64,000 bases of DNA, taken from NCBI RefSeq assembly GCF_000411295.1, contig NZ_KE150422.1:373126-437125 (forward strand), given 5' to 3'. Both the position numbers and the translations under genes were made by a program. Below are positions 1 through 64,000 of the stretch, piece after piece; position 1 is the stretch's first letter; each line of letters opens with the position of its first letter. This DNA comes from Paenisporosarcina sp. HGH0030 (GTDB lineage Bacteria > Bacillota > Bacilli > Bacillales_A > Planococcaceae). The notes beneath the pieces were generated by a model. The model was not told the origin of the DNA, did not search any database, and saw nothing but the letters and a program-made list of their open reading frames with translations.

Positions 1-493
1 ACGTTGCCAACACATGTTCAAGAAAATCCTCTAGCTCCCCCATATGCTCTTCATTGATTTTATGATTAAATGGCAATTCAATTTTGTTCAAGTAACTTGA
101 CGCTTCCTGTCCATACTCAAAACTCAATGTTTGTTTTACTTTCTGATCTGGTTCCCATATACCATGCAAAGCTTGCTCGATCTTCATGCACTGCTCGGAT
201 ACTTGTTGAACACGTTTATGAAACCTTAATACGAGGGAACACCCTGGACTTGTATCAGGCTTCTCCAAAATCTCAGCAGCTAACTCTTCCAAAGAAGCTT
301 CCAAAACAATTTCCGCTGTCACTTCAGGTTGACCGACCAATGTAAATTGGATGGCAAAATATCTACCCATAACGGAGAAATCCATTCGATCGACCCGGTT
401 TGTAATGTCAATTTTACGTTCGATCGTATCCAGGTCGTACACCTGATTTTCAAATGCGACTTTTAAGTTCTCGAAAACGGTTGGATCATACAT
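1..493 (-). CDS. Hypothetical protein, 3' end cut by window edge
   Basis: An open frame starts at an ATG (491-493) behind a GGAGGTG ribosome-binding site and runs without a stop to the left edge, so at least 164 residues are present and the C-terminus is missing. The protein begins MYDPTVFENLKVAFEN and is acidic and soluble, with no signal peptide or membrane segment. A middle stretch (GRYFAIQFTLVGQPEVTAEI) looks like a beta sheet and a Glu/Leu-rich helix follows. I do not recognise the family. It is the last visible member of a minus-strand group that may include the DUF3916 gene upstream. Confidence 0.7.
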   Translation of the reverse strand, partial: MYDPTVFENLKVAFENQVYDLDTIERKIDITNRVDRMDFSVMGRYFAIQFTLVGQPEVTAEIVLEASLEELAAEILEKPDTSPGCSLVLRFHKRVQQVSEQCMKIEQALHGIWEPDQKVKQTLSFEYGQEASSYLNKIELPFNHKINEEHMGELEDFLEHVLAT

Positions 494-602
494 TTGGACA
501 CCTCCGAGTTTTGTGATGTGTAGTTAAAGATTCTGATTTCTGTTCTGCAATTACAGCAGATGTTGATATTGCCAAATACGTTCATTGGTCTTTGATATTT
601 CA

Positions 603-1133
603 TCAGTTTACGTTTCCAATAAACCAAATGGAGTCTCTTTCAAAAGATTCATCATTTCCCTCGAATCCTTTAACTTCTAATCCATCAGGTATATGCAGAC
701 CCCATTCATTTTGAAGATACTGGACATTAGTAGAGGGTGAGAATACTTTATTGAATTCGCCGTTATGATTTAATCCTGCATAAAAACTTTCTAATCCTGC
801 TTGAGTGTAACCGACCATAACCAAGACTCGATATAAATCTGGTATCGGTAGAAAACAGATGATTCTATATTCCTTTTCTTTTTCTGTTTTCAAATCATGC
901 AATGCTTTAACAAAGTTAATAATCATTTGTAAGAACTCTCTTTTTTGGGATTTAGGAAACTTACTGTAATCCCCAAAATCTTCGTATATATCATCAAAAC
1001 TATAGGATCTACATCCAAGATACGAAGGGCTTAAGTCTGGTGGGACTGGTAGCGTTTGTGACCATTCTTCAATATTGTTTCTAAAATTACGGAACTTCCT
1101 TGTTTTTCCACGCACTTTCTTTTCTCTTATCAT
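603..1133 (-). CDS. DUF3916 family protein
   Basis: This 176-residue soluble protein has a basic N-terminus (KKVRGKTRK) and a C-terminal block EWGLHIPDGLEVKGFE followed by IWFIGNV, the pattern I associate with DUF3916 proteins of Bacillus. No catalytic motif is visible and the function is unknown. The ATG lies 11 bases after GAGGTG. The gene is on the same strand as its neighbours on both sides but with gaps of about 110 and 55 bases. Family assignment is from remembered sequence patterns and should be read as likely, not proven. Confidence 0.7.
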   Translation of the reverse strand: MIREKKVRGKTRKFRNFRNNIEEWSQTLPVPPDLSPSYLGCRSYSFDDIYEDFGDYSKFPKSQKREFLQMIINFVKALHDLKTEKEKEYRIICFLPIPDLYRVLVMVGYTQAGLESFYAGLNHNGEFNKVFSPSTNVQYLQNEWGLHIPDGLEVKGFEGNDESFERDSIWFIGNVN

Positions 1134-1186
1134 CTTTAATGAAACACCTCTATTTTCTGTCTTGCTTCTTAAGCAGTATCAATCCC

Positions 1187-1687
1187 CTATAACGTTTTCT
1201 GATTGAAATGATCTAACGCTACATTGACCGAATACATGTCGTGAATGTTATTTTCCAGACAGTACTGGATGACTAGATCAAAGACATTGCTATCTGATAA
1301 TGAGTATCCTGCAGCACTCAAAAGCTCATCAGTGTCATCGCTATCGAGCTGCAATGCCAAAGCAAGCGAAATGGTTGTATTTTTACTTGGACGATAGTCA
1401 GGATTGGAGCGAATCTTCGAAAACAGTTTGCGATCGATTCCCGCTTTTTTGTAAATATCGACATCACTCACCCCGGCATTATCAATCAAGCGAAATAACA
1501 CTTGATTCAATGTAGGCTTGCGATGATTTTTTATATAGTCCTCCAAATCAATCGTGATATTTTCCGATTGTAGGCAGTACTCCAAATCCACTTGAGACTC
1601 TAATGTCATGGTCATTATCTCGTTATGTAAATGATTCTGTATGTACTCTTCTATTTCAATAAAAATGTGCTGATTGAGCAAAAACAT
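1187..1687 (-). CDS. Small HTH-like protein paired with vWA gene
   Basis: The protein has about 166 residues. The C-terminal two thirds (KPTLNQVLFRLIDNAGVSD, then IYKKAGIDRKLFSKIRS and TTISLALALQLDSDDTDELL) reads like an XRE-type helix-turn-helix: a 'which/when' helix, a recognition helix ending in a Ser-Lys-Ile-Arg stretch, and the usual 'ALALQL' helix. It is therefore probably a DNA-binding regulator. An upstream ATG exists at 1726, but AGGAGG sits just before 1687. From that site either the ATG at 1687 (3 bases away) or the TTG at 1681 (9 bases away, better spacing) is used. It is divergent from the vWA gene at 1773, with under 100 bases between the starts, so the pair probably shares a control region. 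No direct functional knowledge. Confidence 0.65.
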   Translation of the reverse strand: MFLLNQHIFIEIEEYIQNHLHNEIMTMTLESQVDLEYCLQSENITIDLEDYIKNHRKPTLNQVLFRLIDNAGVSDVDIYKKAGIDRKLFSKIRSNPDYRPSKNTTISLALALQLDSDDTDELLSAAGYSLSDSNVFDLVIQYCLENNIHDMYSVNVALDHFNQKTL

Positions 1688-1772
1688 CCGCCTCCTAAAA
1701 TGTCGCTTTGCAGGCGACCAAATCATTTTAAAAACTGGTTATGATTATCTTACCAACAAACGAAAGAGGATG

Positions 1773-2363
1773 ATGACTTTGAATTACAATCGTACAGAAA
1801 TTATTTTCTTGCTTGATCGAAGCGGATCTATGTCTGGACTTGAAAGTGATACTATCGGTGGTTTTAATGCGTTTATTGAAAAGCAATGCCAACTTGAAGG
1901 GAAAGTATCACTCACGACAGTCCTGTTTGACGATCAATACGAAATACTATGGGACGGCATCAATGCGGCTGGAGCAAAGATAACGCATGATGATTATTAT
2001 GTAAGAGGCACTACTGCCATGCTGGATGCAGTCGGAAAGACAATTGTGGATGTCGGTCATCGACTTTCGAAAACACCAGAAGAACTAAAACCAGGCAAAG
2101 TCATATTTGTCATTACGACTGACGGAATGGAAAATGCTAGTTGTGAATTTACGCATGATAAAGTGAAAAAACTCATTAAACAACAGGAAGATCAATATTC
2201 ATGGGAGTTCATTTTCATCGGTGCAAACATGGATGCGGAAAAGGAAGCCGGTAGTATGGGTATCCAAGCAGAGAACGCATTTAACTTTGTAGCTTCTGAA
2301 ATAGGTGTTGAATCCATGTATGAAATGGTCAATGAAAATGTGTCGAAGAGAAGAAAGCGATAA
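1773..2363 (+). CDS. von Willebrand factor type A domain protein
   Basis: This is a cytoplasmic vWA protein of about 196 residues. The MIDAS metal site is intact: DRSGSMSG near the N-terminus (DxSxS), a threonine in VRGTTAMLDA, and an aspartate in VITTDGMEN. No signal peptide or membrane helix is seen, so it should act inside the cell, probably as a Mg-dependent protein-binding module. The start is placed at the second of two adjacent ATGs (1770, 1773) behind AAAGAGG; a TTG at 1779 has the more usual spacing. It is divergent from the HTH-like gene. A truncated and frameshifted second copy of its 3' two thirds lies at 9722-10097. Confidence 0.85.
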   Translation: MTLNYNRTEIIFLLDRSGSMSGLESDTIGGFNAFIEKQCQLEGKVSLTTVLFDDQYEILWDGINAAGAKITHDDYYVRGTTAMLDAVGKTIVDVGHRLSKTPEELKPGKVIFVITTDGMENASCEFTHDKVKKLIKQQEDQYSWEFIFIGANMDAEKEAGSMGIQAENAFNFVASEIGVESMYEMVNENVSKRRKR

Positions 2364-2951
2364 TGGTTATCTATTAAATACAGTTATCATTCCAAATTGA
2401 TTTGAAATTTTATTGCAGCTAATGAATGAATGGACACCCATAGCACGAGACCAAGCGGCCGAAGATACTATTTCGTCCGCTCTTGATTGTCCTAATCAAT
2501 TTCAATCTGAGCCTTCCTTCCATTCCCCAACCAGCGATGCCCATGTTGAATTTAGTTTAGAAATTCTAATCCCTTATCGGTTTTAAGTGAAAATATTTCC
2601 TGCATGCTATATAATCCCATAACCTAAAATACTTCAGGAACCACCTTAATAGTAAGTACATATAAAATCACCATTTCAAATCCCAGCTCACTCAACCTAT
2701 AAGATAGTCCTTGGGGTTTTCCTCATATTTCTTTTCAGCAATTGCTCTAAATCCAGTTAAGCACTAGTTAGTTCAATTGAACAAGAAACTAATGGGGATT
2801 TAGAATTGAATCTATATAAATATTTTTAATTAATAAATTTCACTTTACATATCTTTCAAACTTCTAATCCATAATGAACTGTTCATAATGGACTTCTTTT
2901 TTACGAATTTATTTTAAGAAAAATAAAATTCTTATACGAAAGAATGTAGTT
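2364..2951. other. Intergenic region without recognisable gene
   Basis: About 590 bases between the vWA gene and a possible 45-codon ORF. It is AT-rich with many stops in all frames. An imperfect inverted repeat around 2450-2490 (CAAGCGGCCGAA / TTCGTCCGCTCTTG) is the only structure I noticed. No promoter or RNA gene could be supported. Confidence 0.4.
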
Positions 2952-3089
2952 ATGATAGAAGAAGTTGTTTTTATAACCATAGACCAAGAGAATTGCTGTG
3001 CATTCTTTACTGATCCAACAACAGAACCTGGATCAACACTTATCATAGACTGTCAAGAGATTATTGCTATTCGAATTGAAGCTGACTGA
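2952..3089 (+). CDS. Possible 45-residue protein
   Basis: An ATG-started frame of 45 codons (begins MIEEVVFITIDQENCCAFF, ends in a run of Ile/Glu/Asp) precedes a good bidirectional terminator at 3201. The ribosome-binding site is weak (only GAAAG upstream) and there is no recognised homologue, so it could be chance. The amphipathic composition with three cysteines is unlike the AT-rich noise around it, which is why it is listed. Confidence 0.3.
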   Translation: MIEEVVFITIDQENCCAFFTDPTTEPGSTLIIDCQEIIAIRIEAD

Positions 3090-3200
3090 GTTATAAGGGG
3101 TCTCTGTCTATATGGAAGAGGCCTTTCTCAATATAATCAACATTCTAGATTGAACAAATTATTTATTATCATTATTTAGTGAAATTATATTTTGATATGA

Positions 3201-3241
3201 AAAAAGCCGATTCCCTTACACTAGGGAATCGACTTTTTTTG
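3201..3241. terminator. Bidirectional Rho-independent terminator
   Basis: A 15-bp stem (AAAAAGCCGATTCCC with one mismatch) and an 8-base loop, with T or A runs on both sides. It serves the protease gene ending at 3329 on the minus strand and any transcript arriving from 2952-3089. Confidence 0.8.
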
Positions 3242-3328
3242 TTTTTTCTTACTAAACGATCGTCACCATTTTTAAGTTTAGGTTATTACAATTGAATCTA
3301 GTCTAACATATAGTGCTCTTATCCATTA

Positions 3329-6300
3329 CTACATTCCCACCTCGAGAAGAACATCATCTACTGTTTTCTTTTTGTATTTCTTCTCTGGTTTTGGAGCCTT
3401 GTCCAACATCCATGGGTTTTGAATTAAGTAGTTATTCACCACATACTGCATATCTTTCTCATCTACTACACCATCATAGTTGATGTCGGCTTCGCGTTTG
3501 TTTGTTTTCCAATTGGATTGAATGTTAAGCGCATCATGAATATCGATAACATGATCTTTATTCACATCTCCTGCAGGTGCATTGCTATAATAGAGTGCTT
3601 TCGAATAAGGTTTAACTTCACCATTTTCTTTCAACCCGATCGTAAAGGTTTTCTTAACAGTGAAATGTCCCGGCATATCTACCTCTAGTGTAAATGGTTT
3701 ATCCGTTAGCGGCAAATTAGATGATAACGACCAAGGAAACGCAATACTTCCTATCTTGTTTGAATATTCCTTTCCTGCTTCATCTGTCACTTTGACTTTT
3801 GCACCTGCCTTTACATAATCCAATGCCGATGATGGCTCATCAAGATGAGGAATCATAAACGCTTCTCCATAGACAAACGATTTCATGTAGGAGTAAGTTC
3901 GTTCAACCTGATAAGGAAGACTAATACCAAATGCGGAATTCGTCGTGCCATCTGTATTTGTATACGATGCATTGAATTGTGTTAACTCCCGGCTTACACT
4001 GTTAGAATCATCTTTCACTTTGTATGTGATATCTACCAACGGAACTTTTCCAGAAATTCCTGTTTGTGCTGCATCACCAGTTAATGTAGCAGTGATGTTC
4101 GTTTTTATTGTAGTTCCGTTTCCATTTACATCTATATTCTCTGTCTTTAGATCTAATTTCCCATCCAACGTCTCATGTGGTTTAATACTCACCACATCGA
4201 CATTCTTCGATGCATCACTATCAATAAATGTATACACTGCTTGCTTCATGTTTCTCATATTGTTCATGGAAAGAGTAACCGTCACTGTATCGCCCGCTTT
4301 TACTTTCTGTTTATCAGGAATGGCTGTCCCATACGGCGTGCCTTGTTTCACATAGTATAGAGATTTATAACTAGAATAGTTCCGTACTGTCGCCTTATTT
4401 TCTGCATACATTTGCACTCGTAATGGTTGTACATTGGGATTCATTGGGATTTGTGTGATAAACTTTCCGTTGGCGTCAACCGGTACCGATACGCTCTTAG
4501 TCCCTCCTCCCAGTCCTCCCCCACTACCTGGCATGGTATAGACTACTTTATTATCTGCTTGAGTGACATTCATGCCGCCAGCTTTCATCTCTTCGACATC
4601 TTTATCATATACTGAGCCTGTTAACGATGCGGTTTGTTGATCTGGGCTATATTCATATACACCAGAGTCCGCGCTGAGATTGAGAGTTGGCTGCGTAACA
4701 CTATAGTAAACCGGAGCATCTGAGCTAAAGGTTTTTCCCTGGTCATTTGTCCCTACAAGCCTGATTTTGTACATTCCCGGTTCGGTTTGTTCATAATCAT
4801 ACGCAATCGGGTGATCCGGATTTCCCGTTAACGGATAATAATACCCTTCGTTCATTACGCCTCTTAGATAATATTCAATATTCTCATCCGCACCGAGGCC
4901 TTCCAATGTGCCAAGGAAGCCAATTTCTTGGTTCGTTTTCGGATCTACAAGGAATAGATCCATTGTGCGCATATGAGATTTTAATTGGAATAAAAGGCCG
5001 ACTGACCATCTTATTCCGTTATACCCTGACTCAACCGCTGTCGTAAAGGCAGGTGGATCTACCGCGATATGATCGATTCCTTCTTCCACTGTATGAATTG
5101 CAAACGGAACTTGGTATGTTTCTTCCAGGTTATTTTTGTTTGTGTACGTGATATATCCTTCATACGTTCCTAATGCTGCTGACTTTGGTACGTTAATTAA
5201 GACATTTGAATTCTTTTTCGAATTGCCCTTTACTGTCATTGTCTTATCCGTTACGATTTGAACACCATTTGCAGCCGCATCCTTTGAACCTCTTCTGTCC
5301 GGCTGGAACTGTACCTTCACATCGAACTCTTTTGCTTGTTTACTATTGTTGTAGATAACTAGAGAACGGCTATCCTGCACATTTTTTCCATTTGGCGCAA
5401 ATGTACCAAAGCTGATTGCTCCTGTGTCATCCTTTATGTTTTTTAGATTTCCTTTTTTATCATATTTCCCTTCCGTTTTATCGACTACTTCGATTCGTGT
5501 TTGAGAATGAACCGCTTCGTACGGATCGACTTGTCCTGCCCCAACTTCAAATACGCTATAGTCCCCGTTTAACGGATCAGCTGTGTTCATCAATTTTTCC
5601 TTCACTTCGGATGGTGTGGCCTTCGGATTGGCTTGCAATAACAATGCCGCCACGCCTGAAACGTTAGGAGCTGCCATAGATGTGCCGGATAAGCGTTCGT
5701 AAGCATATTGATAATTTCCTATTTGATCGGGTCCGTGCACATAAGACGGCACAGTCGATAATACAGATACCCCAGGTGCGGTTACTTCGGGTTTAATATC
5801 ATACAATACACGGGATGGTCCACGAGAGCTGAAGTCAGCTAATACGCTCCCTTCTGTTACTACTTGACTCATATCATCAAAGGAGAACGTTGGATTGCCG
5901 GAAGTTAATTTTCCCTTTATTGCTGTTCCTTGTTCATTATTTAGAGAGAATACAGGAATAGAATTAAATCCTTCTCCTAAATACACATCTTGTAACGGCG
6001 GATTTGTATTGTACAATAGAACCGCCATGGCTCCATTTGCTTTCGCCGTAGCCATAATATTATTCAGATCAAATGTTCCACGAGCCGCGAGAACCAGTTT
6101 TCCATTCACATCCTTGTTTTTATATGAGGAAGCACCACCTGCCCCTACATCCACGACTGGCATGTTTTGACCTTGGAACTCCTCGATTTTATCACTAAAT
6201 CCTCTTGTAACCAGCTTCAAATCAGCTGATACAATCGTACTCGCATGAAGCGTTCCTTTATATGTTGGAATAGTTACAGATGTGTCGCTAGCCCCAACAG

Positions 6301-7468
6301 TAAGCGCCAATGGAGAACCTCCAGGTGCGCCAAGCGTATACATTTTATTTCCGGAATTTCCTGCTGACACCACTGCAGTTACGCCTGCCATTACGGCATT
6401 GTTAACCGCGATGCTTGTCACAAACAACGGGTCATTAATATTCGCGCCGAGGGACATGTTTATGACGTCCATGCCATCCGATACCGCTTGGTCAATCCCT
6501 GCTAATATTGCTGTGGTACTACCAGAACCGTACGGACCTAACACACGATACGCATAAATGTCAGCGTCTGGCGCCACACCTGTAACTGCTAAGTCCGTGC
6601 TATTTTCTCCTTGTCCAGCAATGATTCCGGCCACATGCGTTCCATGTTCGGTATAATATTTTTTACCTGACGGTTGTCCTGCTTTCACCCAATCATCATA
6701 CGTTGTTTCCATTGGATCGTTATCGTTGTCCACGAAATCATATCCGCCTTTATAGGCAGCTTTTAAGTCCGGGTGATTGTAGTCAATTCCTGTATCGAGA
6801 ATCCCAACCTTCACACCTTTTCCCGTAAAGCCTTCTTGATGAAGCTTTTCGATGCCTGGAAAGGTTACCATTGTATGTGTATCAATTTGCTGTTTCGATG
6901 CTTGTTCTTCTACAGGTAACTCCGCCTGTACCTGCATATCGCTCCAGACTGTCTTTACTGCCTTTGATTGAAGCAAAGCTTTGGCCTTGTTGGCAGGAAG
7001 TGTCATGGCAACCCCGTTAAACGCATGTTTATATGTCCGCTTAACTGTGTAAGAATTTTTCTTTTCTTTTAGCTCATTTTTGAAAATCACTTTCAAATCG
7101 GTTTGAAACGTTTCATGTGCAGCCTCTACTTTTTGTTTTGCCTCAGCAGAATCAAGAGATTTGCCTTCCGCTTGTGCTACTAAAACTGCGGTTTTTACTG
7201 GCTTGTCCTTAAATTCAACAATGATTGAAACCGGAGCATCACTTTTTAAATCTACTTCAGGAGATAATTGAAGTCCTCCTTGGTCGCTCGTTTTCAGCTG
7301 TCTAATAGCTTGTCTCTGAGCTGGCGTAAGATTTGATAATACTTGTTCGAATGATGTTTGTGATTTTGCGCTAACAGCGGCATTATTGCTGATGTTTGGC
7401 AAGGTGCTAAACATAACTCCGGTGCTGAGCGCAATGATTGCGGTATTCTTTACAAAATTCTTTATCAT
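3329..7468 (-). CDS. Secreted subtilisin-like serine protease (Vpr-like) with cohesin-like and dockerin-like domains
   Basis: This 1379-residue pre-pro-protease opens with a signal peptide (basic MIKNFVKN, then a hydrophobic stretch to about residue 33). An I9-type propeptide follows (about 75-185), then an S8 subtilase domain (about 210-660). The catalytic triad is Asp225 (LDTGIDY), His275 (EHGTHVAG) and Ser597 (SGTSMAAP), with the oxyanion Asn371. A PA-type insertion (about 400-530) interrupts the domain, as in Vpr/lactocepin-class proteases. The C-terminal half holds beta-sandwich modules, including a segment around 1060-1180 (VKAGDTVTVTLSMNNM) resembling a cohesin. At about 1300-1350 is a dockerin type I-like pair of EF-hand loops (GDVNKDHVIDIHD and ADINYDGVVDEKD). 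The last 24 residues are Lys-rich. The role is probably extracellular protein degradation in a Ca-stabilised form. It is monocistronic, with a terminator at 3201. Confidence 0.95.
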   Translation of the reverse strand: MIKNFVKNTAIIALSTGVMFSTLPNISNNAAVSAKSQTSFEQVLSNLTPAQRQAIRQLKTSDQGGLQLSPEVDLKSDAPVSIIVEFKDKPVKTAVLVAQAEGKSLDSAEAKQKVEAAHETFQTDLKVIFKNELKEKKNSYTVKRTYKHAFNGVAMTLPANKAKALLQSKAVKTVWSDMQVQAELPVEEQASKQQIDTHTMVTFPGIEKLHQEGFTGKGVKVGILDTGIDYNHPDLKAAYKGGYDFVDNDNDPMETTYDDWVKAGQPSGKKYYTEHGTHVAGIIAGQGENSTDLAVTGVAPDADIYAYRVLGPYGSGSTTAILAGIDQAVSDGMDVINMSLGANINDPLFVTSIAVNNAVMAGVTAVVSAGNSGNKMYTLGAPGGSPLALTVGASDTSVTIPTYKGTLHASTIVSADLKLVTRGFSDKIEEFQGQNMPVVDVGAGGASSYKNKDVNGKLVLAARGTFDLNNIMATAKANGAMAVLLYNTNPPLQDVYLGEGFNSIPVFSLNNEQGTAIKGKLTSGNPTFSFDDMSQVVTEGSVLADFSSRGPSRVLYDIKPEVTAPGVSVLSTVPSYVHGPDQIGNYQYAYERLSGTSMAAPNVSGVAALLLQANPKATPSEVKEKLMNTADPLNGDYSVFEVGAGQVDPYEAVHSQTRIEVVDKTEGKYDKKGNLKNIKDDTGAISFGTFAPNGKNVQDSRSLVIYNNSKQAKEFDVKVQFQPDRRGSKDAAANGVQIVTDKTMTVKGNSKKNSNVLINVPKSAALGTYEGYITYTNKNNLEETYQVPFAIHTVEEGIDHIAVDPPAFTTAVESGYNGIRWSVGLLFQLKSHMRTMDLFLVDPKTNQEIGFLGTLEGLGADENIEYYLRGVMNEGYYYPLTGNPDHPIAYDYEQTEPGMYKIRLVGTNDQGKTFSSDAPVYYSVTQPTLNLSADSGVYEYSPDQQTASLTGSVYDKDVEEMKAGGMNVTQADNKVVYTMPGSGGGLGGGTKSVSVPVDANGKFITQIPMNPNVQPLRVQMYAENKATVRNYSSYKSLYYVKQGTPYGTAIPDKQKVKAGDTVTVTLSMNNMRNMKQAVYTFIDSDASKNVDVVSIKPHETLDGKLDLKTENIDVNGNGTTIKTNITATLTGDAAQTGISGKVPLVDITYKVKDDSNSVSRELTQFNASYTNTDGTTNSAFGISLPYQVERTYSYMKSFVYGEAFMIPHLDEPSSALDYVKAGAKVKVTDEAGKEYSNKIGSIAFPWSLSSNLPLTDKPFTLEVDMPGHFTVKKTFTIGLKENGEVKPYSKALYYSNAPAGDVNKDHVIDIHDALNIQSNWKTNKREADINYDGVVDEKDMQYVVNNYLIQNPWMLDKAPKPEKKYKKKTVDDVLLEVGM

Positions 7469-7694
7469 ATTCCTCTCCCCTTCTTACTGCGTTGGTTACA
7501 TCTTTATTGTATATAAGGTTGATAGAATATTAGTTTTTGAAAAATTCTATCAAGTTCATTTTTTTAATAAAATCAGAAATCTTAAAATAGTGCTTTCTCT
7601 TTCTACCATATATCTGATGAACATATTCGTTTAAAGTAAATCAAAACAAACTGTTACTTAGCTAGCATATTTGGACAGTTAAATTCTTCTAATC

Positions 7695-7812
7695 TTAATA
7701 ATTGTATATATTTTCTTCAGGTTCAGCAGTCGCATAAGATCTATATTCCCAGTAAACTTGAAGGTATTGTTTCAATCTTTTCATATTCCCTATTTGATTT
7801 GCCGCATTTATC
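7695..7812 (-). pseudogene. C-terminal remnant of a second HTH/TPR regulator
   Basis: Read on the minus strand this stretch encodes about 38 residues, including NAANQIGNMKRLKQYLQVYW, ending in TAA at 7695. It matches the C-terminus of the intact regulator next door (YAANQIGNRERFKQCILIYW). The DNA similarity to 8046-8130 is obvious by eye. No start or HTH remains, and the regulator's terminator lies between the two. It is what is left of a tandem duplicate. Confidence 0.85.
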
Positions 7813-7832
7813 AATTTTTTTAAAAAGATAAT

Positions 7833-7867
7833 AAAAAAGAAGTCTCCATTTTGAGACCTCTTTTTTA
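7833..7867 (-). terminator. Terminator after the HTH/TPR regulator
   Basis: Inverted repeat AAGAAGTCTC/GAGACCTCTT around a 5-base loop with A and T runs on either side. It lies about 100 bases after the stop of the regulator at 7971. Confidence 0.75.
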
Positions 7868-7970
7868 TTACTTATTCATGCGCATGTTAATTTTTAATAA
7901 TGAAAAATTCCGCTTGCTTTCTTCTAGGTGAATTGAATAACCAACAAATTATAGGGGACTAAACCGCTTC

Positions 7971-9239
7971 TTATTTTAAATGTTGCTTGATCATATTTTC
8001 TGTTTGGAATAACTTCACATACATTGCTTCATGTTCGACTGTGACGTATTCTCTATATTCCCAATAAATAAGAATGCATTGTTTAAATCTCTCTCTATTT
8101 CCGATTTGATTTGCCGCATATGCTACATCCAACACTTCATAAAGCCCTTCTGAAAACCGCTTGCTTGCAAAATGGTACAAAGCATAAGCATAACGGAAAC
8201 GCAAGTACAATTGTTGCTGATACGGATGAATACTCGCAGCCCAGTCTTGGATAACATCTTGAAATCTATATATCAATCGCTCAACATCTTCTAATCGATG
8301 CAGATGGACATACGCCTCCAACACTCGCGGTAAACCGGCAAACATATCGTCCCTGCTTTCTAACCAATTTAAGTATTCATCCACATATTCGAACTGACCG
8401 AAATCTAAAAAAACACAAAATCGATTCCCAATAGCTGCACCTGCATAATAATCATTGACTTGCTCATAACGATCTATAAGGGCTAATACTTCTTCTAAAG
8501 AGTTCCCTAGGCGTTGTAATGCAAGACTCTGGTACACAAGGGCTCTTCCATAATGTTCCCCTTCTTTAGCTATTTTCTCTAGTTTCCGAGCATAATAGAG
8601 TGTTTTTTTCCATTCCTCTCGTATAAAAAATGTAGCCGTTATCAACATATAAGATAATTCTTGAAATTCTTCTGGCATATAAGCTATATGTTCCAGCACA
8701 TGCCCAAGGGCGTATTGTCCTTCTTCTGTCAATCGAACTATATAAAACCTTCTGACATAACTAATCGCTACTTCTTGCGAGAAGTGATCGGGCATGTTCT
8801 CTATGATGAATTCATACAGTGACAATGCCTTCTCTTCTTTTCCTTCTTCAAAAAGCTGCTCAGCCACAGCAAAAATGTGAACGAAATTTTTGTTTCGAAT
8901 AGTTTTAGACCTTTCTTCTAATACTGCATCCAAAATGGAGTGGAGCTGCTCTTTAAATCCCATCACTGCACATTTATATAAAAATTGCTCACTTTTCCGC
9001 TTATCCAAATACCGGCTAACATTAAAACATTCCTCAGCAAAATAAGAATATAAAGCGCCTTCCGTTAGCCCTAGTGAAAGAGTGATTACATCCAAATTAC
9101 ACACGGAAAGTGACTGTTTATGATTCAAAATACGGCTTATTTCACTTAAATGGATGCCGGATTGTTTTGCCAACTCCGTTCTGCTTAATTTCATTTCTTG
9201 CATACATTGGTAAATTTTTTCGGAAAGATTGGCATTCAT
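7971..9239 (-). CDS. XRE-family regulator with helical (TPR-like) C-terminal domain
   Basis: This 422-residue cytoplasmic protein has a classical HTH at about 5-65 (LSRTELAKQSGIHLSEISRI, then SLSVCNLDVITLSLGL). About 350 residues of purely helical repeat follow, rich in Tyr, Leu and Glu (for example EEGKEEKALSLYEFIIENMP). This is the layout of the RRNPP peptide-sensing regulators (Rap, NprR, PlcR, Rgg, AimR), but I cannot assign it to one of these subfamilies, and a peptide ligand is only an inference. An ATG at 9239 behind GGTGA is preferred to the GTG at 9248. A 58-codon ORF lies 140 bases upstream on the same strand, and a paralogue tail lies downstream. Confidence 0.8.
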   Translation of the reverse strand: MNANLSEKIYQCMQEMKLSRTELAKQSGIHLSEISRILNHKQSLSVCNLDVITLSLGLTEGALYSYFAEECFNVSRYLDKRKSEQFLYKCAVMGFKEQLHSILDAVLEERSKTIRNKNFVHIFAVAEQLFEEGKEEKALSLYEFIIENMPDHFSQEVAISYVRRFYIVRLTEEGQYALGHVLEHIAYMPEEFQELSYMLITATFFIREEWKKTLYYARKLEKIAKEGEHYGRALVYQSLALQRLGNSLEEVLALIDRYEQVNDYYAGAAIGNRFCVFLDFGQFEYVDEYLNWLESRDDMFAGLPRVLEAYVHLHRLEDVERLIYRFQDVIQDWAASIHPYQQQLYLRFRYAYALYHFASKRFSEGLYEVLDVAYAANQIGNRERFKQCILIYWEYREYVTVEHEAMYVKLFQTENMIKQHLK

Positions 9240-9379
9240 CTTTTTCACCAGCTTTCTTGTAGCGTATTTACCTCATGAAATTTGTATTGCATCTGTTACA
9301 ATCTCTCTAATATCCTATAGTAACCTCTTATTTTTTTCAATTTACAAAATATTACTGAATAATTATTAGTATTGTATTT

Positions 9380-9556
9380 TTATAACAGACGTTGATATAG
9401 ATCACTATTATATTTAATATGTATTTGCATATTTTTTTGATTGCATACCTCACATAATCCAGCCAAAAAAGTCAAAGCATCTGAATGACCAATTGTAATT
9501 TTTTCCGACGAGTATCCATTCGTCAATCTTGCTAAGCTTTGTAGAACTTCCTTCAT
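9380..9556 (-). CDS. Possible 58-residue protein upstream of the HTH/TPR regulator
   Basis: An ATG-started frame of 58 codons (begins MKEVLQSLARLTNGYSSEK, middle ALTFLAGLCEVCNQ, ends YQRLL). The ribosome-binding site is poor (AAGTGGTG). It sits between an IS110 scrap and the regulator gene, on the same strand. Codon composition looks protein-like and the peptide contains a CxxC. It could be a chance frame, the start of a broken gene, or a peptide partner of the regulator. Confidence 0.35.
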   Translation of the reverse strand: MKEVLQSLARLTNGYSSEKITIGHSDALTFLAGLCEVCNQKNMQIHIKYNSDLYQRLL

Positions 9557-9561
9557 TTATG

Positions 9562-9720
9562 TCACCACTTTCTTTTCGGATGACTAAACCGATCGATCTC
9601 ACCAATTTCGGAGATAATCGTTACAGCAATTTTCCAATTTCAGGAATCGATTGAACAATCTCGTAGTCTTCTAGTTCATTTGCCAAGGTAACGATACGAT
9701 TCTCTAAAATTGAAAGATGT
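9562..9720 (-). mobile_element. IS110-family transposase fragment (frameshifted)
   Basis: On the minus strand the sequence encodes ILENRIVTLANELEDYEIVQ and SIPEIGKLL. After a one-base shift it continues VTIISEIGEIDRFSHPKRKW and then a stop. This is the hallmark region at the start of the second (transposase_20) domain of IS110/IS1111 DEDD transposases, with the 'SIPGIG...TAATIIAEIGDI' pattern. Only about 50 codons remain, frameshifted near 9621 and cut at both ends. It abuts the truncated vWA copy at about 9722. Confidence 0.8.
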
Positions 9721-9721
9721 C

Positions 9722-10097
9722 CTTTAAGAGGCACTACTGCCATGCTGGATGCAGTCGAAAGACAATTGTGGATATCGGTCATCGACTTTCGAAAACACCA
9801 GAAGAGCTTAAACCGGGCAAATTCATATTCGTCATTACAACAGACGGAATGGAAAATGCAAGCCGTGAATTTACTCATGAAAAAGTGAAAAAGCTAATTA
9901 AGAACCAGGAAGAGAAACAGAAATGGGAGTTCATTTTCATCGGAGCCAACATGGATGCGGCAAAAGAAGCAAGCAGCATGGTCATTCAAGCAGAAAATGC
10001 ATTTGATTTTGTTGCATCTGAGGATGGTGTTGAGTCCATGTATAACATGGTAAATGAGAATATTTCGATGAGAAGAATGGGTAACAGCAATCGATAG
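9722..10097 (+). pseudogene. Truncated, frameshifted vWA gene copy
   Basis: Bases from about 9724 onward match 2003-2363 of the intact vWA gene closely (AGAGGCACTACTGCCATGCT is identical in both). The 5' part, including the DxSxS metal-binding loop, is missing. One base is lost in the run corresponding to GCAGTCGGAAAGAC (here GCAGTCGAAAGAC), which breaks the frame. From there the frame reads to a normal C-terminus (TTDGMEN, FIFIGANMDA, MVNENIS). Without the MIDAS Ser residues it cannot be a working vWA domain. Confidence 0.85.
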
Positions 10098-10113
10098 GTA
10101 TTAGACATGAAAA

Positions 10114-10154
10114 AGACAAAGCAGTTAGGAAGATATCTCCTAACTGCTTTGTCT
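10114..10154 (-). terminator. Terminator of the triple-VOC gene
   Basis: A perfect 17-bp stem (AGACAAAGCAGTTAGGA and its complement) with a 7-base loop. The T run is on the minus-strand side, so it ends the gene at 10197. It also blocks read-through from the plus-strand pseudogene. Confidence 0.85.
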
Positions 10155-10196
10155 GCTATACAAGCTTGTGACATACATTTAAAGGTGCTGCTGTTA

Positions 10197-11240
10197 CTAC
10201 AACCCAGTAGAACAAAACAAGACAACCCGCCACCCATCTGGATCTTCAATTGTAATGCTATCGTCTTGCCAATATGGATTTTCCGCTTCAACCTCGGGGT
10301 ATCCCATGTCATCTAATTTCTTTGCAACATCAGTAATTACATCCCAATTCGGTAAATAAAGAACAAGTAAATTGTCTTTAGTTGGTGCTGGGCATGGTGT
10401 CCCTGATACATGGCTCGTAAACTCCAAGTGATAGTTTTTGTCGGGAAGCCCGAACATCACCCCGTCATATCCGTCATGGTCCCAGAACTCTCCTACTCTT
10501 TGGAGACCCAACCCTGTTTCATAAAACTCTACTATTCTTTCAAGTTGATCCGTTGGTCTGACGATTCTCATCTGCACCACAGGAAGTGCACTGGACCAGG
10601 GCTTTTTCACCTTAACAGTAATAGGCAAAATCGCATGCTTCAAAATTTGATAATGATCGCCTTCAACTTCCACTATTATTGGATGGATCGTAGCTGGTCG
10701 GTTTGTCGGATACCAATGCCGGCCTTCTTTCACCACCACAAAACTCCCAATATCATCACCATAAAATCTAAAGTTAGCTGAGTCAGATTGATTTACATTT
10801 TTAATCGGTGACAAGAAATCACTCATGTCCTTCACATCTGCACAAGGAAGCCCGACTTCACAAACATCGTACCAACCTTCACTTTCAAGAATTTCGCGCT
10901 CAAGAATCTCCACTATATTCCCGTCAGGATCGGTAAAGTAAACTTGTTTCCCCTTCCAATACCCGCTCAATTCCCCTTCAGAATTAGGCAAAATCTTGAC
11001 GTTACATTTTTTCAATTTCTTAAACATGTATTCATAGAAAGGTAAACTGGTTCTTAATGCAAAGTGGTACAGAGGAGCCTCTACATTGGCAGATTGCTGA
11101 AATGTAATAAGTGTGTTTCCGGCTCTTACGGTAAAGAAGCTTTGATTTTCTCTTACAATTGACATCTCCAAAGTTTCCGTATAAAACTTTTTCATTTCGT
11201 GAATGTTCACGGTTTCAAATACGATTTTTAGAATCTTCAT
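10197..11240 (-). CDS. Fused VOC-superfamily protein (three glyoxalase-like modules)
   Basis: This 347-residue protein starts at the ATG at 11240 (AGGTGTTGAGA before it). Residues about 1-115 form a VOC module (KIVFETVNIHEMKKFY ... VYFTDPDGNIVEILE). Residues about 120-210 form a second, diverged module (VCEVGLPCADVKDMSDF ... PIIVEVEG). Residues about 225-347 form a third (MRIVRPTDQLERIVEFYETG, HDGYDGVMFGLPDKNYHLEF, TIEDPDGWRVVLF) that resembles the stand-alone YycE-type protein of Bacillus. VOC proteins usually carry two modules, so this looks like an in-frame fusion of a two-module protein with a one-module protein. The substrate is unknown; thiol transfer, dioxygenase or drug-binding roles are all possible. 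Confidence 0.85.
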   Translation of the reverse strand: MKILKIVFETVNIHEMKKFYTETLEMSIVRENQSFFTVRAGNTLITFQQSANVEAPLYHFALRTSLPFYEYMFKKLKKCNVKILPNSEGELSGYWKGKQVYFTDPDGNIVEILEREILESEGWYDVCEVGLPCADVKDMSDFLSPIKNVNQSDSANFRFYGDDIGSFVVVKEGRHWYPTNRPATIHPIIVEVEGDHYQILKHAILPITVKVKKPWSSALPVVQMRIVRPTDQLERIVEFYETGLGLQRVGEFWDHDGYDGVMFGLPDKNYHLEFTSHVSGTPCPAPTKDNLLVLYLPNWDVITDVAKKLDDMGYPEVEAENPYWQDDSITIEDPDGWRVVLFCSTGL

Positions 11241-11370
11241 TCTCAACACCTCAAATGTATTGTACAAAATCACTTACCCGAACCATATGTACATAAGGAT
11301 GAAAGAATGCTACGGCTTTTGGATGATGACAAAGTAAGAAAGGTTTTAAGTTATATCAAGTGATTTTATC

Positions 11371-11407
11371 AACTGGCAATTGAATCCTAAGAAATCAAAT
11401 GCCAGTT
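11371..11407 (-). terminator. Hairpin after the GNAT gene
   Basis: AACTGGCAATTGA pairs with TCAAATGCCAGTT (one mismatch) just past the stop at 11414. The T run is short, so it is only a probable terminator. Confidence 0.45.
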
Positions 11408-11413
11408 GAAAAA

Positions 11414-11875
11414 TTAAAGGGACATCTTTAAACCTTCATGGGTTGCTTTAAAGCCTAAACTTTCATAAAAACGTAAGGCATCTTTCCGCTTTTTATCCGT
11501 TGTGAGCTGAACCAAATGACAACCGCGCTCTTTAGCACGTTGAATCCCAAAGCGAATTAGTTCGGTTCCGAGTCCTTTGCCACGTTCAGAAGAAGATGTT
11601 CTTACCCCTTCAATCGTAGCCCGCCATCCACCTTGATGTGTGATATAAGGAGTAAATGTAATTTGTTGAACTCCAATAATTTCAACTCCACGACAAGCTA
11701 CCACCAACTCATTGTTAGGGTCAGAATTAATTGCCTCAAACGCTTTGAGATAGCTGTCTGGAAGTGGTCTCTCGTTCCGTTCTCGCTTGCTACCTAAAAC
11801 ATCATCAGCCAGCATTTCCACAATTCTCTCCAAATCTTGTTCTGCTGCAATTCTAAACTTTAGTTCTGTTCCCAA
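11414..11875 (-). CDS. GNAT-family N-acetyltransferase
   Basis: This 153-residue single-domain GNAT begins FRIAAEQDLERIVEML. The acetyl-CoA binding motif A is TSSSERGKGLGTELIRFGIQ (R/Q-x-x-G-x-G/A), and the C-terminal strand is RFYESLGFKATHEGLKM. The substrate is unknown. The start is a TTG, well supported by AAGGAGG seven bases upstream; no ATG lies nearby. It is probably co-transcribed with, or at least follows, the two DinB genes. Confidence 0.9.
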   Translation of the reverse strand: MGTELKFRIAAEQDLERIVEMLADDVLGSKRERNERPLPDSYLKAFEAINSDPNNELVVACRGVEIIGVQQITFTPYITHQGGWRATIEGVRTSSSERGKGLGTELIRFGIQRAKERGCHLVQLTTDKKRKDALRFYESLGFKATHEGLKMSL

Positions 11876-11941
11876 GAATATCCCTCCTTGTTAACCATCA
11901 ATTTCTCCAAAGTAATTAGATCTTAGTGAAGTTAAATCTCT

Positions 11942-12433
11942 CTAACCTCTAGTTCCTAGCACATCTGTGTTTGGGGGTTCATACCCCATTTGACGCGCCA
12001 TAGCTACGATTTGACCCTTGTGGTGGAATTCGTGAGTGATAACATGCATGAGCAGTTTAGCAGGCGTCATAGATATGATCTCTCCTCCTACTCTCCAGGG
12101 AATCTCTCTTTCAATTGGCACATCCATGTGATTCGAGAATACTTCAAATACCTCATTTACAAACGCATCTACTTGATTAAAACGAACTTTTATTTCATCC
12201 AAACCTATTTCGGCTAAATCGTCCTTTGCCGTAAGTGGCTTCTTCGTTTTTAATAAAATATAAGAACCTAACCAAGCATAATAACAGTCTGATATATGTA
12301 CTAGAGAGTCTCTTATACTTTGAAAACCGAAGCCATCCACTTGGCGAGTAAAATCATCTGGTTCTAGTTCACTACAAAACTCGAAAACGGTTTCTCGAGT
12401 TTGTTTGACCCATTCATATTCAGTTTGATTCAT
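11942..12433 (-). CDS. DinB-family protein
   Basis: This 163-residue four-helix DinB/YfiT-type protein has the three metal-binding His positions: His in DSLVHISDCYYAW, and two in HVITHEFHHKGQI near residue 135. DinB proteins bind a divalent metal and include thiol-dependent transferases and damage-inducible proteins of unknown role. The ATG at 12433 follows AAAGGGGTG; an upstream ATG-less extension to 12475 is unlikely. A second DinB gene lies 51 bases upstream, so this is a tandem pair of diverged paralogues. Confidence 0.85.
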   Translation of the reverse strand: MNQTEYEWVKQTRETVFEFCSELEPDDFTRQVDGFGFQSIRDSLVHISDCYYAWLGSYILLKTKKPLTAKDDLAEIGLDEIKVRFNQVDAFVNEVFEVFSNHMDVPIEREIPWRVGGEIISMTPAKLLMHVITHEFHHKGQIVAMARQMGYEPPNTDVLGTRG

Positions 12434-12484
12434 TTCATACACCCCTTTAAGAAAAGAAGATAATCTTAAAACCAAAAAACTTTA

Positions 12485-12970
12485 TTATTCCTCTTCTATT
12501 TTCCAGCTATTTTGTAACTTCCTAATATAAATGATTTGACCAATGTGATAGGCGTTATGAGTTGAGACATTACCGAGTACTGCCCACCACTCCACATGTT
12601 CAGGGAAACCATTCACTTCACTTTCAACTTTTTCTTCAGTTAATAAACCTTGCCAGTGTAATAGCACTTCTAACAGTTGTTTTTTCAAGTTGGTGAATGT
12701 TTGATGTTCAGGAATGATAAAGCTTTTATCATTATTTCCAATAGAAGGCACAGCATTGACGTGAGATTTTTGGTACCTTGTTTGCCATGTTTGATTCCAA
12801 TATAAGAGATGCTGGACTATTTCAGCTATGCTATTACTATTTTCGTTTGGCTTCCAAAATGCTTCTTCCTCAGACAAGTTTTTCACTGATTCTGAAAATG
12901 GAGCGTACCAGCTAGGGTCATTCGCATTTGCTAACAACTGATCCGCTAAAACATCTTTTGCATGAAACAT
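12485..12970 (-). CDS. DinB-family protein
   Basis: This is a 161-residue DinB-like protein with one His in EIVQHLLYWNQTW and two in STHNAYHIGQIIYIRKLQ, the usual metal-binding set, plus a conserved Trp-rich first half (WYAPFSESVKNLSEEEAFW). It is the first gene of a probable DinB-DinB-(GNAT) minus-strand group. Substrate and function are unknown; bacillithiol-dependent chemistry is one family possibility. The ATG at 12970 is used. Confidence 0.85.
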   Translation of the reverse strand: MFHAKDVLADQLLANANDPSWYAPFSESVKNLSEEEAFWKPNENSNSIAEIVQHLLYWNQTWQTRYQKSHVNAVPSIGNNDKSFIIPEHQTFTNLKKQLLEVLLHWQGLLTEEKVESEVNGFPEHVEWWAVLGNVSTHNAYHIGQIIYIRKLQNSWKIEEE

Positions 12971-13072
12971 ACTCCCACACTTCCTATCTTTTAGAGTTAT
13001 TAGTAGATTCTACAAAGTACATGAATTGTCCTGTTATTATTGTTAATCACCTGTTTGCCTTTCTAGAATTAA

Positions 13073-13103
13073 AAATGAGCAGTGACTAAGTCACCACTCA
13101 TTT
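13073..13103. terminator. Palindromic terminator between dinB and ymaF
   Basis: AAATGAG-CA-GTGACT and its complement form a nearly perfect 15-bp stem. T runs are present on both strands. It is 245 bases past the ymaF-like stop. Confidence 0.65.
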
Positions 13104-13347
13104 CTTATTGATGCTATTTTTCCAAGTTTCATCATTATTATCGTGAAACCTCGTTCTTATAAACATCTTTGCGAGAATGGAAACCATCAGCCCTGGATGA
13201 AAAGTACTTTGGATTTGCAAGAGCTGACAGTGGAACAAAGGGTGAAAGTCTTCCAGACATTTTTGGAGTTTGTATAGTGGAAGGTTAATATGAAGTTTTG
13301 CAGCTATATTGATAAATCAGTATGTCTTTGTTTTTTCAGTAAGGATG

Positions 13348-13671
13348 CTAGGACATATTTCTTCCTGTAAATCCTGAGTAATAATGGACATGTCCGTCAT
13401 TAAATGTTGTGGTTCCTGAAAATTCATGGTAATGTGTTCCATCGTTCAAGTAGATAGGACGTCCCGTATTACCTGAAAATTGATGAACATGCCCTACAAA
13501 AGTGGTAGTTCCCTCATAATAATGAACATGGTCCATCGTGAAATTTGCTGGGGCAGTCGTTCCCTGAACTAAATGTGAATGACCATCATTTATCGTCGTT
13601 TCCGTGGAATATTGGTGAACATGTAAATTGTTGTCGTTCCATCTTATGCCTAAAATTTCATGCTCGTGCAC
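13348..13671 (-). CDS. ymaF: YmaF-family His-rich repeat protein
   Basis: This 107-residue protein is built of five to six repeats of about 17-20 residues of the form 'H-x-H-x-Y/F-x-G-x-T' (NLHVHQYSTETTINDGHSH, MDHVHYYEGTTTFVGHVHQF, THYHEFSGTTTFNDGHVHYY). This is the YmaF family of spore-formers, small, His-rich, metal-binding-like proteins of unknown role, possibly spore-associated. The start has AGGAGATTTTG upstream. A 29-residue ORF with a similar His-x-His ending lies ahead of cotA at 14015. Confidence 0.85.
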   Translation of the reverse strand: MHEHEILGIRWNDNNLHVHQYSTETTINDGHSHLVQGTTAPANFTMDHVHYYEGTTTFVGHVHQFSGNTGRPIYLNDGTHYHEFSGTTTFNDGHVHYYSGFTGRNMS

Positions 13672-13928
13672 AAAATCTCCTCCTTATTCCTCTAGATACT
13701 TCTATATATTTCTATGTAACAAAAATCTAATTCATCACATAGAAATTGTCTGTCCTATCAGTACTTTGGATTGGAAGAACTGACAGTGGAGGTAAAGGGG
13801 AATAACAAGAGAGGTAGTAAAATTTGTTTAGTTCTAGGCTAATGAAAAAGCAGACAAGGTATCAAGAAAGGATACTATTTGTAATGGTCCTAATCGATTT
13901 ACTTAGGCAGCTTTTTTCTTATTCAACT

Positions 13929-13964
13929 AACTCCTTAGAATTAATTAGATTCTAAGGAGTTTTC
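13929..13964 (+). terminator. Strong hairpin terminator ahead of cotA region
   Basis: A perfect 13-bp stem (AACTCCTTAGAAT and its complement, loop TAATTAG) with TTTTC after it. No intact plus-strand gene precedes it. Confidence 0.65.
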
Positions 13965-14014
13965 TATATAGTGAGCTATTGTATGGTTAAGCTTCCGCAA
14001 TGGAGGGAGACAAG

Positions 14015-14104
14015 ATGTCTGGATACTCAACGCAACCTTTATTTGAAGAAGAGGATACGTATAGACATAATGGACAAGTTCACGTTCATAAACTTACTCA
14101 GTAG
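14015..14104 (+). CDS. 29-residue ORF, possible YmaF-like fragment
   Basis: A short frame with an excellent ribosome-binding site (GGAGGGAGACAAG then ATG) stops 30 bases before cotA. The peptide is acidic in the middle (FEEEDTYRHNG) and ends QVHVHKLTQ, recalling the His-x-His units of YmaF. It is either a tiny real gene in a cotA operon or the surviving 5' end of a YmaF paralogue. Confidence 0.4.
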   Translation: MSGYSTQPLFEEEDTYRHNGQVHVHKLTQ

Positions 14105-14134
14105 ATATTAACAGGGAGGAAGTTTTCCATAATT

Positions 14135-15727
14135 ATGCGTGAAAAGATAAAGCTACAAAAATTCGTTGATAAACTGCCTATTCCAAACACCTTATCTCCT
14201 AAGATGCGAAGTAATTACAGTTCATATTACGAAGTGACCATGAAGGAGTTTTCTCAGAAGCTACACAGAGACCTTGGACCAACTCGTTTATGGGGTTATG
14301 ATGGAACTTTTCCGGGTCCTACGTTCGAAGTAAGGAAGAATGAAACCGTGTTTGTTAAATGGATTAATGATCTGCCTAATAAGCATTTTCTTCCTGTTGA
14401 TACAACGATTCATGGTTCTGAAATAACTCTTCCAGAGGGTAGAAGTGTTGTCCATTTACACGGAGGAAGAACGCCTGCCCATAGCGACGGTTACCCCGAA
14501 GCGTGGTTTACGAGAAATTTTCAAGAAACGGGACCTTTATTTGAACGAGAGGTTTATTCGTATCCAAACATTGAGCGAGCGACAACGTTGTGGTATCACG
14601 ACCACACGGTAGGTATTACAAGATTGAACATCTACGCAGGACTCGCGGGATTCTATCTCATTCGCGACAATCATGAACAATTCCTTAATCTTCCGAAAGG
14701 AAAATATGAAATCCCTCTTTTAATTGTTGACCGCTCTTTCAACCCAGACGGATCACTTTACTACCCCAGCACACCGGATCAAAAAGACAAAGGTCTTCCT
14801 TATCCTTCTCTTGTCCCTCCTTTTGATGCAGATACGATTCTTGTAAACGGGAAGGTTTATCCATATCTGGACGTTGAACCAAGAAAATACCGATTTCGAA
14901 TTTTAAACGCATCCAATAGTCGAATCCTTACATTAAAAATGGAATCCAATCAGCCTTTTTATCAAATTGGCACGGATGGTGGCTTTCTTGAGACAACAGT
15001 AGTATTAAATGAATTTATTATTATGAGTGCCGAGCGTGTAGATGTGATCATTGATTTTTCTCAATACTACGGTCAAACCATTATTCTCAAAAATGTCACC
15101 AAGAGTGCATCCGTCGAGACAACAGATGTCATGCAATTTAGGGTAACTGTTCCGTTAAGAAGTATAGATACCAGTTCCCTTCCTTTTTATTTAGGGAAAA
15201 TCGAACGACTTCCAATAAGTATGGCAAAGAGAACAAGAGATTTAACACTCGTCAGAACCAAGGATCAATATGGTCGATCCTTGAACTTATTAGCTGGGAA
15301 AATGTGGATAGATCGGATATCCGAAAGAATTGAAGTAAATACCGTTGAAATTTGGCGCATCATTAATATAATCGATGATGATCCTCATCCCATCCATCTC
15401 CATTTGGTTGATTTTCAAATTCTTAATCGTCAGCCTTTTGATGTTTCTCAATTTCAAAAAAACGGAACCCTTATTTTTACGGGACCTCCCACTCCTCCTA
15501 ATCCCTATGAAATGGGGTTAAAAGATACAGTTCAGACCCCCTTTGGTTACGTCACATCCATAATAGCTCGCTTTGGACCATTCACCGGGCGATATGTGTG
15601 GCATTGTCATATGCTGGAGCATGAAGATCACGAAATGATGCGTCCCATTGAGGTTTTTGACGTTCCATTAACAACAACAACAACAACACCCATCATTTCC
15701 AGGTTACCTTATCCCCCTTGGATGTAA
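14135..15727 (+). CDS. cotA: Spore-coat multicopper oxidase (laccase/bilirubin oxidase) CotA
   Basis: This 530-residue protein is collinear with Bacillus CotA from its N-terminus (KFVDKLPIPNTL) on. All copper motifs are present: HLHGG at 107-111, WYHDH at 153-157, HPIHLHLV near 427, and YVWHCHMLEHEDHEMMRP near 490 with the type 1 Cys, two type 3 His and the axial Met. It oxidises phenols and bilirubin with reduction of O2 to water and sits in the outer spore coat, giving pigment and UV resistance in Bacillus. There is no signal peptide, as expected. The GGGAGG site is rather far (about 15 bases) from the ATG. The last 25 residues have a TTTTTT run not typical of CotA. Confidence 0.95.
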   Translation: MREKIKLQKFVDKLPIPNTLSPKMRSNYSSYYEVTMKEFSQKLHRDLGPTRLWGYDGTFPGPTFEVRKNETVFVKWINDLPNKHFLPVDTTIHGSEITLPEGRSVVHLHGGRTPAHSDGYPEAWFTRNFQETGPLFEREVYSYPNIERATTLWYHDHTVGITRLNIYAGLAGFYLIRDNHEQFLNLPKGKYEIPLLIVDRSFNPDGSLYYPSTPDQKDKGLPYPSLVPPFDADTILVNGKVYPYLDVEPRKYRFRILNASNSRILTLKMESNQPFYQIGTDGGFLETTVVLNEFIIMSAERVDVIIDFSQYYGQTIILKNVTKSASVETTDVMQFRVTVPLRSIDTSSLPFYLGKIERLPISMAKRTRDLTLVRTKDQYGRSLNLLAGKMWIDRISERIEVNTVEIWRIINIIDDDPHPIHLHLVDFQILNRQPFDVSQFQKNGTLIFTGPPTPPNPYEMGLKDTVQTPFGYVTSIIARFGPFTGRYVWHCHMLEHEDHEMMRPIEVFDVPLTTTTTTPIISRLPYPPWM

Positions 15728-15738
15728 GATTGGTTTGC

Positions 15739-15768
15739 AAAGCTGCCTTTTTACATGGCAGCTTTTCT
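15739..15768 (+). terminator. cotA terminator
   Basis: AAAGCTGCC / GGCAGCTTT stem with a 9-base loop and T4, starting 11 bases after the cotA stop. Confidence 0.85.
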
Positions 15769-15920
15769 TATTGAGTGAGGAAGTCGAATACTTCCTAATC
15801 CGGGGGTTATGTAAATCTGTTGTACATGTGCCATGTGGTATACAATCACTGGCACGAGGGATTGGCAATTTGTCGGTCGAATACATCCGCCAGGCTCGGT
15901 TACAGAAGCGAGTGGATTTT

Positions 15921-15951
15921 CTTATTTAACTAACGGGTGCTTTAGTTGAAG
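15921..15951. repeat. Intergenic palindromic repeat, copy 1
   Basis: CTTATTTAACTAACGGGTGC followed by TTTAGTTGAA. The AACTAA ... TTAGTT arms are shared with copies at 15976 and 17022. Confidence 0.65.
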
Positions 15952-15975
15952 ATCAGCCGGCTGATTATGTAGCTC

Positions 15976-16021
15976 TTTTTCTTATTGAACTAACGAGGGC
16001 AGGTTAGTTTAATAAGAAAAA
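15976..16021. repeat. Intergenic palindromic repeat, copy 2 (long stem)
   Basis: A 19-bp arm TTTTTCTTATTGAACTAAC pairs with GTTAGTTTAATAAGAAAAA across a short GC-rich loop, with one G-T type mismatch. It can form a strong hairpin in either strand, 80 bases past the stop of the DUF1259 gene, so it could double as its terminator. Confidence 0.75.
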
Positions 16022-16096
16022 CAGGGTTGTTATGTCATATAAGACGTATTATACGAAGTAAAAACACAGGAGACCGTGGTGCGTTAAAAAAGTATT

Positions 16097-16621
16097 TTAT
16101 CTACTTAACCTTAGAGTACTTAGTGCTTCTGCAACTTTATGAGCAAAAGTTAATGGTGGTTCTACAGATTGAAAATTAATATAAAGGATGTTCGGTTTCG
16201 TATATAGCCAATTGCTATGCAATGCGCTGATAATTATTCCATTTTTCACAAGTGTGTGAACAAAATAAGGGACTTCTTTTTCAAGAATAACTGTTACTCC
16301 GCGATTAAGAGCGTACCCGTTTTGATCTAAATTTTCAAACATGATTTCAGTCTCAATGTTTCCTCGAACTGGACGTCCTTGAATTGTGACTGGAAAGTCA
16401 CGATTAAGTTCTACGGGGCAAATACCATTTTCGATATCTGGTTTTCCGTTAAGAATTTGGCCAAACTGTTGACATAGAGTGTTGAAATTATCCATTAGAC
16501 ACGTCCTTAATATTTTATTCAGTTTTATGTTCGTGCCTGTAACTTGGTGAATTGTATTTTTTAGAAAACTGAACAGTAAAGTAATTACAAACAATTCCTC
16601 GAATCGATTTCTGTAATTCAA
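16097..16621 (-). CDS. DUF1259 family protein
   Basis: The core from about residue 43 (MDNFNTLCQQFGQILNGKP ... PVTIQGRPVRGNIETEIMFE ... GIIISALHSNWLYTKPNILY ... FQSVEPPLTFAHKVAEAL) follows the DUF1259 pattern closely. These are soluble proteins of unknown function. Two starts are possible: a TTG at 16621 that overlaps the stop of the upstream coiled-coil gene (TTGA overlap, giving 174 residues with a hydrophobic first 30), or an ATG at 16495 behind AAGGA. Translational coupling and the similarity I remember in family N-termini favour the long form, but this is uncertain. It forms a two-gene unit with 16618-16878. Confidence 0.8.
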   Translation of the reverse strand: MNYRNRFEELFVITLLFSFLKNTIHQVTGTNIKLNKILRTCLMDNFNTLCQQFGQILNGKPDIENGICPVELNRDFPVTIQGRPVRGNIETEIMFENLDQNGYALNRGVTVILEKEVPYFVHTLVKNGIIISALHSNWLYTKPNILYINFQSVEPPLTFAHKVAEALSTLRLSR

Positions 16622-16878
16622 GAATTATTTTTCTTCATCTGAGTGGTTAAATATTCAACTTGTTTCTGCAATTCTGCCACTTGTTTTTCTAGATCACTTT
16701 GACTTTGTTGGTCTTGAATATCACTCTTTATAGCTTCTTCTAAGGCAAGTGCTGCTGCTACAGTTGAAAATGCATCACCAAGTGTAGAAAGCACTGAGCC
16801 TATTAGATCAAGCTTCTCAGGGAGAATTCCAACAGAAAAGGGATCTTGAACCATTTTCCCATTCACACTACGATTCAA
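16618..16878 (-). CDS. Small coiled-coil protein upstream of DUF1259 gene
   Basis: An 86-residue protein. The N-terminal half is a hydrophobic/Ala-rich segment (LIGSVLSTLGDAFSTVAAAL). The C-terminal half is a Gln-rich coiled coil (SDLEKQVAELQKQVEYLTTQ). It has no signal peptide or catalytic motif. The gene overlaps the DUF1259 start by 4 bases. AGGAGG-like AAAAGAATTG precedes the ATG. I do not know the function; oligomerisation or binding to its operon partner is plausible. Confidence 0.7.
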   Translation of the reverse strand: MNRSVNGKMVQDPFSVGILPEKLDLIGSVLSTLGDAFSTVAAALALEEAIKSDIQDQQSQSDLEKQVAELQKQVEYLTTQMKKNNS

Positions 16879-17510
16879 TTCTTTTCCTCCTAAAAAGATT
16901 TGTAATGATCAGACTTCTTGACCTAGGTATATATAATGCTTGCAATGAATTTTTTGTGAATAAGTAACAAAAGAAGAGAAAAAAGATTTACTTGAAGATT
17001 AAACTTGAAGATTAATTGAAACCTTATTAAACTAACGGATGCTTTAGTTCAATACATTCGTTTATTTGTGTTTGCGAGTATACGGTTTTTAATGATCGTT
17101 TTTGAATGATTCAAGACGAGATCTGGATGAGGGCATAATTGTGCGACGTTTAGGAACAGTTCAGACTTGGTCGTAAAGATAGTCTCGAGCTCAGGAAATG
17201 TTTCCTGGATAACCTTATGCAACAGACTGCGGGTGACGCTAATCGATTCGAATAATTATTAATAGAATATGCAGTTTCGACTGCTAATGGATATTTAATA
17301 ATATTGATTGTTGTAACCTGATAAACGCTTCAAGCTTGGGGTGCCATACAACTTTCGTTTGAACGACTGCAGTTCTTTTAAAGTGTTTTAAGTATGGCAA
17401 AAATACAGAGTCAAAGATTATCGGATTAGTATTTAATTGTGAGTTAGTATGTAATAAGGAATTATTTGGTAACGTATATTTACTGGATAACTAAAAAGTG
17501 AGGTTTATAG
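16879..17510. other. Intergenic region with repeats
   Basis: About 630 bases without a supported gene. It contains a tandem 'CTTGAAGATTAA' doublet (16991-17014) and the third copy of the AACTAACGG...TTAGTT palindromic repeat at 17022-17055. The remainder is AT-rich with no long frame. Confidence 0.5.
17022..17055. repeat. Intergenic palindromic repeat, copy 3
   Basis: CCTTATTAAACTAACGGATG then CTTTAGTTCAATA; same arms as copies at 15921 and 15976. Confidence 0.65.
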
Positions 17511-18098
17511 ATGAAGTATTTGATACTCAGTATATTCATATTATTCCTGTTAACTGGTTGTTCGAAGGAATCTGAAAAAGTAGACGCAAAAATTAAGCGT
17601 GCAGAACTGACCAGATATGAAGAAAGTCTCATTACACTTTCCAGTCAACATGCCCTGGTCTATGATCTTAAATTGAAGAATGAAGCAGCAAAAGAAATCG
17701 TTGTGACTATCGATTATTATGAAAAGGGTGAATTCGTGCGTCAAATCAGCGAATTGACGGATCGGATTGTAGAAGATGAAAACAGTTTAAGAGTCTCCAT
17801 TCTCCAGCAAGTAATAAATGAGGAGGAAGATTGGATCACATCAATCTTGACGGAGGCTGGTGTGTCATCGATTGCTGTTAGGCAAAATACTGCAGTAAGG
17901 GATAAAAAGAATTTTGCATCGACATCAGGTGGTATTACCGAAGGGTCATTGTTCATTGGTGAGCAAAAAACAATACATTCAATTGTTTACTCGAAGCTCG
18001 GAGAAATGTCCATTTTACATGACATTGAAACAAAAGAAGATTTAAAGAAGGCCACTGACTATGAACAAGTGTATATTGTTTCATTGGAAATACGATAA
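17511..18098 (+). CDS. Putative lipoprotein
   Basis: This 195-residue protein has a lipoprotein signal peptide (MKYLILSIFILFLLTGC, lipobox LTGC with Cys17). It should be lipid-anchored on the outer face of the membrane. The mature part is charged and mixed alpha/beta (KEIVVTIDYYEKGEFV, SLFIGEQKTIHSIVYSKLGE) with no recognised domain. The ATG follows GTGAGG at 7 bases. It is monocistronic, ending at a hairpin shared with the convergent Nudix gene. Confidence 0.8.
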   Translation: MKYLILSIFILFLLTGCSKESEKVDAKIKRAELTRYEESLITLSSQHALVYDLKLKNEAAKEIVVTIDYYEKGEFVRQISELTDRIVEDENSLRVSILQQVINEEEDWITSILTEAGVSSIAVRQNTAVRDKKNFASTSGGITEGSLFIGEQKTIHSIVYSKLGEMSILHDIETKEDLKKATDYEQVYIVSLEIR

Positions 18099-18132
18099 AA
18101 AACGAGCGGTGAGTTAATCATCGCTCGTTTTC
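18097..18132. terminator. Bidirectional terminator overlapping Nudix 3' end
   Basis: AAAACGAGCGGTGA / TCATCGCTCGTTTT stem. The right arm is inside the last codons of the convergent Nudix gene, a compact convergent arrangement. Confidence 0.8.
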
Positions 18133-18771
18133 CTTTGTAGATGAAGGTGCTATTTGATTTGATATCGTTTCAATAAAATGCTTTAAAATCCGCGCAGTCA
18201 ATCCCCAAATCGTATACTGCTCGTAGTCATAAAACCATTCTTCCATCATCCGTGCTCTCCATTGGTAATCACTGCCGTTCACGATCTTATCATATGGAAA
18301 ATCCTCCATCGGCATCGGTTGAACGGGGACCATGTGAACGTACGGTTTATGGTCCAACAGCCACTGAACGGGGATTGTAAATGTCTCTTTCACTTCATCT
18401 GGATTGAAGGAATAGGTTTGATGGTGATCAATGGTTGCAACGAATGGATAGACCACCAATGACGATGTTGGAATAAAGACGCTCATCTGCCCCAGGACGT
18501 GAATGGCTGATTGATCAATTCCCAACTCTTCATGTGTTTCCCGAATAGCTGCGTCCATTGGGGATGCATCGGTCGGATCGATTCGTCCACCTGGAAAACT
18601 GATATCCCCTGGTTGCTTTCTCATTGTCAGTGAACGCACTTCAAACAGAACATGCCATTCTCCTTCCACTTGAACAAGCGGAATCAGAACTGCCGAACGC
18701 ATCGCGGTCTCCTCGCCAATAAACAGAGGTTGATTTTGATTTAATCCATTTTTTATCTTTTCCAGGAACAT
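18118..18771 (-). CDS. Nudix hydrolase, CoA pyrophosphatase type
   Basis: This 217-residue Nudix protein carries the CoA-type box GGRIDPTDASPMDAAIRET followed by HEELGI, with the preceding RKQPGDISFPGG typical of YeaB/NUDT7-like CoA pyrophosphatases. It probably cleaves CoA or its derivatives into 3',5'-ADP and 4'-phosphopantetheine in the cytoplasm; the substrate is inferred from family. The ATG at 18771 is set 6-7 bases after GGGGGGAG; an upstream ATG at 18786 lies before that site. It is not part of an obvious operon. Confidence 0.85.
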   Translation of the reverse strand: MFLEKIKNGLNQNQPLFIGEETAMRSAVLIPLVQVEGEWHVLFEVRSLTMRKQPGDISFPGGRIDPTDASPMDAAIRETHEELGIDQSAIHVLGQMSVFIPTSSLVVYPFVATIDHHQTYSFNPDEVKETFTIPVQWLLDHKPYVHMVPVQPMPMEDFPYDKIVNGSDYQWRARMMEEWFYDYEQYTIWGLTARILKHFIETISNQIAPSSTKENER

Positions 18772-18876
18772 TGAATCTCCCCCCACTTCATTGTTTTATC
18801 TCCCCCTATCGTATCATGAAAATCTTGAGATAAAAGAAATGAAGTGCCACTCTGACAACGGACTTGAAATGGTTTT

Positions 18877-19812
18877 CTATTGGTTCTGTTTCATATATGC
18901 AATGGTTTGTTTCAAGCCTTCTTCATATGAAGTAGTTGGACCTTTTCCTATCAGCTTTTCAACCTTTTCACCATTCAGTACAACCGGTTCTTCATTTAAA
19001 TAGAACATTTCAACCACTTCACGCATCTGGCGATTAAACATCCCCAAAAACCGAATCATATTCTTTGAAATCGTTGACACACCTTTTTGATAGCCCGTGA
19101 TTTCTCTGATCGTCTTGACAATTTCTTCACCCGAAATGACACCATGCCCTGGAATGTTCCAGCTTTGACCATATGCCTCATTAAGTAGGGATAGACTGAC
19201 GATGGCCTTTGCTCCGTCTGGCGTGTAAATAAATTCCCTAGAAATCCGTTGATCACCGACATAGCTCGTTTTTTTATCCTTCACCACATTTAACAATGTG
19301 TAATTTAATATCGTATTTTCCGCATTGGGACCGTAAAAGTCAGGAAAATGGGCAATTAATGCTGGAACATTGGATTCCTTAACTTGAGTTTCAACCTTCA
19401 ATCGTATGTTTCCTTTTTTCGTATGTGGATTTTTGATAGTCGTTTCACTTACTTTCTCACCACCACTACGTCCATAGGCATAAATATTATCCACAATGGC
19501 GAGCTTTGCAGCATGCTTTTCTGCCGTTTGAAGTATATTGGACATCAAAATAGGGAGCTTTTCTTTCCATTCGATATATGGAATATTGGCGGAATGGTAA
19601 ATAATGTCCACGTCCTGAGCAGCCTTATCCAAATCCTCTAATCGAAAAAGATCTCCCGAAAAAATAGTGACATTTTCCTCTTCCCCAAAAAGTTTCTCTA
19701 ACTTTTCCCTATTGCGGGCAAATGCCGTCACCATAATCCCTCTACTTAGCAATTCTTTTACAATTGAATAACCAATTCCTCCGGAAGCGCCCAATACTAA
19801 CACTTTTTTCAT
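18877..19812 (-). CDS. NAD(P)-dependent epimerase/dehydratase-like (extended SDR) protein
   Basis: This 311-residue Rossmann protein begins KKVLVLGASGGIGYSIVKEL (G-x-x-G-x-x-G), has GDLFRLEDL and YHSANIPY, and carries a Tyr-x-x-x-Lys-like region around DNIYAYGRSGG and NIRLKVETQV. An extended C-terminal substrate domain follows. It probably acts as an NAD(P)-dependent oxidoreductase or epimerase of unknown substrate. It lies directly downstream of the TetR gene. A palindrome in front of its start (19830-19853) matches one in front of tetR, so repression by that TetR is likely. Two adjacent ATGs (19815, 19812) follow GGGGGATTGAG. Confidence 0.85.
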   Translation of the reverse strand: MKKVLVLGASGGIGYSIVKELLSRGIMVTAFARNREKLEKLFGEEENVTIFSGDLFRLEDLDKAAQDVDIIYHSANIPYIEWKEKLPILMSNILQTAEKHAAKLAIVDNIYAYGRSGGEKVSETTIKNPHTKKGNIRLKVETQVKESNVPALIAHFPDFYGPNAENTILNYTLLNVVKDKKTSYVGDQRISREFIYTPDGAKAIVSLSLLNEAYGQSWNIPGHGVISGEEIVKTIREITGYQKGVSTISKNMIRFLGMFNRQMREVVEMFYLNEEPVVLNGEKVEKLIGKGPTTSYEEGLKQTIAYMKQNQ

Positions 19813-19829
19813 CATCTCAATCCCCCTCG

Positions 19830-19853
19830 TTAATTAACCACTGGTAAATTAAA
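19830..19853. promoter_or_regulatory. Probable TetR operator, SDR side
   Basis: TTAATTAACCA CTG-type centre then TGGTAAATTAA form a near-perfect palindrome immediately upstream of the SDR gene. The same motif is found at 20445. Confidence 0.7.
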
Positions 19854-19864
19854 ATCAAAAAAAA

Positions 19865-20434
19865 TTAGGCAATTGCTTTCATCAAAAAATTCACGTGAAC
19901 AATTGCCATTTCCTTAACATCCTCAAATGTATTAACATGCCTGCAATAATGCGTGACAAAACCATGTAAAGACAAAAAGATACAGTAGATTTCCTGTAAC
20001 GATACTTTATTGCCACATAAGGAAGATATGTTTTGAGCAAACAATTCATAGCTCTTGGAAGGTCCTTGATTGATAAAATTTCGGACTTCCTCATCTTTAA
20101 TTAAAAACATGATTTCATAATGATTTTGATGCGTAAGCCCAAACTCAATAAATCCCATAAGAATTTCCTTTAATTTATCTTCGTTGCCGGTCTCTTTCTC
20201 CATTACATCCATTTGTATTTGATCGAGCATAAAGAAATGCTCTTCCACTAATGCGTAAAACAACTCGGCTTTATTTTCAAAATGATAATACAGTGCCCCA
20301 TGACTATAACCTAATTCTTTAGCTATTTGCCTCATGGATACATGCTGATACCCCTTCTTCACAAAAAGGTTTCTTGCTGCTTCCATAATCATTTCCCTTG
20401 TTAATTCCTGAAGTACAGATTTTCTTGGTGACAT
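19865..20434 (-). CDS. TetR/AcrR-family transcriptional regulator
   Basis: This 189-residue regulator has an N-terminal TetR HTH at about residues 10-57 (MIMEAARNLFVKKGYQHVSM, RQIAKELGYSHGALYYHFEN, K-A-E-L-F). A helical ligand domain with two Cys and several His follows (YCIFLSLHGFVTHYCRHV). It probably represses itself and the downstream SDR gene through the matching palindromes at 20445 and 19830. The inducer is unknown. Confidence 0.92.
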   Translation of the reverse strand: MSPRKSVLQELTREMIMEAARNLFVKKGYQHVSMRQIAKELGYSHGALYYHFENKAELFYALVEEHFFMLDQIQMDVMEKETGNEDKLKEILMGFIEFGLTHQNHYEIMFLIKDEEVRNFINQGPSKSYELFAQNISSLCGNKVSLQEIYCIFLSLHGFVTHYCRHVNTFEDVKEMAIVHVNFLMKAIA

Positions 20435-20444
20435 ATTTTCCTCC

Positions 20445-20468
20445 TAATTAACCAGTGTTCAATTAAAT
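20445..20468. promoter_or_regulatory. Probable TetR operator, autoregulatory
   Basis: TAATTAACCAGTGTTCAATT plus AAAT lies between the AGGAGG site and the promoter region of tetR. It shares 20 of 24 positions with the palindrome at 19830. Confidence 0.7.
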
Positions 20469-20766
20469 TATATTTGATAAATTTTCCAATGTCAATTTTG
20501 GAATTTTTCTAGGCGAACCTTATCTCAGAGGTTTAAATAAACGAGCATTTGTATTCCGTCAGAAGACACGAACGACTACTATTTCAAAGTTCGGTACATG
20601 CGTAAAAGTGCTTCAAGAGCGATATCTAGAAGTAGCATGGGTATAATAAAAGTACAGTAGAAAACACTAAAATAGAATGTCCTTGTTCAGTGAATAAAGC
20701 TTAATACTCAATATCATAGAAATACCTAAATGATTATTTAATCATAAGAAATATGGAGGCGATACA

Positions 20767-22242
20767 ATGACTAAAGAAAAAGCTGCAATTGAAAACGGAT
20801 GGAACTTAGATAACAGTTATGCCCGACTCCCTAAATCATTTTTTACCAAGATCACCCCAAATGCTGTGCATTCGCCTGAGTTGATAAAATTTAATGATTC
20901 CTTGGCAACATCACTTGGATTGAATATTGATGAGTTAAAAAGTAAAGACGGCGTAGCGGAGCTTGCAGGCAATAGCATTCCTGATGGATCAATTCCGCTA
21001 GCGCAAGCTTATGCCGGGCATCAATTCGGGAATTTTAACATGTTAGGAGACGGCCGTGCACTGCTGATTGGCGAACAAATCACGCCTTCAGGTGAACGAT
21101 TTGATATTCAACTCAAGGGTTCAGGACCAACACCTTATTCCCGCCGGGGTGATGGTCGAGCGGCACTTGGTCCGATGCTACGTGAATACATCATCAGTGA
21201 AGCCATGCATGCTCTTGGTATACCTACAACCAGAAGCCTCGCAGTAGTGGCAACTGGTGAGTCAATCATCCGCGAAACCGAACTGCCTGGTGCCATTCTA
21301 ACCCGTATCGCAGCCAGTCATCTACGCGTTGGTACGTTTCAATACGCTGCAAATTTCGGCACAATTGAAGACGTCCGGACGCTTGCTGACTATACAATAG
21401 AGCGTCATTATCCATATGTTGCAGGTAATGAAAATCGATATCTATCGTTACTCCTAGAAGTCATCAAACGTCAGGCTGACTTGATCGCAAAATGGCAACT
21501 CGTTGGCTTTATCCACGGGGTCATGAACACCGACAACATGACCATCAGCGGAGAAACCATCGACTATGGTCCTTGCGCATTTATGGATGAATATGATCCA
21601 GCAACGGTATTCAGTTCCATTGACCACCAAGGTCGTTATGCATACGGCAATCAGCCATACATGGCAGGTTGGAATCTAGCGCGCCTTGCAGAAACTTTAT
21701 TGCCGTTGTTCCATGATGATCAGGAGCAAGCAATCAAAATCGCCCAAGACGCGATTGCAGAATTTAATAAGTTGTATCACGAGAACTGGTATGCAGGAAT
21801 GAGAGCAAAACTGGGAATTTTCAATGAAGAGAAAGAAGATGAAACCTTGATTGAAGACCTTCTTAATATGATGCAGAAGTATCGTGCGGACTATACCAAT
21901 ACATTCCGTGCACTGACTTTCGATAAGCTTGAAGATACGGACCTGTTCAACAGTGATGAATTTGTGGAGTGGAATAAGCGTTGGCATACGAGATTGGGAA
22001 GACAAGAAGAATCTAAAGAATCTTCTCAACAGTTGATGAGGGATTCAAATCCTGCGATTATTCCTCGTAACCACCTGGTTGAAGAAGCACTTGAAGCTGC
22101 AGTTGAACGTGGAGATTATGGCGTGATGGAGAAATTACTTGAAGTACTTTCTAGTCCTTTTGAACACGCTAGCGAAAAAGCTGATTATTGTATGGTGCCT
22201 GGGGATTCATCAGGTTCTTATCGGACTTTTTGTGGTACTTGA
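20767..22242 (+). CDS. selO: Protein adenylyltransferase SelO (YdiU/UPF0061)
   Basis: A pseudokinase-fold AMPylase of 491 residues, the usual family length. Visible motifs: [60 protein letters not shown], and the catalytic region [20 protein letters not shown] with [10 protein letters not shown]. The C-terminus YRTFCGT holds the conserved Cys, where some eukaryotic relatives carry selenocysteine nearby. In known SelO proteins AMP is transferred to Ser/Thr/Tyr of redox proteins. It is soluble and monocistronic. ATGGAGGCGATACA before the ATG is a good ribosome-binding site. Confidence 0.95.
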
Positions 22243-22274
22243 TTAAAAATCAATTAGTAATAAATACAAAATAA

Positions 22275-22313
22275 AATGCCTGTCATCGAATACGTCATTC
22301 GATGACAGGCATT
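22275..22313. terminator. selO terminator
   Basis: A perfect 17-bp stem (AATGCCTGTCATCGAAT) with a 5-base loop, between two convergent genes. Confidence 0.85.
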
Positions 22314-22330
22314 AATAATTACTCGAATCG

Positions 22331-23077
22331 CTACTCGACTGTTTCAATCTCTAACTCATCCAGTAACCTAATATGCTCAATGTGTTCATCCCCACCAAAG
22401 CCACTTCCATACAGCGAATTAACTGGGGGTAGCACTTTGCCGAAATGATCATAGGCCATCCAGCCAAAATACATATAGTATTCTATATTAAAGGAATTGC
22501 TGAACACATCTGGCTGTCTTGCTGTCTCCAACTTTGTATATGAAGCTAAAATAGATGACCATCTATCTGGCAATGGAATAACACCGTATGATGTTTCCGA
22601 GAGTTCAACTATTTCCTCGAGCTGAACACCTGGATCATAGTAATCGATGCCTTCCGTAATGTGGAATGACCGATCTTTTATCAGATAGAACTTCAGCTTT
22701 TCAATCGGTGTTTCAGGAGCAATGTTCCACACCAAGTGGGTAGTGGAGTAATCTCCATCTTCAATACGCCATGAATGTGGTTCACCACCTGTATTGACTG
22801 ACACCAGCTCCCATTCTCTTTTTTGCCATACCCAATGACTGACTCCATATTTGTTCTCTTCCGATATAAACGGGACAAATACATGTTTTTCATCAAGCGC
22901 GATGGTGTCCTGAATCTCTTTTACATTTGATTGCGGGAAAATGTGATTGATTTCCTTAATCAATTCTTCCTTATCAGGAAAGGAACTAGGATTATAAGAA
23001 GTAATCCAATAAATCAAACTGATGACGAGTAATATGGCCATGACACTTAATGTAACCAATAGTTTTTTCTTTGACAT
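22331..23077 (-). CDS. Membrane-anchored protein of unknown function
   Basis: This 248-residue protein has one N-terminal membrane segment (KKLLVTLSVMAILLVISLIY) and an outside domain rich in Trp and acidic residues (VSHWVWQKREWELVSVNTGG, MYFGWMAYDHFGKVLPPVN). No family recognised. It starts one base after the stop of the next gene upstream (23079), so the two are co-transcribed and translationally coupled. The pair may form a membrane complex, but nothing in the sequence names a role. Confidence 0.75.
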   Translation of the reverse strand: MSKKKLLVTLSVMAILLVISLIYWITSYNPSSFPDKEELIKEINHIFPQSNVKEIQDTIALDEKHVFVPFISEENKYGVSHWVWQKREWELVSVNTGGEPHSWRIEDGDYSTTHLVWNIAPETPIEKLKFYLIKDRSFHITEGIDYYDPGVQLEEIVELSETSYGVIPLPDRWSSILASYTKLETARQPDVFSNSFNIEYYMYFGWMAYDHFGKVLPPVNSLYGSGFGGDEHIEHIRLLDELEIETVE

Positions 23078-23078
23078 T

Positions 23079-23792
23079 TTAATTTATCCCCTCAATCAGA
23101 GAGTGTTTAAAGCGAAAATAACGCTGTTCTTTTGGGGTGGATATCAAAAGTCCTTTTCCATCCTCTTCGATATAAACTACAGAGATCAGTCCACTTCCCC
23201 ATTTTGGGATAGCTCCGATAAGTTGGTAAGGAAACTTTTCTTGTGTGTTGGTCGAATCCTCTCCCAAATCCGCTCCGTAATACCAGTCTGTGCTATGTAT
23301 CGGTTCTTCACTGAAATCAAGAATGGTTGCCAAAGCATTTTCTTTATCCAGTTCCTGATGCTTTTCCCCAGGGTGAATGGGAATAATAGAAGCGTCGTCA
23401 ATGTTCGAAATATAAGTTGACGGTTCACCCCCGGGATAAATGACCTGAAAAATAGGAACCGCAAGCAGCAAGAAGATGAGAAAGATAAAGTTGGCTGCAA
23501 AACCAAACCAGGCAAATGGTCGGTAAGTCTTCCACGCCTCGTTCTTTTTTCTGAAATATGCATATAAAACCCATACACCCAGAGGCAAAATCGATATTCT
23601 CATCGCCGTACCGAAAATCTCAATATCGAATGAGAACGAAAACACCCCGACTAGCATGACCACTAGCACTTTCCATATTTTCGGTTTGACTGATTGCCCT
23701 TTATAAAGACGATATGCAATCCATGCAATGACACACCACGCTAATATACTCACACTCACTTCCACCACATTGTTGTTCTCCAAGAAAATCAT
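23079..23792 (-). CDS. Multi-spanning membrane protein of unknown function
   Basis: Three to four hydrophobic segments occupy the N-terminal 130 residues (VSVSILAWCVIAWIAYRLY, VLVVMLVGVFSFSFDIEIF, ISILPLGVWVLYAYF, WFGFAANFIFLIFLLLAVPI). A soluble C-terminal part of about 100 residues follows. The start is uncertain: an ATG at 23792 sits only 1 base after AAGGGG, a TTG at 23783 has normal spacing, and a GTG at 23846 would extend it. It is the first gene of a two-gene unit. The function is not recognised. Confidence 0.65.
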   Translation of the reverse strand: MIFLENNNVVEVSVSILAWCVIAWIAYRLYKGQSVKPKIWKVLVVMLVGVFSFSFDIEIFGTAMRISILPLGVWVLYAYFRKKNEAWKTYRPFAWFGFAANFIFLIFLLLAVPIFQVIYPGGEPSTYISNIDDASIIPIHPGEKHQELDKENALATILDFSEEPIHSTDWYYGADLGEDSTNTQEKFPYQLIGAIPKWGSGLISVVYIEEDGKGLLISTPKEQRYFRFKHSLIEGIN

Positions 23793-23918
23793 TCCCCTTA
23801 TTGCTAATGATTGCACACGATTCATGCTTATAAATCTAGTTAGCACCTTCTTAATTTCGACAGGTAAGCTGAATAACCTTCCAATATTTTCTTTTTATGA
23901 ATCATTTTTAATGTTGGT

Positions 23919-24080
23919 GCGAGAGCACGGGGTCTTCTTGGGAAGCGTCCAGAAAAATACGGTGAGAAAGATATTGAGATGATGGAAGCACTTATTGATG
24001 AAGGTACACCAATCAAAGATGGGGCAGAAAGATGTGGCCTTTCTCGAACAACCATTTATCACTATTTTGAGCGTATGTGA
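23919..24080 (+). pseudogene. Serine recombinase (Tn3-type resolvase) C-terminal remnant
   Basis: 54 codons with no start read ARARGLLGKRPEKYGEKDIE, then MMEALIDEGTPIKDGAERCG and LSRTTIYHYFERM, then a stop. This is the HTH_7 end of a small resolvase/invertase (pattern 'ARGR-GGRP...ISRATLYRYL'). The catalytic domain is missing. It marks past transposon activity at the left border of the DndB/DUF6414 region. Confidence 0.85.
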
Positions 24081-24325
24081 TCTGATTATATATGGAACAA
24101 GATTTTGCATCAGCGGAACGGATGGTCATTGCTAAATTCCATTTTAAAGATGCTCTCTGAAGAAACTCATTAAGACATATTAGATTCATAACGATGAGAC
24201 TACCAATTAGAAACAACTTTTGATGATTGTTCCCTCTTTATTAGGAAACATGCTATACGTTTCAAGTAACCAAAATCAGTAATCTTATCATTTATGTAAA
24301 ACACCCCTTAGTTGAAGACAAAGGG

Positions 24326-24540
24326 TTATTCAACTACTTGAATAAGTTCAAAGTGAATAAATAAACCCCGTTTGTCTCCACTTAACTGCCATCCCTCAAA
24401 ATAATTAACTGTCGTGAAACTACTCAAGATAAATGCTACCTTCAAATTCCACAAATAAATCAGATATTTCTTCAAATGTAGGAAATTCAATATTCTTTTT
24501 CCCATTCTGAGCTCCCGAATTTAGTCCACATGTATGAAAT
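24326..24540 (-). pseudogene. Broken gene fragment, family unknown
   Basis: Two frames of the minus strand look coding in succession: NGKKNIEFPTFEEISDLFVE plus FEGSIYLE and a stop, then after a shift TVNYFEGWQLSGDKRGLFIH plus FELIQVVE and a stop at 24326. Together they look like the last 65-70 residues of a protein with one frameshift and no start. I do not recognise the family. Confidence 0.5.
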
Positions 24541-24582
24541 AAGTATTGTTAGAAAAGCATAATCAGAGTTAGCAATTTGATT

Positions 24583-25539
24583 TTATTCATAATAAACGGC
24601 TATAGGGGTTACTAACAAATCTCCAACTTCAATAATTTTAAATGATCCAAGTAATATGTCTAACATCATTGTTGGAATAACATCTAAATCATCTTCCGCA
24701 AATGCCTTAATATTATTACCTGTAATAACATTTTCTTTTTTTCCAATGACTCGTATTAACATCTTGGCTTTTCGACTGTTGTCAGTTCGAAAGGATAAGG
24801 ATTCTGTTGACTCTCGTAAATATTCTTTCTTTAATAGGCCTATTTTATTATTTGCTTTAATAACCGTGAGCCCATTTAATAGTTTTGATGCCAACGTACT
24901 AAATGTGTTAATTTGCTTGAAAATATTTAATATGGGTTGCGTACTTTCAAATGTGTCTACAATAATTCTAGCTTTTTCCATATTACCGCGATCTTTAGCG
25001 TTAGGATTAGACTTATTTAGTAAATTTTTCGCTTGTTCATAACTCAACCCCAAATCATCAATTTCTAAGCGCATAAAACTGCTCATCGAATCTAAATCCA
25101 TAGCATTACTCAATAGTTCAAAATCGTAAAAACGAAAAGTTGACTCTTCGATATATAAATCTCCTTCCTTAAAATTCTCACCCTTGGAAAGAAGATTCTT
25201 CTTAACTAGTTTATCTGTCAATAATTCTAATGCGTAATCATGAAAAGCTTTATTTAAAATATCTTTTTGCCCTTCAAGTATTGTTCTAGAATAATTTTCG
25301 CTTTCACTTCCATTATTGCCCAATGACGCTCCCGCACCTAAACTGCCCCCTGGAAATAATCCAGTCCCAACTTTAATGCTAGCTGTGAGTCCCGAATTTT
25401 TCCCTTTGGTTGATTGAGTTGAATTACTATTTGTTTCTTGATCAGACGTCTCAATTGAAAAGTTATTTACAAGTCCTTCATCCAATTGTGCAAGCATTGA
25501 ATTCATTATGTCTGTATCCAAATAAATAAATTCTTTCAT
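24583..25539 (-). CDS. DUF6414-type protein, partner of DndB-like gene
   Basis: This 318-residue soluble protein begins MKEFIYLDTDIMNSMLAQLD, the opening I associate with DUF6414 proteins. A low-complexity Gly/Ser/Asn segment follows at about 35-85 (GTGLFPGGSLGAGASLGNNG), then a helical middle, and a C-terminal part with FAEDDLDVIPTMMLDILLGS. No catalytic motif is visible. It lies 88 bases downstream of the DndB-like gene on the same strand with no terminator between, so the two form an operon. AGGAGGATATTAA precedes the ATG. The family assignment is from memory; a role in defence or DNA metabolism is inferred only from its partner and the decayed mobile DNA around it. Confidence 0.7.
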   Translation of the reverse strand: MKEFIYLDTDIMNSMLAQLDEGLVNNFSIETSDQETNSNSTQSTKGKNSGLTASIKVGTGLFPGGSLGAGASLGNNGSESENYSRTILEGQKDILNKAFHDYALELLTDKLVKKNLLSKGENFKEGDLYIEESTFRFYDFELLSNAMDLDSMSSFMRLEIDDLGLSYEQAKNLLNKSNPNAKDRGNMEKARIIVDTFESTQPILNIFKQINTFSTLASKLLNGLTVIKANNKIGLLKKEYLRESTESLSFRTDNSRKAKMLIRVIGKKENVITGNNIKAFAEDDLDVIPTMMLDILLGSFKIIEVGDLLVTPIAVYYE

Positions 25540-25627
25540 TTAATATCCTCCAATATTTTTAAATTTAATCTGTGATTGAATGTTAATTGTGGGCTAGGCT
25601 CTTTTTGAGCTGAAAAGGATGTATTAA

Positions 25628-26851
25628 TTATTCTTCTTCTGAAGTATTAATTTCCATTCGATACCCTAATGCATTTAAGACTGCCTTTGTAGCAAAACTA
25701 ATTGCGTCACGCGAATTTAAAATTTTATTTTCATCCCCAATAATATTATTAACAAATACATAACTATTACGATTCCAGTCGAATTGGGCGATTTTACGAA
25801 AATATTCTTTTAATTGAGTTTCATTTTGAGCTACTTTAATGAACGTTCCAGCTACTCTTGAAGCTACAATAATACCTGTGCCGCTAGTCAATACATTGTT
25901 ATTCCGGATAGCCGGGATATCAGAAGGATTTTTAGATTGAAGATGATTTAGTATGTCTGCGATGTATTTATTATCTTCTAGTTCTTTAAAGAAAAGGGCT
26001 GTATTTCTTCCCACAGTTTCCTTTAAATTCACGTCATTAGCTAATATCATTGATACTTTGAGGCTTTTAGTAGATTGTGAATTATATCCGGCTATTTCCA
26101 TTACTGCACTTTTTAAGTTATTAATTGTGAAAATATTATTTGAATTTTTAGATACACTTGTTGAAAGTAATTCAGTAGTTTGTTTTAGATATTCAATATC
26201 ATCAATTAAATCTACTACTATATTAGAAACTTTATCACGAGTATTAAATAGAGTATTAATTGATGAGCTTGTTTGTTTCGCATTTTGATTTACATCTACA
26301 AAATCTTGCCGTATTTTACGTGTGCTTTTTTCGTACACAATGTTTAAGAGTATACTGCTATCAGCGATTTCTTCAGCGGATTCTACAGCTAATTCACGTA
26401 TCGCTACAGCACGATGATTCCCATCTAAGCATTCAAATTCGTAATCAATCGGAAGAATAACCAGCCCAGCCATAGATCCTACAGATTCAAATCTAATATT
26501 TAGTTCTTCTTCAGTTTCGTCTCCAAAAGTATAAGGGCGAAAATCTAATTCTTCGAACGAAGTAAGAGTGATTGGGGGAATAGTAAACTGTTCTTCAGTT
26601 ATGATATAATCTTTAATTTCATTCTTATGTGTAGTATCTAAAAATCGATTACGAATTTCAGATTGAATAATTTCTTTGTTTTTCTTTTTTGCAGAAGATG
26701 TGTGAATAAATTTCCCTAAAACTCGGTATGGTAATGTGATAGCATACCAAATTCGTTTACCACTTTTATATTTAATTGCTGGTAATGTGATAGATGCAAT
26801 TGGAGATCCTGCATTGATTGGATTAGCTTTACTGTATGTTTGATTATTCAT
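25628..26851 (-). CDS. DndB-like DGQHR-domain protein
   Basis: This 407-residue protein has the DndB/DGQHR layout. An N-terminal block reads ITLPAIKYKSGKRIWYAITL, then NRFLDTTHKNEIKDYIITEE. The signature loop is present as DGNHRAVAI (residues 143-151; Gln of DGQHR replaced by Asn), followed by FVDVNQNAKQTSSSINTLFN and R-D. DndB is the negative regulator of dnd phosphorothioation operons and binds DNA, but no dndA/C/D/E genes are here, so this is a stand-alone member. The ATG follows AAGGGGTG. It has a clear sigma-A promoter at 26884-26912 and palindromes TACG...CGTA beside it, so autoregulation is likely. Its DNA is much more AT-rich than the core genes. Confidence 0.8.
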   Translation of the reverse strand: MNNQTYSKANPINAGSPIASITLPAIKYKSGKRIWYAITLPYRVLGKFIHTSSAKKKNKEIIQSEIRNRFLDTTHKNEIKDYIITEEQFTIPPITLTSFEELDFRPYTFGDETEEELNIRFESVGSMAGLVILPIDYEFECLDGNHRAVAIRELAVESAEEIADSSILLNIVYEKSTRKIRQDFVDVNQNAKQTSSSINTLFNTRDKVSNIVVDLIDDIEYLKQTTELLSTSVSKNSNNIFTINNLKSAVMEIAGYNSQSTKSLKVSMILANDVNLKETVGRNTALFFKELEDNKYIADILNHLQSKNPSDIPAIRNNNVLTSGTGIIVASRVAGTFIKVAQNETQLKEYFRKIAQFDWNRNSYVFVNNIIGDENKILNSRDAISFATKAVLNALGYRMEINTSEEE

Positions 26852-26876
26852 ATATTAACACCCCTTATTATTTTGT

Positions 26877-26896
26877 TACGTTTAATATAAAATATA
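26877..26896. promoter_or_regulatory. Degenerate second TACG half-site over the -10 region
   Basis: TTACGTTTAATATAAAATAT repeats the left arm of the palindrome at 26916 (shared TTACGTTTAAT) but lacks a clear CGTA arm. It covers the -10 box and probable transcription start of the DndB-like operon. Confidence 0.45.
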
Positions 26897-26912
26897 AAAT
26901 ACATATTGTAAA
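26884..26912 (-). promoter_or_regulatory. Sigma-A promoter of the DndB-like/DUF6414 operon
   Basis: On the minus strand: -35 TTTACA (26912-26907), a 17-base spacer, and -10 TATATT (26889-26884), 32 bases before the start codon. Confidence 0.7.
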
Positions 26913-26915
26913 GGT

Positions 26916-26941
26916 TTTTACGTTTAATTATAGACGTAAAA
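26916..26941. promoter_or_regulatory. Probable operator palindrome upstream of the -35 box
   Basis: TTTTACGT and ACGTAAAA are perfect 8-base arms around 10 bases, just upstream of the -35 box. TACG and CGTA are 12 bases apart. As I recall, DndB of Salmonella binds a TACG-N10-CGTA palindrome; the similarity suggests autoregulation. Confidence 0.6.
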
Positions 26942-26978
26942 TATCGATATCAAACTGTAAACAACTCTCAAAATACAA

Positions 26979-27019
26979 CCAGCTCAGTTAGATAAACTGA
27001 GCTGGTAGTATTTTTTTTT
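26979..27019 (+). terminator. Strong terminator-like hairpin without a matching gene
   Basis: CCAGCTCAGTT / AACTGAGCTGG stem with a 5-base loop and, after a short gap, a run of nine T on the plus strand. No plus-strand gene ends here, so it may be a relic of a lost gene. Confidence 0.6.
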
Positions 27020-27062
27020 ATAACACATAACACCAATTTTTTAAAATTAGTTCGCTTTAATT

Positions 27063-27182
27063 TCACATTCTTGCACCTACGATTCCGACCTTCTCTCCTT
27101 CATAAGCTTCGAAGCTAATATTTTTAACCACAAGTGTGGATTCCATATACTTTTTAATGCCATTCAATTTTAATTCCAACAT
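27063..27182 (-). pseudogene. N-terminal fragment of an ABC-F type ATPase gene
   Basis: 39 codons with a good ribosome-binding site (GAAGGA) begin MLELKLNGIKKYMESTLVVK and continue NISFEAYEGEKVGIVGA, the start of an ABC ATPase up to the Walker A loop, where a stop replaces the GKS. The absence of membrane parts nearby and the leader-like DNA upstream suggest an ABC-F (ribosome-protection) gene. The rest of the gene is gone. Confidence 0.7.
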
Positions 27183-27254
27183 AAATTTTCCTTCTTTCAT
27201 CCATAATCAAAGCTACGCCGTTTATGGATAGACAAAGAAGAACTTCATTACTAT

Positions 27255-27455
27255 GAAATTTTTTTCAAATAAAAAAGACCATAGGAAGAAGATTTCTTCC
27301 TACAGCCTGAAATATTCAATACAAATAATTTATTAAGCATAAATCAAAAAATCTGCTCGACTAAAAAGCGCAGTTTTTTGCCTATAGAAATACTTGAATA
27401 AATTATTATCCTGATTTCAGTAAAGTAAGTTGTCTTCTAATTGCCTTCATTCCAT
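27255..27455 (-). promoter_or_regulatory. Relic attenuator-type leader ahead of the ABC-F fragment
   Basis: On the minus strand, a 14-codon ORF (27450-27406, MKAIRRQLTLLKSG) is followed by a CTGC...GCAG hairpin near 27350-27375. A terminator-like hairpin AGGAAGAA/TTCTTCCT with TTTTTT (about 27262-27300) comes next, then the truncated gene. ABC-F resistance genes are commonly controlled by such ribosome-sensing leaders. The reading as an attenuator is inference. Confidence 0.4.
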
Positions 27456-27746
27456 AAAGAGCATGACAATTAAACCTAAAATAATAGGCGAATATCCACT
27501 CGTTACAAAATCCCTATTAATTTTCAAAAATTAATATCAGCAATTAGTCGGCTCCATAAACTTACTTTCCCCCTCCAGAATTTTCTCTATTATCTAACAG
27601 TCGAATTTTTCTGTAAATCAATGTTTATGTTTAAGTTGAATTGGTTAGGGGATACTTAATATGGACATTTAGTATCCTTAAATAATTATAGGGTCTATAA
27701 AAAAACTAGAAATAAAATGCGTAATTATTTGGAGGGTGAGGTTTCT
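27456..27746. other. AT-rich intergenic region
   Basis: No gene supported. It separates the decay zone from the BCCT transporter unit; ordinary-looking promoters for the latter may lie here but none is convincing. Confidence 0.4.
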
Positions 27747-28403
27747 GTGAAACTGTATCAGGTTAGAAAAGGGCAAATTGTATATTTTCAAAATGAATTG
27801 CACAAGGTTTATTCGGTAAAACCTATGTATAGAAAATCTGTCCATCTTATGAAATTGAGGGATTTATCACAGCATTTAAGCAGTGCGGCGGAAATCGATA
27901 AGTACCAGCCTAAGGAGCTGGATAGCTTTATTTTCAATAAAAACATCTATACCCTCAGCAAGGATCGAAAAGCTGAAGAAGGAGATTTCATCTTAATTAC
28001 TCATCCCAATCCTGATTACTTGGATCATTATTCTTTAAATGAAATTGAGGTAGTGTCATCCGCTGAATCTAAAGGGGTTGTTACAAGCAAGTCTAACGGG
28101 GTTAGGCATAATGAGTATCTTTTGATGGTTCCAGGCCGCCATGAACACAGCAACCCGATTGAATACCGAGACATTCAAAATATTGATGACAGCAGTTTGA
28201 ATGACCTGTCAAACTTTAATGCTGATATGCTGCCGTCTATAGGCGATGTGTATAGAAGCAATGATAAAGATGAATCAATCGAAGCGATGGTTATTGCCAT
28301 CCAAGGCAATTCTGTATTTCTCGGTGGCAATTTAGAGTTGGCACTTGAAGAGTTGATGAACACTGAAAAATGGGAATTTCTTTATAACCTTCTTGATCAA
28401 TGA
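27747..28403 (+). CDS. Conserved hypothetical protein upstream of BCCT transporter
   Basis: This soluble protein of 218 residues uses a GTG start (27747) behind GGAGGGTGAGG. The first 60 residues (VKLYQVRKGQIVYFQNELHK, VYSVKPMYRKSVHLMKLRDL) look like a beta-barrel of the KOW/SH3 kind. The middle is acidic, and the C-terminus repeats a similar fold (GDVYRSND, AMVIAIQGNSVFLGGN). I do not recognise the family. It lies 75 bases before the betaine transporter gene on the same strand, so a link to osmolyte uptake is possible. Confidence 0.7.
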   Translation: MKLYQVRKGQIVYFQNELHKVYSVKPMYRKSVHLMKLRDLSQHLSSAAEIDKYQPKELDSFIFNKNIYTLSKDRKAEEGDFILITHPNPDYLDHYSLNEIEVVSSAESKGVVTSKSNGVRHNEYLLMVPGRHEHSNPIEYRDIQNIDDSSLNDLSNFNADMLPSIGDVYRSNDKDESIEAMVIAIQGNSVFLGGNLELALEELMNTEKWEFLYNLLDQ

Positions 28404-28477
28404 TTTCTTTATTTCATCTTCACAATCGGACTTATCTGCCTTTTTAATTTCACATTTTATTTCTGTTGGAGGTTTCC

Positions 28478-30037
28478 ATGAACGTTGACAAGCTAAAAGA
28501 AAACAGTGTATTTATCATCTCACTGTTACTAACCCTAATCTTTATTGTGTGGGGGATCTTTTTCACAGATCTTCTTACCAAAGTGACCGATACCATTTAT
28601 AATGCATCGATTGATTATCTTGGATGGGTTTATATCGGCGCTACCCTTTTCTTTGTGATTTTTTCCATCTATTTGTTGTTTTCTAAATATGGCCATATTC
28701 GGTTAGGGAAGTCGACAGACCGACCTGATTTCAATACCGCGTCCTGGCTAGCTATGTTGTTTGGAGCAGGGATGGGAATAGGGATTGTTTACTGGAGTGT
28801 CGCCGAGCCGGTCACCCATTATACGACCCCTCCATACGGAGAAGGCTATACCATTGATGCAGCCAATACTGCCATGAAATATACCTTTTTCCATTGGGGT
28901 CTGCATCCATGGGCGATTTACACGGTTATTGGACTGGCTCTTGCTCTTTGCCAATACAACAAAAAACTGCCTGCAGCCATTAGTTCTGTTTTCTATCCGA
29001 TTCTGAAAGATAAAATCTATGGACCCATTGGGAAAACAATTGATATTCTTTCGGTATTTGCAACTGTCTTTGGCATTGCAACATCTCTTGGCCTTGGAGC
29101 CTTGCAAGTTACTGCAGGGATGCATTCCATATTCGGTGCTCCCAATACGTTACTTGTTCAGCTGATTGTCATTGTCGTGGCTACAGTTATTTTCCTCATT
29201 TCAATCAACACTGGCTTGGAGAAGGGTATTCAATACTTATCCAACGCGGCAATGATAATATCGTTTGCCATTTTATTATTAATTCTGATTGTCGGTCCAA
29301 CCCTGACCATCATTAAAGTATTCTTTAATACTACTGGGCTCTATATCAATGATTTCGTCCAAATGAGTTTAAGGATGAGACCATTTGGTGAAGGCGAATG
29401 GATTGCATCCTGGACATTATTTTATTGGGCTTGGTGGATTGCATGGGCACCTTTTGTCGGGATGTTCATCGCCCGTATTTCTAGGGGGAGAACCGTTAAA
29501 GAATTTGTCATAGGCGTGTTAATCGTTCCAACTCTAGGTACTTGTATTTGGATGTCCATCTTTGGCGGTTCCGCTCTTGATATGGTAGTCGACTCTGGAA
29601 ACCATGAACTGGCCACCTATATAAAGGACAATGTATCTCTAGCAATTTTCACATTCTTTGATCATCTTCCGTTAAGTTCCGTATTAAGCATCATGGGATT
29701 TGCTCTAGTTGCTATTTATTACGTAACCGTTGCAGATACATCTACATTTGTATTAGGTATGCTGAGTGAAGGTGGAACATTAAATCCTTCCAATAAAATC
29801 AAAATGACATGGGGTATCATTCAATCTGCAGTGGCAGCTGTCCTGCTAATATCGGGTGGATTAGAAGTATTGCAAACTGCATCTATTGCAGCTGCATTTC
29901 CATTTGCTATCATTATGATCTTTATGTGCTACTCCTTGCTGAAAGGACTGCAAAGTGAATTGGAAATACAACCAAGAAGTAAAAGTCATAGAACAGTGGT
30001 AAGGAAAACGACGCCATCTGCGTTTAAAAATATTTGA
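28478..30037 (+). CDS. opuD: BCCT-family glycine betaine/choline-type transporter (OpuD-like)
   Basis: This protein of 519 residues has 12 predicted membrane segments. The BCCT hallmark helix 8 region reads FYWAWWIAWAPFVGMFIARI with the Trp-rich substrate box, and GMGIGIVYWSVAEPVTHYTT is the conserved glycine stretch of helix 3. It is a Na+-coupled importer of compatible solutes such as glycine betaine, used in osmotic stress. The ATG at 28478 follows TTGGAGG at 5 bases. A hairpin terminator follows. The exact substrate cannot be told from sequence alone; the OpuD name is by family resemblance. Confidence 0.9.
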   Translation: MNVDKLKENSVFIISLLLTLIFIVWGIFFTDLLTKVTDTIYNASIDYLGWVYIGATLFFVIFSIYLLFSKYGHIRLGKSTDRPDFNTASWLAMLFGAGMGIGIVYWSVAEPVTHYTTPPYGEGYTIDAANTAMKYTFFHWGLHPWAIYTVIGLALALCQYNKKLPAAISSVFYPILKDKIYGPIGKTIDILSVFATVFGIATSLGLGALQVTAGMHSIFGAPNTLLVQLIVIVVATVIFLISINTGLEKGIQYLSNAAMIISFAILLLILIVGPTLTIIKVFFNTTGLYINDFVQMSLRMRPFGEGEWIASWTLFYWAWWIAWAPFVGMFIARISRGRTVKEFVIGVLIVPTLGTCIWMSIFGGSALDMVVDSGNHELATYIKDNVSLAIFTFFDHLPLSSVLSIMGFALVAIYYVTVADTSTFVLGMLSEGGTLNPSNKIKMTWGIIQSAVAAVLLISGGLEVLQTASIAAAFPFAIIMIFMCYSLLKGLQSELEIQPRSKSHRTVVRKTTPSAFKNI

Positions 30038-30041
30038 ATCG

Positions 30042-30074
30042 AAAAACTGGAGCCTTTTGGTGCTCCAGTTTTTT
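30042..30074 (+). terminator. opuD terminator
   Basis: AAAAACTGGAGC / GCTCCAGTTTTTT stem and T6, five bases after the stop. Confidence 0.9.
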
Positions 30075-30314
30075 GTGTTCATATTACTATTTTGCTCAAC
30101 GTTCAAGTCTGTGAATGTTCCGTGTAATCTAGCCAGTCAGAAAATTGTAAAGTCGAATTCCATTCGCTTTTGCTTACCACTCCTTCTTTGTTGCGAGATA
30201 AAGTGGCTAAGTCCACCCTTTCCATTAACAGGAATATTTATCTGAATACTGGAACTTTTTAACTACTGAATCGTATACCAAAGAAAGGTGTATTAAATGG
30301 AGGAGGATGGGACG

Positions 30315-30974
30315 TTGCATAAGATACGATGCATAAGTGGCTTCATGCTAATTACTTGCTTGCTGATGACTGGCTGTACGAAGGAAAAAACGGAAGTTCA
30401 AGGTGAAACTACAGTTGTGTCGACCGATGAAAAAGTTGAAAGTCAAGGCAAGGATGACGTTGTGTTGGACGATGAAAAAAACATAGCTGCGATCACGGCT
30501 GTGCTTGAACATGATTATACGGTCCCGAATGAGGAATATATAAAATCATGGGAAAACCTTACCAAAAAATACGATGAGATTTACGAAAATGATGCAGAAG
30601 GAACGGTCTATACTTCGGACCCAACGGAAGGCACTCCTGAACGGGAGGCTTATATGGATTTCTTTAAAAAGGCGTATGGACCATATTTCACGGATAGCGA
30701 GTATGATTTCTACATTAACTCCCTTGCGTTGCATCCTCACCACATGGGGGAAGATTATTCTTATGAAATAAAGGTCCTCGACATTCAGGTGATAAAAAGC
30801 AAAAACCCGAATACACCTCTAACTTACGATTTTACCGTGCTGGTTGAGTACACCAAAAAAGGTGAGAAATCCATGGAATTTAAAATTACTGGAGATGCCA
30901 TTTGTCCTGAAGAAGGCAAAATCGGGCGTATTAGATTCCTTGATGACGGAGGGCTTCAAAAACAAGATCAATAA
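30315..30974 (+). CDS. Putative lipoprotein
   Basis: A lipoprotein of 219 residues. The TTG at 30315 sits 8 bases after GGAGGAGG, giving a signal peptide (HKIRCISGFMLITCLLMTGC) with lipobox LMTGC. The mature part has a charged linker (EKTEVQGETTVVSTDEKVES) and a globular domain with FFKKAYGPYFTDSEYDFYIN. No known family. The gene is ahead of bceRS but separated from it by its own terminator. It is an outer-surface protein of unknown role. Confidence 0.8.
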   Translation: MHKIRCISGFMLITCLLMTGCTKEKTEVQGETTVVSTDEKVESQGKDDVVLDDEKNIAAITAVLEHDYTVPNEEYIKSWENLTKKYDEIYENDAEGTVYTSDPTEGTPEREAYMDFFKKAYGPYFTDSEYDFYINSLALHPHHMGEDYSYEIKVLDIQVIKSKNPNTPLTYDFTVLVEYTKKGEKSMEFKITGDAICPEEGKIGRIRFLDDGGLQKQDQ

Positions 30975-30993
30975 ATTAATGAACGTATATTAG

Positions 30994-31017
30994 CACTGCC
31001 CCCGGGCAGTGTTTTTC
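30994..31017 (+). terminator. Terminator after lipoprotein gene
   Basis: CACTGCCC / GGGCAGTG with a 2-base CC loop centre and T5. Confidence 0.85.
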
Positions 31018-31103
31018 GTTTACTTGCTGTTAATTTCAATTAGCAAACTGACAGAAATTGCTATACACTTTAAGTAATACTAAACGGCTGTGTGGTGATT
31101 TTT

Positions 31104-31802
31104 TTGTTCAAATTGTTGTTAATTGAAGATGATGCTTCCTTGTTTGATGAAATACAGGACAGGCTCTCGCAGTGGTCTTACGAAGTTTTCGGAATCCATG
31201 ATTTCAACAATGTCATGGATGAGTTTATATCCGTTAAGCCTGATCTGGTCATTATTGATATTCAGCTACCCAAATTTGATGGCTTTCATTGGTGCCGGAT
31301 GATTCGGTCGCATTCGAATGTGCCGATCATCTTCCTGTCCTCCCGTGACCATCCCACAGACATGGTCATGTCAATGCAGCTTGGGGCTGATGACTTTATC
31401 CAGAAGCCTTTCCATTTTGAGGTTCTTATTGCGAAGATCCAGGCGATTCTTCGCCGAGCTTACAACTATAGTTCCGATCCGGTAAGCCTGCGGACGTGGT
31501 GCGGTGCCGCGGTTGATTTTGAAAAGAGTACGGTTTCGAATGATTTGGGTTCAATTGAACTGACCAAGAATGAAAGCTTCATCCTTCAGCTCCTCATAGA
31601 GCAGAAGAATAAAATCGTCACCAGGGACCAGTTGATGAACAGCCTTTGGGACGACAAGCGCTTCATCAGCGACAATACGCTGACGGTCAATGTCAACCGG
31701 CTGCGCAAGCGCCTTGATGAGCTAGGACTCGGACAATACATACTAACGAAAGTCGGACAGGGATATATGGCGCTTGAAGAGGCAAAGAATTATGATTCGT
31801 AA
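31104..31802 (+). CDS. bceR: Response regulator BceR
   Basis: An OmpR/PhoB-type regulator of 232 residues. The receiver domain (about 1-115) has the acidic pair EDD, the phosphoacceptor Asp in LVIIDIQLPKFDGFHWCRMI, Ser in IIFLSSRD, and Lys in DFIQKPFHFEVL. The winged-helix domain (about 130-230) contains LTKNESFILQLLIEQKNKIV and DNTLTVNVNRLRKRLD. The residues match Bacillus BceR closely. It activates bceAB in response to bacitracin-type peptides. The TTG at 31104 fits the family N-terminus (LFKLLLIEDDASLF), while the GTG at 31092 is too close to the GTGTGGTGA site. The gene overlaps bceS. Confidence 0.93.
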   Translation: MFKLLLIEDDASLFDEIQDRLSQWSYEVFGIHDFNNVMDEFISVKPDLVIIDIQLPKFDGFHWCRMIRSHSNVPIIFLSSRDHPTDMVMSMQLGADDFIQKPFHFEVLIAKIQAILRRAYNYSSDPVSLRTWCGAAVDFEKSTVSNDLGSIELTKNESFILQLLIEQKNKIVTRDQLMNSLWDDKRFISDNTLTVNVNRLRKRLDELGLGQYILTKVGQGYMALEEAKNYDS

Positions 31803-32796
31803 CTTCCTGACTGAACGAGTCAGCTGGATTCTCCTGTTCGCTGCATTGCAAGTTTTCGGCCTGTTCATTGCCTATATTGACGCGGCGATCCCATTCGGCC
31901 CCATACTCTATATTTCTTTCTTGTCCTTCTTACTTTTTGTCGTCTTTTTATGCTTCCGTTATTTTAAAGAAACGAGATTTTACCGAAGCCTGGAAGATTG
32001 GGAAAGCAGCCTCGACCTTTCGGAAGTTGCAGAACCCGTTAGCCCTTTTGAAACAATTGTCGAGCGCAGCATCACGGAGCAAACTGCGCTGCTGAAAGCA
32101 GAGCTGTCAGAAAACCGCATCCATTTGGAGGAGGAGAAAGACGATCTTCTATCCTGGATTCATGAAGTCAAAACTCCTTTGACCGCCATGCAATTGATGA
32201 TTGGACGCGTCGAAAATGAATCGCTGAAAGCCCATCTGAACCAAGAATGGCTTCGGATTCACTTACTTTTGGACCAGCAGCTCCACCAAAAACGTCTGAC
32301 AGTCATCGAGAACGACCTTTATATCGAACAAGTCAATCTTGAATCGATTGTTTTCACTGAAATCAAAACAGTGCAATCATGGTGCATACAAAAAGGCATT
32401 GGCTTTGACATACAGCTCGACATAACCGACGTACTGAGTGATGCTAAGTGGCTGTCCTTCATCATCCGTCAGCTGTTGACCAATGCCATCAAATATAGTG
32501 ACGCAAGCGACATCCAAATCCGAAGCTACAGTCAAGACGGCCAGACCTTCCTGGATATAGTGGACCAAGGAAGAGGAATCGATCCGAAAGACCTTCCAAG
32601 AATCTTTGACAAAGGGTTCACTTCAACGACCAATCACCGGGAGCTGGCCTCGACCGGCATCGGCCTCTATTTGGCGAAAAAAGCAGCAGCCCCCCTTCTC
32701 ATCAAAATTGATGTGGAGTCTCAGATTGGTCAAGGGACGACTGTCACTTTATCATTTCCTAAACAAAATGAATTTGTGAACTTACAGGGCATGTGA
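31792..32796 (+). CDS. bceS: Intramembrane-sensing histidine kinase BceS
   Basis: A kinase of 334 residues with two N-terminal membrane helices (WILLFAALQVFGLFIAYIDA and PILYISFLSFLLFVVFLCF) and almost no outside loop, the hallmark of BceS-like kinases that read the state of the BceAB transporter. The phospho-acceptor His is in WIHEVKTPLTAMQLM. The ATPase has the N box LLTNAIKYSD, G1 DQGRGI and G2 STGIGLYL. It starts inside the end of bceR (ATG at 31792, GAGG before it). Confidence 0.93.
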   Translation: MIRNFLTERVSWILLFAALQVFGLFIAYIDAAIPFGPILYISFLSFLLFVVFLCFRYFKETRFYRSLEDWESSLDLSEVAEPVSPFETIVERSITEQTALLKAELSENRIHLEEEKDDLLSWIHEVKTPLTAMQLMIGRVENESLKAHLNQEWLRIHLLLDQQLHQKRLTVIENDLYIEQVNLESIVFTEIKTVQSWCIQKGIGFDIQLDITDVLSDAKWLSFIIRQLLTNAIKYSDASDIQIRSYSQDGQTFLDIVDQGRGIDPKDLPRIFDKGFTSTTNHRELASTGIGLYLAKKAAAPLLIKIDVESQIGQGTTVTLSFPKQNEFVNLQGM

Positions 32797-32817
32797 CAAA
32801 AGTGTCACATGCTTTTG
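32790..32817 (+). terminator. bceRS terminator that also contains a BceR-type box
   Basis: GCATGTGACA / TGTCACATGC stem with TTTTGTTTTTT after it, overlapping the bceS stop. The centre is TGACA-AAAG-TGTCA (32794-32807), the inverted-repeat form described for BceR-like regulators, 31 bases upstream of the bceAB -35 position. Confidence 0.7.
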
Positions 32818-32837
32818 TTTTTTGTTCGGCCAATCGC

Positions 32838-32866
32838 AGGATTAACATGTCATTCCTTTTTATAAT
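32838..32866 (+). promoter_or_regulatory. Probable activator-dependent bceAB promoter
   Basis: A consensus -10 TATAAT (32861-32866) is preceded at 17 bases by a poor -35 (AGGATT), as expected of a promoter that needs the activator BceR. Confidence 0.55.
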
Positions 32867-32902
32867 TAACTCATCCCAACAAAACAAAAGGAGTATGGAC
32901 AT

Positions 32903-33664
32903 ATGAACATATTGGAAGCAAGAAAAATCCGTAAGAGCTACGGCAGCAAGTTAAATAGACAGGAAGTACTGAAAGGCATAGACATCAGTATCCAGAAAGG
33001 TGAATTCGTAAGTATCATGGGCGCATCCGGGTCCGGCAAGACGACTTTGCTGAATGTTCTTTCCACTATCGACCATGTAAGCGAAGGTACCATCCAGATC
33101 AATGGCAGTGAAATGAACCGAATGAAGGAGAAACAGCTGGCCGAATTCCGCAAAAACCATCTCGGTTTCATCTTCCAGGAATACAACCTGCTTGACACCC
33201 TGACGGTAAAGGAAAATATCCTGCTGCCGCTATCAATCACCAAATTGCCGAAAAAGGAAGCCGAAGACAAGTTTACGATATTGGCTAGTGGGCTCGGCAT
33301 TCTGGAGATTGCGCATAAATATCCGAATGAAATATCAGGCGGCCAAAAGCAGCGGACTTCCGCAGCACGGGCATTCATCCATGAACCAAGCATTATTTTC
33401 GCGGATGAGCCGACCGGCGCTCTTGACTCAAAATCCGCTTCAGACTTGCTGAACAAACTGAGCGAATTGAACAGGCAGAGACAGTCAACTATCGCAATGG
33501 TGACACATGACCCTACCGCTGCCAGCTTCTGCAGCCGGGTGATTTTCATCAAGGACGGCCAAGTGTATACGCAACTGCATAAAGGGAATCAATCCAGAAA
33601 GACGTTCTTCGAAGATATCATCAAAACGCAAGGTGTGCTTGGAGGAGTTCAGAATGAACATTAA
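32903..33664 (+). CDS. bceA: Peptide-antibiotic ABC transporter ATP-binding protein BceA
   Basis: An ABC ATPase of 253 residues: Walker [10 protein letters not shown] (about 39-47), Q-loop IFQEYNLL, signature [16 protein letters not shown], Walker [14 protein letters not shown] and the switch His in [11 protein letters not shown]. It powers BceB. In Bacillus BceAB frees target lipids from bacitracin and related peptides and is the true sensor feeding BceS. The ATG follows AAAGGAGTATGGACAT. It overlaps bceB by 11 bases. Confidence 0.95.
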
Positions 33665-35600
33665 CATCATCATCTTCCGCAACCTGAAAAAGAATCTCAA
33701 AAATTATTATCTATATGTATTTGCACTCGTATTCAGTGTCGCACTGTATTTCTCATTCGTCACCCTGCAATACGATCCGGCGATGGATGCAACGAAAGGC
33801 ACAATCAAAGGCGGGGCTTCCATTCGTGCAGCCTCCATCCTGCTCGTGGCGATTGTCACGATATTCGTGCTGTATGCCAACACGATTTTCATTAAACGGC
33901 GCAGCCGAGAAATCGGCTTGTTCCAACTAATCGGCATGACCAAAGCGAAAATATTCCGTATCCTGAGCATCGAGAATCTCATCCTTTATTTCAGCTCAAT
34001 CGTATTGGGGATTTTTATCGGGTTTTCATTTTCTAAATTGGCTTTGATGATTCTATTTAAACTGACGGCAGTAGATACTGCGGCCACCCTCCAGTTTTCA
34101 ACACAGGCGTTCATCCAGACACTGGCTGTTTTCATTGGGATCTTTTTATTGATTTTGGTGATGAATTATTTGTTCATCCGAAAACAAAGCATATTATCCT
34201 TATTCACTTTGACTTCCTCCACGGAAAGCCATGTGAAGAAAACATCCAAATGGGAAATCGCCATTGGCATTGCAGGATTGTTTTTAATCGGTTCAGGATA
34301 CTTCGTATCATCCAGATTGTTCGAAGGCGATTTCTCGGGAATGACTGGGCTTTTCATTGCCATGGCATACACACTCGCTTCAGTCATTATCGGGACATAC
34401 TTGTTCTATAAAGGGTCGGTCAGTTTCCTTGCCAACTTGATCCGAAAGAAAAAAGATGGTCATTTAACCGTCCATGAAGTGCTGTCACTGTCCTCCATCC
34501 AGTTTAGGCTGAAATCAAACGCACTACTGCTAACGATTATCACGGCAGTATCGGCACTGGCAATTGGCTTGCTGTGCTTAAGCTATATCTCTTATTATTC
34601 AGCAGAAAAGACGGCAACGGATTATTCCCCTGCTCAATTTTCACTGACCGATACAGCTGCCGCTGATAAATTCAAGCATTCACTGGAGTCAGAGGGCATC
34701 AAGTACCGTGAAACTTTGATCGACGTCCTCACTGTGAAAATCAATGCCTCTGACATTATGGAAACAGAACTGCCGGAGCTTGCGAAGGATGCAGCTGCCA
34801 TGTCGCTTCCTGTCGTCAGCGACAGCAGTGTCAAAAGCATTGATGTCAAGGCGGATGAAACGGTCTTCACTGGGACCAGCAATTTGCTCCAGAAAATCAT
34901 CAAAATTAAAGACTCAGGAAACATTGAGCTGATTGGCAAAACAGAACGTATCCCACAGAAGTTCATAGGGATGGAGAAGGACTTCGTCGTCTCCTGGTAC
35001 TTCACGGATGGTGGACTTCCAATCGCTGTCGTCGACAAAACTGTGTTCGAGCGATTGAAAAATGATGTGGATCCCGCTATTCAAAAAGAATCCATGGTTT
35101 ATATCGGCATCGACATAGCCGATGAAAAGGAAATCGTTCGTGCGAATGAAATGTTTGCAGAAAACGGATTGAGTGGCAACTATGCCAACGATTCCCGCCT
35201 GGATATAAGCAAGAAGCAGAAGAATACGATGGGCCTTGCTATGTTCATTGTTGGATTCCTCGGGCTCACTTTCCTAATCACTTCAGGCTGTATCCTGTAC
35301 TTCAAGCAGATGGGCGAGAGTGATGAAGAAAAACCGAACTACACCATTCTGCGAAAGCTTGGTTTTACACAAAGCGATTTGCTGAAAGGAATCCGCTATA
35401 AACAGCTGTTCAATTTCGGCATTCCTTTAATCGTCGGACTCGCACACAGCTACTTTGCGGTCCAATCGGGCTGGTTCCTGTTCGGGACCGAGCTATGGGC
35501 TCCGATGTTTATCGTCATGGGGATTTACACAGCTTTATATTCGATCTTTGGACTATTGTCAATCCTGTATTCCAAGAAGGTGATCAAGGAGTCTCTTTAG
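33654..35600 (+). CDS. bceB: Peptide-antibiotic ABC transporter permease BceB
   Basis: A permease of 648 residues with the BceB topology of ten membrane helices: one at about 18-38, three at about 55-165, two at 200-260, two at 285-325, and the last ones at about 535-640. The large outside domain of about 200 residues (about 330-530) sits between helices 7 and 8 and binds the peptide or its lipid complex. The N-terminus [20 protein letters not shown] is typical. The start at 33654 has GGAGGAG upstream and lies inside bceA. With bceRS it forms a complete Bce module. Confidence 0.95.
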
Positions 35601-35785
35601 TAGCATCGGATTAGAACGAACTGCTAGAGTCGAGTTTATCTTCCACTATTCATTCTAATATTGAACTTTTAAAGGTTTCGTGACGTTCCTAGTTTTCGAA
35701 GTGTGAAGTGGAACAAGAAGTTATCACATCATGCGGCATCTCTTCTGTATTAGAATACGATCATCATCATCCCTATCATTTGTAC

Positions 35786-35827
35786 AAAAAAGACAGCTTC
35801 TCCTTTAATCCGGAGAAGCTGTCTTTT
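35786..35827 (-). terminator. Terminator of VOC gene at 35854
   Basis: A 16-bp stem AAAAGACAGCTTCTCC with an 8-base loop and A/T runs on both sides. Confidence 0.85.
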
Positions 35828-35853
35828 CATGTAAACCATAAGGGTTAAAGATT

Positions 35854-36249
35854 CTATTTTGCATTCACATCGGGCTGATGGATTCCGAATATATTGCCTT
35901 CGGTATCAATATAGTATCCTTGCCATGCCATTCCAGGCAGGGCATATTTGGGCATTGCGACCTTGCCGCCATTCTCAATAATTTTCGCTTCCGTTAAATC
36001 GTAATTTTCCACTCCCATTGTACAAGCAAATCCATTTAAAGCTTGGTTTGTTTCCGGCGGAGCACTTTGACGTTGCATTAAAGCGCCATTGATTCCAGGT
36101 TCCTTTTCATCACCAGTCACAGCTCCAAAGTAAGGCATTCCTGCATATTCACTATAATCTTGAAATGACCATCCAAATACCTCTCCATAAAATTTCTTTG
36201 CTTGTTCCATGTCATTCACATGAATTTCGAAATGAACTAATCTCCCCAT
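35854..36249 (-). CDS. VOC-family (glyoxalase-like) protein
   Basis: A single VOC protein of 131 residues: VHFEIHVNDMEQAKKFYGEV, FGWSFQDYSEYAGMPYFGAV, and YYIDTEGNIFGIHQPD. Metal-type residues are the His in HFEIHV, a Glu-containing middle and the Glu in DTEGN. It belongs to the group near hydroxylase-like VOC proteins of unknown substrate. The ATG follows AGGAGG-type TAGGAGGTAATT. It stands alone between bceB and the phosphodiesterase gene. Confidence 0.88.
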   Translation of the reverse strand: MGRLVHFEIHVNDMEQAKKFYGEVFGWSFQDYSEYAGMPYFGAVTGDEKEPGINGALMQRQSAPPETNQALNGFACTMGVENYDLTEAKIIENGGKVAMPKYALPGMAWQGYYIDTEGNIFGIHQPDVNAK

Positions 36250-36400
36250 AATTACCTCCTATTAATTGTTACATACATTGTCTTTCACCAAAGGCAAATG
36301 GACATTCTTCCACCTTGATAAAAGGAGTTTCTATAATGTAAGTATTCTCTATCTATAGCTCAGGTTCCTTTTTCAACTATATAAAAATTTTTCAATACCA

Positions 36401-37501
36401 TTACTTTTTGCGAGCAGAATAACTCTTAGGTAGTTCAAGATTATGCTGCTCCATGACCACACGTAGGCGGTCTGGGTAGTCAGTGATGATTCCATCTACG
36501 CCATCATCGATAAGCTTGTCCATAGTAGGCTCGTCGTCGACTGTCCACGGAATGACCTTCATGCCGTACTTGTGCGCATCCTGAACCATACTCTTTGTCA
36601 CATACGGCACATAGCTCTCATCAGTGACTTTTCCATTCTGCGGGAAACCATGAACTGGTGAAATGGCGTCAACGCCGAACGAGTGGGCCGCCGCAACGAG
36701 GTCTCCCCCAAAGTCGTCTATGTCAATACCACCCAACCAAGGAGATGCACCCGGCTGACCTGGTTGCAGGAATTGAGGACCGTTAGTCAGTGCGATTAGA
36801 GGTAAGCGTGGTTCAACCTCTTTCATCCGCATGAGCGCACCCCAATCGAAGCTTTGGATTGAAACTCGGTTAAGCATTCCGGCTTCGCGAACCTCTTGGG
36901 CAACTATCTGCACGAATTCTTCACGTGGAGCTGTTTGCTCCGGTGCCCCGGCTTCCACCTTCGTCTCGATATTCATCCAGACATTATTAGCGTTGTAGAG
37001 CTTGACAAGATCGAAAACCTCGGATAGAAGTGGTATCTGTGCACCAGTGCTCAGGGCCTGACCTGGGTATTGTGGCAACATTTGTGAACCGCAGTCCAGC
37101 GTACGTACCTGAGCAAGAGTTAGATCCTTTATATACTTGCCAACGTAAGGGTACTCAGGGTCGCCAGCAAATGCCGGGCCTTTGTCTGTACACTTGGCAC
37201 CCGATATCTTACGGTCGTGAGTAATAACTGCTTGATGGTCTTCGGTAATCTGCACGTCAAGTTCGAGTGTACTCACCCCGAGCTCGAGGGCCTTGGAAAA
37301 CGATGCAATTGTGGACTCAACGGTGAGCCCAAGTCCGCCGCGGTGCGCCTGAAGATCAAACTCTTTGGGACCAAAGCTCTTCGAGTTGTGTGACCAAGAC
37401 GGGTTTATAGCGGCTGAGGCTGGTTGTACTGACACTTGGCTTGCCGCTGAACACACCATAAGGGTAGCCATTGTTGCTAATATAAAATTTTTCCTTTTCA
37501 T
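36401..37501 (-). CDS. Secreted glycerophosphodiester phosphodiesterase
   Basis: A GDPD protein of 366 residues with a signal peptide (KRKNFILATMATLMVCSAAS, cleavage near ASA-AIN). Catalytic motifs: AHRGG near residue 53, ELDVQITED near 80 and THDR near 95; the Glu-x-Lys MNIETKVE; and the closing VIPWTVDDEPTMDKLIDDGV, DGIITDYPDRL. It splits deacylated phospholipids (glycerophosphodiesters) to glycerol-3-phosphate outside the cell. The start at 37501 is 9 bases after AAGGAG. The body of the gene is visibly richer in G and C than its neighbours, which hints at transfer from a higher-GC donor. Confidence 0.9.
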   Translation of the reverse strand: MKRKNFILATMATLMVCSAASQVSVQPASAAINPSWSHNSKSFGPKEFDLQAHRGGLGLTVESTIASFSKALELGVSTLELDVQITEDHQAVITHDRKISGAKCTDKGPAFAGDPEYPYVGKYIKDLTLAQVRTLDCGSQMLPQYPGQALSTGAQIPLLSEVFDLVKLYNANNVWMNIETKVEAGAPEQTAPREEFVQIVAQEVREAGMLNRVSIQSFDWGALMRMKEVEPRLPLIALTNGPQFLQPGQPGASPWLGGIDIDDFGGDLVAAAHSFGVDAISPVHGFPQNGKVTDESYVPYVTKSMVQDAHKYGMKVIPWTVDDEPTMDKLIDDGVDGIITDYPDRLRVVMEQHNLELPKSYSARKK

Positions 37502-37750
37502 ATTGCTCATCTCCTTATAAAATCTATTACTCTTATAAGTTTAGATGATTGATGTAAATCCTTGATTAATATGATAATAAGAGAAAGTAAATATAAATAA
37601 GTAAATGGTCTTGGTGCCGCCCTTTTCATTAAATAATTTCATTGAGTGGGTTAATTATTCGCTGCACTAACTCTTGCTTTATTTGAGAGAATGGAACTTT
37701 TCCCCTTTTAATCGGAAGCCTACTATGGTTAAGGAAAATTCAATATTAAA

Positions 37751-37795
37751 AAGCCTAATTTCTCAATTTAACGCTGAGAAATTAGGCTTATTTTT
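37751..37795 (-). terminator. Hairpin terminator
   Basis: AAGCCTAATTTCTCA / TGAGAAATTAGGCTT perfect 15-bp stem, T run on the plus side, A run on the other. It lies about 280 bases past the aminopeptidase stop at 38074. Confidence 0.7.
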
Positions 37796-38073
37796 CATTG
37801 CTCCATTACAGTGCCATATTATTGAATAACATTATGATACGCTTCTTCGTGGCACATCTATATGAATTTTTTCTATTTTCGAATCGCTGCTTTTTCTCTA
37901 AAATCAATGATTAGATCCAACTTAATCATAAAGTAAACACCTAGAATTCCATTTAAGCCATATGTCTCTTTTGTAATTTCTACTTGTACTTTAAATGAAT
38001 CTGCAAGGTTAGGGAATTACATTGATTTTATACTTTAAGGCGATAAATATTACTTGTATTCGGCAATACCTAT

Positions 38074-39852
38074 TTATACTTCCCTAGTTTCTTCCCTTAG
38101 CCATACTCTCTCTTCTTCATTTAAATAAGGAGCTAGCTTTGTGTATACCTCTTGATGATAATTATTTAACCATTGCTTTTCACTCTCTGTTAACATATCT
38201 ATATTGATACCGGATAAATCAATTGGGCAATACGTGATTGTTTCAAACTTCATAAATTGACCAAACTCTGTTTTCTCGTCTTCAACTACTAACATCATAT
38301 TTTCAATTCTAATTCCATATTTACCTTCGAGGTAAATTCCGGGTTCATTCGTAATAATCATGCCTTTTTCTAATATAACATTATTATTATCATTCCTTAT
38401 GCTTTGTGGTCCTTCATGAACATTCAAGAAAAAACCTACCCCATGTCCAGTCCCGCATTTATAGTCCAAACCATACTGCCAAATTGGTTGTCTTGCTAAA
38501 ACATCTAAGTTAGAGCCTGTTGCTCCGTATAAATATTTTACTGAGCTTAATGCAATAAATCCTTTTAACACCAAAGTAAAATCTCTTTTTTGTTCATCGG
38601 TAAGTTTTCCTAAAACAATCGTTCTTGTAATATCTGTTGTTCCATCATAATACTGTCCGCCTGAATCAATTAAAAAAAGACCTTCATTCTTAAGAGTATA
38701 TTGGGTTTCTTTATTGGCTTTATAATGCATCATCGCAGCATGTTCTTTATAACCCGCTATCGTATCAAAGCTAGGTCCAACAAATCCTTCCTGACCCCTT
38801 CTGAAATCTTCTAATCTTTCTTCTGCAGTAATCTCTGTAATTTCTTCTTTATCTACAGAGTTTTTTAGCCATTTTATAAATTTCACCATGGCTAAACCAT
38901 CTTTTATTTCACACCATTTTAAATTTTTTATCTCAACTTCATTTTTAATAGCTTTTAAATTAGTCGTGATGTTAGGAATTTCAATTTTCTTTGTATTGCT
39001 GTTAATGGCATTATATAAACTGATATTTGTTTTATTCGTATCTAAAATAACGGCATCTCCGTCTGAAAGATTTCTCAAGAATGTTTGTATTTCATGATTC
39101 GCTTTTAACTCGATTCCTTCAGCCTCCAGTTCTAATTTAACCAAAGCGGGAACCTTGCATGAATCAATAAATAAATAACATTTATGTTCTGCTACGATTA
39201 CATTAGCTATTACAATTGGATTGTTAGGCACATCGGCTCCTCTTATATTTAAAAGCCATGCAATGTCATCAAGGGAAGTTAAAATATAATAATTTGCTCC
39301 TTTATTTTTCATTTCTTCTCTTACTTCACTTAATTTTTCTACTCGTGATTTGCCTGCATATTTAACGTCATGAGTAAACATTGGTCCTTTAGGAATCTCC
39401 GGTCTATCTTCCCACAGATCACCAATTAAATCTTGATTCATTTTTAATGCGATTCTCTTTGCTTTTAGATCTTTTTCCATCTTTTTAACCATATTAATTG
39501 AAAAAACATTTCCATCAAAGCCCACAATGCCTCCTTCATTAAGAACATCTGTTAGCCATTCTGAATAAAATGGTACCCCTGGATCCATCATTCTAAATAA
39601 TCTGATTCCTGAGCCCTCAAGCTGCTCTTCAGCTTGAATATAGTATCTACCATCTGTCCATAACCCAGCATCCTCTAATGTAATAACTACAGTACCTGCT
39701 GACCCTGTAAATCCCGATATCCATTGTCTACATTTCCAATGTTCTGCTACATATTCACTCTGATGTGCATCAAAACTGGGAATTATATAAGCATCCATTT
39801 GATTTTCTTTCATTAGCTGCCTTAACTTTTCGACCCTATCTCTGATATTCAT
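38074..39852 (-). CDS. Xaa-Pro aminopeptidase (M24B, aminopeptidase P family)
   Basis: A protein of 592 residues with three parts: two creatinase-like N-terminal domains (SFDAHQSEYVAEHWKCRQWI, FTGSAGTVVITLEDAGLWTD) and a C-terminal pita-bread metallopeptidase. Metal ligands are Asp in LIDSGGQYYDGTTDITRTIV (both Asp), His in GTGHGVGFFLNVHEGP, Glu in TNEPGIYLEGKYGIRIEN and the last Glu in RIENMM. It removes an N-terminal residue before proline, in the cytoplasm. The ATG at 39852 follows GGAGG at 8 bases and overlaps the end of the eutH-like gene by 17 bases, so the two are coupled. Composition is very AT-rich, Clostridium-like. Confidence 0.92.
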   Translation of the reverse strand: MNIRDRVEKLRQLMKENQMDAYIIPSFDAHQSEYVAEHWKCRQWISGFTGSAGTVVITLEDAGLWTDGRYYIQAEEQLEGSGIRLFRMMDPGVPFYSEWLTDVLNEGGIVGFDGNVFSINMVKKMEKDLKAKRIALKMNQDLIGDLWEDRPEIPKGPMFTHDVKYAGKSRVEKLSEVREEMKNKGANYYILTSLDDIAWLLNIRGADVPNNPIVIANVIVAEHKCYLFIDSCKVPALVKLELEAEGIELKANHEIQTFLRNLSDGDAVILDTNKTNISLYNAINSNTKKIEIPNITTNLKAIKNEVEIKNLKWCEIKDGLAMVKFIKWLKNSVDKEEITEITAEERLEDFRRGQEGFVGPSFDTIAGYKEHAAMMHYKANKETQYTLKNEGLFLIDSGGQYYDGTTDITRTIVLGKLTDEQKRDFTLVLKGFIALSSVKYLYGATGSNLDVLARQPIWQYGLDYKCGTGHGVGFFLNVHEGPQSIRNDNNNVILEKGMIITNEPGIYLEGKYGIRIENMMLVVEDEKTEFGQFMKFETITYCPIDLSGINIDMLTESEKQWLNNYHQEVYTKLAPYLNEEERVWLREETREV

Positions 39853-40957
39853 TACTAATACCTCCATTTTCCTTAAGACTAAATTCTTTACTTTCACGGT
39901 CATACAGCCATGCGGCTAGTACTATACTAATTATTCCGGCTGTAAGCTTTGATATTATAAATGCTCCTATCATATCTGGTGCTACTCCTGACACAAATCC
40001 AAGTTGACCACCAAATACAAATGCTCCACTTACTCCAAAGGCAGTACATACCACTTTTCCTTTAGGATTCATTTCCTTATATGTTCCAAATATCAGCAGA
40101 TTACTAGCTAAACTTCCTAGAATGCCTGCTACTGACACTGAATTAATTCCAAATTTCTCCCCTATTTTTTCAAAACTATTTTTAAAAATTCGATTAATAA
40201 GCGCTAGCATAGGATATGCTCCACCTAAAACAAATGCGATCTTGGCTACTATAACAGTAGATTCAGATAGTGGTGCTAATCCTGATACAAGCCTTACATC
40301 AAATATCACTTCTATACCTTGTAAAAGTAACCCAACAGTACTCAAACTCACTATAAGCTTTCCAAATACATTAAAAACTTTTATAAAAACATGAGGAACT
40401 TTTAATAATCCTGCCCCTAAAATAATGGCAAAAACAAATATAGGGACCAGATTCAACACTAATATATTGATATTTATTTTTTGCCATAAGCCTGCTGCAA
40501 GACATCCTATTGGTATAGTAATAATTCCAACCAACACACCCTTAGAAAAGTATTTTTCGTCCTCTTTAGAAAGCATCCCTAATGCGACAGGTATTGTAAA
40601 ACTAATTGTGGCTCCTAAAGTAGATGCAATGATAATTCCTGAGAATGCCCCCATTTCCTCTGTCAATGCTAGCTTATTAGCCATTTGATAGCCCCCCATA
40701 TCTATAGCTAAAAATGCTGCTGGAACTATAGAGGGATCTAGATGAAAAAATCTACAGATTGGAATAATCACAACAGATAAAAAATCTGTAAATATAGGGA
40801 CTAATGAAATTATTCCTATCATGCCAAGCCCTAAAGCCCCCATGGTCTTTATGCCTTCCTCAAATTTCCCACCCAGTTTCAAATGATTTCCGGTAATATA
40901 ATCAATAGCTCCGATTACAAAAAAAGAACCAATTAGATATAATATTAATTTATCCAT
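39836..40957 (-). CDS. eutH: EutH-like ethanolamine-type transporter
   Basis: A membrane protein of 373 residues with about ten to eleven helices. Family features: DYITGNHLKLGGKFEEGIKT near the N-terminus, ALGLGMIGIISLVPIFTDFL, FLAIDMGGYQMANKLA, and FGVSGAFVFGGQLGFVSGVA. EutH is thought to take up ethanolamine, but none of the other eut genes is here. It is instead coupled to an aminopeptidase P and a regulator, so the natural substrate may be different, for example a peptide- or amine-type nutrient. The ATG at 40957 has only a weak site (AGTGGT). AT-rich like its operon partners. Confidence 0.85.
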   Translation of the reverse strand: MDKLILYLIGSFFVIGAIDYITGNHLKLGGKFEEGIKTMGALGLGMIGIISLVPIFTDFLSVVIIPICRFFHLDPSIVPAAFLAIDMGGYQMANKLALTEEMGAFSGIIIASTLGATISFTIPVALGMLSKEDEKYFSKGVLVGIITIPIGCLAAGLWQKININILVLNLVPIFVFAIILGAGLLKVPHVFIKVFNVFGKLIVSLSTVGLLLQGIEVIFDVRLVSGLAPLSESTVIVAKIAFVLGGAYPMLALINRIFKNSFEKIGEKFGINSVSVAGILGSLASNLLIFGTYKEMNPKGKVVCTAFGVSGAFVFGGQLGFVSGVAPDMIGAFIISKLTAGIISIVLAAWLYDRESKEFSLKENGGISNEYQR

Positions 40958-40997
40958 TGTAATTACCACTTTCTATTAACTTTATATAATGTCTTTA

Positions 40998-41579
40998 CTA
41001 GTCAGCATCTGTATTATCAAATCCTCTATTGTAGATATAATTAGGCGTATTAACAGCTATAAGCTTGACCATTTTATTAGTATAATTAGCCCAATTGTGG
41101 GCAATATTTGAGTCCATATGAACACTGTCACCAGGATATACTTCATGCCTCTCACCATTTATGTAAACTGTTAATATACCCTCTAAAACATAAATGAACT
41201 CTTCTCCCTCATGCTTATAGGATAATATTTCTTCATCTTTCTTTTGAGGAAGAATTTCTATAAGCCTTGGAACAAGTTGTTTATTTTCCAAATTTGTACT
41301 TAAACTATACTTAATAAAACCACCTTCTACTGAATCCATTATTTTTTGTTCATAACTTCTTAAAACCATATCTTTCCTTTTAATTGGATAATCAAAAAAA
41401 TGTGTTAAATGTACTTCCAAAATATCAGCTAGTTTTTCAAGTGAATCCACTGCAATGGTAGTAAGCCCCCTCTCTAATTGAGACAGAAATCCAACAGATA
41501 GTTCGCTTTTTTCACTTAACTCTTTCAAAGTAATTCCTTTTTCAGTCCTCAATTTCTTTATTTCCATTCCTATATTCAT
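40998..41579 (-). CDS. XRE-family regulator with C-terminal cupin
   Basis: A regulator of 193 residues. The N-terminal XRE helix-turn-helix is at about 5-60 (KKLRTEKGITLKELSEKSEL, SVGFLSQLERGLTTIAVDSL). The cupin_2 domain is at about 105-180 (SYKHEGEEFIYVLEGILTVY, PGDSVHMDSNIAHNWANY) with the metal-type His/Glu/His set. Such XRE-cupin proteins sense a small metabolite and often control uptake and catabolism genes next to them. Here these are the EutH-like transporter and aminopeptidase P directly downstream. The ATG at 41579 follows GGGGTGAAGTA. Confidence 0.9.
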   Translation of the reverse strand: MNIGMEIKKLRTEKGITLKELSEKSELSVGFLSQLERGLTTIAVDSLEKLADILEVHLTHFFDYPIKRKDMVLRSYEQKIMDSVEGGFIKYSLSTNLENKQLVPRLIEILPQKKDEEILSYKHEGEEFIYVLEGILTVYINGERHEVYPGDSVHMDSNIAHNWANYTNKMVKLIAVNTPNYIYNRGFDNTDAD

Positions 41580-41733
41580 TACTTCACCCCGAATTTCATA
41601 TTCGTGAATAATATAATACATATCAGAGTAAAATTCAATCTATTGTGAAATAATTTCATAAACATGAAATTTAATTAATTAACGTTATCATATATTCTCG
41701 CAAGAACAGTCCGTAGAATAATACAATCTGACA

Positions 41734-41769
41734 CAAAAAAAGACGCTTGATCTATTAGATCAATGCGCC
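41734..41769 (-). terminator. Terminator-like hairpin
   Basis: GCATTGATC / GATCAAGC arms with TTTTTTT on the minus strand. It lies just upstream of the XRE-cupin operon and would isolate it from transcripts arriving from the right. Confidence 0.6.
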
Positions 41770-41958
41770 TAGATTGTTAAATAATAAAATACGAAAAAAA
41801 GCTATCTTATTGTGCCTTACTCAACTAAAGTACCAATAGCTCGAAGGAGAGTAGAAAACTTTTAGGGTTCTCCATTCAATTAGCCGTTTTTCGGTATCCC
41901 AGTTTGCCATACACTCTAATCTATGTAGCCCAGATTTTGTCATATATTATATATAGGG

Positions 41959-42018
41959 GGTACCGGTCACTCAACAGGTTCAGAATTCGTTATCGATGGT
42001 GGATTAACTACACAGTAA
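41959..42018 (+). pseudogene. C-terminal remnant of an SDR oxidoreductase
   Basis: Twenty codons (GTGHSTGSEFVIDGGLTTQ and stop) match the universal C-terminus of classical SDR enzymes ('TGSEFVIDGG'). Everything before it is gone. A perfect terminator (42054) still follows it. Confidence 0.8.
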
Positions 42019-42053
42019 TAAAAGTACATGAAAAAATCTGTATATGATTTATA

Positions 42054-42096
42054 AAGGCTGATTTTCTTTTAGTAAAGAAAATCAGCCTTAGTTTTT
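42054..42096 (+). terminator. Terminator left over from the SDR gene
   Basis: AAGGCTGATTTTCTTT / AAAGAAAATCAGCCTT perfect 16-bp stem and T6 on the plus strand. Confidence 0.85.
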
Positions 42097-42098
42097 TA

Positions 42099-42130
42099 TT
42101 TAATTTAATTTAATTTAATTTAATTTAATA
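42099..42130. repeat. TTAAT pentanucleotide microsatellite
   Basis: At least six uninterrupted 5-base units directly after the terminator at 42054. Confidence 0.9.
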
Positions 42131-42195
42131 CCGCACTTATTTGTGGTAAGGTTCCCCGTGGTGTATCTAAATGAGGTTTTTATAAACTTGATATC

Positions 42196-42915
42196 CTAAT
42201 ATCCCAAAATAGCAACATTCTGATTTTGCAAAACAAACCTATTATCCAACCATGCTAAAGTATTCAAAACAAACCCTAAAGAATCAGCATTATATCTCCC
42301 AGCAATTTTCTGATAGGCCAATAGCTCATACCGTTTATTTAAATCAAAATCTACAGGATATAAACCACTAAGAGGATTTACAAATCCAGTAATAGGACTC
42401 TTCAGTTTGCCATTTTCATCATATATTTCATTTAAATACTCGGTGCCTTTTGTTGAGATGTCTATAATGTACTTTTTATTATTTATCATGCTAACAACTT
42501 CCACTTTATAATAATCTTGATAAGTAACCTCATATTGGTACTGCTCATTATATACATTAAAATCAAATAATAATTGTGCTGTATTATCCACAAAGGAATA
42601 AATATAATGGTACATAATTCCACCACTACCACCTGTAGCAATACTTATGAAAATATCATCTACTCCATTCCCAGTAAAATCCCCCAAGAATACAGTAGGA
42701 TTGTAGCCTGCATTTTCACGAAGTGAGACACTTGTTAACTCGCCAGATCTCCCATCTTGAACGAGCAGGGTGATATTTTGAATAAATGGACTATCTGGAG
42801 TCATTATGCCGGTTAAATAGACATTATCAGGTACTCTATCCCCAGTTACATCTCCACGAGCAAACGAAACTACATTCGGAGGATTCATGTTCGTCCTAGC
42901 GTAATAATTATTCAT
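42196..42915 (-). CDS. VCBS/FG-GAP repeat-type protein
   Basis: A protein of 239 residues with two Ca-binding-type loops of the FG-GAP class: FARGDVTGDRVPDNVYLTG (about 18-36) and FLGDFTGNGVDDIFISIATG (about 76-95). A beta-rich remainder follows (YHYIYSFVDNTAQLLFDFNV). There is no signal peptide, which is usual for the spore-former proteins of this type that I recall. It probably forms part of a beta-propeller and binds Ca2+. Function unknown. The ATG at 42915 follows AAAGGAGCATGTT. Confidence 0.8.
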   Translation of the reverse strand: MNNYYARTNMNPPNVVSFARGDVTGDRVPDNVYLTGIMTPDSPFIQNITLLVQDGRSGELTSVSLRENAGYNPTVFLGDFTGNGVDDIFISIATGGSGGIMYHYIYSFVDNTAQLLFDFNVYNEQYQYEVTYQDYYKVEVVSMINNKKYIIDISTKGTEYLNEIYDENGKLKSPITGFVNPLSGLYPVDFDLNKRYELLAYQKIAGRYNADSLGFVLNTLAWLDNRFVLQNQNVAILGY

Positions 42916-42930
42916 AACATGCTCCTTTAC

Positions 42931-43455
42931 ATAATACCTATAATCATCATTTTCCTACGTTCTAAAAGAATTCTAGCTACTGTTTATTAGTATTTATTAA
43001 GTAATATCTTATGCCCCGATATTATTATCGAACAATCAAACCTTCACCTTAAATCCTGCAAACCGAAATTTACTTGTTGTATATGGCCCTACCTCAATGA
43101 GCATACCAGCCCAAACCACTCCCTATAAAATTATTGTATGTGTTGAAAAAAAAAGTTAGGCACCATAAATGTATGATACGGTTCCATAACTCATATCTTT
43201 TTGATTCGTTACAATTCGATTTCATCCATTAGAAGAAATGACTTCGCCTCTATAATCACTTGGCAATTACTTGGTGTACCATATGCAGATCAATACTTAT
43301 ATGACACCATAAGCGTAAGTAAATCTTTTATAGCTAAAATACACGTGTATGTGAGTACAAGTTGATAGGTAAATGACTAGATGCAGGAGCACCAACTTCA
43401 CCACTACCATCTTTGGTCCCTCCACACCAAGTAGAAGCATATGCTAAATATATAA
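42931..43455. other. Intergenic region, mostly featureless
   Basis: About 520 bases. A 36-codon stop-free stretch on the minus strand near 43336-43440 (STWCGGTKDGSGEVGAPASS) has protein-like composition but no start and may be a gene scrap. Nothing else supported. Confidence 0.35.
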
Positions 43456-43456
43456 C

Positions 43457-43493
43457 AAAAACGGAGCGCCAATTCTTTGGCACTCCGTTTTAC
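43457..43493 (-). terminator. Terminator of small membrane protein gene
   Basis: AAAACGGAG-GCCAA / TTGGC-CTCCGTTTT with one bulge, overlapping the stop codon at 43490. Confidence 0.8.
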
Positions 43494-43696
43494 ATTTTTG
43501 CTTTACTGGTTTGTTTACGTCTATGAAGGAATTTACGACCTGTTAGAGAAATCAGTAACAAGACCAGTACTAGTACTAAAATTTGCATATATGATAAATT
43601 AAAATATTTAGCACCTGTAACAATTAATAGTGTAGAAAGCGTACCTTTTACAGTGAAAAAAATAATAATCCATAATCCGCTTTTTTTCCAGTTCAT
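43490..43696 (-). CDS. Small two-helix membrane protein
   Basis: 68 residues with two membrane helices (GLWIIIFFTVKGTLSTLLIV and YMQILVLVLVLLLISL) and a basic C-terminus (GRKFLHRRKQTSKAKM) that should stay inside. The ATG follows AAAGGGGTAAAATATAA. It is ended by its own hairpin. No family recognised; many Bacillales carry such small proteins. Confidence 0.75.
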   Translation of the reverse strand: MNWKKSGLWIIIFFTVKGTLSTLLIVTGAKYFNLSYMQILVLVLVLLLISLTGRKFLHRRKQTSKAKM

Positions 43697-43909
43697 TTAT
43701 ATTTTACCCCTTTGATAGTTCTTGAAAGTGATATCTTAATAGAAATCTAATACATTAAGAAATAAAAAAGTAGATTTTTTTTAAAAAACAAAAATCATTT
43801 CAATTTAATGTAACGAATTCATGTTAAATGAAATTGATAATCATTGTCAAATTTACTAAGGATTTTTAAATGTCTAATTGTTTTTCCATAAGCCTATATT
43901 TCCTTTTAC

Positions 43910-44242
43910 TTGCAAATAAGCACTATAAAAAAACAGAAAACAAATTTCATTCAACTACGTGCCAGCGAAATAATTACCCAGCAAGACTATAGAGAGGTAA
44001 TACAGCAAAATGAGTCGAGTTTGCAGCAACTTAGTCACACTAAATTGGAATTAGGAAAGAAACTTAATAATTCCTCAAACCATAAGCAAGTGATAATAAT
44101 TCAGAAACAGCTTGCTCACATTACAAAGTTGGATAGTTTAACACCAGAGTTATTGCACCGCCTAATCGAAAGGTTAGAAATAAAAGCAGACGGAACAGCG
44201 AGAATCTTTTATAGATTCTCGTTGCCATCTGCTATTGTTTAA
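43910..44242 (+). pseudogene. Large serine recombinase C-terminal remnant
   Basis: The frame reads LRASEIITQQDYREVIQQNE, a coiled-coil stretch, then LTPELLHRLIERLEIKADGT and ARIFYRFSLPSA. This is the end of the long C-terminal arm of phage-type/Tn-type large serine recombinases. The catalytic, recombinase and zinc-ribbon domains are absent. It marks a former integrative element at this position. Confidence 0.85.
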
Positions 44243-44479
44243 CGTAATTTTAGCAACACGCAGCACTCCACATGTGCAGAGTGTATGTGGCAACACAAGG
44301 GTGCTGGTGGGTTTATACATTCTTAAGACGTTTTTCTTTTAGAAAACAGACTTTATCAAAACAAAAGCTGCCGGCTGAAAAGGAACTTGAAACTGAATAA
44401 AATAAGTACACATGAGTTGATGTGATTCATTTTTTCTCTAACTTTTTGAGGGTTACATCATTTCACTGTCCCCGTCCCA

Positions 44480-45442
44480 TCAACATTCTTTTCCAAAGTT
44501 ATCAAGCAATGCACGCACTTCATCTGTTGATTTCGTGTTCATCAATTGATTTCTTAATTCACCAGCTCCACGGAATCCTTTGACATAAATTTTGAAAAAA
44601 CGATGAAGCCCTGTGATTGAACGTGGCAGTGCTTCCGCATATTGATCTTGAAGATCAAGCTGCAGTCTTAAAAGATCAAGGTATTCTTTACTGCTATGCT
44701 CTTTTGGCTCTTTTTCAAAAGCAAAAGGATTTTTAAAAATACCTCGCCCGATCATAACGCCATCAATACCATATTGTTCAGCAAGCTGCAGCCCAGTTTG
44801 ACGGTCAGGAATGTCTCCATTGATTGTTAGCAGCGTATTTGGTGCGATACTGTCACGTAATTTTTTGATTTCCGGAATTAGCTCCCAATGCGCATCTACT
44901 TGGCTCATTTCCTTTCTTGTACGTAAATGAATAGAAAGGTTCGCAATATCCTGTTTTAAAATGTGCGTTAGCCACTCCTCCCACTCATTTACATCCTCAT
45001 AGCCAAGTCGTGTTTTCACGCTGACAGGCAGTCCGCCCGCTTTTGCTGCTTGAATAAGTTCTGCCGCAACGTCTGGACGCAGAATAAGGCCACTACCCTT
45101 CCCTCTCGATGCCACATTAGGTACAGGGCAGCCCATATTAATATCGATGCCTTTAAATCCTAGCTCTGCCATGCCAATACTCATTTGACGGAAATATTCG
45201 GGATTATCCCCCCAAATATGTGCCACCAATGGCTGTTCATCTTCTGTAAAAGTCAAACGGCCACGCACACTTTTCATGCCCTCTGGATGACAATAGCTAT
45301 CCGAGTTTGTAAACTCTGTGAAAAATACATCCGGTCTACCTGCTTTACTTACTACGTGACGAAAAACAACATCTGTCACATCTTCCATTGGTGCAAGTAC
45401 AAAAAATGGTCGTGGTAAATCACGCCAAAAATTTTCTGTCAT
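44480..45442 (-). CDS. dus: tRNA-dihydrouridine synthase
   Basis: An FMN-dependent TIM-barrel enzyme of about 320 residues. Motifs: [40 protein letters not shown] (with the Cys region), [37 protein letters not shown] and [16 protein letters not shown]. It reduces uridines of the tRNA D-loop. The family's variant form here (MEDVTD...TEFTNSDSY) is common in Firmicutes. The start is either the ATG at 45442 or a TTG at 45454, which is very close to GAGAGGA. Confidence 0.93.
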
Positions 45443-45514
45443 ATTTAAATTCAAATCCTCTCATTATGGGTACATAGTCAAACGCTCGGTCAAAAAATAT
45501 AAAGCGAAATGAAA

Positions 45515-45550
45515 AAAGGAACGTATTCCTCGATGGGAAATACGTTCTTT
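45515..45550 (-). terminator. rlmCD terminator
   Basis: AAAGGAACGTATT / AAATACGTTCTTT stem directly after the stop at 45557; T run on the minus side. Confidence 0.85.
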
Positions 45551-45556
45551 TATATA

Positions 45557-46921
45557 TTATACTAACTCCAACCAAGCCACCGCTTCACAATGTGTCGTCT
45601 GCGGGAACATATCGACTGGTTGCACTTCTTGCGTAACATACCCACCATCTTCTAATATGCGTAAATCTCTTGCCAAGGTACCTGGATTACATGATACATA
45701 AACTACACGCTTCGGCTTTTGTTCCAAAATCGTCTGCAATAATGCTTCGTCGCATCCTTTACGTGGAGGATCGACTACTAGTACATCGGCAGTTTTTCCT
45801 TCTTTATACCATTTCGGGATGACGACTTCTGCTGGGCCAGCTTCGAAGTAAGTGTTTGTGAAGCCATTGATTTCAGCGTTTCGTTTGGCATCTTCGATGG
45901 CTTGTGGAACGATTTCCACACCTAGTACTTGTTTCGCTTTTTTAGCGAGGAACAAAGAAATGGTGCCGATTCCGCAGTAGGCATCAATGACGGTTTCTCC
46001 ACCTGTTAGTTGAGCGTAGTCCAGTGCTTGTTGGTACAACACTTCGGTTTGTTCTGGATTCACTTGATAGAACGAACGCGCTGAAATTTCAAAACGCACG
46101 TCACCGATCAAATCTTCAATGGCGTCTTTGCCCCAAAGTGTGATGGTCTTGTCGCCGAAGATAACGTTGGTTTTTTCTTCGTTTACGTTTTGAACGATGG
46201 AAGTGACTTGTGGCAAGATACGTTGGATAACGGCCACTGCTTCGTCTTTTTCCTTGAATTTCTTTTTCTTCGTAATGAGCACGACCATGATTTCACCAGT
46301 TGCGCGGCCTTTGCGCACAACAACATGACGTAGCATCCCTTGGTGAGATTTTTCTTCATACGGCATTATGCCGAGGTTGCCGAGTTCTTTCTTCAATTCA
46401 CGTAGAATGTCGTCCGCATCTTCGGTCTCGATGATACAGATATCCGTGTCGACAATTTCATGTGAACGGGTTTTATAGAACCCACCGACCACTCGTCCAT
46501 CTTGCAATCCGAATGGAATTTGAGATTTGTTGCGGTAACGCCAAGGGTTGTCCATTCCTTTTACAGGAAGGACAGGCACGTCTGGCAGTTTCCCGATTCT
46601 AGTCATCGCATTTTTAACCATTTGCTGTTTCCACAGAAGCTGTCCTTCGTAGGATAGATGCTGAACTTGGCAGCCTCCACATTCATCAAATACATGGCAA
46701 GGTGGTGCAACACGGTGTTCAGATGGTTTGATAACTTCAATCAATTTGGCAAAGCCATACGATTTCAAGGTTTTCAGGACATGGACTTCTGCCATTTCTC
46801 CAGGCAGTGCGCCCACGATAAATAACGGGTAGCCATTTACTTTGGCGACTCCCGCTCCGTCATGCGTCAGATCTTCTATATGAACCGTGATTCGGTCGTT
46901 TTTTTGTACTGGTAAAGACAT
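45557..46921 (-). CDS. rlmCD: 23S rRNA (uracil-5-)-methyltransferase RlmCD
   Basis: A protein of 454 residues with an N-terminal TRAM domain (about 8-65), then the iron-sulfur cysteine cluster CHVFDECGGCQVQHL plus a fourth Cys further on. The SAM-binding methyltransferase domain has TVIDAYCGIGTISLFLAKKA, a DPPRKGCDEALL loop and the catalytic Cys in VYVSCNPGTLARDL. In Bacillus subtilis the orthologue methylates both U747 and U1939 of 23S rRNA. The ATG at 46921 follows GGAGGAAGTTGA. In Bacillus it sits beside dgkB and gatCAB; here about 11 kb of other genes separate them. Confidence 0.92.
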   Translation of the reverse strand: MSLPVQKNDRITVHIEDLTHDGAGVAKVNGYPLFIVGALPGEMAEVHVLKTLKSYGFAKLIEVIKPSEHRVAPPCHVFDECGGCQVQHLSYEGQLLWKQQMVKNAMTRIGKLPDVPVLPVKGMDNPWRYRNKSQIPFGLQDGRVVGGFYKTRSHEIVDTDICIIETEDADDILRELKKELGNLGIMPYEEKSHQGMLRHVVVRKGRATGEIMVVLITKKKKFKEKDEAVAVIQRILPQVTSIVQNVNEEKTNVIFGDKTITLWGKDAIEDLIGDVRFEISARSFYQVNPEQTEVLYQQALDYAQLTGGETVIDAYCGIGTISLFLAKKAKQVLGVEIVPQAIEDAKRNAEINGFTNTYFEAGPAEVVIPKWYKEGKTADVLVVDPPRKGCDEALLQTILEQKPKRVVYVSCNPGTLARDLRILEDGGYVTQEVQPVDMFPQTTHCEAVAWLELV

Positions 46922-47045
46922 TCAACTTCCTCCATTTCAATTGCTTTTATTGTAGCATGAAGGCATGAAAAAAGCAGAATGGCTTATACCATTTATCTAT
47001 TCACCTTAACATGTCATTAACGATGATCATTTCAGCGTCTACAAC

Positions 47046-47264
47046 TTAATATAAGCGCTGCTGACAAGGTGGAAATGGATTTATGTCTTGGATCGTTTGA
47101 TATTCATAATGCTTAATCGCAAACTGGGTGTGATATAAGTACTCCATGATGTAAAGTTGATCGCCATCAGCATTGCATAATATACCGGAAGTTCCTTGAC
47201 CATTTGTAAATGAAACACCTATCGGCTGACCAATTAAGTGCCAGATTTTCTGTTGCCAATTCAT
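47046..47264 (-). CDS. Small conserved hypothetical protein
   Basis: 72 residues: MNWQQKIWHLIGQPIGVSFT, a Sm-like small beta-barrel pattern (GTSGILCNADGDQLYIMEYL) and a Pro/Cys-containing tail. Excellent ribosome-binding site (AAAAGGAGTGA). It is soluble, with no signal. Role unknown; short proteins of this kind in spore-formers are sometimes coat-associated, but that is a guess. Confidence 0.7.
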   Translation of the reverse strand: MNWQQKIWHLIGQPIGVSFTNGQGTSGILCNADGDQLYIMEYLYHTQFAIKHYEYQTIQDINPFPPCQQRLY

Positions 47265-47446
47265 AAAAAATCACTCCTTTTAGTTACCATATGGAGCTTG
47301 GCAAAATATGTGCAGTCAATCTGGGTCGGTGTTAAATTTACTCTGGACCTATGAAAATTTATAGGTTAATAGTAAACTACGCTTAACAGACTAGAAGTTT
47401 TGTTGTATAGACTATGTAAAAATAAAATGGGGGCATCGAAATAATA

Positions 47447-47839
47447 ATGAGGAAGTTCCCCAAAATTCTCCTAAAAGTGGTTTCAACCATCCTGATCTGT
47501 TTTGTGGTGCTTAAGTTAAATTCGTTTCATGACAAAAAATTGGCGGATGATCGGATTGGCAAGGTAATTGAATTACAAGGGGCAAATCTGGAGGAAGCAA
47601 GAATCGAAAGAGATTTCTATGACTACTTCGAATCCGGATATGTAAAAGATATATATTTCAACGACGATCCAGATATAGAATACAGGTACGTTTACGAAAA
47701 GTCTCGGGATATGGTATATGTGTCGGCTTTTGTTGGAAATGCTTCTATCGACCTGACAAACAAGGTTGCTAAATATGAAGAATTCATGGACGTGTATTTC
47801 AATTCGGGTGGTAATATTGAAAGAGTTGAAAAAAGATAG
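47447..47839 (+). CDS. DUF3139-like membrane-anchored protein
   Basis: 130 residues with one N-terminal membrane anchor (LLKVVSTILICFVVLKL) and an outside domain containing YFNDDPDIEYRYVYEKSRDM, the pattern I associate with DUF3139. Function unknown. The ribosome-binding site (GGGGG, 13 bases away) is poor, and the start could be a little downstream. A new gene begins 57 bases later on the same strand. Confidence 0.65.
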   Translation: MRKFPKILLKVVSTILICFVVLKLNSFHDKKLADDRIGKVIELQGANLEEARIERDFYDYFESGYVKDIYFNDDPDIEYRYVYEKSRDMVYVSAFVGNASIDLTNKVAKYEEFMDVYFNSGGNIERVEKR

Positions 47840-47896
47840 TCGTGTTTTCATTTTTATGCTTACAAAAAAAAAATTCACTCTCAAGGGGCGATTACA

Positions 47897-48307
47897 TTGG
47901 AACAGGCAAAACAAAAGATTCATTCATTTTTAATGTTTGAAGGGGCTGCGGAAGAAGCAATCAATACCTATACGTCACTATTTGATCAGTCCGAAATCAT
48001 TAATATTAATCGTTACGAAGCGAACCAAGGCGGCAAAGAAGGTTCAGTTATGCACGCTATATTCTCTATTAAAGGACAAGAGTTCATGGCTAGTGACAGT
48101 TATGTTCAGCATGCTTTTACATTCACCCCGTCGATTTCATTGTTTGTGACATGTGACTCCGAAGAAGAAATTGATCAGGCTTTCGAGAAATTGTCTCAAG
48201 GCGGAGAAGTATTGATGCCACTGGGTGCCTATCCATTCAGTCCAAAGTTTGGATGGATTAACGATCGATTCGGTGTTTCTTGGCAATTGAGTCTTCCCAT
48301 CTATTAA
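47897..48307 (+). CDS. PhnB-like VOC-family protein
   Basis: 136 residues: KIHSFLMFEGAAEEAINTYT, SLFDQSEIININRYE, and MHAIFSIKGQEFMASDSYVQ, then FGVSWQLSLP at the end. This is the PhnB / '3-demethylubiquinone-9 3-methyltransferase-like' branch of the VOC fold, usually of unknown function. It uses a TTG start 8 bases after AAGGGG. It ends in a strong hairpin terminator. Confidence 0.88.
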   Translation: MEQAKQKIHSFLMFEGAAEEAINTYTSLFDQSEIININRYEANQGGKEGSVMHAIFSIKGQEFMASDSYVQHAFTFTPSISLFVTCDSEEEIDQAFEKLSQGGEVLMPLGAYPFSPKFGWINDRFGVSWQLSLPIY

Positions 48308-48314
48308 TCATTGA

Positions 48315-48345
48315 AGGGGGCTTCCTTATTGGAAGCCCCCTTCTC
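48315..48345 (+). terminator. Terminator after PhnB-like gene
   Basis: AGGGGGCTTCC / GGAAGCCCCCT stem, loop TTATT, T-rich tail. Confidence 0.9.
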
Positions 48346-48407
48346 TTTAACCATCACATTGGTTAGGTCGCTCTTGTTCAATCAAATCAATAATCTTTAT
48401 TGTTTTT

Positions 48408-48530
48408 TTATCTCTTTGAATGGTTATTTCGCAAGATTGCATTTTTTAATAATCTCACTATAAAAAGTGAGAATGAAATTACTCCTATTAAGCTTAAAGT
48501 TATTAAAAAAACAGTAAGAATAACATTCAT
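48408..48530 (-). CDS. 40-residue single-pass membrane protein
   Basis: A short frame with good start signals (GGGGG, 7 bases, ATG) encodes an almost purely hydrophobic helix (VILTVFLITLSLIGVISFSL) and a basic tail (RLLKNAILRNNHSKR). It begins 21 bases after the stop of the racemase gene on the same strand, so it is probably co-transcribed with it. Function unknown. Confidence 0.55.
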   Translation of the reverse strand: MNVILTVFLITLSLIGVISFSLFIVRLLKNAILRNNHSKR

Positions 48531-48551
48531 TTTTAAACCCCCAAGAATTTT

Positions 48552-49241
48552 CTATTCTAATGCCAATTTAACGGCTTCCAGGGCATGTATCACAGTTGTA
48601 TCAAATAAAGGAACTTCAGCGTCTTCAGGTCTTATTAATAATCCAATTTCTGTACACCCCAAGATAATTCCTTCTGCTCCATCATCTATTAAACTTTTGA
48701 TTACTTTTTGATAGTACTCCCTTGAAGATTGCTGGATATTTCCTAAGCACAACTCTTCAAAAATCACCCTGTTAATAACTTCACGGTCCTCTTGATTAGG
48801 CACCAAAACCTTAATCCCATTAGACTCGATGCGTGATTTATAAAAGTCTTGTTCCATTGTATATTTAGTGCCTAGTAACCCTATCGTACGTACATCAGAC
48901 TTAAGGATTTGATTCGCTGTGGCATCCGCAATATGTAGGATAGGGATGCTAATTTTTTCTTCAATATATGCAATCACTTTGTGCATAGTATTGGTACAAA
49001 TGATAATAAAATCTGCCCCCGCTTTTTCTAAAGACAGTGCAACATCTCCTAATACATGTCCGGCTTTCTCCCACTCATCTTCTGCTTGATAACGCTGAAT
49101 CTCAGCGAAGTCCACGCTATACATAATGCATTTAGCCGAATGTAATCCACCTAATTGCTTTTTTACTTCCTGGTTGATTAGCTGGTAATACTTAGCTGAG
49201 GATTCCCAGCTCATACCACCTATTAGACCAATAGTTTTCAT
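48552..49241 (-). CDS. Aspartate/glutamate racemase family protein
   Basis: 229 residues: MKTIGLIGGMSWESSAKYYQ at the N-terminus, the first catalytic Cys in IICTNTMHK (about residue 83) and the second in IILGCTEIGLL (about 195), with a conserved DTTVIHALEAV ending. It is a cofactor-independent racemase with a two-Cys mechanism, of the RacX/YgeA type that acts on several amino acids. D-amino acids for the wall or for release are plausible products. Soluble; probably co-transcribed with the small membrane ORF downstream. Confidence 0.9.
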   Translation of the reverse strand: MKTIGLIGGMSWESSAKYYQLINQEVKKQLGGLHSAKCIMYSVDFAEIQRYQAEDEWEKAGHVLGDVALSLEKAGADFIIICTNTMHKVIAYIEEKISIPILHIADATANQILKSDVRTIGLLGTKYTMEQDFYKSRIESNGIKVLVPNQEDREVINRVIFEELCLGNIQQSSREYYQKVIKSLIDDGAEGIILGCTEIGLLIRPEDAEVPLFDTTVIHALEAVKLALE

Positions 49242-49267
49242 AAATAATCTCCTATCATCAGTTTATG

Positions 49268-49708
49268 TCAGTGCACGATTGCTGCTCTCAAATTGCTGAT
49301 GCCATTTTCTAAATACCCTTTTAGGCAGGTCAGCATATAAACCCAGCCTTCTTTGTTATTTAATAACTGACTAATTAATTCCTCGTCATTTTCATTCCAG
49401 CCTTTTTCGTTCACTTCTATAATTGTCTTCGTATCATCTAGTTCGTTGAACATAATCGTCACAGTATGTTCTTCTCCTGATGGACCCCATTTGAAGACAA
49501 TTTTTTTATTTTCCTGAATTTCCACTACGGTTACTTCCACTTCTGCATTGTATTCTTCATATCTCCAGGTAAAGGTCTTGCCTTGTTCCAATTTTCCAGA
49601 ACCAGCTGAAAACCAAAAATTAGCCATTTGCTCTGGTTCAATGAACGCATTGAATACCTCATGTGCGGGTTTCATTATTTTTAATTTTGTATGTACTTGA
49701 ATATCCAT
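49268..49708 (-). CDS. SRPBCC (AHSA1-like) domain protein
   Basis: 146 residues: KLKIMKPAHEVFNAFIEPEQ, MANFWFSAGSG, FTWRYEEYNAEVEVTVVEIQ and the C-terminal helix EGWVYMLTCLKGYLENG. This is the AHSA1/START-like cavity fold, usually binding a small hydrophobic ligand or acting in stress. The ATG at 49708 is preferred over 49750 because of AAAGGGGATT. It lies 26 bases ahead of the racemase gene, so an operon is possible. Confidence 0.85.
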   Translation of the reverse strand: MDIQVHTKLKIMKPAHEVFNAFIEPEQMANFWFSAGSGKLEQGKTFTWRYEEYNAEVEVTVVEIQENKKIVFKWGPSGEEHTVTIMFNELDDTKTIIEVNEKGWNENDEELISQLLNNKEGWVYMLTCLKGYLENGISNLRAAIVH

Positions 49709-49908
49709 ATATTTTTTAATCCCCTTTGTATTGTTTTTATTTTTATCCATACCTATATATTCAATATTAGTCGTTCAACACCTTTAAAAAATCTATATTC
49801 AGATCAAAATGCTCTCCGTATGTCTATGTCTTGTTTAAGGTTTTAACTAAAAGCGGTTAGAATGAAAGTAAGGCGGAATCATCTCGCTTTATTATTGGAG
49901 GTTTTAAT

Positions 49909-50892
49909 ATGAAAGCACTTATATATAACACATTTGGCGGACCCGAAGTATTGGAATACCATGACATGCCCAACCCAGTTATCGATCCAAATGAAATTTT
50001 GATCCGCATGAAAGCGATTGGCTTGAACTTTGCCGACGTCTATAGGAGAAAAGGGAACTACCACCTTGAGGGGGAACCTCCTTATATTCTGGGGTATGAA
50101 GGAGCAGGCATTGTGGAACAAGTAGGAGCAGATATTCAAGGTATTCAAAAAGGGGACCGAATTGCATTTGCGGATGTCCCGTTTGCCAACGCCGAACTGG
50201 TGGCTGTTCCAATGGATAAAGCCATCCCCCTACCGGAGTCCATTTCATTTGAAGAAGCTTCTTCCGTCTTGTTGCAAGGGTTGACAGCCCATTACTTGAC
50301 GAAGGACAGTTACTCAGTGAATAAGAATGATGTAGTACTTGTACACGCGGCTGCTGGCGGTGTCGGGCAGCTTCTAATTCAGATTGCCAAGTTGCTTGGT
50401 GGAAAAGTGATTGGTTTGACATCTTCAGAGAAAAAAGCAAAAGCAGCTAAAGACGCCGGAGCGGATGTAGTGTTTCTTTACAAGGATGACTGGAAGTCGG
50501 CAGTTCTTAATGAAACACATGGCAAAGGTGTAGATGTTGTGTATGAGTCCGTGGGTTCTACATTGATGGACAGTTTTGCGGCAACTCGAGTCGGTGGTAC
50601 GGTTGTCTTCTATGGAATGGCTGGTGGTGACCCGGTTTCTGTCGACCCACGCATGTTGATGGATACATCTAAAACGCTGACAGGCGGAGACTTATGGAAT
50701 GTCTTGACCTCTAGAGAAGAACGAGTGGCTCGTTCAGGTGAGTTGTTCCGATGGATGGAAGAAGGAAAAGTGAAATTAGCGAAGCCGACCACGTTTGCAT
50801 TGCATGAGGGACAGGAAGCCCATCGCTACTTGGAAAGCCGTCAAAGCACAGGGAAAATTTTATTAATTCCTTCGAACGGAGAGTCAAAATGA
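49909..50892 (+). CDS. Quinone oxidoreductase-like MDR-family enzyme
   Basis: A zinc-free medium-chain dehydrogenase of 327 residues: MKALIYNTFGGPEVLEYHDM, ILGYEGAGIVEQVGADIQGI, AAAGGVGQLLIQIAKLLGGK (NADPH site A/G-x-G-G-V-G) and GKGVDVVYESVG. It should reduce quinones or enones with NADPH in the cytoplasm. The ATG follows GGAGGTTTTAAT. The stop overlaps the start of the MBL gene (ATGA), so both are made from one transcript. Confidence 0.9.
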   Translation: MKALIYNTFGGPEVLEYHDMPNPVIDPNEILIRMKAIGLNFADVYRRKGNYHLEGEPPYILGYEGAGIVEQVGADIQGIQKGDRIAFADVPFANAELVAVPMDKAIPLPESISFEEASSVLLQGLTAHYLTKDSYSVNKNDVVLVHAAAGGVGQLLIQIAKLLGGKVIGLTSSEKKAKAAKDAGADVVFLYKDDWKSAVLNETHGKGVDVVYESVGSTLMDSFAATRVGGTVVFYGMAGGDPVSVDPRMLMDTSKTLTGGDLWNVLTSREERVARSGELFRWMEEGKVKLAKPTTFALHEGQEAHRYLESRQSTGKILLIPSNGESK

Positions 50893-51704
50893 TTATCTTT
50901 CAAAAAGACAGTTTGACTGTTTTTCAGAGCGCGCTATGGAAAACGACAAGCTCAGTAGTTGAGACAGATGACTTGATCTTGGTTGTCGATCCCAATTGGC
51001 TCCCCCTTGAAATTCAGGAAATACAGGAATTTGTGGCAAACATACGCAACGGCAAAGACTTGTATCTGTTATTCACACATGGTGATTTTGATCACATTAT
51101 CGGGTATCACGCATTCCCCGATGCCAAAGTAATCGGTAGTAAGGGCATGCAGGAACATCCGAGAAAACAATACAAGCTCGATTTAATTCAGCATTTTGAT
51201 AATGAATATTATGTTGAGAGAACTTATCCTATAGAGTTCCCAACAATTGATTTGGTCATTGAAAAGGATGGACAACAACTCGTCCTAGGCGATACAACGA
51301 TGACCTTTTATTTATCCCCCGGACACACGCATGATGGATTATTTACTGTCATCGAGCCCCTGGGCATCTGGATAACTGGAGACTATCTCTCCGATTTTGA
51401 ACTTCCCTATTTATTCGATAGTGCAAATGCATACCTAGAAACACTTCATAAAGCGCAGGCAATTTTGGATTCTCATAATATTAAGGTACTAGTTCCAGGG
51501 CATGGACAAGCTACAGACAATGAAAACGAGATAAAACGAAGAATTGAGCTGGCACATGATTATCTTGAGAGATTGATTGATGCCGTGAAAAGAGAAGATG
51601 CGGAAGCCATTCTGAGCTTGGAAAAAGAGATGCCTTTCCCATCGAATTTCACGAAAGAATGCCATCAGAAAAACGTAGAAATTATCCGTGAAGAAAATAC
51701 TTAA
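50889..51704 (+). CDS. Metallo-beta-lactamase fold hydrolase
   Basis: 271 residues with metal-binding motif HGDFDH (64-69; the second His of the usual HxHxDH is Asp), SPGHTHDGLF, WITGDYLSDFE and VLVPGHGQ. These define an MBL-fold hydrolase, with one metal site altered compared with glyoxalase II. Substrate unknown. It is translationally coupled to the quinone oxidoreductase gene, suggesting linked detoxification steps (inference). Confidence 0.88.
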   Translation: MIIFQKDSLTVFQSALWKTTSSVVETDDLILVVDPNWLPLEIQEIQEFVANIRNGKDLYLLFTHGDFDHIIGYHAFPDAKVIGSKGMQEHPRKQYKLDLIQHFDNEYYVERTYPIEFPTIDLVIEKDGQQLVLGDTTMTFYLSPGHTHDGLFTVIEPLGIWITGDYLSDFELPYLFDSANAYLETLHKAQAILDSHNIKVLVPGHGQATDNENEIKRRIELAHDYLERLIDAVKREDAEAILSLEKEMPFPSNFTKECHQKNVEIIREENT

Positions 51705-51714
51705 TCCCATTAGA

Positions 51715-51755
51715 AAACCGCTTGGTTCATTACAACCCAAGCGGTTTCTTTATTT
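51715..51755. terminator. Bidirectional terminator
   Basis: AAACCGCTTGG / CCAAGCGGTTT stem between convergent genes at 51704 and 51780. Confidence 0.85.
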
Positions 51756-51779
51756 CGATTATGCAACAGTTCGTCTACA

Positions 51780-52532
51780 TTACTTTAATTTGTTAGCGTC
51801 TTGTTGTTTCATGGATTGAATCGTTCCTAATACAATTCCCATTACCTGTCCTTTAAGAGCATCCGGCACAGATTCATTGGTAGGATTGCGATAGATAAAG
51901 TGATTCGGTTCTCCGTTATATGAAAATCCGAGCTGTGTTAGGTCGTTCTTCAAAGAATCTGGTATTTGATTCGAACCTGTAGATTCTTCAAAATACTCTG
52001 TTGGAGCTACATATAGCTCTACATCATCGAGACTGGAAGAGACGATAAGCAGGTTTGTGTCACCAGATAGAACCCATTGTCCTTTAGAACGAATGGATAT
52101 TCCCGCATGTTCTAACCCAGAGACTCCATCCAGATTCACACCAAAAATCTGATTGATCAATACTCTTATCTCTGCTCCAGTAATAGATTTATTCTGAACT
52201 TCAATGTACCGATCCATGACTTCATTTTTAGGCATGTCCATAATTTCAGCATCCAGTTCCGTTGAGACTGCCGTTACATTTAAGGACCTGCGAAGACTTT
52301 CCATGACTGAAATGTTGTACATGGACACTTTATTACCGTAGTTTTTTTCTGAAATGTAATTCAAATCTATACCGAAAACGCCCTCTACCACTTCACGTAC
52401 TTCTGTCCCGTTCACTTCAGCACCAAATGATTTTAAGTAAAGATCCATGACTTCCGTTTTTGGCATTTCATTAATATTTCCCACTGAATTTCCGATTGCT
52501 TTCATTACCGCTGCTGTATATTTGTTTTCCAT
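51780..52532 (-). CDS. Hypothetical protein with internal duplication
   Basis: A soluble protein of 250 residues. Residues about 23-61 (MPKTEVMDLYLKSFGAEVNG, TEVREVVEGVFGIDLNYIS) and 99-137 (MPKNEVMDRYIEVQNKSITG, AEIRVLINQIFGVNLDGVS) are clear repeats of one helical module. A C-terminal domain of about 110 residues follows (WVLSGDTNLLIVSSSLDDVE, ELYVAP, LGFSYNGEPNHFIYRNP). Family not recognised. AGGAGGATATGTT precedes the ATG. Monocistronic. Confidence 0.75.
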   Translation of the reverse strand: MENKYTAAVMKAIGNSVGNINEMPKTEVMDLYLKSFGAEVNGTEVREVVEGVFGIDLNYISEKNYGNKVSMYNISVMESLRRSLNVTAVSTELDAEIMDMPKNEVMDRYIEVQNKSITGAEIRVLINQIFGVNLDGVSGLEHAGISIRSKGQWVLSGDTNLLIVSSSLDDVELYVAPTEYFEESTGSNQIPDSLKNDLTQLGFSYNGEPNHFIYRNPTNESVPDALKGQVMGIVLGTIQSMKQQDANKLK

Positions 52533-52728
52533 AACATATCCTCCTTCTCATCTTATTTCTCTAAACCCCATGTTATTAAAAATGCGATTCCAATTCTCTT
52601 AAGCTTTGCTACTTTCCTTGGAAATAGTGAATATGGTACAAAGAATATGTATCCATTAACTTATATATAATAGAATGTTAATTGTCAAACGTTCAAAAAC
52701 TAAACCGTATGAACAAAGGAGAAAAACG

Positions 52729-53247
52729 ATGCTTAAAAAACCTCTACGTGACGAATACCCTGCTTATTACGAAAACTATATCGGGCTGGTACCAGATGGT
52801 GAACTGACAGATAATCTGAACACACAGATTCAGGACATGATTACACTATTTTCGAGCGTCGATGAAACGCAGGCGAATTATCGCTATGCCGAGAACAAAT
52901 GGACATTGAAAGAAGTCATTGGTCATATCACGGACACTGAACGGATTATGAGTTACCGACTACTACGAATAGCTAGAGGCGATCAAACGCCATTGTCTGG
53001 TTACGATGACGAACAATATGTCCGAGAAGCTTCATTTCATTCCCGCTCCTTATCAAATTTGCTTGAAGAATTGGTGGCAGTCCGATATTCAACTGTCAGT
53101 TTAATCAAAGGATTGCATGAAAACACATGGCCGAGAAAAGGTATCGCAAACAACGGAGAAATAACTGTCCGAGCACTGGCCTATATCATTGCAGGTCATG
53201 AACTTCACCATGTGAAGATTATCAAGGAAAGTTATCTGAAGCGTTGA
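52729..53247 (+). CDS. DinB-family protein
   Basis: 172 residues: metal-type His in VIGHITDTERIMSYRLLRIA (about residue 66) and two in AGHELHHVKIIKESYL near the C-terminus. It belongs to the DinB_2 branch, distinct from the two DinB genes at 12 kb. The ATG at 52729 follows AAAGGAG at 7 bases. Substrate unknown; bacillithiol-dependent transfer reactions occur in this fold. Confidence 0.87.
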   Translation: MLKKPLRDEYPAYYENYIGLVPDGELTDNLNTQIQDMITLFSSVDETQANYRYAENKWTLKEVIGHITDTERIMSYRLLRIARGDQTPLSGYDDEQYVREASFHSRSLSNLLEELVAVRYSTVSLIKGLHENTWPRKGIANNGEITVRALAYIIAGHELHHVKIIKESYLKR

Positions 53248-53256
53248 ACTCATAAA

Positions 53257-53291
53257 AAAACGCTTGGATCTCATTGATTCAAGCGTTTTGA
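53257..53291. terminator. Bidirectional terminator
   Basis: AAAACGCTTGGATC / GATTCAAGCGTTTT stem between convergent dinB and terC genes. Confidence 0.8.
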
Positions 53292-53297
53292 ATTTGT

Positions 53298-54083
53298 TTA
53301 TAGTGGAAGATCTTTCTCTTGTGGGTCTTCTACATCCTTTTCTTTCGCCAGGAACCAGCCTGCCGCTGCAATTCCAATCAACACAGTGTAGAAAATCAGC
53401 TTCCACTCTGTGGAATGGGCAAATTCATATGAAATAACGCCAACGTCTGGATGTCCCAACGTCAAGACGGCAAGTTTCACACCTACCCAGCCCACAATCG
53501 CAAACGCTGCGATTTCTAGTCCCGGTTTTGAATGAAGCAACTTGACGAAGAAGTTGGCTGCAAAACGCATGATGATTAAGCCAATGAGACCTCCAGTGAA
53601 AATGACAAGGAACTTACCGCCGTCCATACCGCCGATTGGAGGAAGATTGGTGTTCGGAAGTGTCATAGCTAGAGCTACCGCCGCCAAAATTGAATCTACC
53701 GCAAATGCGATGTCCGCCAATTCCACTTTGAATACCGTACCCCAGAAACCTGCTTTTTTCTTTTCCTTTTCTTCCTTTTGTACGCCATTGTTATTAAAGT
53801 AAAGTTTTCGTGCGATATGGTTAATGGCGATGAATAACAGGTACAGTGCTCCGATTGCCTGCACTTGCCATACGTCCACTAGGAACGAAATGATGAATAA
53901 TGAACCGAAGCGGAAAACGAACGCTCCAACGAGTCCGTAAAACAAAGCCTTTCTTCTCTCGGCTTCCGGCAAATGTTTGACCATGATTGCTAGAACTAGC
54001 GCGTTATCTGCAGCAAGCAATCCTTCGAGTCCAATCAGTAGTAACAATACCCATCCATATTCCATCAAGATTGAAATATCCAT
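53298..54083 (-). CDS. TerC-family membrane protein (Mn2+ efflux type)
   Basis: 261 residues with seven to eight membrane helices. TerC motifs: LLLLIGLEGLLAADNALVLA (acidic, Asp in helix 1), ALFYGLVGAFVFRFGSLFII, ELADIAFAVDSILAAVALAM (second acidic motif) and FVKLLHSKPGLEIAAF. Bacillus relatives (YceF/MeeF, YkoY/MeeY) export Mn2+ to load secreted enzymes. A yybP-ykoY Mn2+ riboswitch 600 bases upstream, in front of the spo0M-like gene, supports this function. The ATG follows AGGAGGAATCAGTA. It is the last gene of the unit. Confidence 0.9.
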   Translation of the reverse strand: MDISILMEYGWVLLLLIGLEGLLAADNALVLAIMVKHLPEAERRKALFYGLVGAFVFRFGSLFIISFLVDVWQVQAIGALYLLFIAINHIARKLYFNNNGVQKEEKEKKKAGFWGTVFKVELADIAFAVDSILAAVALAMTLPNTNLPPIGGMDGGKFLVIFTGGLIGLIIMRFAANFFVKLLHSKPGLEIAAFAIVGWVGVKLAVLTLGHPDVGVISYEFAHSTEWKLIFYTVLIGIAAAGWFLAKEKDVEDPQEKDLPL

Positions 54084-54135
54084 TACTGATTCCTCCTTTA
54101 GAATTCAATTAAATTATCTTCGCAAAATGCGAAAG

Positions 54136-54540
54136 TTATACAGAGTCATTTACTGCAATTACTTGTATGACATCGTGGTCTAGGCTTTCCACTCCCTGTT
54201 TGAAAGCGAGTCGGGACTGGAATCGATAAGATGCACTGATAGCTGGCTGCATCGTTAATGGGAGCCTAAATGTGAAAGGAACCTGATTAGTGGCATCTGA
54301 TTCAATCAGCTTTGAGGTAAAAATGGTTACGGAATCGATTATTTCTTCTTCGGTTTTGTCCCCTTCGCAGGTCTTCACCAAATCACAATCGATTCGTTTC
54401 AATTGTTGTTCAATCGTACCTCCTTTTACCAAGAAATTTCCCTTAACTAGCTCACCCGGCCTGTAAATATCTTTCTCAAGAATCAAATCAATTTTTGCCG
54501 ACCCTATTCCAACTAACGCCATGTATTTCCTCAGTATCAT
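54136..54540 (-). CDS. Short Spo0M-like (arrestin-fold) protein
   Basis: 134 residues matching the N-terminal arrestin-like sandwich of sporulation-control protein Spo0M: VGIGSAKIDLILEKDIYRPG, ELVKGNFLVKGGTIEQQLKR, IDCDLVKTCEG and VPFTFRLPLTMQPAISASYR. It lacks the C-terminal half of full Spo0M (about 250 residues). It is placed between a Mn2+ riboswitch and terC, so it is probably made under high Mn2+ and works with the exporter. The ATG follows AGGAGGATTTTAT. Confidence 0.82.
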   Translation of the reverse strand: MILRKYMALVGIGSAKIDLILEKDIYRPGELVKGNFLVKGGTIEQQLKRIDCDLVKTCEGDKTEEEIIDSVTIFTSKLIESDATNQVPFTFRLPLTMQPAISASYRFQSRLAFKQGVESLDHDVIQVIAVNDSV

Positions 54541-54617
54541 ATAAAATCCTCCTGTAATTTGTATTTAGTTGAGAGGCTCCATTTCGATTGGTCCGTTTCC
54601 AAAAATGAAAATAAAAA

Positions 54618-54645
54618 AACCTTTACCGGAAACGGCAAAGGTTTT
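54618..54645 (-). terminator. Second hairpin after the Mn2+ aptamer
   Basis: AACCTTTGCCG / CGGTAAAGGTT stem with TTTTTTT on the minus strand, immediately after the first terminator and sharing its CCTTTACC core. Confidence 0.7.
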
Positions 54646-54647
54646 TG

Positions 54648-54684
54648 AAAAAACAAAAGACCTTTACCAATGTTGGTAAAGGTC
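54648..54684 (-). terminator. Expression-platform terminator of the riboswitch
   Basis: GACCTTTACCAA / TTGGTAAAGGTC stem followed by TTTTGTTTTTT on the minus strand, abutting the 3' side of the aptamer. Confidence 0.85.
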
Positions 54685-54772
54685 TTGCTAACAACAAATT
54701 CGTTGCCAACAAAGCCGGGAGATTTTGGCCTCCGAAATGACGACTTTGCTGTAAAAGCTACTCCCCTTTAGG
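54680..54772 (-). ncRNA. yybP-ykoY (Mn2+) riboswitch aptamer
   Basis: The minus strand reads AAAGGGGAGTAGC, AGCAAAGTCGTCATTTCGGA, CTCCCGGCTTTGTTGGCAACG and then TAGCAAGACCTTTACC. These match the conserved parts of the Bacillus yybP riboswitch (GGGGAGUAGC, the CGUCAUU and CCGGCUUUGUU core, AGCAAGACCUUUGCC). Mn2+ binding would stop formation of the terminator that follows and switch on the spo0M-like and terC genes. Two terminators in series follow. Confidence 0.92.
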
Positions 54773-54920
54773 AGTTACGATTCAACTAATTACTATTAAT
54801 ATATTCTATTTAAGGGTAAATTGTCAAATACTTTAATTTTTCATAGACAATTCGTCACTTAAAGACTTGTCTATTAACGAAAATCAAATAAACAGATTTC
54901 AACTATTTAACCAGAATAAA

Positions 54921-54956
54921 AAAACGCTTGGATATTCAATCATATCCAAGCGTTTT
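54921..54956 (-). terminator. cyd operon terminator
   Basis: AAAACGCTTGGATAT / ATATCCAAGCGTTTT perfect 15-bp stem directly after cydS. Confidence 0.9.
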
Positions 54957-54963
54957 CATTTAT

Positions 54964-55071
54964 CTATTCTTTTTTTCGTAATGGTCCGTCTTTTGGGGCG
55001 AACCAAAATGCTGTGATGATGGCACCGATGAGGACGATGAATGGTGCGTAAAAAATCATAAAATCCGTCAT
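54964..55071 (-). CDS. cydS: Cytochrome bd oxidase small subunit CydS-like
   Basis: A 35-residue single-pass protein (MTDFMIFYAPFIVLIGAIIT then AFWFAPKDGPLRKKE) starts 14 bases after the cydB stop with a strong site (AGGAGGCCAATCAT). Size, position and the 'APF...FW.A.KD' pattern agree with CydS, the third subunit of Bacillales cytochrome bd that packs against CydA. Too short for most gene callers. Confidence 0.8.
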   Translation of the reverse strand: MTDFMIFYAPFIVLIGAIITAFWFAPKDGPLRKKE

Positions 55072-55085
55072 ATGATTGGCCTCCT

Positions 55086-56111
55086 TTAGGCGTGATTATC
55101 TTTATTCCCACGAACGTAGTCTTTATTGAACAGGAACAACCTCAGCAATAAATACAAGGATGGAAGCAATAATCCAAGTCCCGCAATGAAAGCAACAATC
55201 AAGGCGATGGCCATCGCTTCGTTCGTGAAACTATCGTAAATCGTCAAATAAGGATATAACAGGTACGGATAATGTGAAATCCCGTATCCGAAGAATGCCA
55301 AGGCAAACTGCCCAGTCAACAAACCGAACGCCAAGCCATAATTTTTACGTTTCAAAATCAGCCATACCGTTCCGACAAACATCAGGAATGAGATACCAAA
55401 CACCCACCATAAATCAAGAATGCGCGCATAGTGTTCCGGATTATGTCCGCGAAGCTCGAAGATGATTCCGCCTGCTGTGATAATCGTTGGCAATGCCCAA
55501 ATGAGCGAATACTTACGAAGCAATTCAGTTGCCGATTGGTCACCTGCTTTATTGGCATACCAAGTCAGGAAGACAGCCGAAATATAAAGCAGTGCCGCGA
55601 TGCTCAGTACAACAATGCTCCAGGTCAACGGACTCGTAAAGAGCTTCCAGTAATCCAGGACGGGATGGTCATTTACCATTGAGATGAATCCGCCTTCGGA
55701 AATCGTCAAAACGATCGAAAGTGATGCCGGGATAAACAAACCGGATAACCCGTACATGAAGGTATATCCTTTATGCCCATATGAACCATACATCGCAAAT
55801 GCGTAATAGGATCCGCGGATTGCAAGCAGGATGATCGCGATGCTTGCAGGAACCAATAGCGTTGTCCCATAGTAGAATGCAGTTTTAGGGAAAAAACCGA
55901 TAATCCCGACGAAGAAGAAAACGAGAAATACATTTGTTACTTCCCATACTGGTGAGAGGTAGCGCTCAATAATGTTCGTCAGGATATGGTCACGCCTAGT
56001 CAGTGTGTTATATGCATTGAAGAAACCTGCACCAAAGTCGATGGATCCGATTATCAAGTAGCCAAACAGGAAAATCCATAAGACAGAAAGTCCGACTATT
56101 TCGAGCGTCAT
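55086..56111 (-). CDS. cydB: Cytochrome bd ubiquinol/menaquinol oxidase subunit II
   Basis: 341 residues with eight to nine membrane helices; WIFLFGYLIIGSIDFGAGFF is the conserved family start, followed by RYLSPVWEVTNVFLVFFFVG and IRGSYYAFAMYGSYG. It is the partner of CydA in the terminal oxidase that reduces O2 to water with quinol electrons, in the membrane. Its start overlaps the CydA stop by 4 bases (translational coupling). No cydC/cydD assembly genes follow, so these must lie elsewhere. Confidence 0.95.
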   Translation of the reverse strand: MTLEIVGLSVLWIFLFGYLIIGSIDFGAGFFNAYNTLTRRDHILTNIIERYLSPVWEVTNVFLVFFFVGIIGFFPKTAFYYGTTLLVPASIAIILLAIRGSYYAFAMYGSYGHKGYTFMYGLSGLFIPASLSIVLTISEGGFISMVNDHPVLDYWKLFTSPLTWSIVVLSIAALLYISAVFLTWYANKAGDQSATELLRKYSLIWALPTIITAGGIIFELRGHNPEHYARILDLWWVFGISFLMFVGTVWLILKRKNYGLAFGLLTGQFALAFFGYGISHYPYLLYPYLTIYDSFTNEAMAIALIVAFIAGLGLLLPSLYLLLRLFLFNKDYVRGNKDNHA

Positions 56112-57454
56112 ACGAAGTCACCGCCTTTTTCTTTGCGTCTATCCTCAATTTCTTGCTCCACTGGATTCTTCTTGAACATGCGTCGGAGAATGACGACACT
56201 ACCTACTCCAAGAATCAGATATAGACCGGCAAATAGCACCAGCATTAAATCCACTTGGCCACTGGTCGTAGCCGCATCCTCCACTCGCATGATTTTTCGC
56301 AAAATCCAAGGCTGACGGCCAACTTCTGCGAGCCACCAACCGAATTCAATTGCCAGCACTGCTAACGGTCCGCTCGCAACAAGCAGCCATCTGAACCATT
56401 TCGTCTGTACAATCGACCACTTTCTCCATACCGCGAATACATAGACGGCAGAAAGGAAAGCTAGCCACATGCCGATTGTCACCATCATGTCAAATAAGTA
56501 ATGAATGTATAGTGGTGGTTCTTCATCATCAGGCACTTGATCAAGCCCCTTAACTTCAGAGAATGGGTCGCCATGGGCAAGAATACTCAGCGCATATGGA
56601 ATTTTGATGGCATACTTAACTTCCCCATCGTCCAGAACGCCGTACATGACTAACGAAGCATTTTCTTCCGTCTCAAAATGCCATTCCGCAGCAGCGAGTT
56701 TTTCAGGCTGGTACTCCGCCAAATATTTCCCGGAGAAGTCCCCGATTATCGCCGTTGCAATAGAGAAGATAAGGCCGAGCTTCATTGTTAAAAACAAGGC
56801 TTTTTTATGGTACACATGATTGGAGCCTCTCAATAATCGGTAAGCAGCAATCGAAGCAAGCACAAATGCCGCCGTCATGTAGGCTGTCACAACAACATGC
56901 GCCACTTTAGTAGGCATTGCAGGGTTGAACATGGCCAGCAGAGGATTGATGTTAATCAATTCCCCATCTACCAAATCAAATCCTTGAGGCGCATTCATGA
57001 ATGCATTCACAATCGTAATAAATACCGCTGAAAATGATGCCCCGACTGCAACCGGAATCAGTAATAATAAATGTTTCTTTTGATTTTCAAATCGATCCCA
57101 TGTATATAAATAAATCCCTAAAAATATGGCTTCAAAGAAAAACGCGAACGTTTCCATGAATAATGGCAAAGCTATCACATTCCCTGCCAGTTCCATAAAG
57201 TTCGGCCAGAGTAATGAAAGTTGGAGACCAATGGCCGTCCCTGTAACTACGCCCACTGCAACTGTGATGACGAAACCACGTGCCCACCGTCTTGCGAGAA
57301 GAATGTAATGTTCATCATTTTTCTTGATTCCCACCCACTGGGCGATCATAATCATGAGCGGAATACCTACTCCAATGGTGGCATAGATAATATGAAACGA
57401 TAGCGTGAGTTCAGTTAATACCCTACTAAAAAATACTGCTTCTTCATTCCCCAC
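56108..57454 (-). CDS. cydA: Cytochrome bd oxidase subunit I
   Basis: 448 residues with nine membrane helices. Haem ligand regions: His in LSFHIIYATIGVGIPLM, GTAIGLQLSLLWPNFMELAG with METFAFFFEAIFLGIYLYTW (Glu pair in helix III), the Met-containing helix, and GWWLAEVGRQPWIL in the C-terminal part. The Q-loop is of the short type found in Bacillales. It transfers quinol electrons to O2 and is used at low oxygen. AGGAGGGTTTCAA precedes the ATG. It follows a 29-residue membrane ORF by 19 bases. Confidence 0.96.
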   Translation of the reverse strand: MGNEEAVFFSRVLTELTLSFHIIYATIGVGIPLMIMIAQWVGIKKNDEHYILLARRWARGFVITVAVGVVTGTAIGLQLSLLWPNFMELAGNVIALPLFMETFAFFFEAIFLGIYLYTWDRFENQKKHLLLLIPVAVGASFSAVFITIVNAFMNAPQGFDLVDGELININPLLAMFNPAMPTKVAHVVVTAYMTAAFVLASIAAYRLLRGSNHVYHKKALFLTMKLGLIFSIATAIIGDFSGKYLAEYQPEKLAAAEWHFETEENASLVMYGVLDDGEVKYAIKIPYALSILAHGDPFSEVKGLDQVPDDEEPPLYIHYLFDMMVTIGMWLAFLSAVYVFAVWRKWSIVQTKWFRWLLVASGPLAVLAIEFGWWLAEVGRQPWILRKIMRVEDAATTSGQVDLMLVLFAGLYLILGVGSVVILRRMFKKNPVEQEIEDRRKEKGGDFV

Positions 57455-57473
57455 TTGAAACCCTCCTATAACT

Positions 57474-57563
57474 TCAGAAAATCCTACCTATTATCGACAA
57501 CATCATAATGGTTGCCACAATAAACGCAAGCCACATCAACTTTTTCTCTTGTTTTTTATACAT
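57474..57563 (-). CDS. 29-residue membrane ORF heading the cyd operon
   Basis: Start signals are good (AAGGAAGGTG, 5 bases, ATG). The product has a charged N-terminus (MYKKQEKK) and a single helix (LMWLAFIVATIMMLSIIGRI). It lies 19 bases before cydA on the same strand, after the probable promoter. It could be an accessory membrane peptide like CydX/CydS or a leader peptide. Confidence 0.5.
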   Translation of the reverse strand: MYKKQEKKLMWLAFIVATIMMLSIIGRIF

Positions 57564-57585
57564 GTCGTCACCTTCCTTACTTTCT

Positions 57586-57613
57586 ATCATACCCCAATTA
57601 GAGTCATTCAAAA
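57586..57613 (-). promoter_or_regulatory. Probable cyd promoter
   Basis: -10 TATGAT (57591-57586) on the minus strand with a weak -35 (TTTTGA) at 16 bases, about 25 bases before the first ORF of the operon. Confidence 0.45.
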
Positions 57614-57654
57614 TCTCGGGATGTATCGATTTTGTCACGTCCCTGTGAAGGAAA

Positions 57655-57670
57655 TGTGAAAACTATCACA
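57655..57670. promoter_or_regulatory. Rex/Fnr-type palindrome
   Basis: TGTGA-AAACTA-TCACA has the perfect TGTGA-N6-TCACA spacing used by Rex and by Fnr of Bacillus, both of which act on cyd genes in low oxygen or at high NADH. It lies about 65 bases upstream of the cyd -10. Confidence 0.65.
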
Positions 57671-57741
57671 TATTGATATTGCGAAAGTTCCGAGTATTTT
57701 GTATTCTAAGTAAATCATACTTAATTTTCGAGGTGAATGCG

Positions 57742-58203
57742 ATGAAAACGAAGCGTAAAGTGTTGGCGTACATAACAAAAGGCCAGGCACCCAATTTGGA
57801 ATTACTTGTTTTCGAGCACAAAGAACATCCGGAAGCAGGCTTACAAGTTCCAGCCGGCACAATCGAAGAAGACGAGCAACTAATTGATGCATTGTACCGG
57901 GAAATTAATGAAGAAACAGGTATTACGCGTGACAATCTGTCCTTCATTGGAAAAATCCACAAGTATAACTATTATCCGAATGGAAAAGGCACAGTTCATG
58001 AACGTAATTTTTTCCATCTGGGTTATGCAGGTGACCAACAAAATTGGGAGCACCTTGTGGTTTGCGATGGACTAGATAACGGCCTTACATTCCAGTTCCG
58101 TTGGGAGCCACTCGGAACGTTGCCAAAACTTGCAGGTGCACAGGATGTTGCAGTTGAGATGCTAAGTCTGAGAAGAAAGAGACATGAGGAATCGACCGAT
58201 TGA
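57742..58203 (+). CDS. Nudix hydrolase
   Basis: 153 residues with the Nudix box G-x5-E-x7-REINEETGI (GTIEEDEQLIDALYREINEE, T-G-I). The remainder is beta-rich (VLAYITKGQAPNLELLVFEH, VHERNFFHLGYAGDQQNWEH). It is a Mg-dependent pyrophosphohydrolase of unknown substrate. The ATG at 57742 follows GAGGTG; an upstream extension to 57673 has no ribosome-binding site. Divergent from the cyd operon, and the palindrome at 57655 lies between. Confidence 0.88.
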   Translation: MKTKRKVLAYITKGQAPNLELLVFEHKEHPEAGLQVPAGTIEEDEQLIDALYREINEETGITRDNLSFIGKIHKYNYYPNGKGTVHERNFFHLGYAGDQQNWEHLVVCDGLDNGLTFQFRWEPLGTLPKLAGAQDVAVEMLSLRRKRHEESTD

Positions 58204-58282
58204 AGTAAAAGGCGAGAAAATCCACAAATCGATGATTGATGGAAAACCGGTAAATGAATACTATCTCTACAAGTTACTATAA
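58184..58282 (+). CDS. Possible 32-residue ORF overlapping the Nudix stop
   Basis: In the +2 frame relative to the Nudix gene, an ATG behind AAGAAAGAGAC opens 32 codons (RPIEVKGEKIHKSMIDGKPV then NEYYLYKLL) ending just before a terminator. Composition is protein-like and AT-poor third positions are absent, so it could be coupled or a gene scrap. Confidence 0.4.
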   Translation: MRNRPIEVKGEKIHKSMIDGKPVNEYYLYKLL

Positions 58283-58291
58283 AAAGAACAA

Positions 58292-58323
58292 AGAGCATTT
58301 CCTGGACTTCCAGGAAATGCTCT
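58292..58323. terminator. Bidirectional terminator
   Basis: AGAGCATTTCCTGG / CCAGGAAATGCTCT stem with a 4-base loop, between convergent genes. Confidence 0.85.
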
Positions 58324-58332
58324 ACAAATTAA

Positions 58333-59244
58333 TTATGGACGGTCTTGTTCACGAATGTCATTGATCGGAACAAACACTTCAATATGACGATATAAATTTT
58401 CAAATACCGCTGGTGCATTCCCACCGTATTCACCGTCTAAATTTAGTTGGACATGATCGTCTGCTGATACAGTGATATGTTTGGCTTTTTTATATACAAC
58501 ATGAGGATCTTCCAAATGCTCACCACGTATTGCAAGGGTTGCCAATCGAATAAACTCGGCAATGTTACACTTTCTCAAAATGAGTAATGTAAACAGGCCA
58601 TCATTGACGCTCGAGTCGGGAGCAAGTTTTTCAAATCCACCTACTGAATTTGTCAGGCCCACAAGAAACATCATCGCTTCGTCATCAAACACTTCCCCAT
58701 CGTATTCTATCCTTACTTGGGAAGCGCGAATAGACGGCAGCATTTCAATTCCTTTTAAATAATATGCGAGTTGACCAAGTACAGTTTTCAACTTACTCGG
58801 TACGTCATACGTTAACTCAGTTATTTTCCCGCCGCCCGCGATATTAATAAAATAGCGATCATTGACAACGCCAACATCAACGGGAATTGTATCGTTCGCC
58901 AAAATAATGTTCACTGCCTTATCAATATCTCGAGGAATTCGAAGTGCGCGCGCAAAGTCATTAGTCGTTCCCATTGGGATTAGGCCGACTTTCGGGCGCT
59001 TTTCAAATTGACTGATTCCGGCCACTACTTCATTTAACGTGCCGTCCCCACCAGCTGCAATCACCAGGTCAAATCCTCGCTCGACTGCATAATTAGCGGC
59101 TCCAACAGCGTCACCTTCACACGTCGTTGCGTGACATGACGTTTCGTAACCAGCCTTCTCTAATTTTTCTAAAACCTCAGGCAAGTGTTTTTTGAATAAC
59201 TCACGGCCAGATGTTGGATTGTAAATAATGCGTGCACGTTTCAT
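58333..59244 (-). CDS. dgkB: Diacylglycerol kinase (DagK/DgkB)
   Basis: A soluble lipid kinase of 303 residues: RIIYNPTSGRELFKKHL, LVIAAGGDGTLNEVVAGISQ (nucleotide-binding GGDGT), LIPMGTTNDFARALRIPRDI, and LNLDGEYGG near the C-terminus. It phosphorylates diacylglycerol released during lipoteichoic acid synthesis and returns it to phospholipid. The ATG at 59244 is 7 bases after AAGGA. In Bacillus it lies between gat genes and rlmCD. Here the order gat, dgkB, rlmCD is kept but stretched. Confidence 0.93.
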   Translation of the reverse strand: MKRARIIYNPTSGRELFKKHLPEVLEKLEKAGYETSCHATTCEGDAVGAANYAVERGFDLVIAAGGDGTLNEVVAGISQFEKRPKVGLIPMGTTNDFARALRIPRDIDKAVNIILANDTIPVDVGVVNDRYFINIAGGGKITELTYDVPSKLKTVLGQLAYYLKGIEMLPSIRASQVRIEYDGEVFDDEAMMFLVGLTNSVGGFEKLAPDSSVNDGLFTLLILRKCNIAEFIRLATLAIRGEHLEDPHVVYKKAKHITVSADDHVQLNLDGEYGGNAPAVFENLYRHIEVFVPINDIREQDRP

Positions 59245-59410
59245 ACACATTTCCTTCTTCCTGCTTTACATTTTATTCTATTTGCTAGGACTCCTGAGAG
59301 ATCTGAAAAGTTCCCTGTCAACAGTTCAGCAGGAATAGTCCACGAAAAGAAGCCGGACATATGCCTCGGCTTGATTTCTTTATTATATACGAATGCACCC
59401 AGTAGAACAA

Positions 59411-59980
59411 TTATGACTGTTTTTGCAGTGCTCCTGTAAATTCCTTACGGATGTCCTCGTAAACCCACAACCAGTATTCAGGTGTAGATTTGTACTGAGC
59501 TGTGATTTTCTCAATAAAATCCTTTTGCATGTCTTTGAACGTTGGGTCATCTGATGCGGGCATTTCTTTACGAAGTTCCATCACATATTCTTGAAGTTTC
59601 GGTGCACGAGGACCCCATTTCGCAATGACTTTTCCATCTTGATTCAACAATAAGTAAATTGGGATTGATCGGCCACCGTTTGTTAAATAACGGTCCATTA
59701 AGTCCAAAGTTTGATCTCGGTAAACTACTCGGACCTCTATATCTGCCGCTTCAGCAACACGACGCAAAATCGGATTATTCATCATAGCATCCCCGCACCA
59801 ATCTTCAGTAATACCTAAAATGCGTGGCGATTTATCTTTTAATAAGGAAATGAATTCATCGTCTTGAGGGACTTGGAATTGTTCATAAATATGAAAGCTG
59901 TTGTCTTTATGGGTCTCCATTTTCTCCATATATTCATTCAAAGAAATGGCTTCATCAAAGTATTGTTGTTCTGTTTTCAT
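59411..59980 (-). CDS. Thioredoxin-family protein with a single active-site Cys
   Basis: 189 residues: RILGITEDWCGDAMMNNPIL is the active-site region, with WCGDA instead of WCxxC. RSIPIYLLLNQDGKVIAKWG is the cis-Pro strand, and there is a long helical C-terminus (PTFKDMQKDFIEKITAQYKS). This subgroup keeps one Cys and probably works as a bacillithiol- or glutaredoxin-like binder. Soluble. AGGAGATACACTC precedes the ATG. Confidence 0.88.
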   Translation of the reverse strand: MKTEQQYFDEAISLNEYMEKMETHKDNSFHIYEQFQVPQDDEFISLLKDKSPRILGITEDWCGDAMMNNPILRRVAEAADIEVRVVYRDQTLDLMDRYLTNGGRSIPIYLLLNQDGKVIAKWGPRAPKLQEYVMELRKEMPASDDPTFKDMQKDFIEKITAQYKSTPEYWLWVYEDIRKEFTGALQKQS

Positions 59981-60041
59981 GAGTGTATCTCCTCCTCTCC
60001 CTTCAGTTTACGTATTTTCATCTGATCAATCAAATTTTTAG

Positions 60042-60070
60042 TTGACAGTCTATTTAAAGAAGCATAAAGT
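60042..60070 (+). promoter_or_regulatory. Sigma-A promoter of the Ktr gene
   Basis: -35 TTGACA (60042-60047), a 17-base spacer and -10 TAAAGT (60065-60070). Confidence 0.65.
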
Positions 60071-60110
60071 TAGTTAATATTTTCATACTCACCAATTAGG
60101 AAGTGCGATT

Positions 60111-61439
60111 ATGCGTCCAAGGAATAAGAAAAAATTTTTATTGCCTCCTCCCCTGTTAATTGCGGGAAGTTTCTTGTTTTTAATTCTGCTAGGTACGCTT
60201 TGTTTAAAGCTTCCTTTTGCCACGAACACACCTATTTCGTGGACGGATGCTTTGTTTGTTGCGACGTCAGCGACAACCGTAACGGGACTCAGCGTTTTTG
60301 ACCCTGCCTCCACTTTGACTTGGTTTGGTGAAGGAGTACTTATGTTCCTCATCCAATGCGGGGGAATCGGCTTGATGACATTTGCCGTAGCATTACTCAT
60401 TGTACTTGGAAAGAAAATCGGCCTTCAAAACCGCATCTATTTGCAAGAGTCCTTCAATCAACAATCTGTCGGGGGTATCGTCAAACTAGTAAAGCTGATT
60501 TTGACATTCGTTTTAACGGTTCAGTCCATTGCGATGGTCATCATGACCCTCCATTGGACTCCCAAATTCGGTTTTTCAGAAGCACTTTACTTAAGTGTAT
60601 TCCATGTTATTTCCGCTTTTAATAATGCTGGGTTCGCATTGTTTCCGGATAACCTGATCGGGTTCTCGGGAGATCCCATCGTGAATTTAGTGTTATCAGC
60701 CTTATTTATAATAGGTGGACTTGGTTTTACTGTCATTGTTGATATTCATCAGAAAAAATCTTTCAGAGAATGGTCTCTTCACACAAAAATGATGATTATC
60801 GGTACAATCAGCATTAACGTGTTAGCGTCCGTCACGTTTTTCCTGTTAGAATACGGCAACCCTGCCTCTTTAGGTAACATGACTTTTTACGAAAAAATTA
60901 TGACATCCTATTTCCAAGGCGTTACTCCTCGTACGGCAGGATTCAATACCGTGAATTATGGTGACTTAGAAGATCCTACGATTTTGCTAACCATGATTCT
61001 CATGTTTATTGGTGCAGGGAGTGCATCAACGGCATCAGGCATCAAACTAACTACTTTTATGGTTGTTATTCTTGCTACAGTTGCGTTCTTCCGCCAACGC
61101 GGCGAACCAGAATTGTTCGGTCGCTCCATACGTATCGATACGGTAATTCGTTCATTGGCAATTACAACAATCAGCACATTGTTCGTGATGGCCTTTATCT
61201 TCCTGTTAACCGTATCAGAAAAAATCCCATTTCTTCCTCTCGCATTTGAAGTCGTTTCTGCCTTTGGAACAGTCGGATTGTCGATGGGAATTACTGGGCA
61301 ACTGAGCGACTTAGGCGAAGTATTATTATGTGTGGTCATGTTTGTTGGTCGAATCGGCTCACTCACATTGTTCTTCTTATTAATGAAGCCGAAAAAAGTC
61401 AATTATCGTTATCCGTATGATCAAGTATTTACTGGATGA
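60111..61439 (+). CDS. ktrB: Potassium uptake channel subunit (KtrB/KtrD, TrkH family)
   Basis: 442 residues with four M1-P-M2 repeats. Selectivity loops: SATTVTGLSVF, SAFNNAGFALF, TPRTAGFNTVN and SAFGTVGLSMG, each with the central Gly. It is an Na+-dependent K+ importer that needs a KtrA/KtrC-type regulatory protein, not encoded here, as is usual for KtrD. KtrB and KtrD cannot be told apart from this sequence by eye. A good promoter and a terminator (61446) make it a single-gene unit. Confidence 0.92.
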   Translation: MRPRNKKKFLLPPPLLIAGSFLFLILLGTLCLKLPFATNTPISWTDALFVATSATTVTGLSVFDPASTLTWFGEGVLMFLIQCGGIGLMTFAVALLIVLGKKIGLQNRIYLQESFNQQSVGGIVKLVKLILTFVLTVQSIAMVIMTLHWTPKFGFSEALYLSVFHVISAFNNAGFALFPDNLIGFSGDPIVNLVLSALFIIGGLGFTVIVDIHQKKSFREWSLHTKMMIIGTISINVLASVTFFLLEYGNPASLGNMTFYEKIMTSYFQGVTPRTAGFNTVNYGDLEDPTILLTMILMFIGAGSASTASGIKLTTFMVVILATVAFFRQRGEPELFGRSIRIDTVIRSLAITTISTLFVMAFIFLLTVSEKIPFLPLAFEVVSAFGTVGLSMGITGQLSDLGEVLLCVVMFVGRIGSLTLFFLLMKPKKVNYRYPYDQVFTG

Positions 61440-61445
61440 TTATCG

Positions 61446-61473
61446 AAAGCCTTCCACGAAAACGGAAGGCTTT
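61446..61473 (+). terminator. Ktr gene terminator
   Basis: AAAGCCTTCC / GGAAGGCTTT stem seven bases after the stop. Confidence 0.85.
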
Positions 61474-61528
61474 TACTATCCATTTATGGGTAAACTTAAA
61501 TCAAAAAGCTGAAGATGAGGTGAATCTA

Positions 61529-61939
61529 TTGTTTTTAATTGCATTGCTAAAACCTTTAAAAACATATGAAGACTATGTCTATAAAGCCAATGCCTATTCT
61601 CATATATTCCAGAAAGAAAAAGCAATTGCAACGATGGAACAAGCAGCCATACACCCACAATTTTCGATCGAAGAAAGATCAAGCGGCTACATTTATTTAG
61701 GGATTCGCTATTCTAAAATGTTGAACTACCGAAAAGCATCCGATTGTTATCATAAAGGATTTGAGCTGATGATTGACGAGCCTTTTTCATATCGTAGTCC
61801 CTTTAAACAAGCCATTGAGGCTTTCATCAAAAATGGCGATGACGTGAGAGCGAAGTTTTGGCTAAATAATCTCCTCGAACGTCAAAGTTATGATAAGAAT
61901 TTCAGGAAGCTTGCTGTTCTTGAGAAGAAATTATATTGA
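61529..61939 (+). CDS. Helical-repeat (TPR-like) protein
   Basis: 136 residues from a TTG start behind GAGGTG; an upstream in-frame ATG at 61436 would run through the Ktr terminator and is rejected. Helical hairpins: YKANAYSHIFQKEKAIATME, GYIYLGIRYSKMLNYRKASD, CYHKGFELM and KQAIEAFIKNGDDVRAKFWL. This is TPR-like and probably a protein-binding scaffold. Family not recognised. Confidence 0.7.
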   Translation: MFLIALLKPLKTYEDYVYKANAYSHIFQKEKAIATMEQAAIHPQFSIEERSSGYIYLGIRYSKMLNYRKASDCYHKGFELMIDEPFSYRSPFKQAIEAFIKNGDDVRAKFWLNNLLERQSYDKNFRKLAVLEKKLY

Positions 61940-61965
61940 GATGGTTTTATTCGTGTATCTCAACT

Positions 61966-61987
61966 AACTTAACTTAACTTAACTTAA
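61966..61987. repeat. AACTT pentanucleotide microsatellite
   Basis: Four perfect 5-base units plus partial ones, just after the TPR-like gene. Confidence 0.85.
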
Positions 61988-62016
61988 TGATGAGACAGCG
62001 GTGAACGATGAAAAAG

Positions 62017-62115
62017 GATTTGTCGATCAAACTGGAGATTTATCAATCAAACTGGCTACATTGTCAATCAAACTAAGGATTTATCAATCAAACGAAGCAC
62101 TTTATCAATCAACCA
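62017..62115. repeat. Tandem array of five ~20-bp units
   Basis: Units of the form GATTTATCAATCAAACTGG start at 62017, 62037, 62059, 62078 and 62098 (periods 20, 22, 19, 20). The core TCAATCAAAC is kept in most units. There are no spacers of CRISPR size. Confidence 0.85.
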
Positions 62116-62163
62116 GATTTCAAAAGCAAGTTTACTTGGTGAGATGCCATATTCATAATCCAT

Positions 62164-62198
62164 AAAAAAAGCGACTCCACGTTGATGGAGTCGCTTTT
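62164..62198 (-). terminator. gatB terminator
   Basis: AAAAGCGACTCCA / TGGAGTCGCTTTT stem just after the gatB stop, T run on the minus side. Confidence 0.9.
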
Positions 62199-62202
62199 GT
62201 AT

Positions 62203-63633
62203 TTATCGTTTTGAAATTTCTTCTTGAAGGATTTTATTAACCAACGGTGGGTTAGCTTGTCCTTTTGTTGCTTTCATAATTTGACCAACCAAGAAGCCAA
62301 TCGCACGGTCTTTCCCGTTTTTGAAGTCTTCGATTGATTGTGCATTCGCGTCCAATGTTTGTGTGACGATGTCACGAAGCGCACCTTCGTCAGAAATTTG
62401 AACTAAGCCTTTTTCTTTCACGACTTGTTCAGCAGTTCCGCCATTGTCAGCAAGTTCTTTGAATACTTTTTTCGCGATTTTCGAAGAAATCGTGCCATCG
62501 CTGATTAGTTTGATCATGCCAGCCAAACCTTCAGGCGTTAGCTTTGTATCATGCAATTCTTTTTGGTCGACGTTCAAGTAAGCTGATACTTCACCCATCA
62601 TCCAGTTAGATGCAAGCTTCGTATCCGCACCAAGAGCAATCGTTGCTTCAAAGAAATCGGACATTTCTTTCGTTAACGTCAAGACCATTGCATCGTATGA
62701 TGGCAAGCCCAACTCTTCAACATAACGTTGTTTACGAGCGTCAGGAAGTTCAGGAATATCCGCACGTACACGGTCCATCCATTCTTGGTCAATGACTAAA
62801 TCGACTAAGTCCGGTTCCGGGAAGTAACGGTAATCGTCCGCTCCTTCTTTAACACGCATTAACAATGTTTTGCCTGTCGATTCGTCAAAACGACGAGTTT
62901 CTTGCAGGATTTCTCCACCTGAAAGCAACACTTCTGCCTGACGAATTTCTTCATGCTCAAGGCCGCGACGCACATAGTTGAATGAGTTCAAGTTTTTCAA
63001 TTCAGCTTTTGTACCGAATTGCTCTTGACCGTAAGGACGAAGTGAAATGTTGGCATCACAACGTAGTGAGCCTTCTTCCATCTTACAATCCGATACGCCT
63101 GTGTACTGGATGATTGATTTCACTTTTTCCAAGTACGCATAAGCTTCTGCAGGTGTGCGGATATCTGGCTCTGAAACGATTTCAATTAATGGTGTACCTT
63201 GACGGTTGTAATCAACCAATGAGTACCCTTTATCGGTATGTGACAGTTTCCCAGCATCTTCTTCTAAGTGCAAGCGAGTAATCCCGATGCGTTTTTTGTA
63301 GCCATCCACTTCAATTTCAACCCAGCCGTGTTCACCGATTGGTTGGTCGAATTGAGAGATTTGGTATGCTTTCGGATTATCCGGATAGAAGTAGTTCTTG
63401 CGATCGAATTTCGTATGTGTTGAGATCTCACAGTTAAGTGCCATCGCTGCTTTCATGCCGAAATCAATTGCGCGTTTATTAACAACAGGTAAAACTCCTG
63501 GGTATCCAAGGTCGATTACATGTGTATTTGTATTCGGTTCTGCGCCAAAGTGGGCAGGTGAAGGTGAAAACATTTTCGAATCTGTTTTCAGCTCTACGTG
63601 AATTTCTAAACCAATGACTGTTTCAAAGTTCAT
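62203..63633 (-). CDS. gatB: Aspartyl/glutamyl-tRNA amidotransferase subunit B
   Basis: 476 residues: [40 protein letters not shown] (PDNPKAYQI signature), [12 protein letters not shown] and [20 protein letters not shown]; YqeY tail domain ending [16 protein letters not shown]. With GatA and GatC it converts Glu-tRNA(Gln) or Asp-tRNA(Asn) to the amides. The ATG at 63633 follows GGGAGGGAGCAAAATC and overlaps the gatA stop (ATGA). Last gene of the gat operon. Confidence 0.97.
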
Positions 63634-64000
63634 GATTTTGCTCCCTCCCAAAGTTGAGGAGTTTCTTTATGGAAGCTTGTCGCCTGCTCGTAAGCATGAG
63701 CTACACGATAAATCGTTGCTTCATCAAAGTGTTTCCCGATAATTTGCAAGCCCAGTGGCATTCCTTCAGAGTATCCACATGGTACCGAGATTCCTGGAAC
63801 ACCAGCCAAGTTTACAGGGATGGTTAAAATATCATTTGCATACATCGTCAATGGATCATCGTTTTTCTCGCCAACTTTAAATGCAGGTGTTGGCGTCGTT
63901 GGTCCAATGATGACGTCGTATTTTTCAAATACTTGATCGAAATCTTGTTTGATCAATGTACGCACTTGTTGTGCTTTTTTGTAGTATGCATCGTAAGAAC
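63630..64000 (-). CDS. gatA: Glutamyl-tRNA(Gln) amidotransferase subunit A, 3' part
   Basis: The frame is open to the right edge, so only about 123 C-terminal residues are seen: [58 protein letters not shown]. This is the amidase-family C-terminus; the Ser-cisSer-Lys triad lies outside the window. The full gene should be about 485 codons. It overlaps gatB by 4 bases. Confidence 0.95.

Follow-up and report, generated by a model that had tools for sequence, protein, structure and literature searches.

A conserved TTACGT palindrome strongly suggests self-repression by an orphan DndB relative

The dndB-like gene and its promoter

DndB restrains a bacterial system that marks DNA with sulfur. In the 64,000-nucleotide stretch of Paenisporosarcina sp. 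HGH0030 DNA analysed here (the window), a dndB-like gene lies within an accessory segment, next to a gene for a DUF6414 protein, and is preceded by a promoter-like sequence and a palindrome, as follows:

23904..27594, no strand: accessory segment of 3.69 kb, in place of which a same-species genome has ~271 unrelated bases
23904..24077, plus strand: helix-turn-helix remnant from a resolvase C-terminus, at the segment's left edge (HTH_7 PF02796, E=5e-11)
24583..25539, minus strand: DUF6414 protein, 318 aa (PF19952, E=1.1e-18)
25628..26851, minus strand: orphan DndB-family protein, 407 aa, with a DGNHR motif (Pfam PF14072, E=1.2e-48)
26876..26881, plus strand: third TTACGT half-site (GTTACGTTTAAT), abutting the -10 box on its downstream side, over the expected start point
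26884..26889, minus strand: -10 box TATATT, 17 nt from the -35 box
26907..26912, minus strand: -35 box TTTACA of the dndB-like gene's promoter
26916..26941, no strand: proposed main operator TTTTACGT-N10-ACGTAAAA, directly 5' of that -35 box
26978..27006, no strand: strong bidirectional intrinsic-terminator-like hairpin, closing the region upstream of the promoter

The DndB-like protein scored 166.3 bits against PF14072 (cut-off 29.1) and 109.2 bits against the NCBIfam DGQHR domain TIGR03187 (cut-off 58.85), but 82.7 bits against the DndB equivalog TIGR03233 (cut-off 328), on which the dnd-operon proteins of L013, L046 and L106 reach 462-537 bits. By these profiles it is a member of the DndB/DGQHR family and not DndB proper. 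It is longer than Salmonella DndB, with ~21-24% identity to it, and differs from it at two motifs: the column of Cys29, a residue that tunes DNA binding by Salmonella DndB (its C29S variant binds more tightly), holds Leu in the window protein and Leu, Ile or Val in its relatives, and DGNHR replaces DGQHR in all window-type rows of the alignment. Neither a structure model (4 sequences, mean pLDDT 64.8), which had no significant PDB match, nor a sequence search of solved structures gave anything convincing. The gene's neighbours are DUF6414 and unrelated genes and, unlike in the Salmonella dnd system, a genome-wide search for dndC (TIGR03183), the one gene of dndC/D/E that it covered, gave no match. 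Given a genome without dndC, this orphan system would allow DNA binding by DndB, and any nucleotide sensing, to be studied apart from sulfur modification, and would separate two debated roles of DndB, that of a transcription factor and that of a nucleotide-degrading or nuclease effector.

As the preliminary description had reported, the palindrome (TTTTACGTTTAATTATAGACGTAAAA at 26916-26941, from the sequence and pattern searches) stands beside TTTACA-17-TATATT (26912-26884, minus strand), and its TACG and CGTA are indeed 12 nt apart. The promoter has 10 of 12 consensus matches, but the region's 21 promoter-like matches are no excess over the 19.4 expected from shuffled sequence, and its position therefore counts for more than its score. 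The full palindrome stands upstream of the -35 box, not across it. A second half had been said to cover the -10 box, which holds in part: TTACGTTTAAT at 26876-26886 does overlap that box, by only 3 nt, but its TTACGT core lies over the expected start point.

Taken alone, the inverted repeat is moderately unusual and suggestive only: among simulated AT-rich sequences of 100 bp, 6% contained a perfect 8-bp inverted repeat whose spacer was at most 20, and 1.7% one with at least 2 G/C in the arm. Across the whole genome, the 16 specified palindrome bases have one exact match, the next-best being a single site with 2 mismatches within an ORF, and the shorter TACGT-N10-ACGTA has four exact copies, of which three lie within long ORFs and the window copy is the sole intergenic one.

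The palindrome in related promoters and in dnd operons

The window-type dndB set comprised seven genes (n = 7), that of the window and those of L003, L004, L005, L043, L044 and L045, the closest relatives of the window protein being 49-62% identical to it. A search of related promoters, which the preliminary description had named as one check on its claim, recovered TACGT-N10-ACGTA at the promoter in five of the seven, the window included. TTACGT-N10-ACGTAA lies upstream of the dndB-like gene in Bacillaceae bacterium Marseille-Q3522 (L003), Mesobacillus maritimus (L005) and two Priestia plasmids (Priestia megaterium/aryabhattai; L043 and L044), three other genus-level groups whose proteins are 50-62% identical to that of the window, and the L044 promoter has the TACGT-N10-ACGTA core twice. 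The exact palindrome is absent from Anoxybacillus calidus (L004) and a Paraclostridium plasmid (L045), which have several ACGT sites each, some of them within terminator-like hairpins. L043 and L044, both on Priestia plasmids, do not count as independent of each other; among the six independent promoters, four have the spacer of 10 (chance 0.0002-0.0014 for each of the four), and none has any other spacer from 0 to 40. Between the four, half-site identity is 100% over 12 bases, against 31-39% in the 30-bp flanks. Judged by this conservation in other genera, the palindrome is clearly beyond chance.

The right arm of the palindrome is part of a TTGACG -35 box in both L003 and L005, an overlap typical of a repressor site. 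The window palindrome aligns better with the other promoters when flipped, as would be expected of a symmetric protein site and not of a by-product of the -35 box. Extra half-sites stand in the same orientation as a palindrome arm, at a distance of 42 bp in the window (from the centre of the third TTACGT), 42 bp in L005, 63 bp in L003, 62 bp in L043 and 60 bp in L044; these distances are mostly near multiples of 10.5-bp turns, and such phasing suggests cooperative binding on one face of the DNA. The Priestia genes resemble that of the window in protein identity (61-62%), in the N10 palindrome and in having no dnd genes adjacent, and differ in that their palindrome overlaps the -35 box, DUF6414 is not adjacent and the products are annotated simply as DndB.

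Some neighbours of window-type dndB genes were also observed. Three of the seven genes lie near a DNA methyltransferase gene of type D12 or C5 (L003:30-875, L045:3341-4594, L005:6776-8944). In Mesobacillus maritimus (L005; 3410-4738 and 4739-4973), the dndB gene and an HD-domain, dGTPase-like gene diverge from a 235-bp intergenic region that contains the ACGT array, and a D12 methyltransferase gene follows dndB.

The same half-site recurs in dnd operons. The TACG-N10-CGTA operator that the preliminary description gave for Salmonella is correct, DndB of Salmonella enterica Cerro 87 having been footprinted on two such sites (He et al. 2015, PMC4507180), and the E. coli dndB promoter (L106) reads TTACGT-AAAATATC-ACGTAA, i.e. 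TTACGT-N8-ACGTAA, which equals this published motif. In canonical Bacillota dndB genes the halves abut (N0): of 18 distinct genes, 15 have TACGTACGTA ~20 bp ahead of the start codon, and beyond these 18 it was seen at four more canonical Bacillota loci; loci with a near-invariant TACGTACGTA before dndB include L013, L046, L067-L075, L294 and L295. A single half-site, TACGT, thus appears to unite three motifs, the published one of Salmonella, the new one of Bacillota dnd operons and that of the orphan genes, at spacers of 8, 0 and 10, respectively, and would constitute a testable operator code for the whole regulator family. What is new here is this cross-family code, together with the assignment of the operator to the DndB lineage and not to the dndB/DUF6414 pair. 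The Bacillota dnd operator itself may be undescribed, as none of the 20 titles examined, of 29 papers containing TACGTACGTA in an incomplete collection of literature, concerns dnd genes.

Like Salmonella DndB (PMC4507180), the window protein belongs to the PF14072 family and has the TTACGT/ACGTAA half-site at its own promoter, with more than one site per promoter. Its operator differs in the spacer between the 5-bp halves, 10 instead of 8, and in place of two TACG-N10-CGTA copies the window has one TACG-N12-CGTA and one extra half-site. Canonical Bacillota DndB (e.g. L013, L046) likewise has a predicted TACGT/ACGTA half-site beside the dndB start but, unlike the window, its halves abut to form a single site beside the start codon, the protein passes TIGR03233 and dndC then follows (seen in L046). 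Many Bacillota also have tandem pairs of divergent DGQHR/DndB-family genes with no ACGT palindromes upstream (L021, L024, L080-L082); these are a separate lineage.

Wider genome searches at phylum, order and class level brought up no close members beyond the genome of L004 itself, and window-type DndB was not found in viral contigs. An unbiased scan of these contigs gave 80 loci with TTTACGT-N10-ACGTAAA, none of which encodes DndB, and in a collection as large as this the motif by itself thus has no predictive value; in a reverse scan, DndB was adjacent at none of 34 viral-contig loci with the N0 motif.

Proposed autorepression and alternative explanations

We consider it very likely that the palindrome is the autorepressor operator of the adjacent orphan DndB-family protein, and the autoregulation proposed in the preliminary description is, in light of the palindrome's conservation, very probably right. 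The position of the site speaks for this reading, as do its conservation with the subfamily, its near-unique occurrence in the genome and a half-site common to canonical DndB operators; against it stand L004 and L045, which have no exact palindrome, and a spacing that differs from that of the footprinted Salmonella operator. These comparisons strongly support the identity of the operator and suggest that the window protein binds it. As judged by its operator, this protein would be DndB-like in its action at DNA without being the dnd-operon protein. The conserved palindrome thus strongly suggests that an orphan relative of DndB still switches itself off, and this switch seems to have survived the DNA-sulfur-marking machinery that it used to govern.

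In the proposed mechanism, a DndB-family dimer would bind TTACGT-N10-ACGTAA adjoining the -35 box, a further protomer would take the TTACGT at the start point, which lies in helical phase, and occupancy of the operator would exclude RNA polymerase. The protein would in this way repress its own promoter, and repression would reach the DUF6414 gene through read-through. The nucleotide state, or ATP, may relieve repression, as reported for canonical DndB; ATP modulation of DndB is reported in work cited by PMC10853773.

Repression rather than activation is what the overlap with the -35 box and start site, and the behaviour of DndB in Salmonella (PMC4507180) and S. lividans (PMC6186775), where it is a negative regulator, would lead one to expect. 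The protein might instead bind the palindrome and activate, or mainly sense or nick DNA, and the placement of the window palindrome upstream of the -35 box, not over it, would suit an activator; in addition, an inverted repeat near the -10 box of S. lividans dndB is required for expression (PMC6186775), and the ParB superfamily includes nucleases and NTPases (PMC10853773). We nevertheless regard this as unlikely, given that the third half-site occupies the start region in the window, that the palindrome overlaps the -35 box in homologues and that DndB represses in both Salmonella and S. lividans. Palindromic operators being common, the site could also belong to an unrelated regulator, encoded by the host or the element, that happens to control the dndB-like gene; this is very improbable, since the palindrome accompanies DndB from genus to genus, on plasmids as well as chromosomes, is missing from DUF6414 genes elsewhere, has no second intergenic copy in the genome and shows the half-site of the DndB operators in dnd operons. 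A chance palindrome, for all the frequency of perfect 8-bp repeats in the simulated AT-rich stretches, is scarcely credible when sequence, spacing and position are kept in other genera despite diverged flanks.

The DUF6414 partner and the accessory segment

On the strand of the dndB-like gene and 88 nt past it, the DUF6414 gene begins, preceded by the RBS GGAGG, and because no terminator-like site lies in this gap the two are probably co-transcribed; the same spacing suggests that DUF6414 may be co-controlled. A DndB with no target but its own pair had been raised as an informative case, and the exact site is indeed intergenic nowhere else in the genome, but the two genes are not conserved together. 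The six other window-type dndB genes all lack an adjacent DUF6414, which makes the pair a local association within the accessory segment, and among the DUF6414 loci checked by tblastn only that of the window has a DndB neighbour.

The window's DUF6414 protein is 56-60% identical to PF19952 copies in several Bacillota prophage contigs which, unlike it, have neither DndB beside them nor an ACGT palindrome upstream: ~20 prophage-contig DUF6414 loci have at most a single ACGT upstream, and none the palindrome. As these DndB-less genes lack it, the site follows DndB and not the partner. In the three prophage contigs with flanks read (L084, L085 and L087, position 5001 onwards), DUF6414 is found in the lysogeny region, close to an integrase/recombinase, a typical spot for prophage accessory or defence genes. 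By these comparisons the partner is incidental and usually carried in prophages. A structure model of it (16 sequences, pLDDT 74.9, pTM 0.65) had no significant match in the PDB or a viral library, and no paper in the literature collection searched names DUF6414.

More tentatively, DndB may be a repressor cassette that is self-contained and portable, has its own conserved operator code (TTACGT half-sites with spacers of 0, 8 or 10), has separated from DNA phosphorothioation and now controls other payloads, here the prophage-type DUF6414, with release perhaps brought about by a change in nucleotide levels upon phage infection; we would put this forward as a conjecture that is rather doubtful as it stands.

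Concerning the accessory segment, a spread of ~23 kb at the same place in G003 was considered as a related element and rejected, as it holds ordinary chromosomal metabolic genes. At 20767-22242 of the window, a SelO/YdiU-like gene (491 aa) may have an altered C-terminus, as judged by eye, and a SelO-like fragment is present in a same-genus genome too (L116:305-790).
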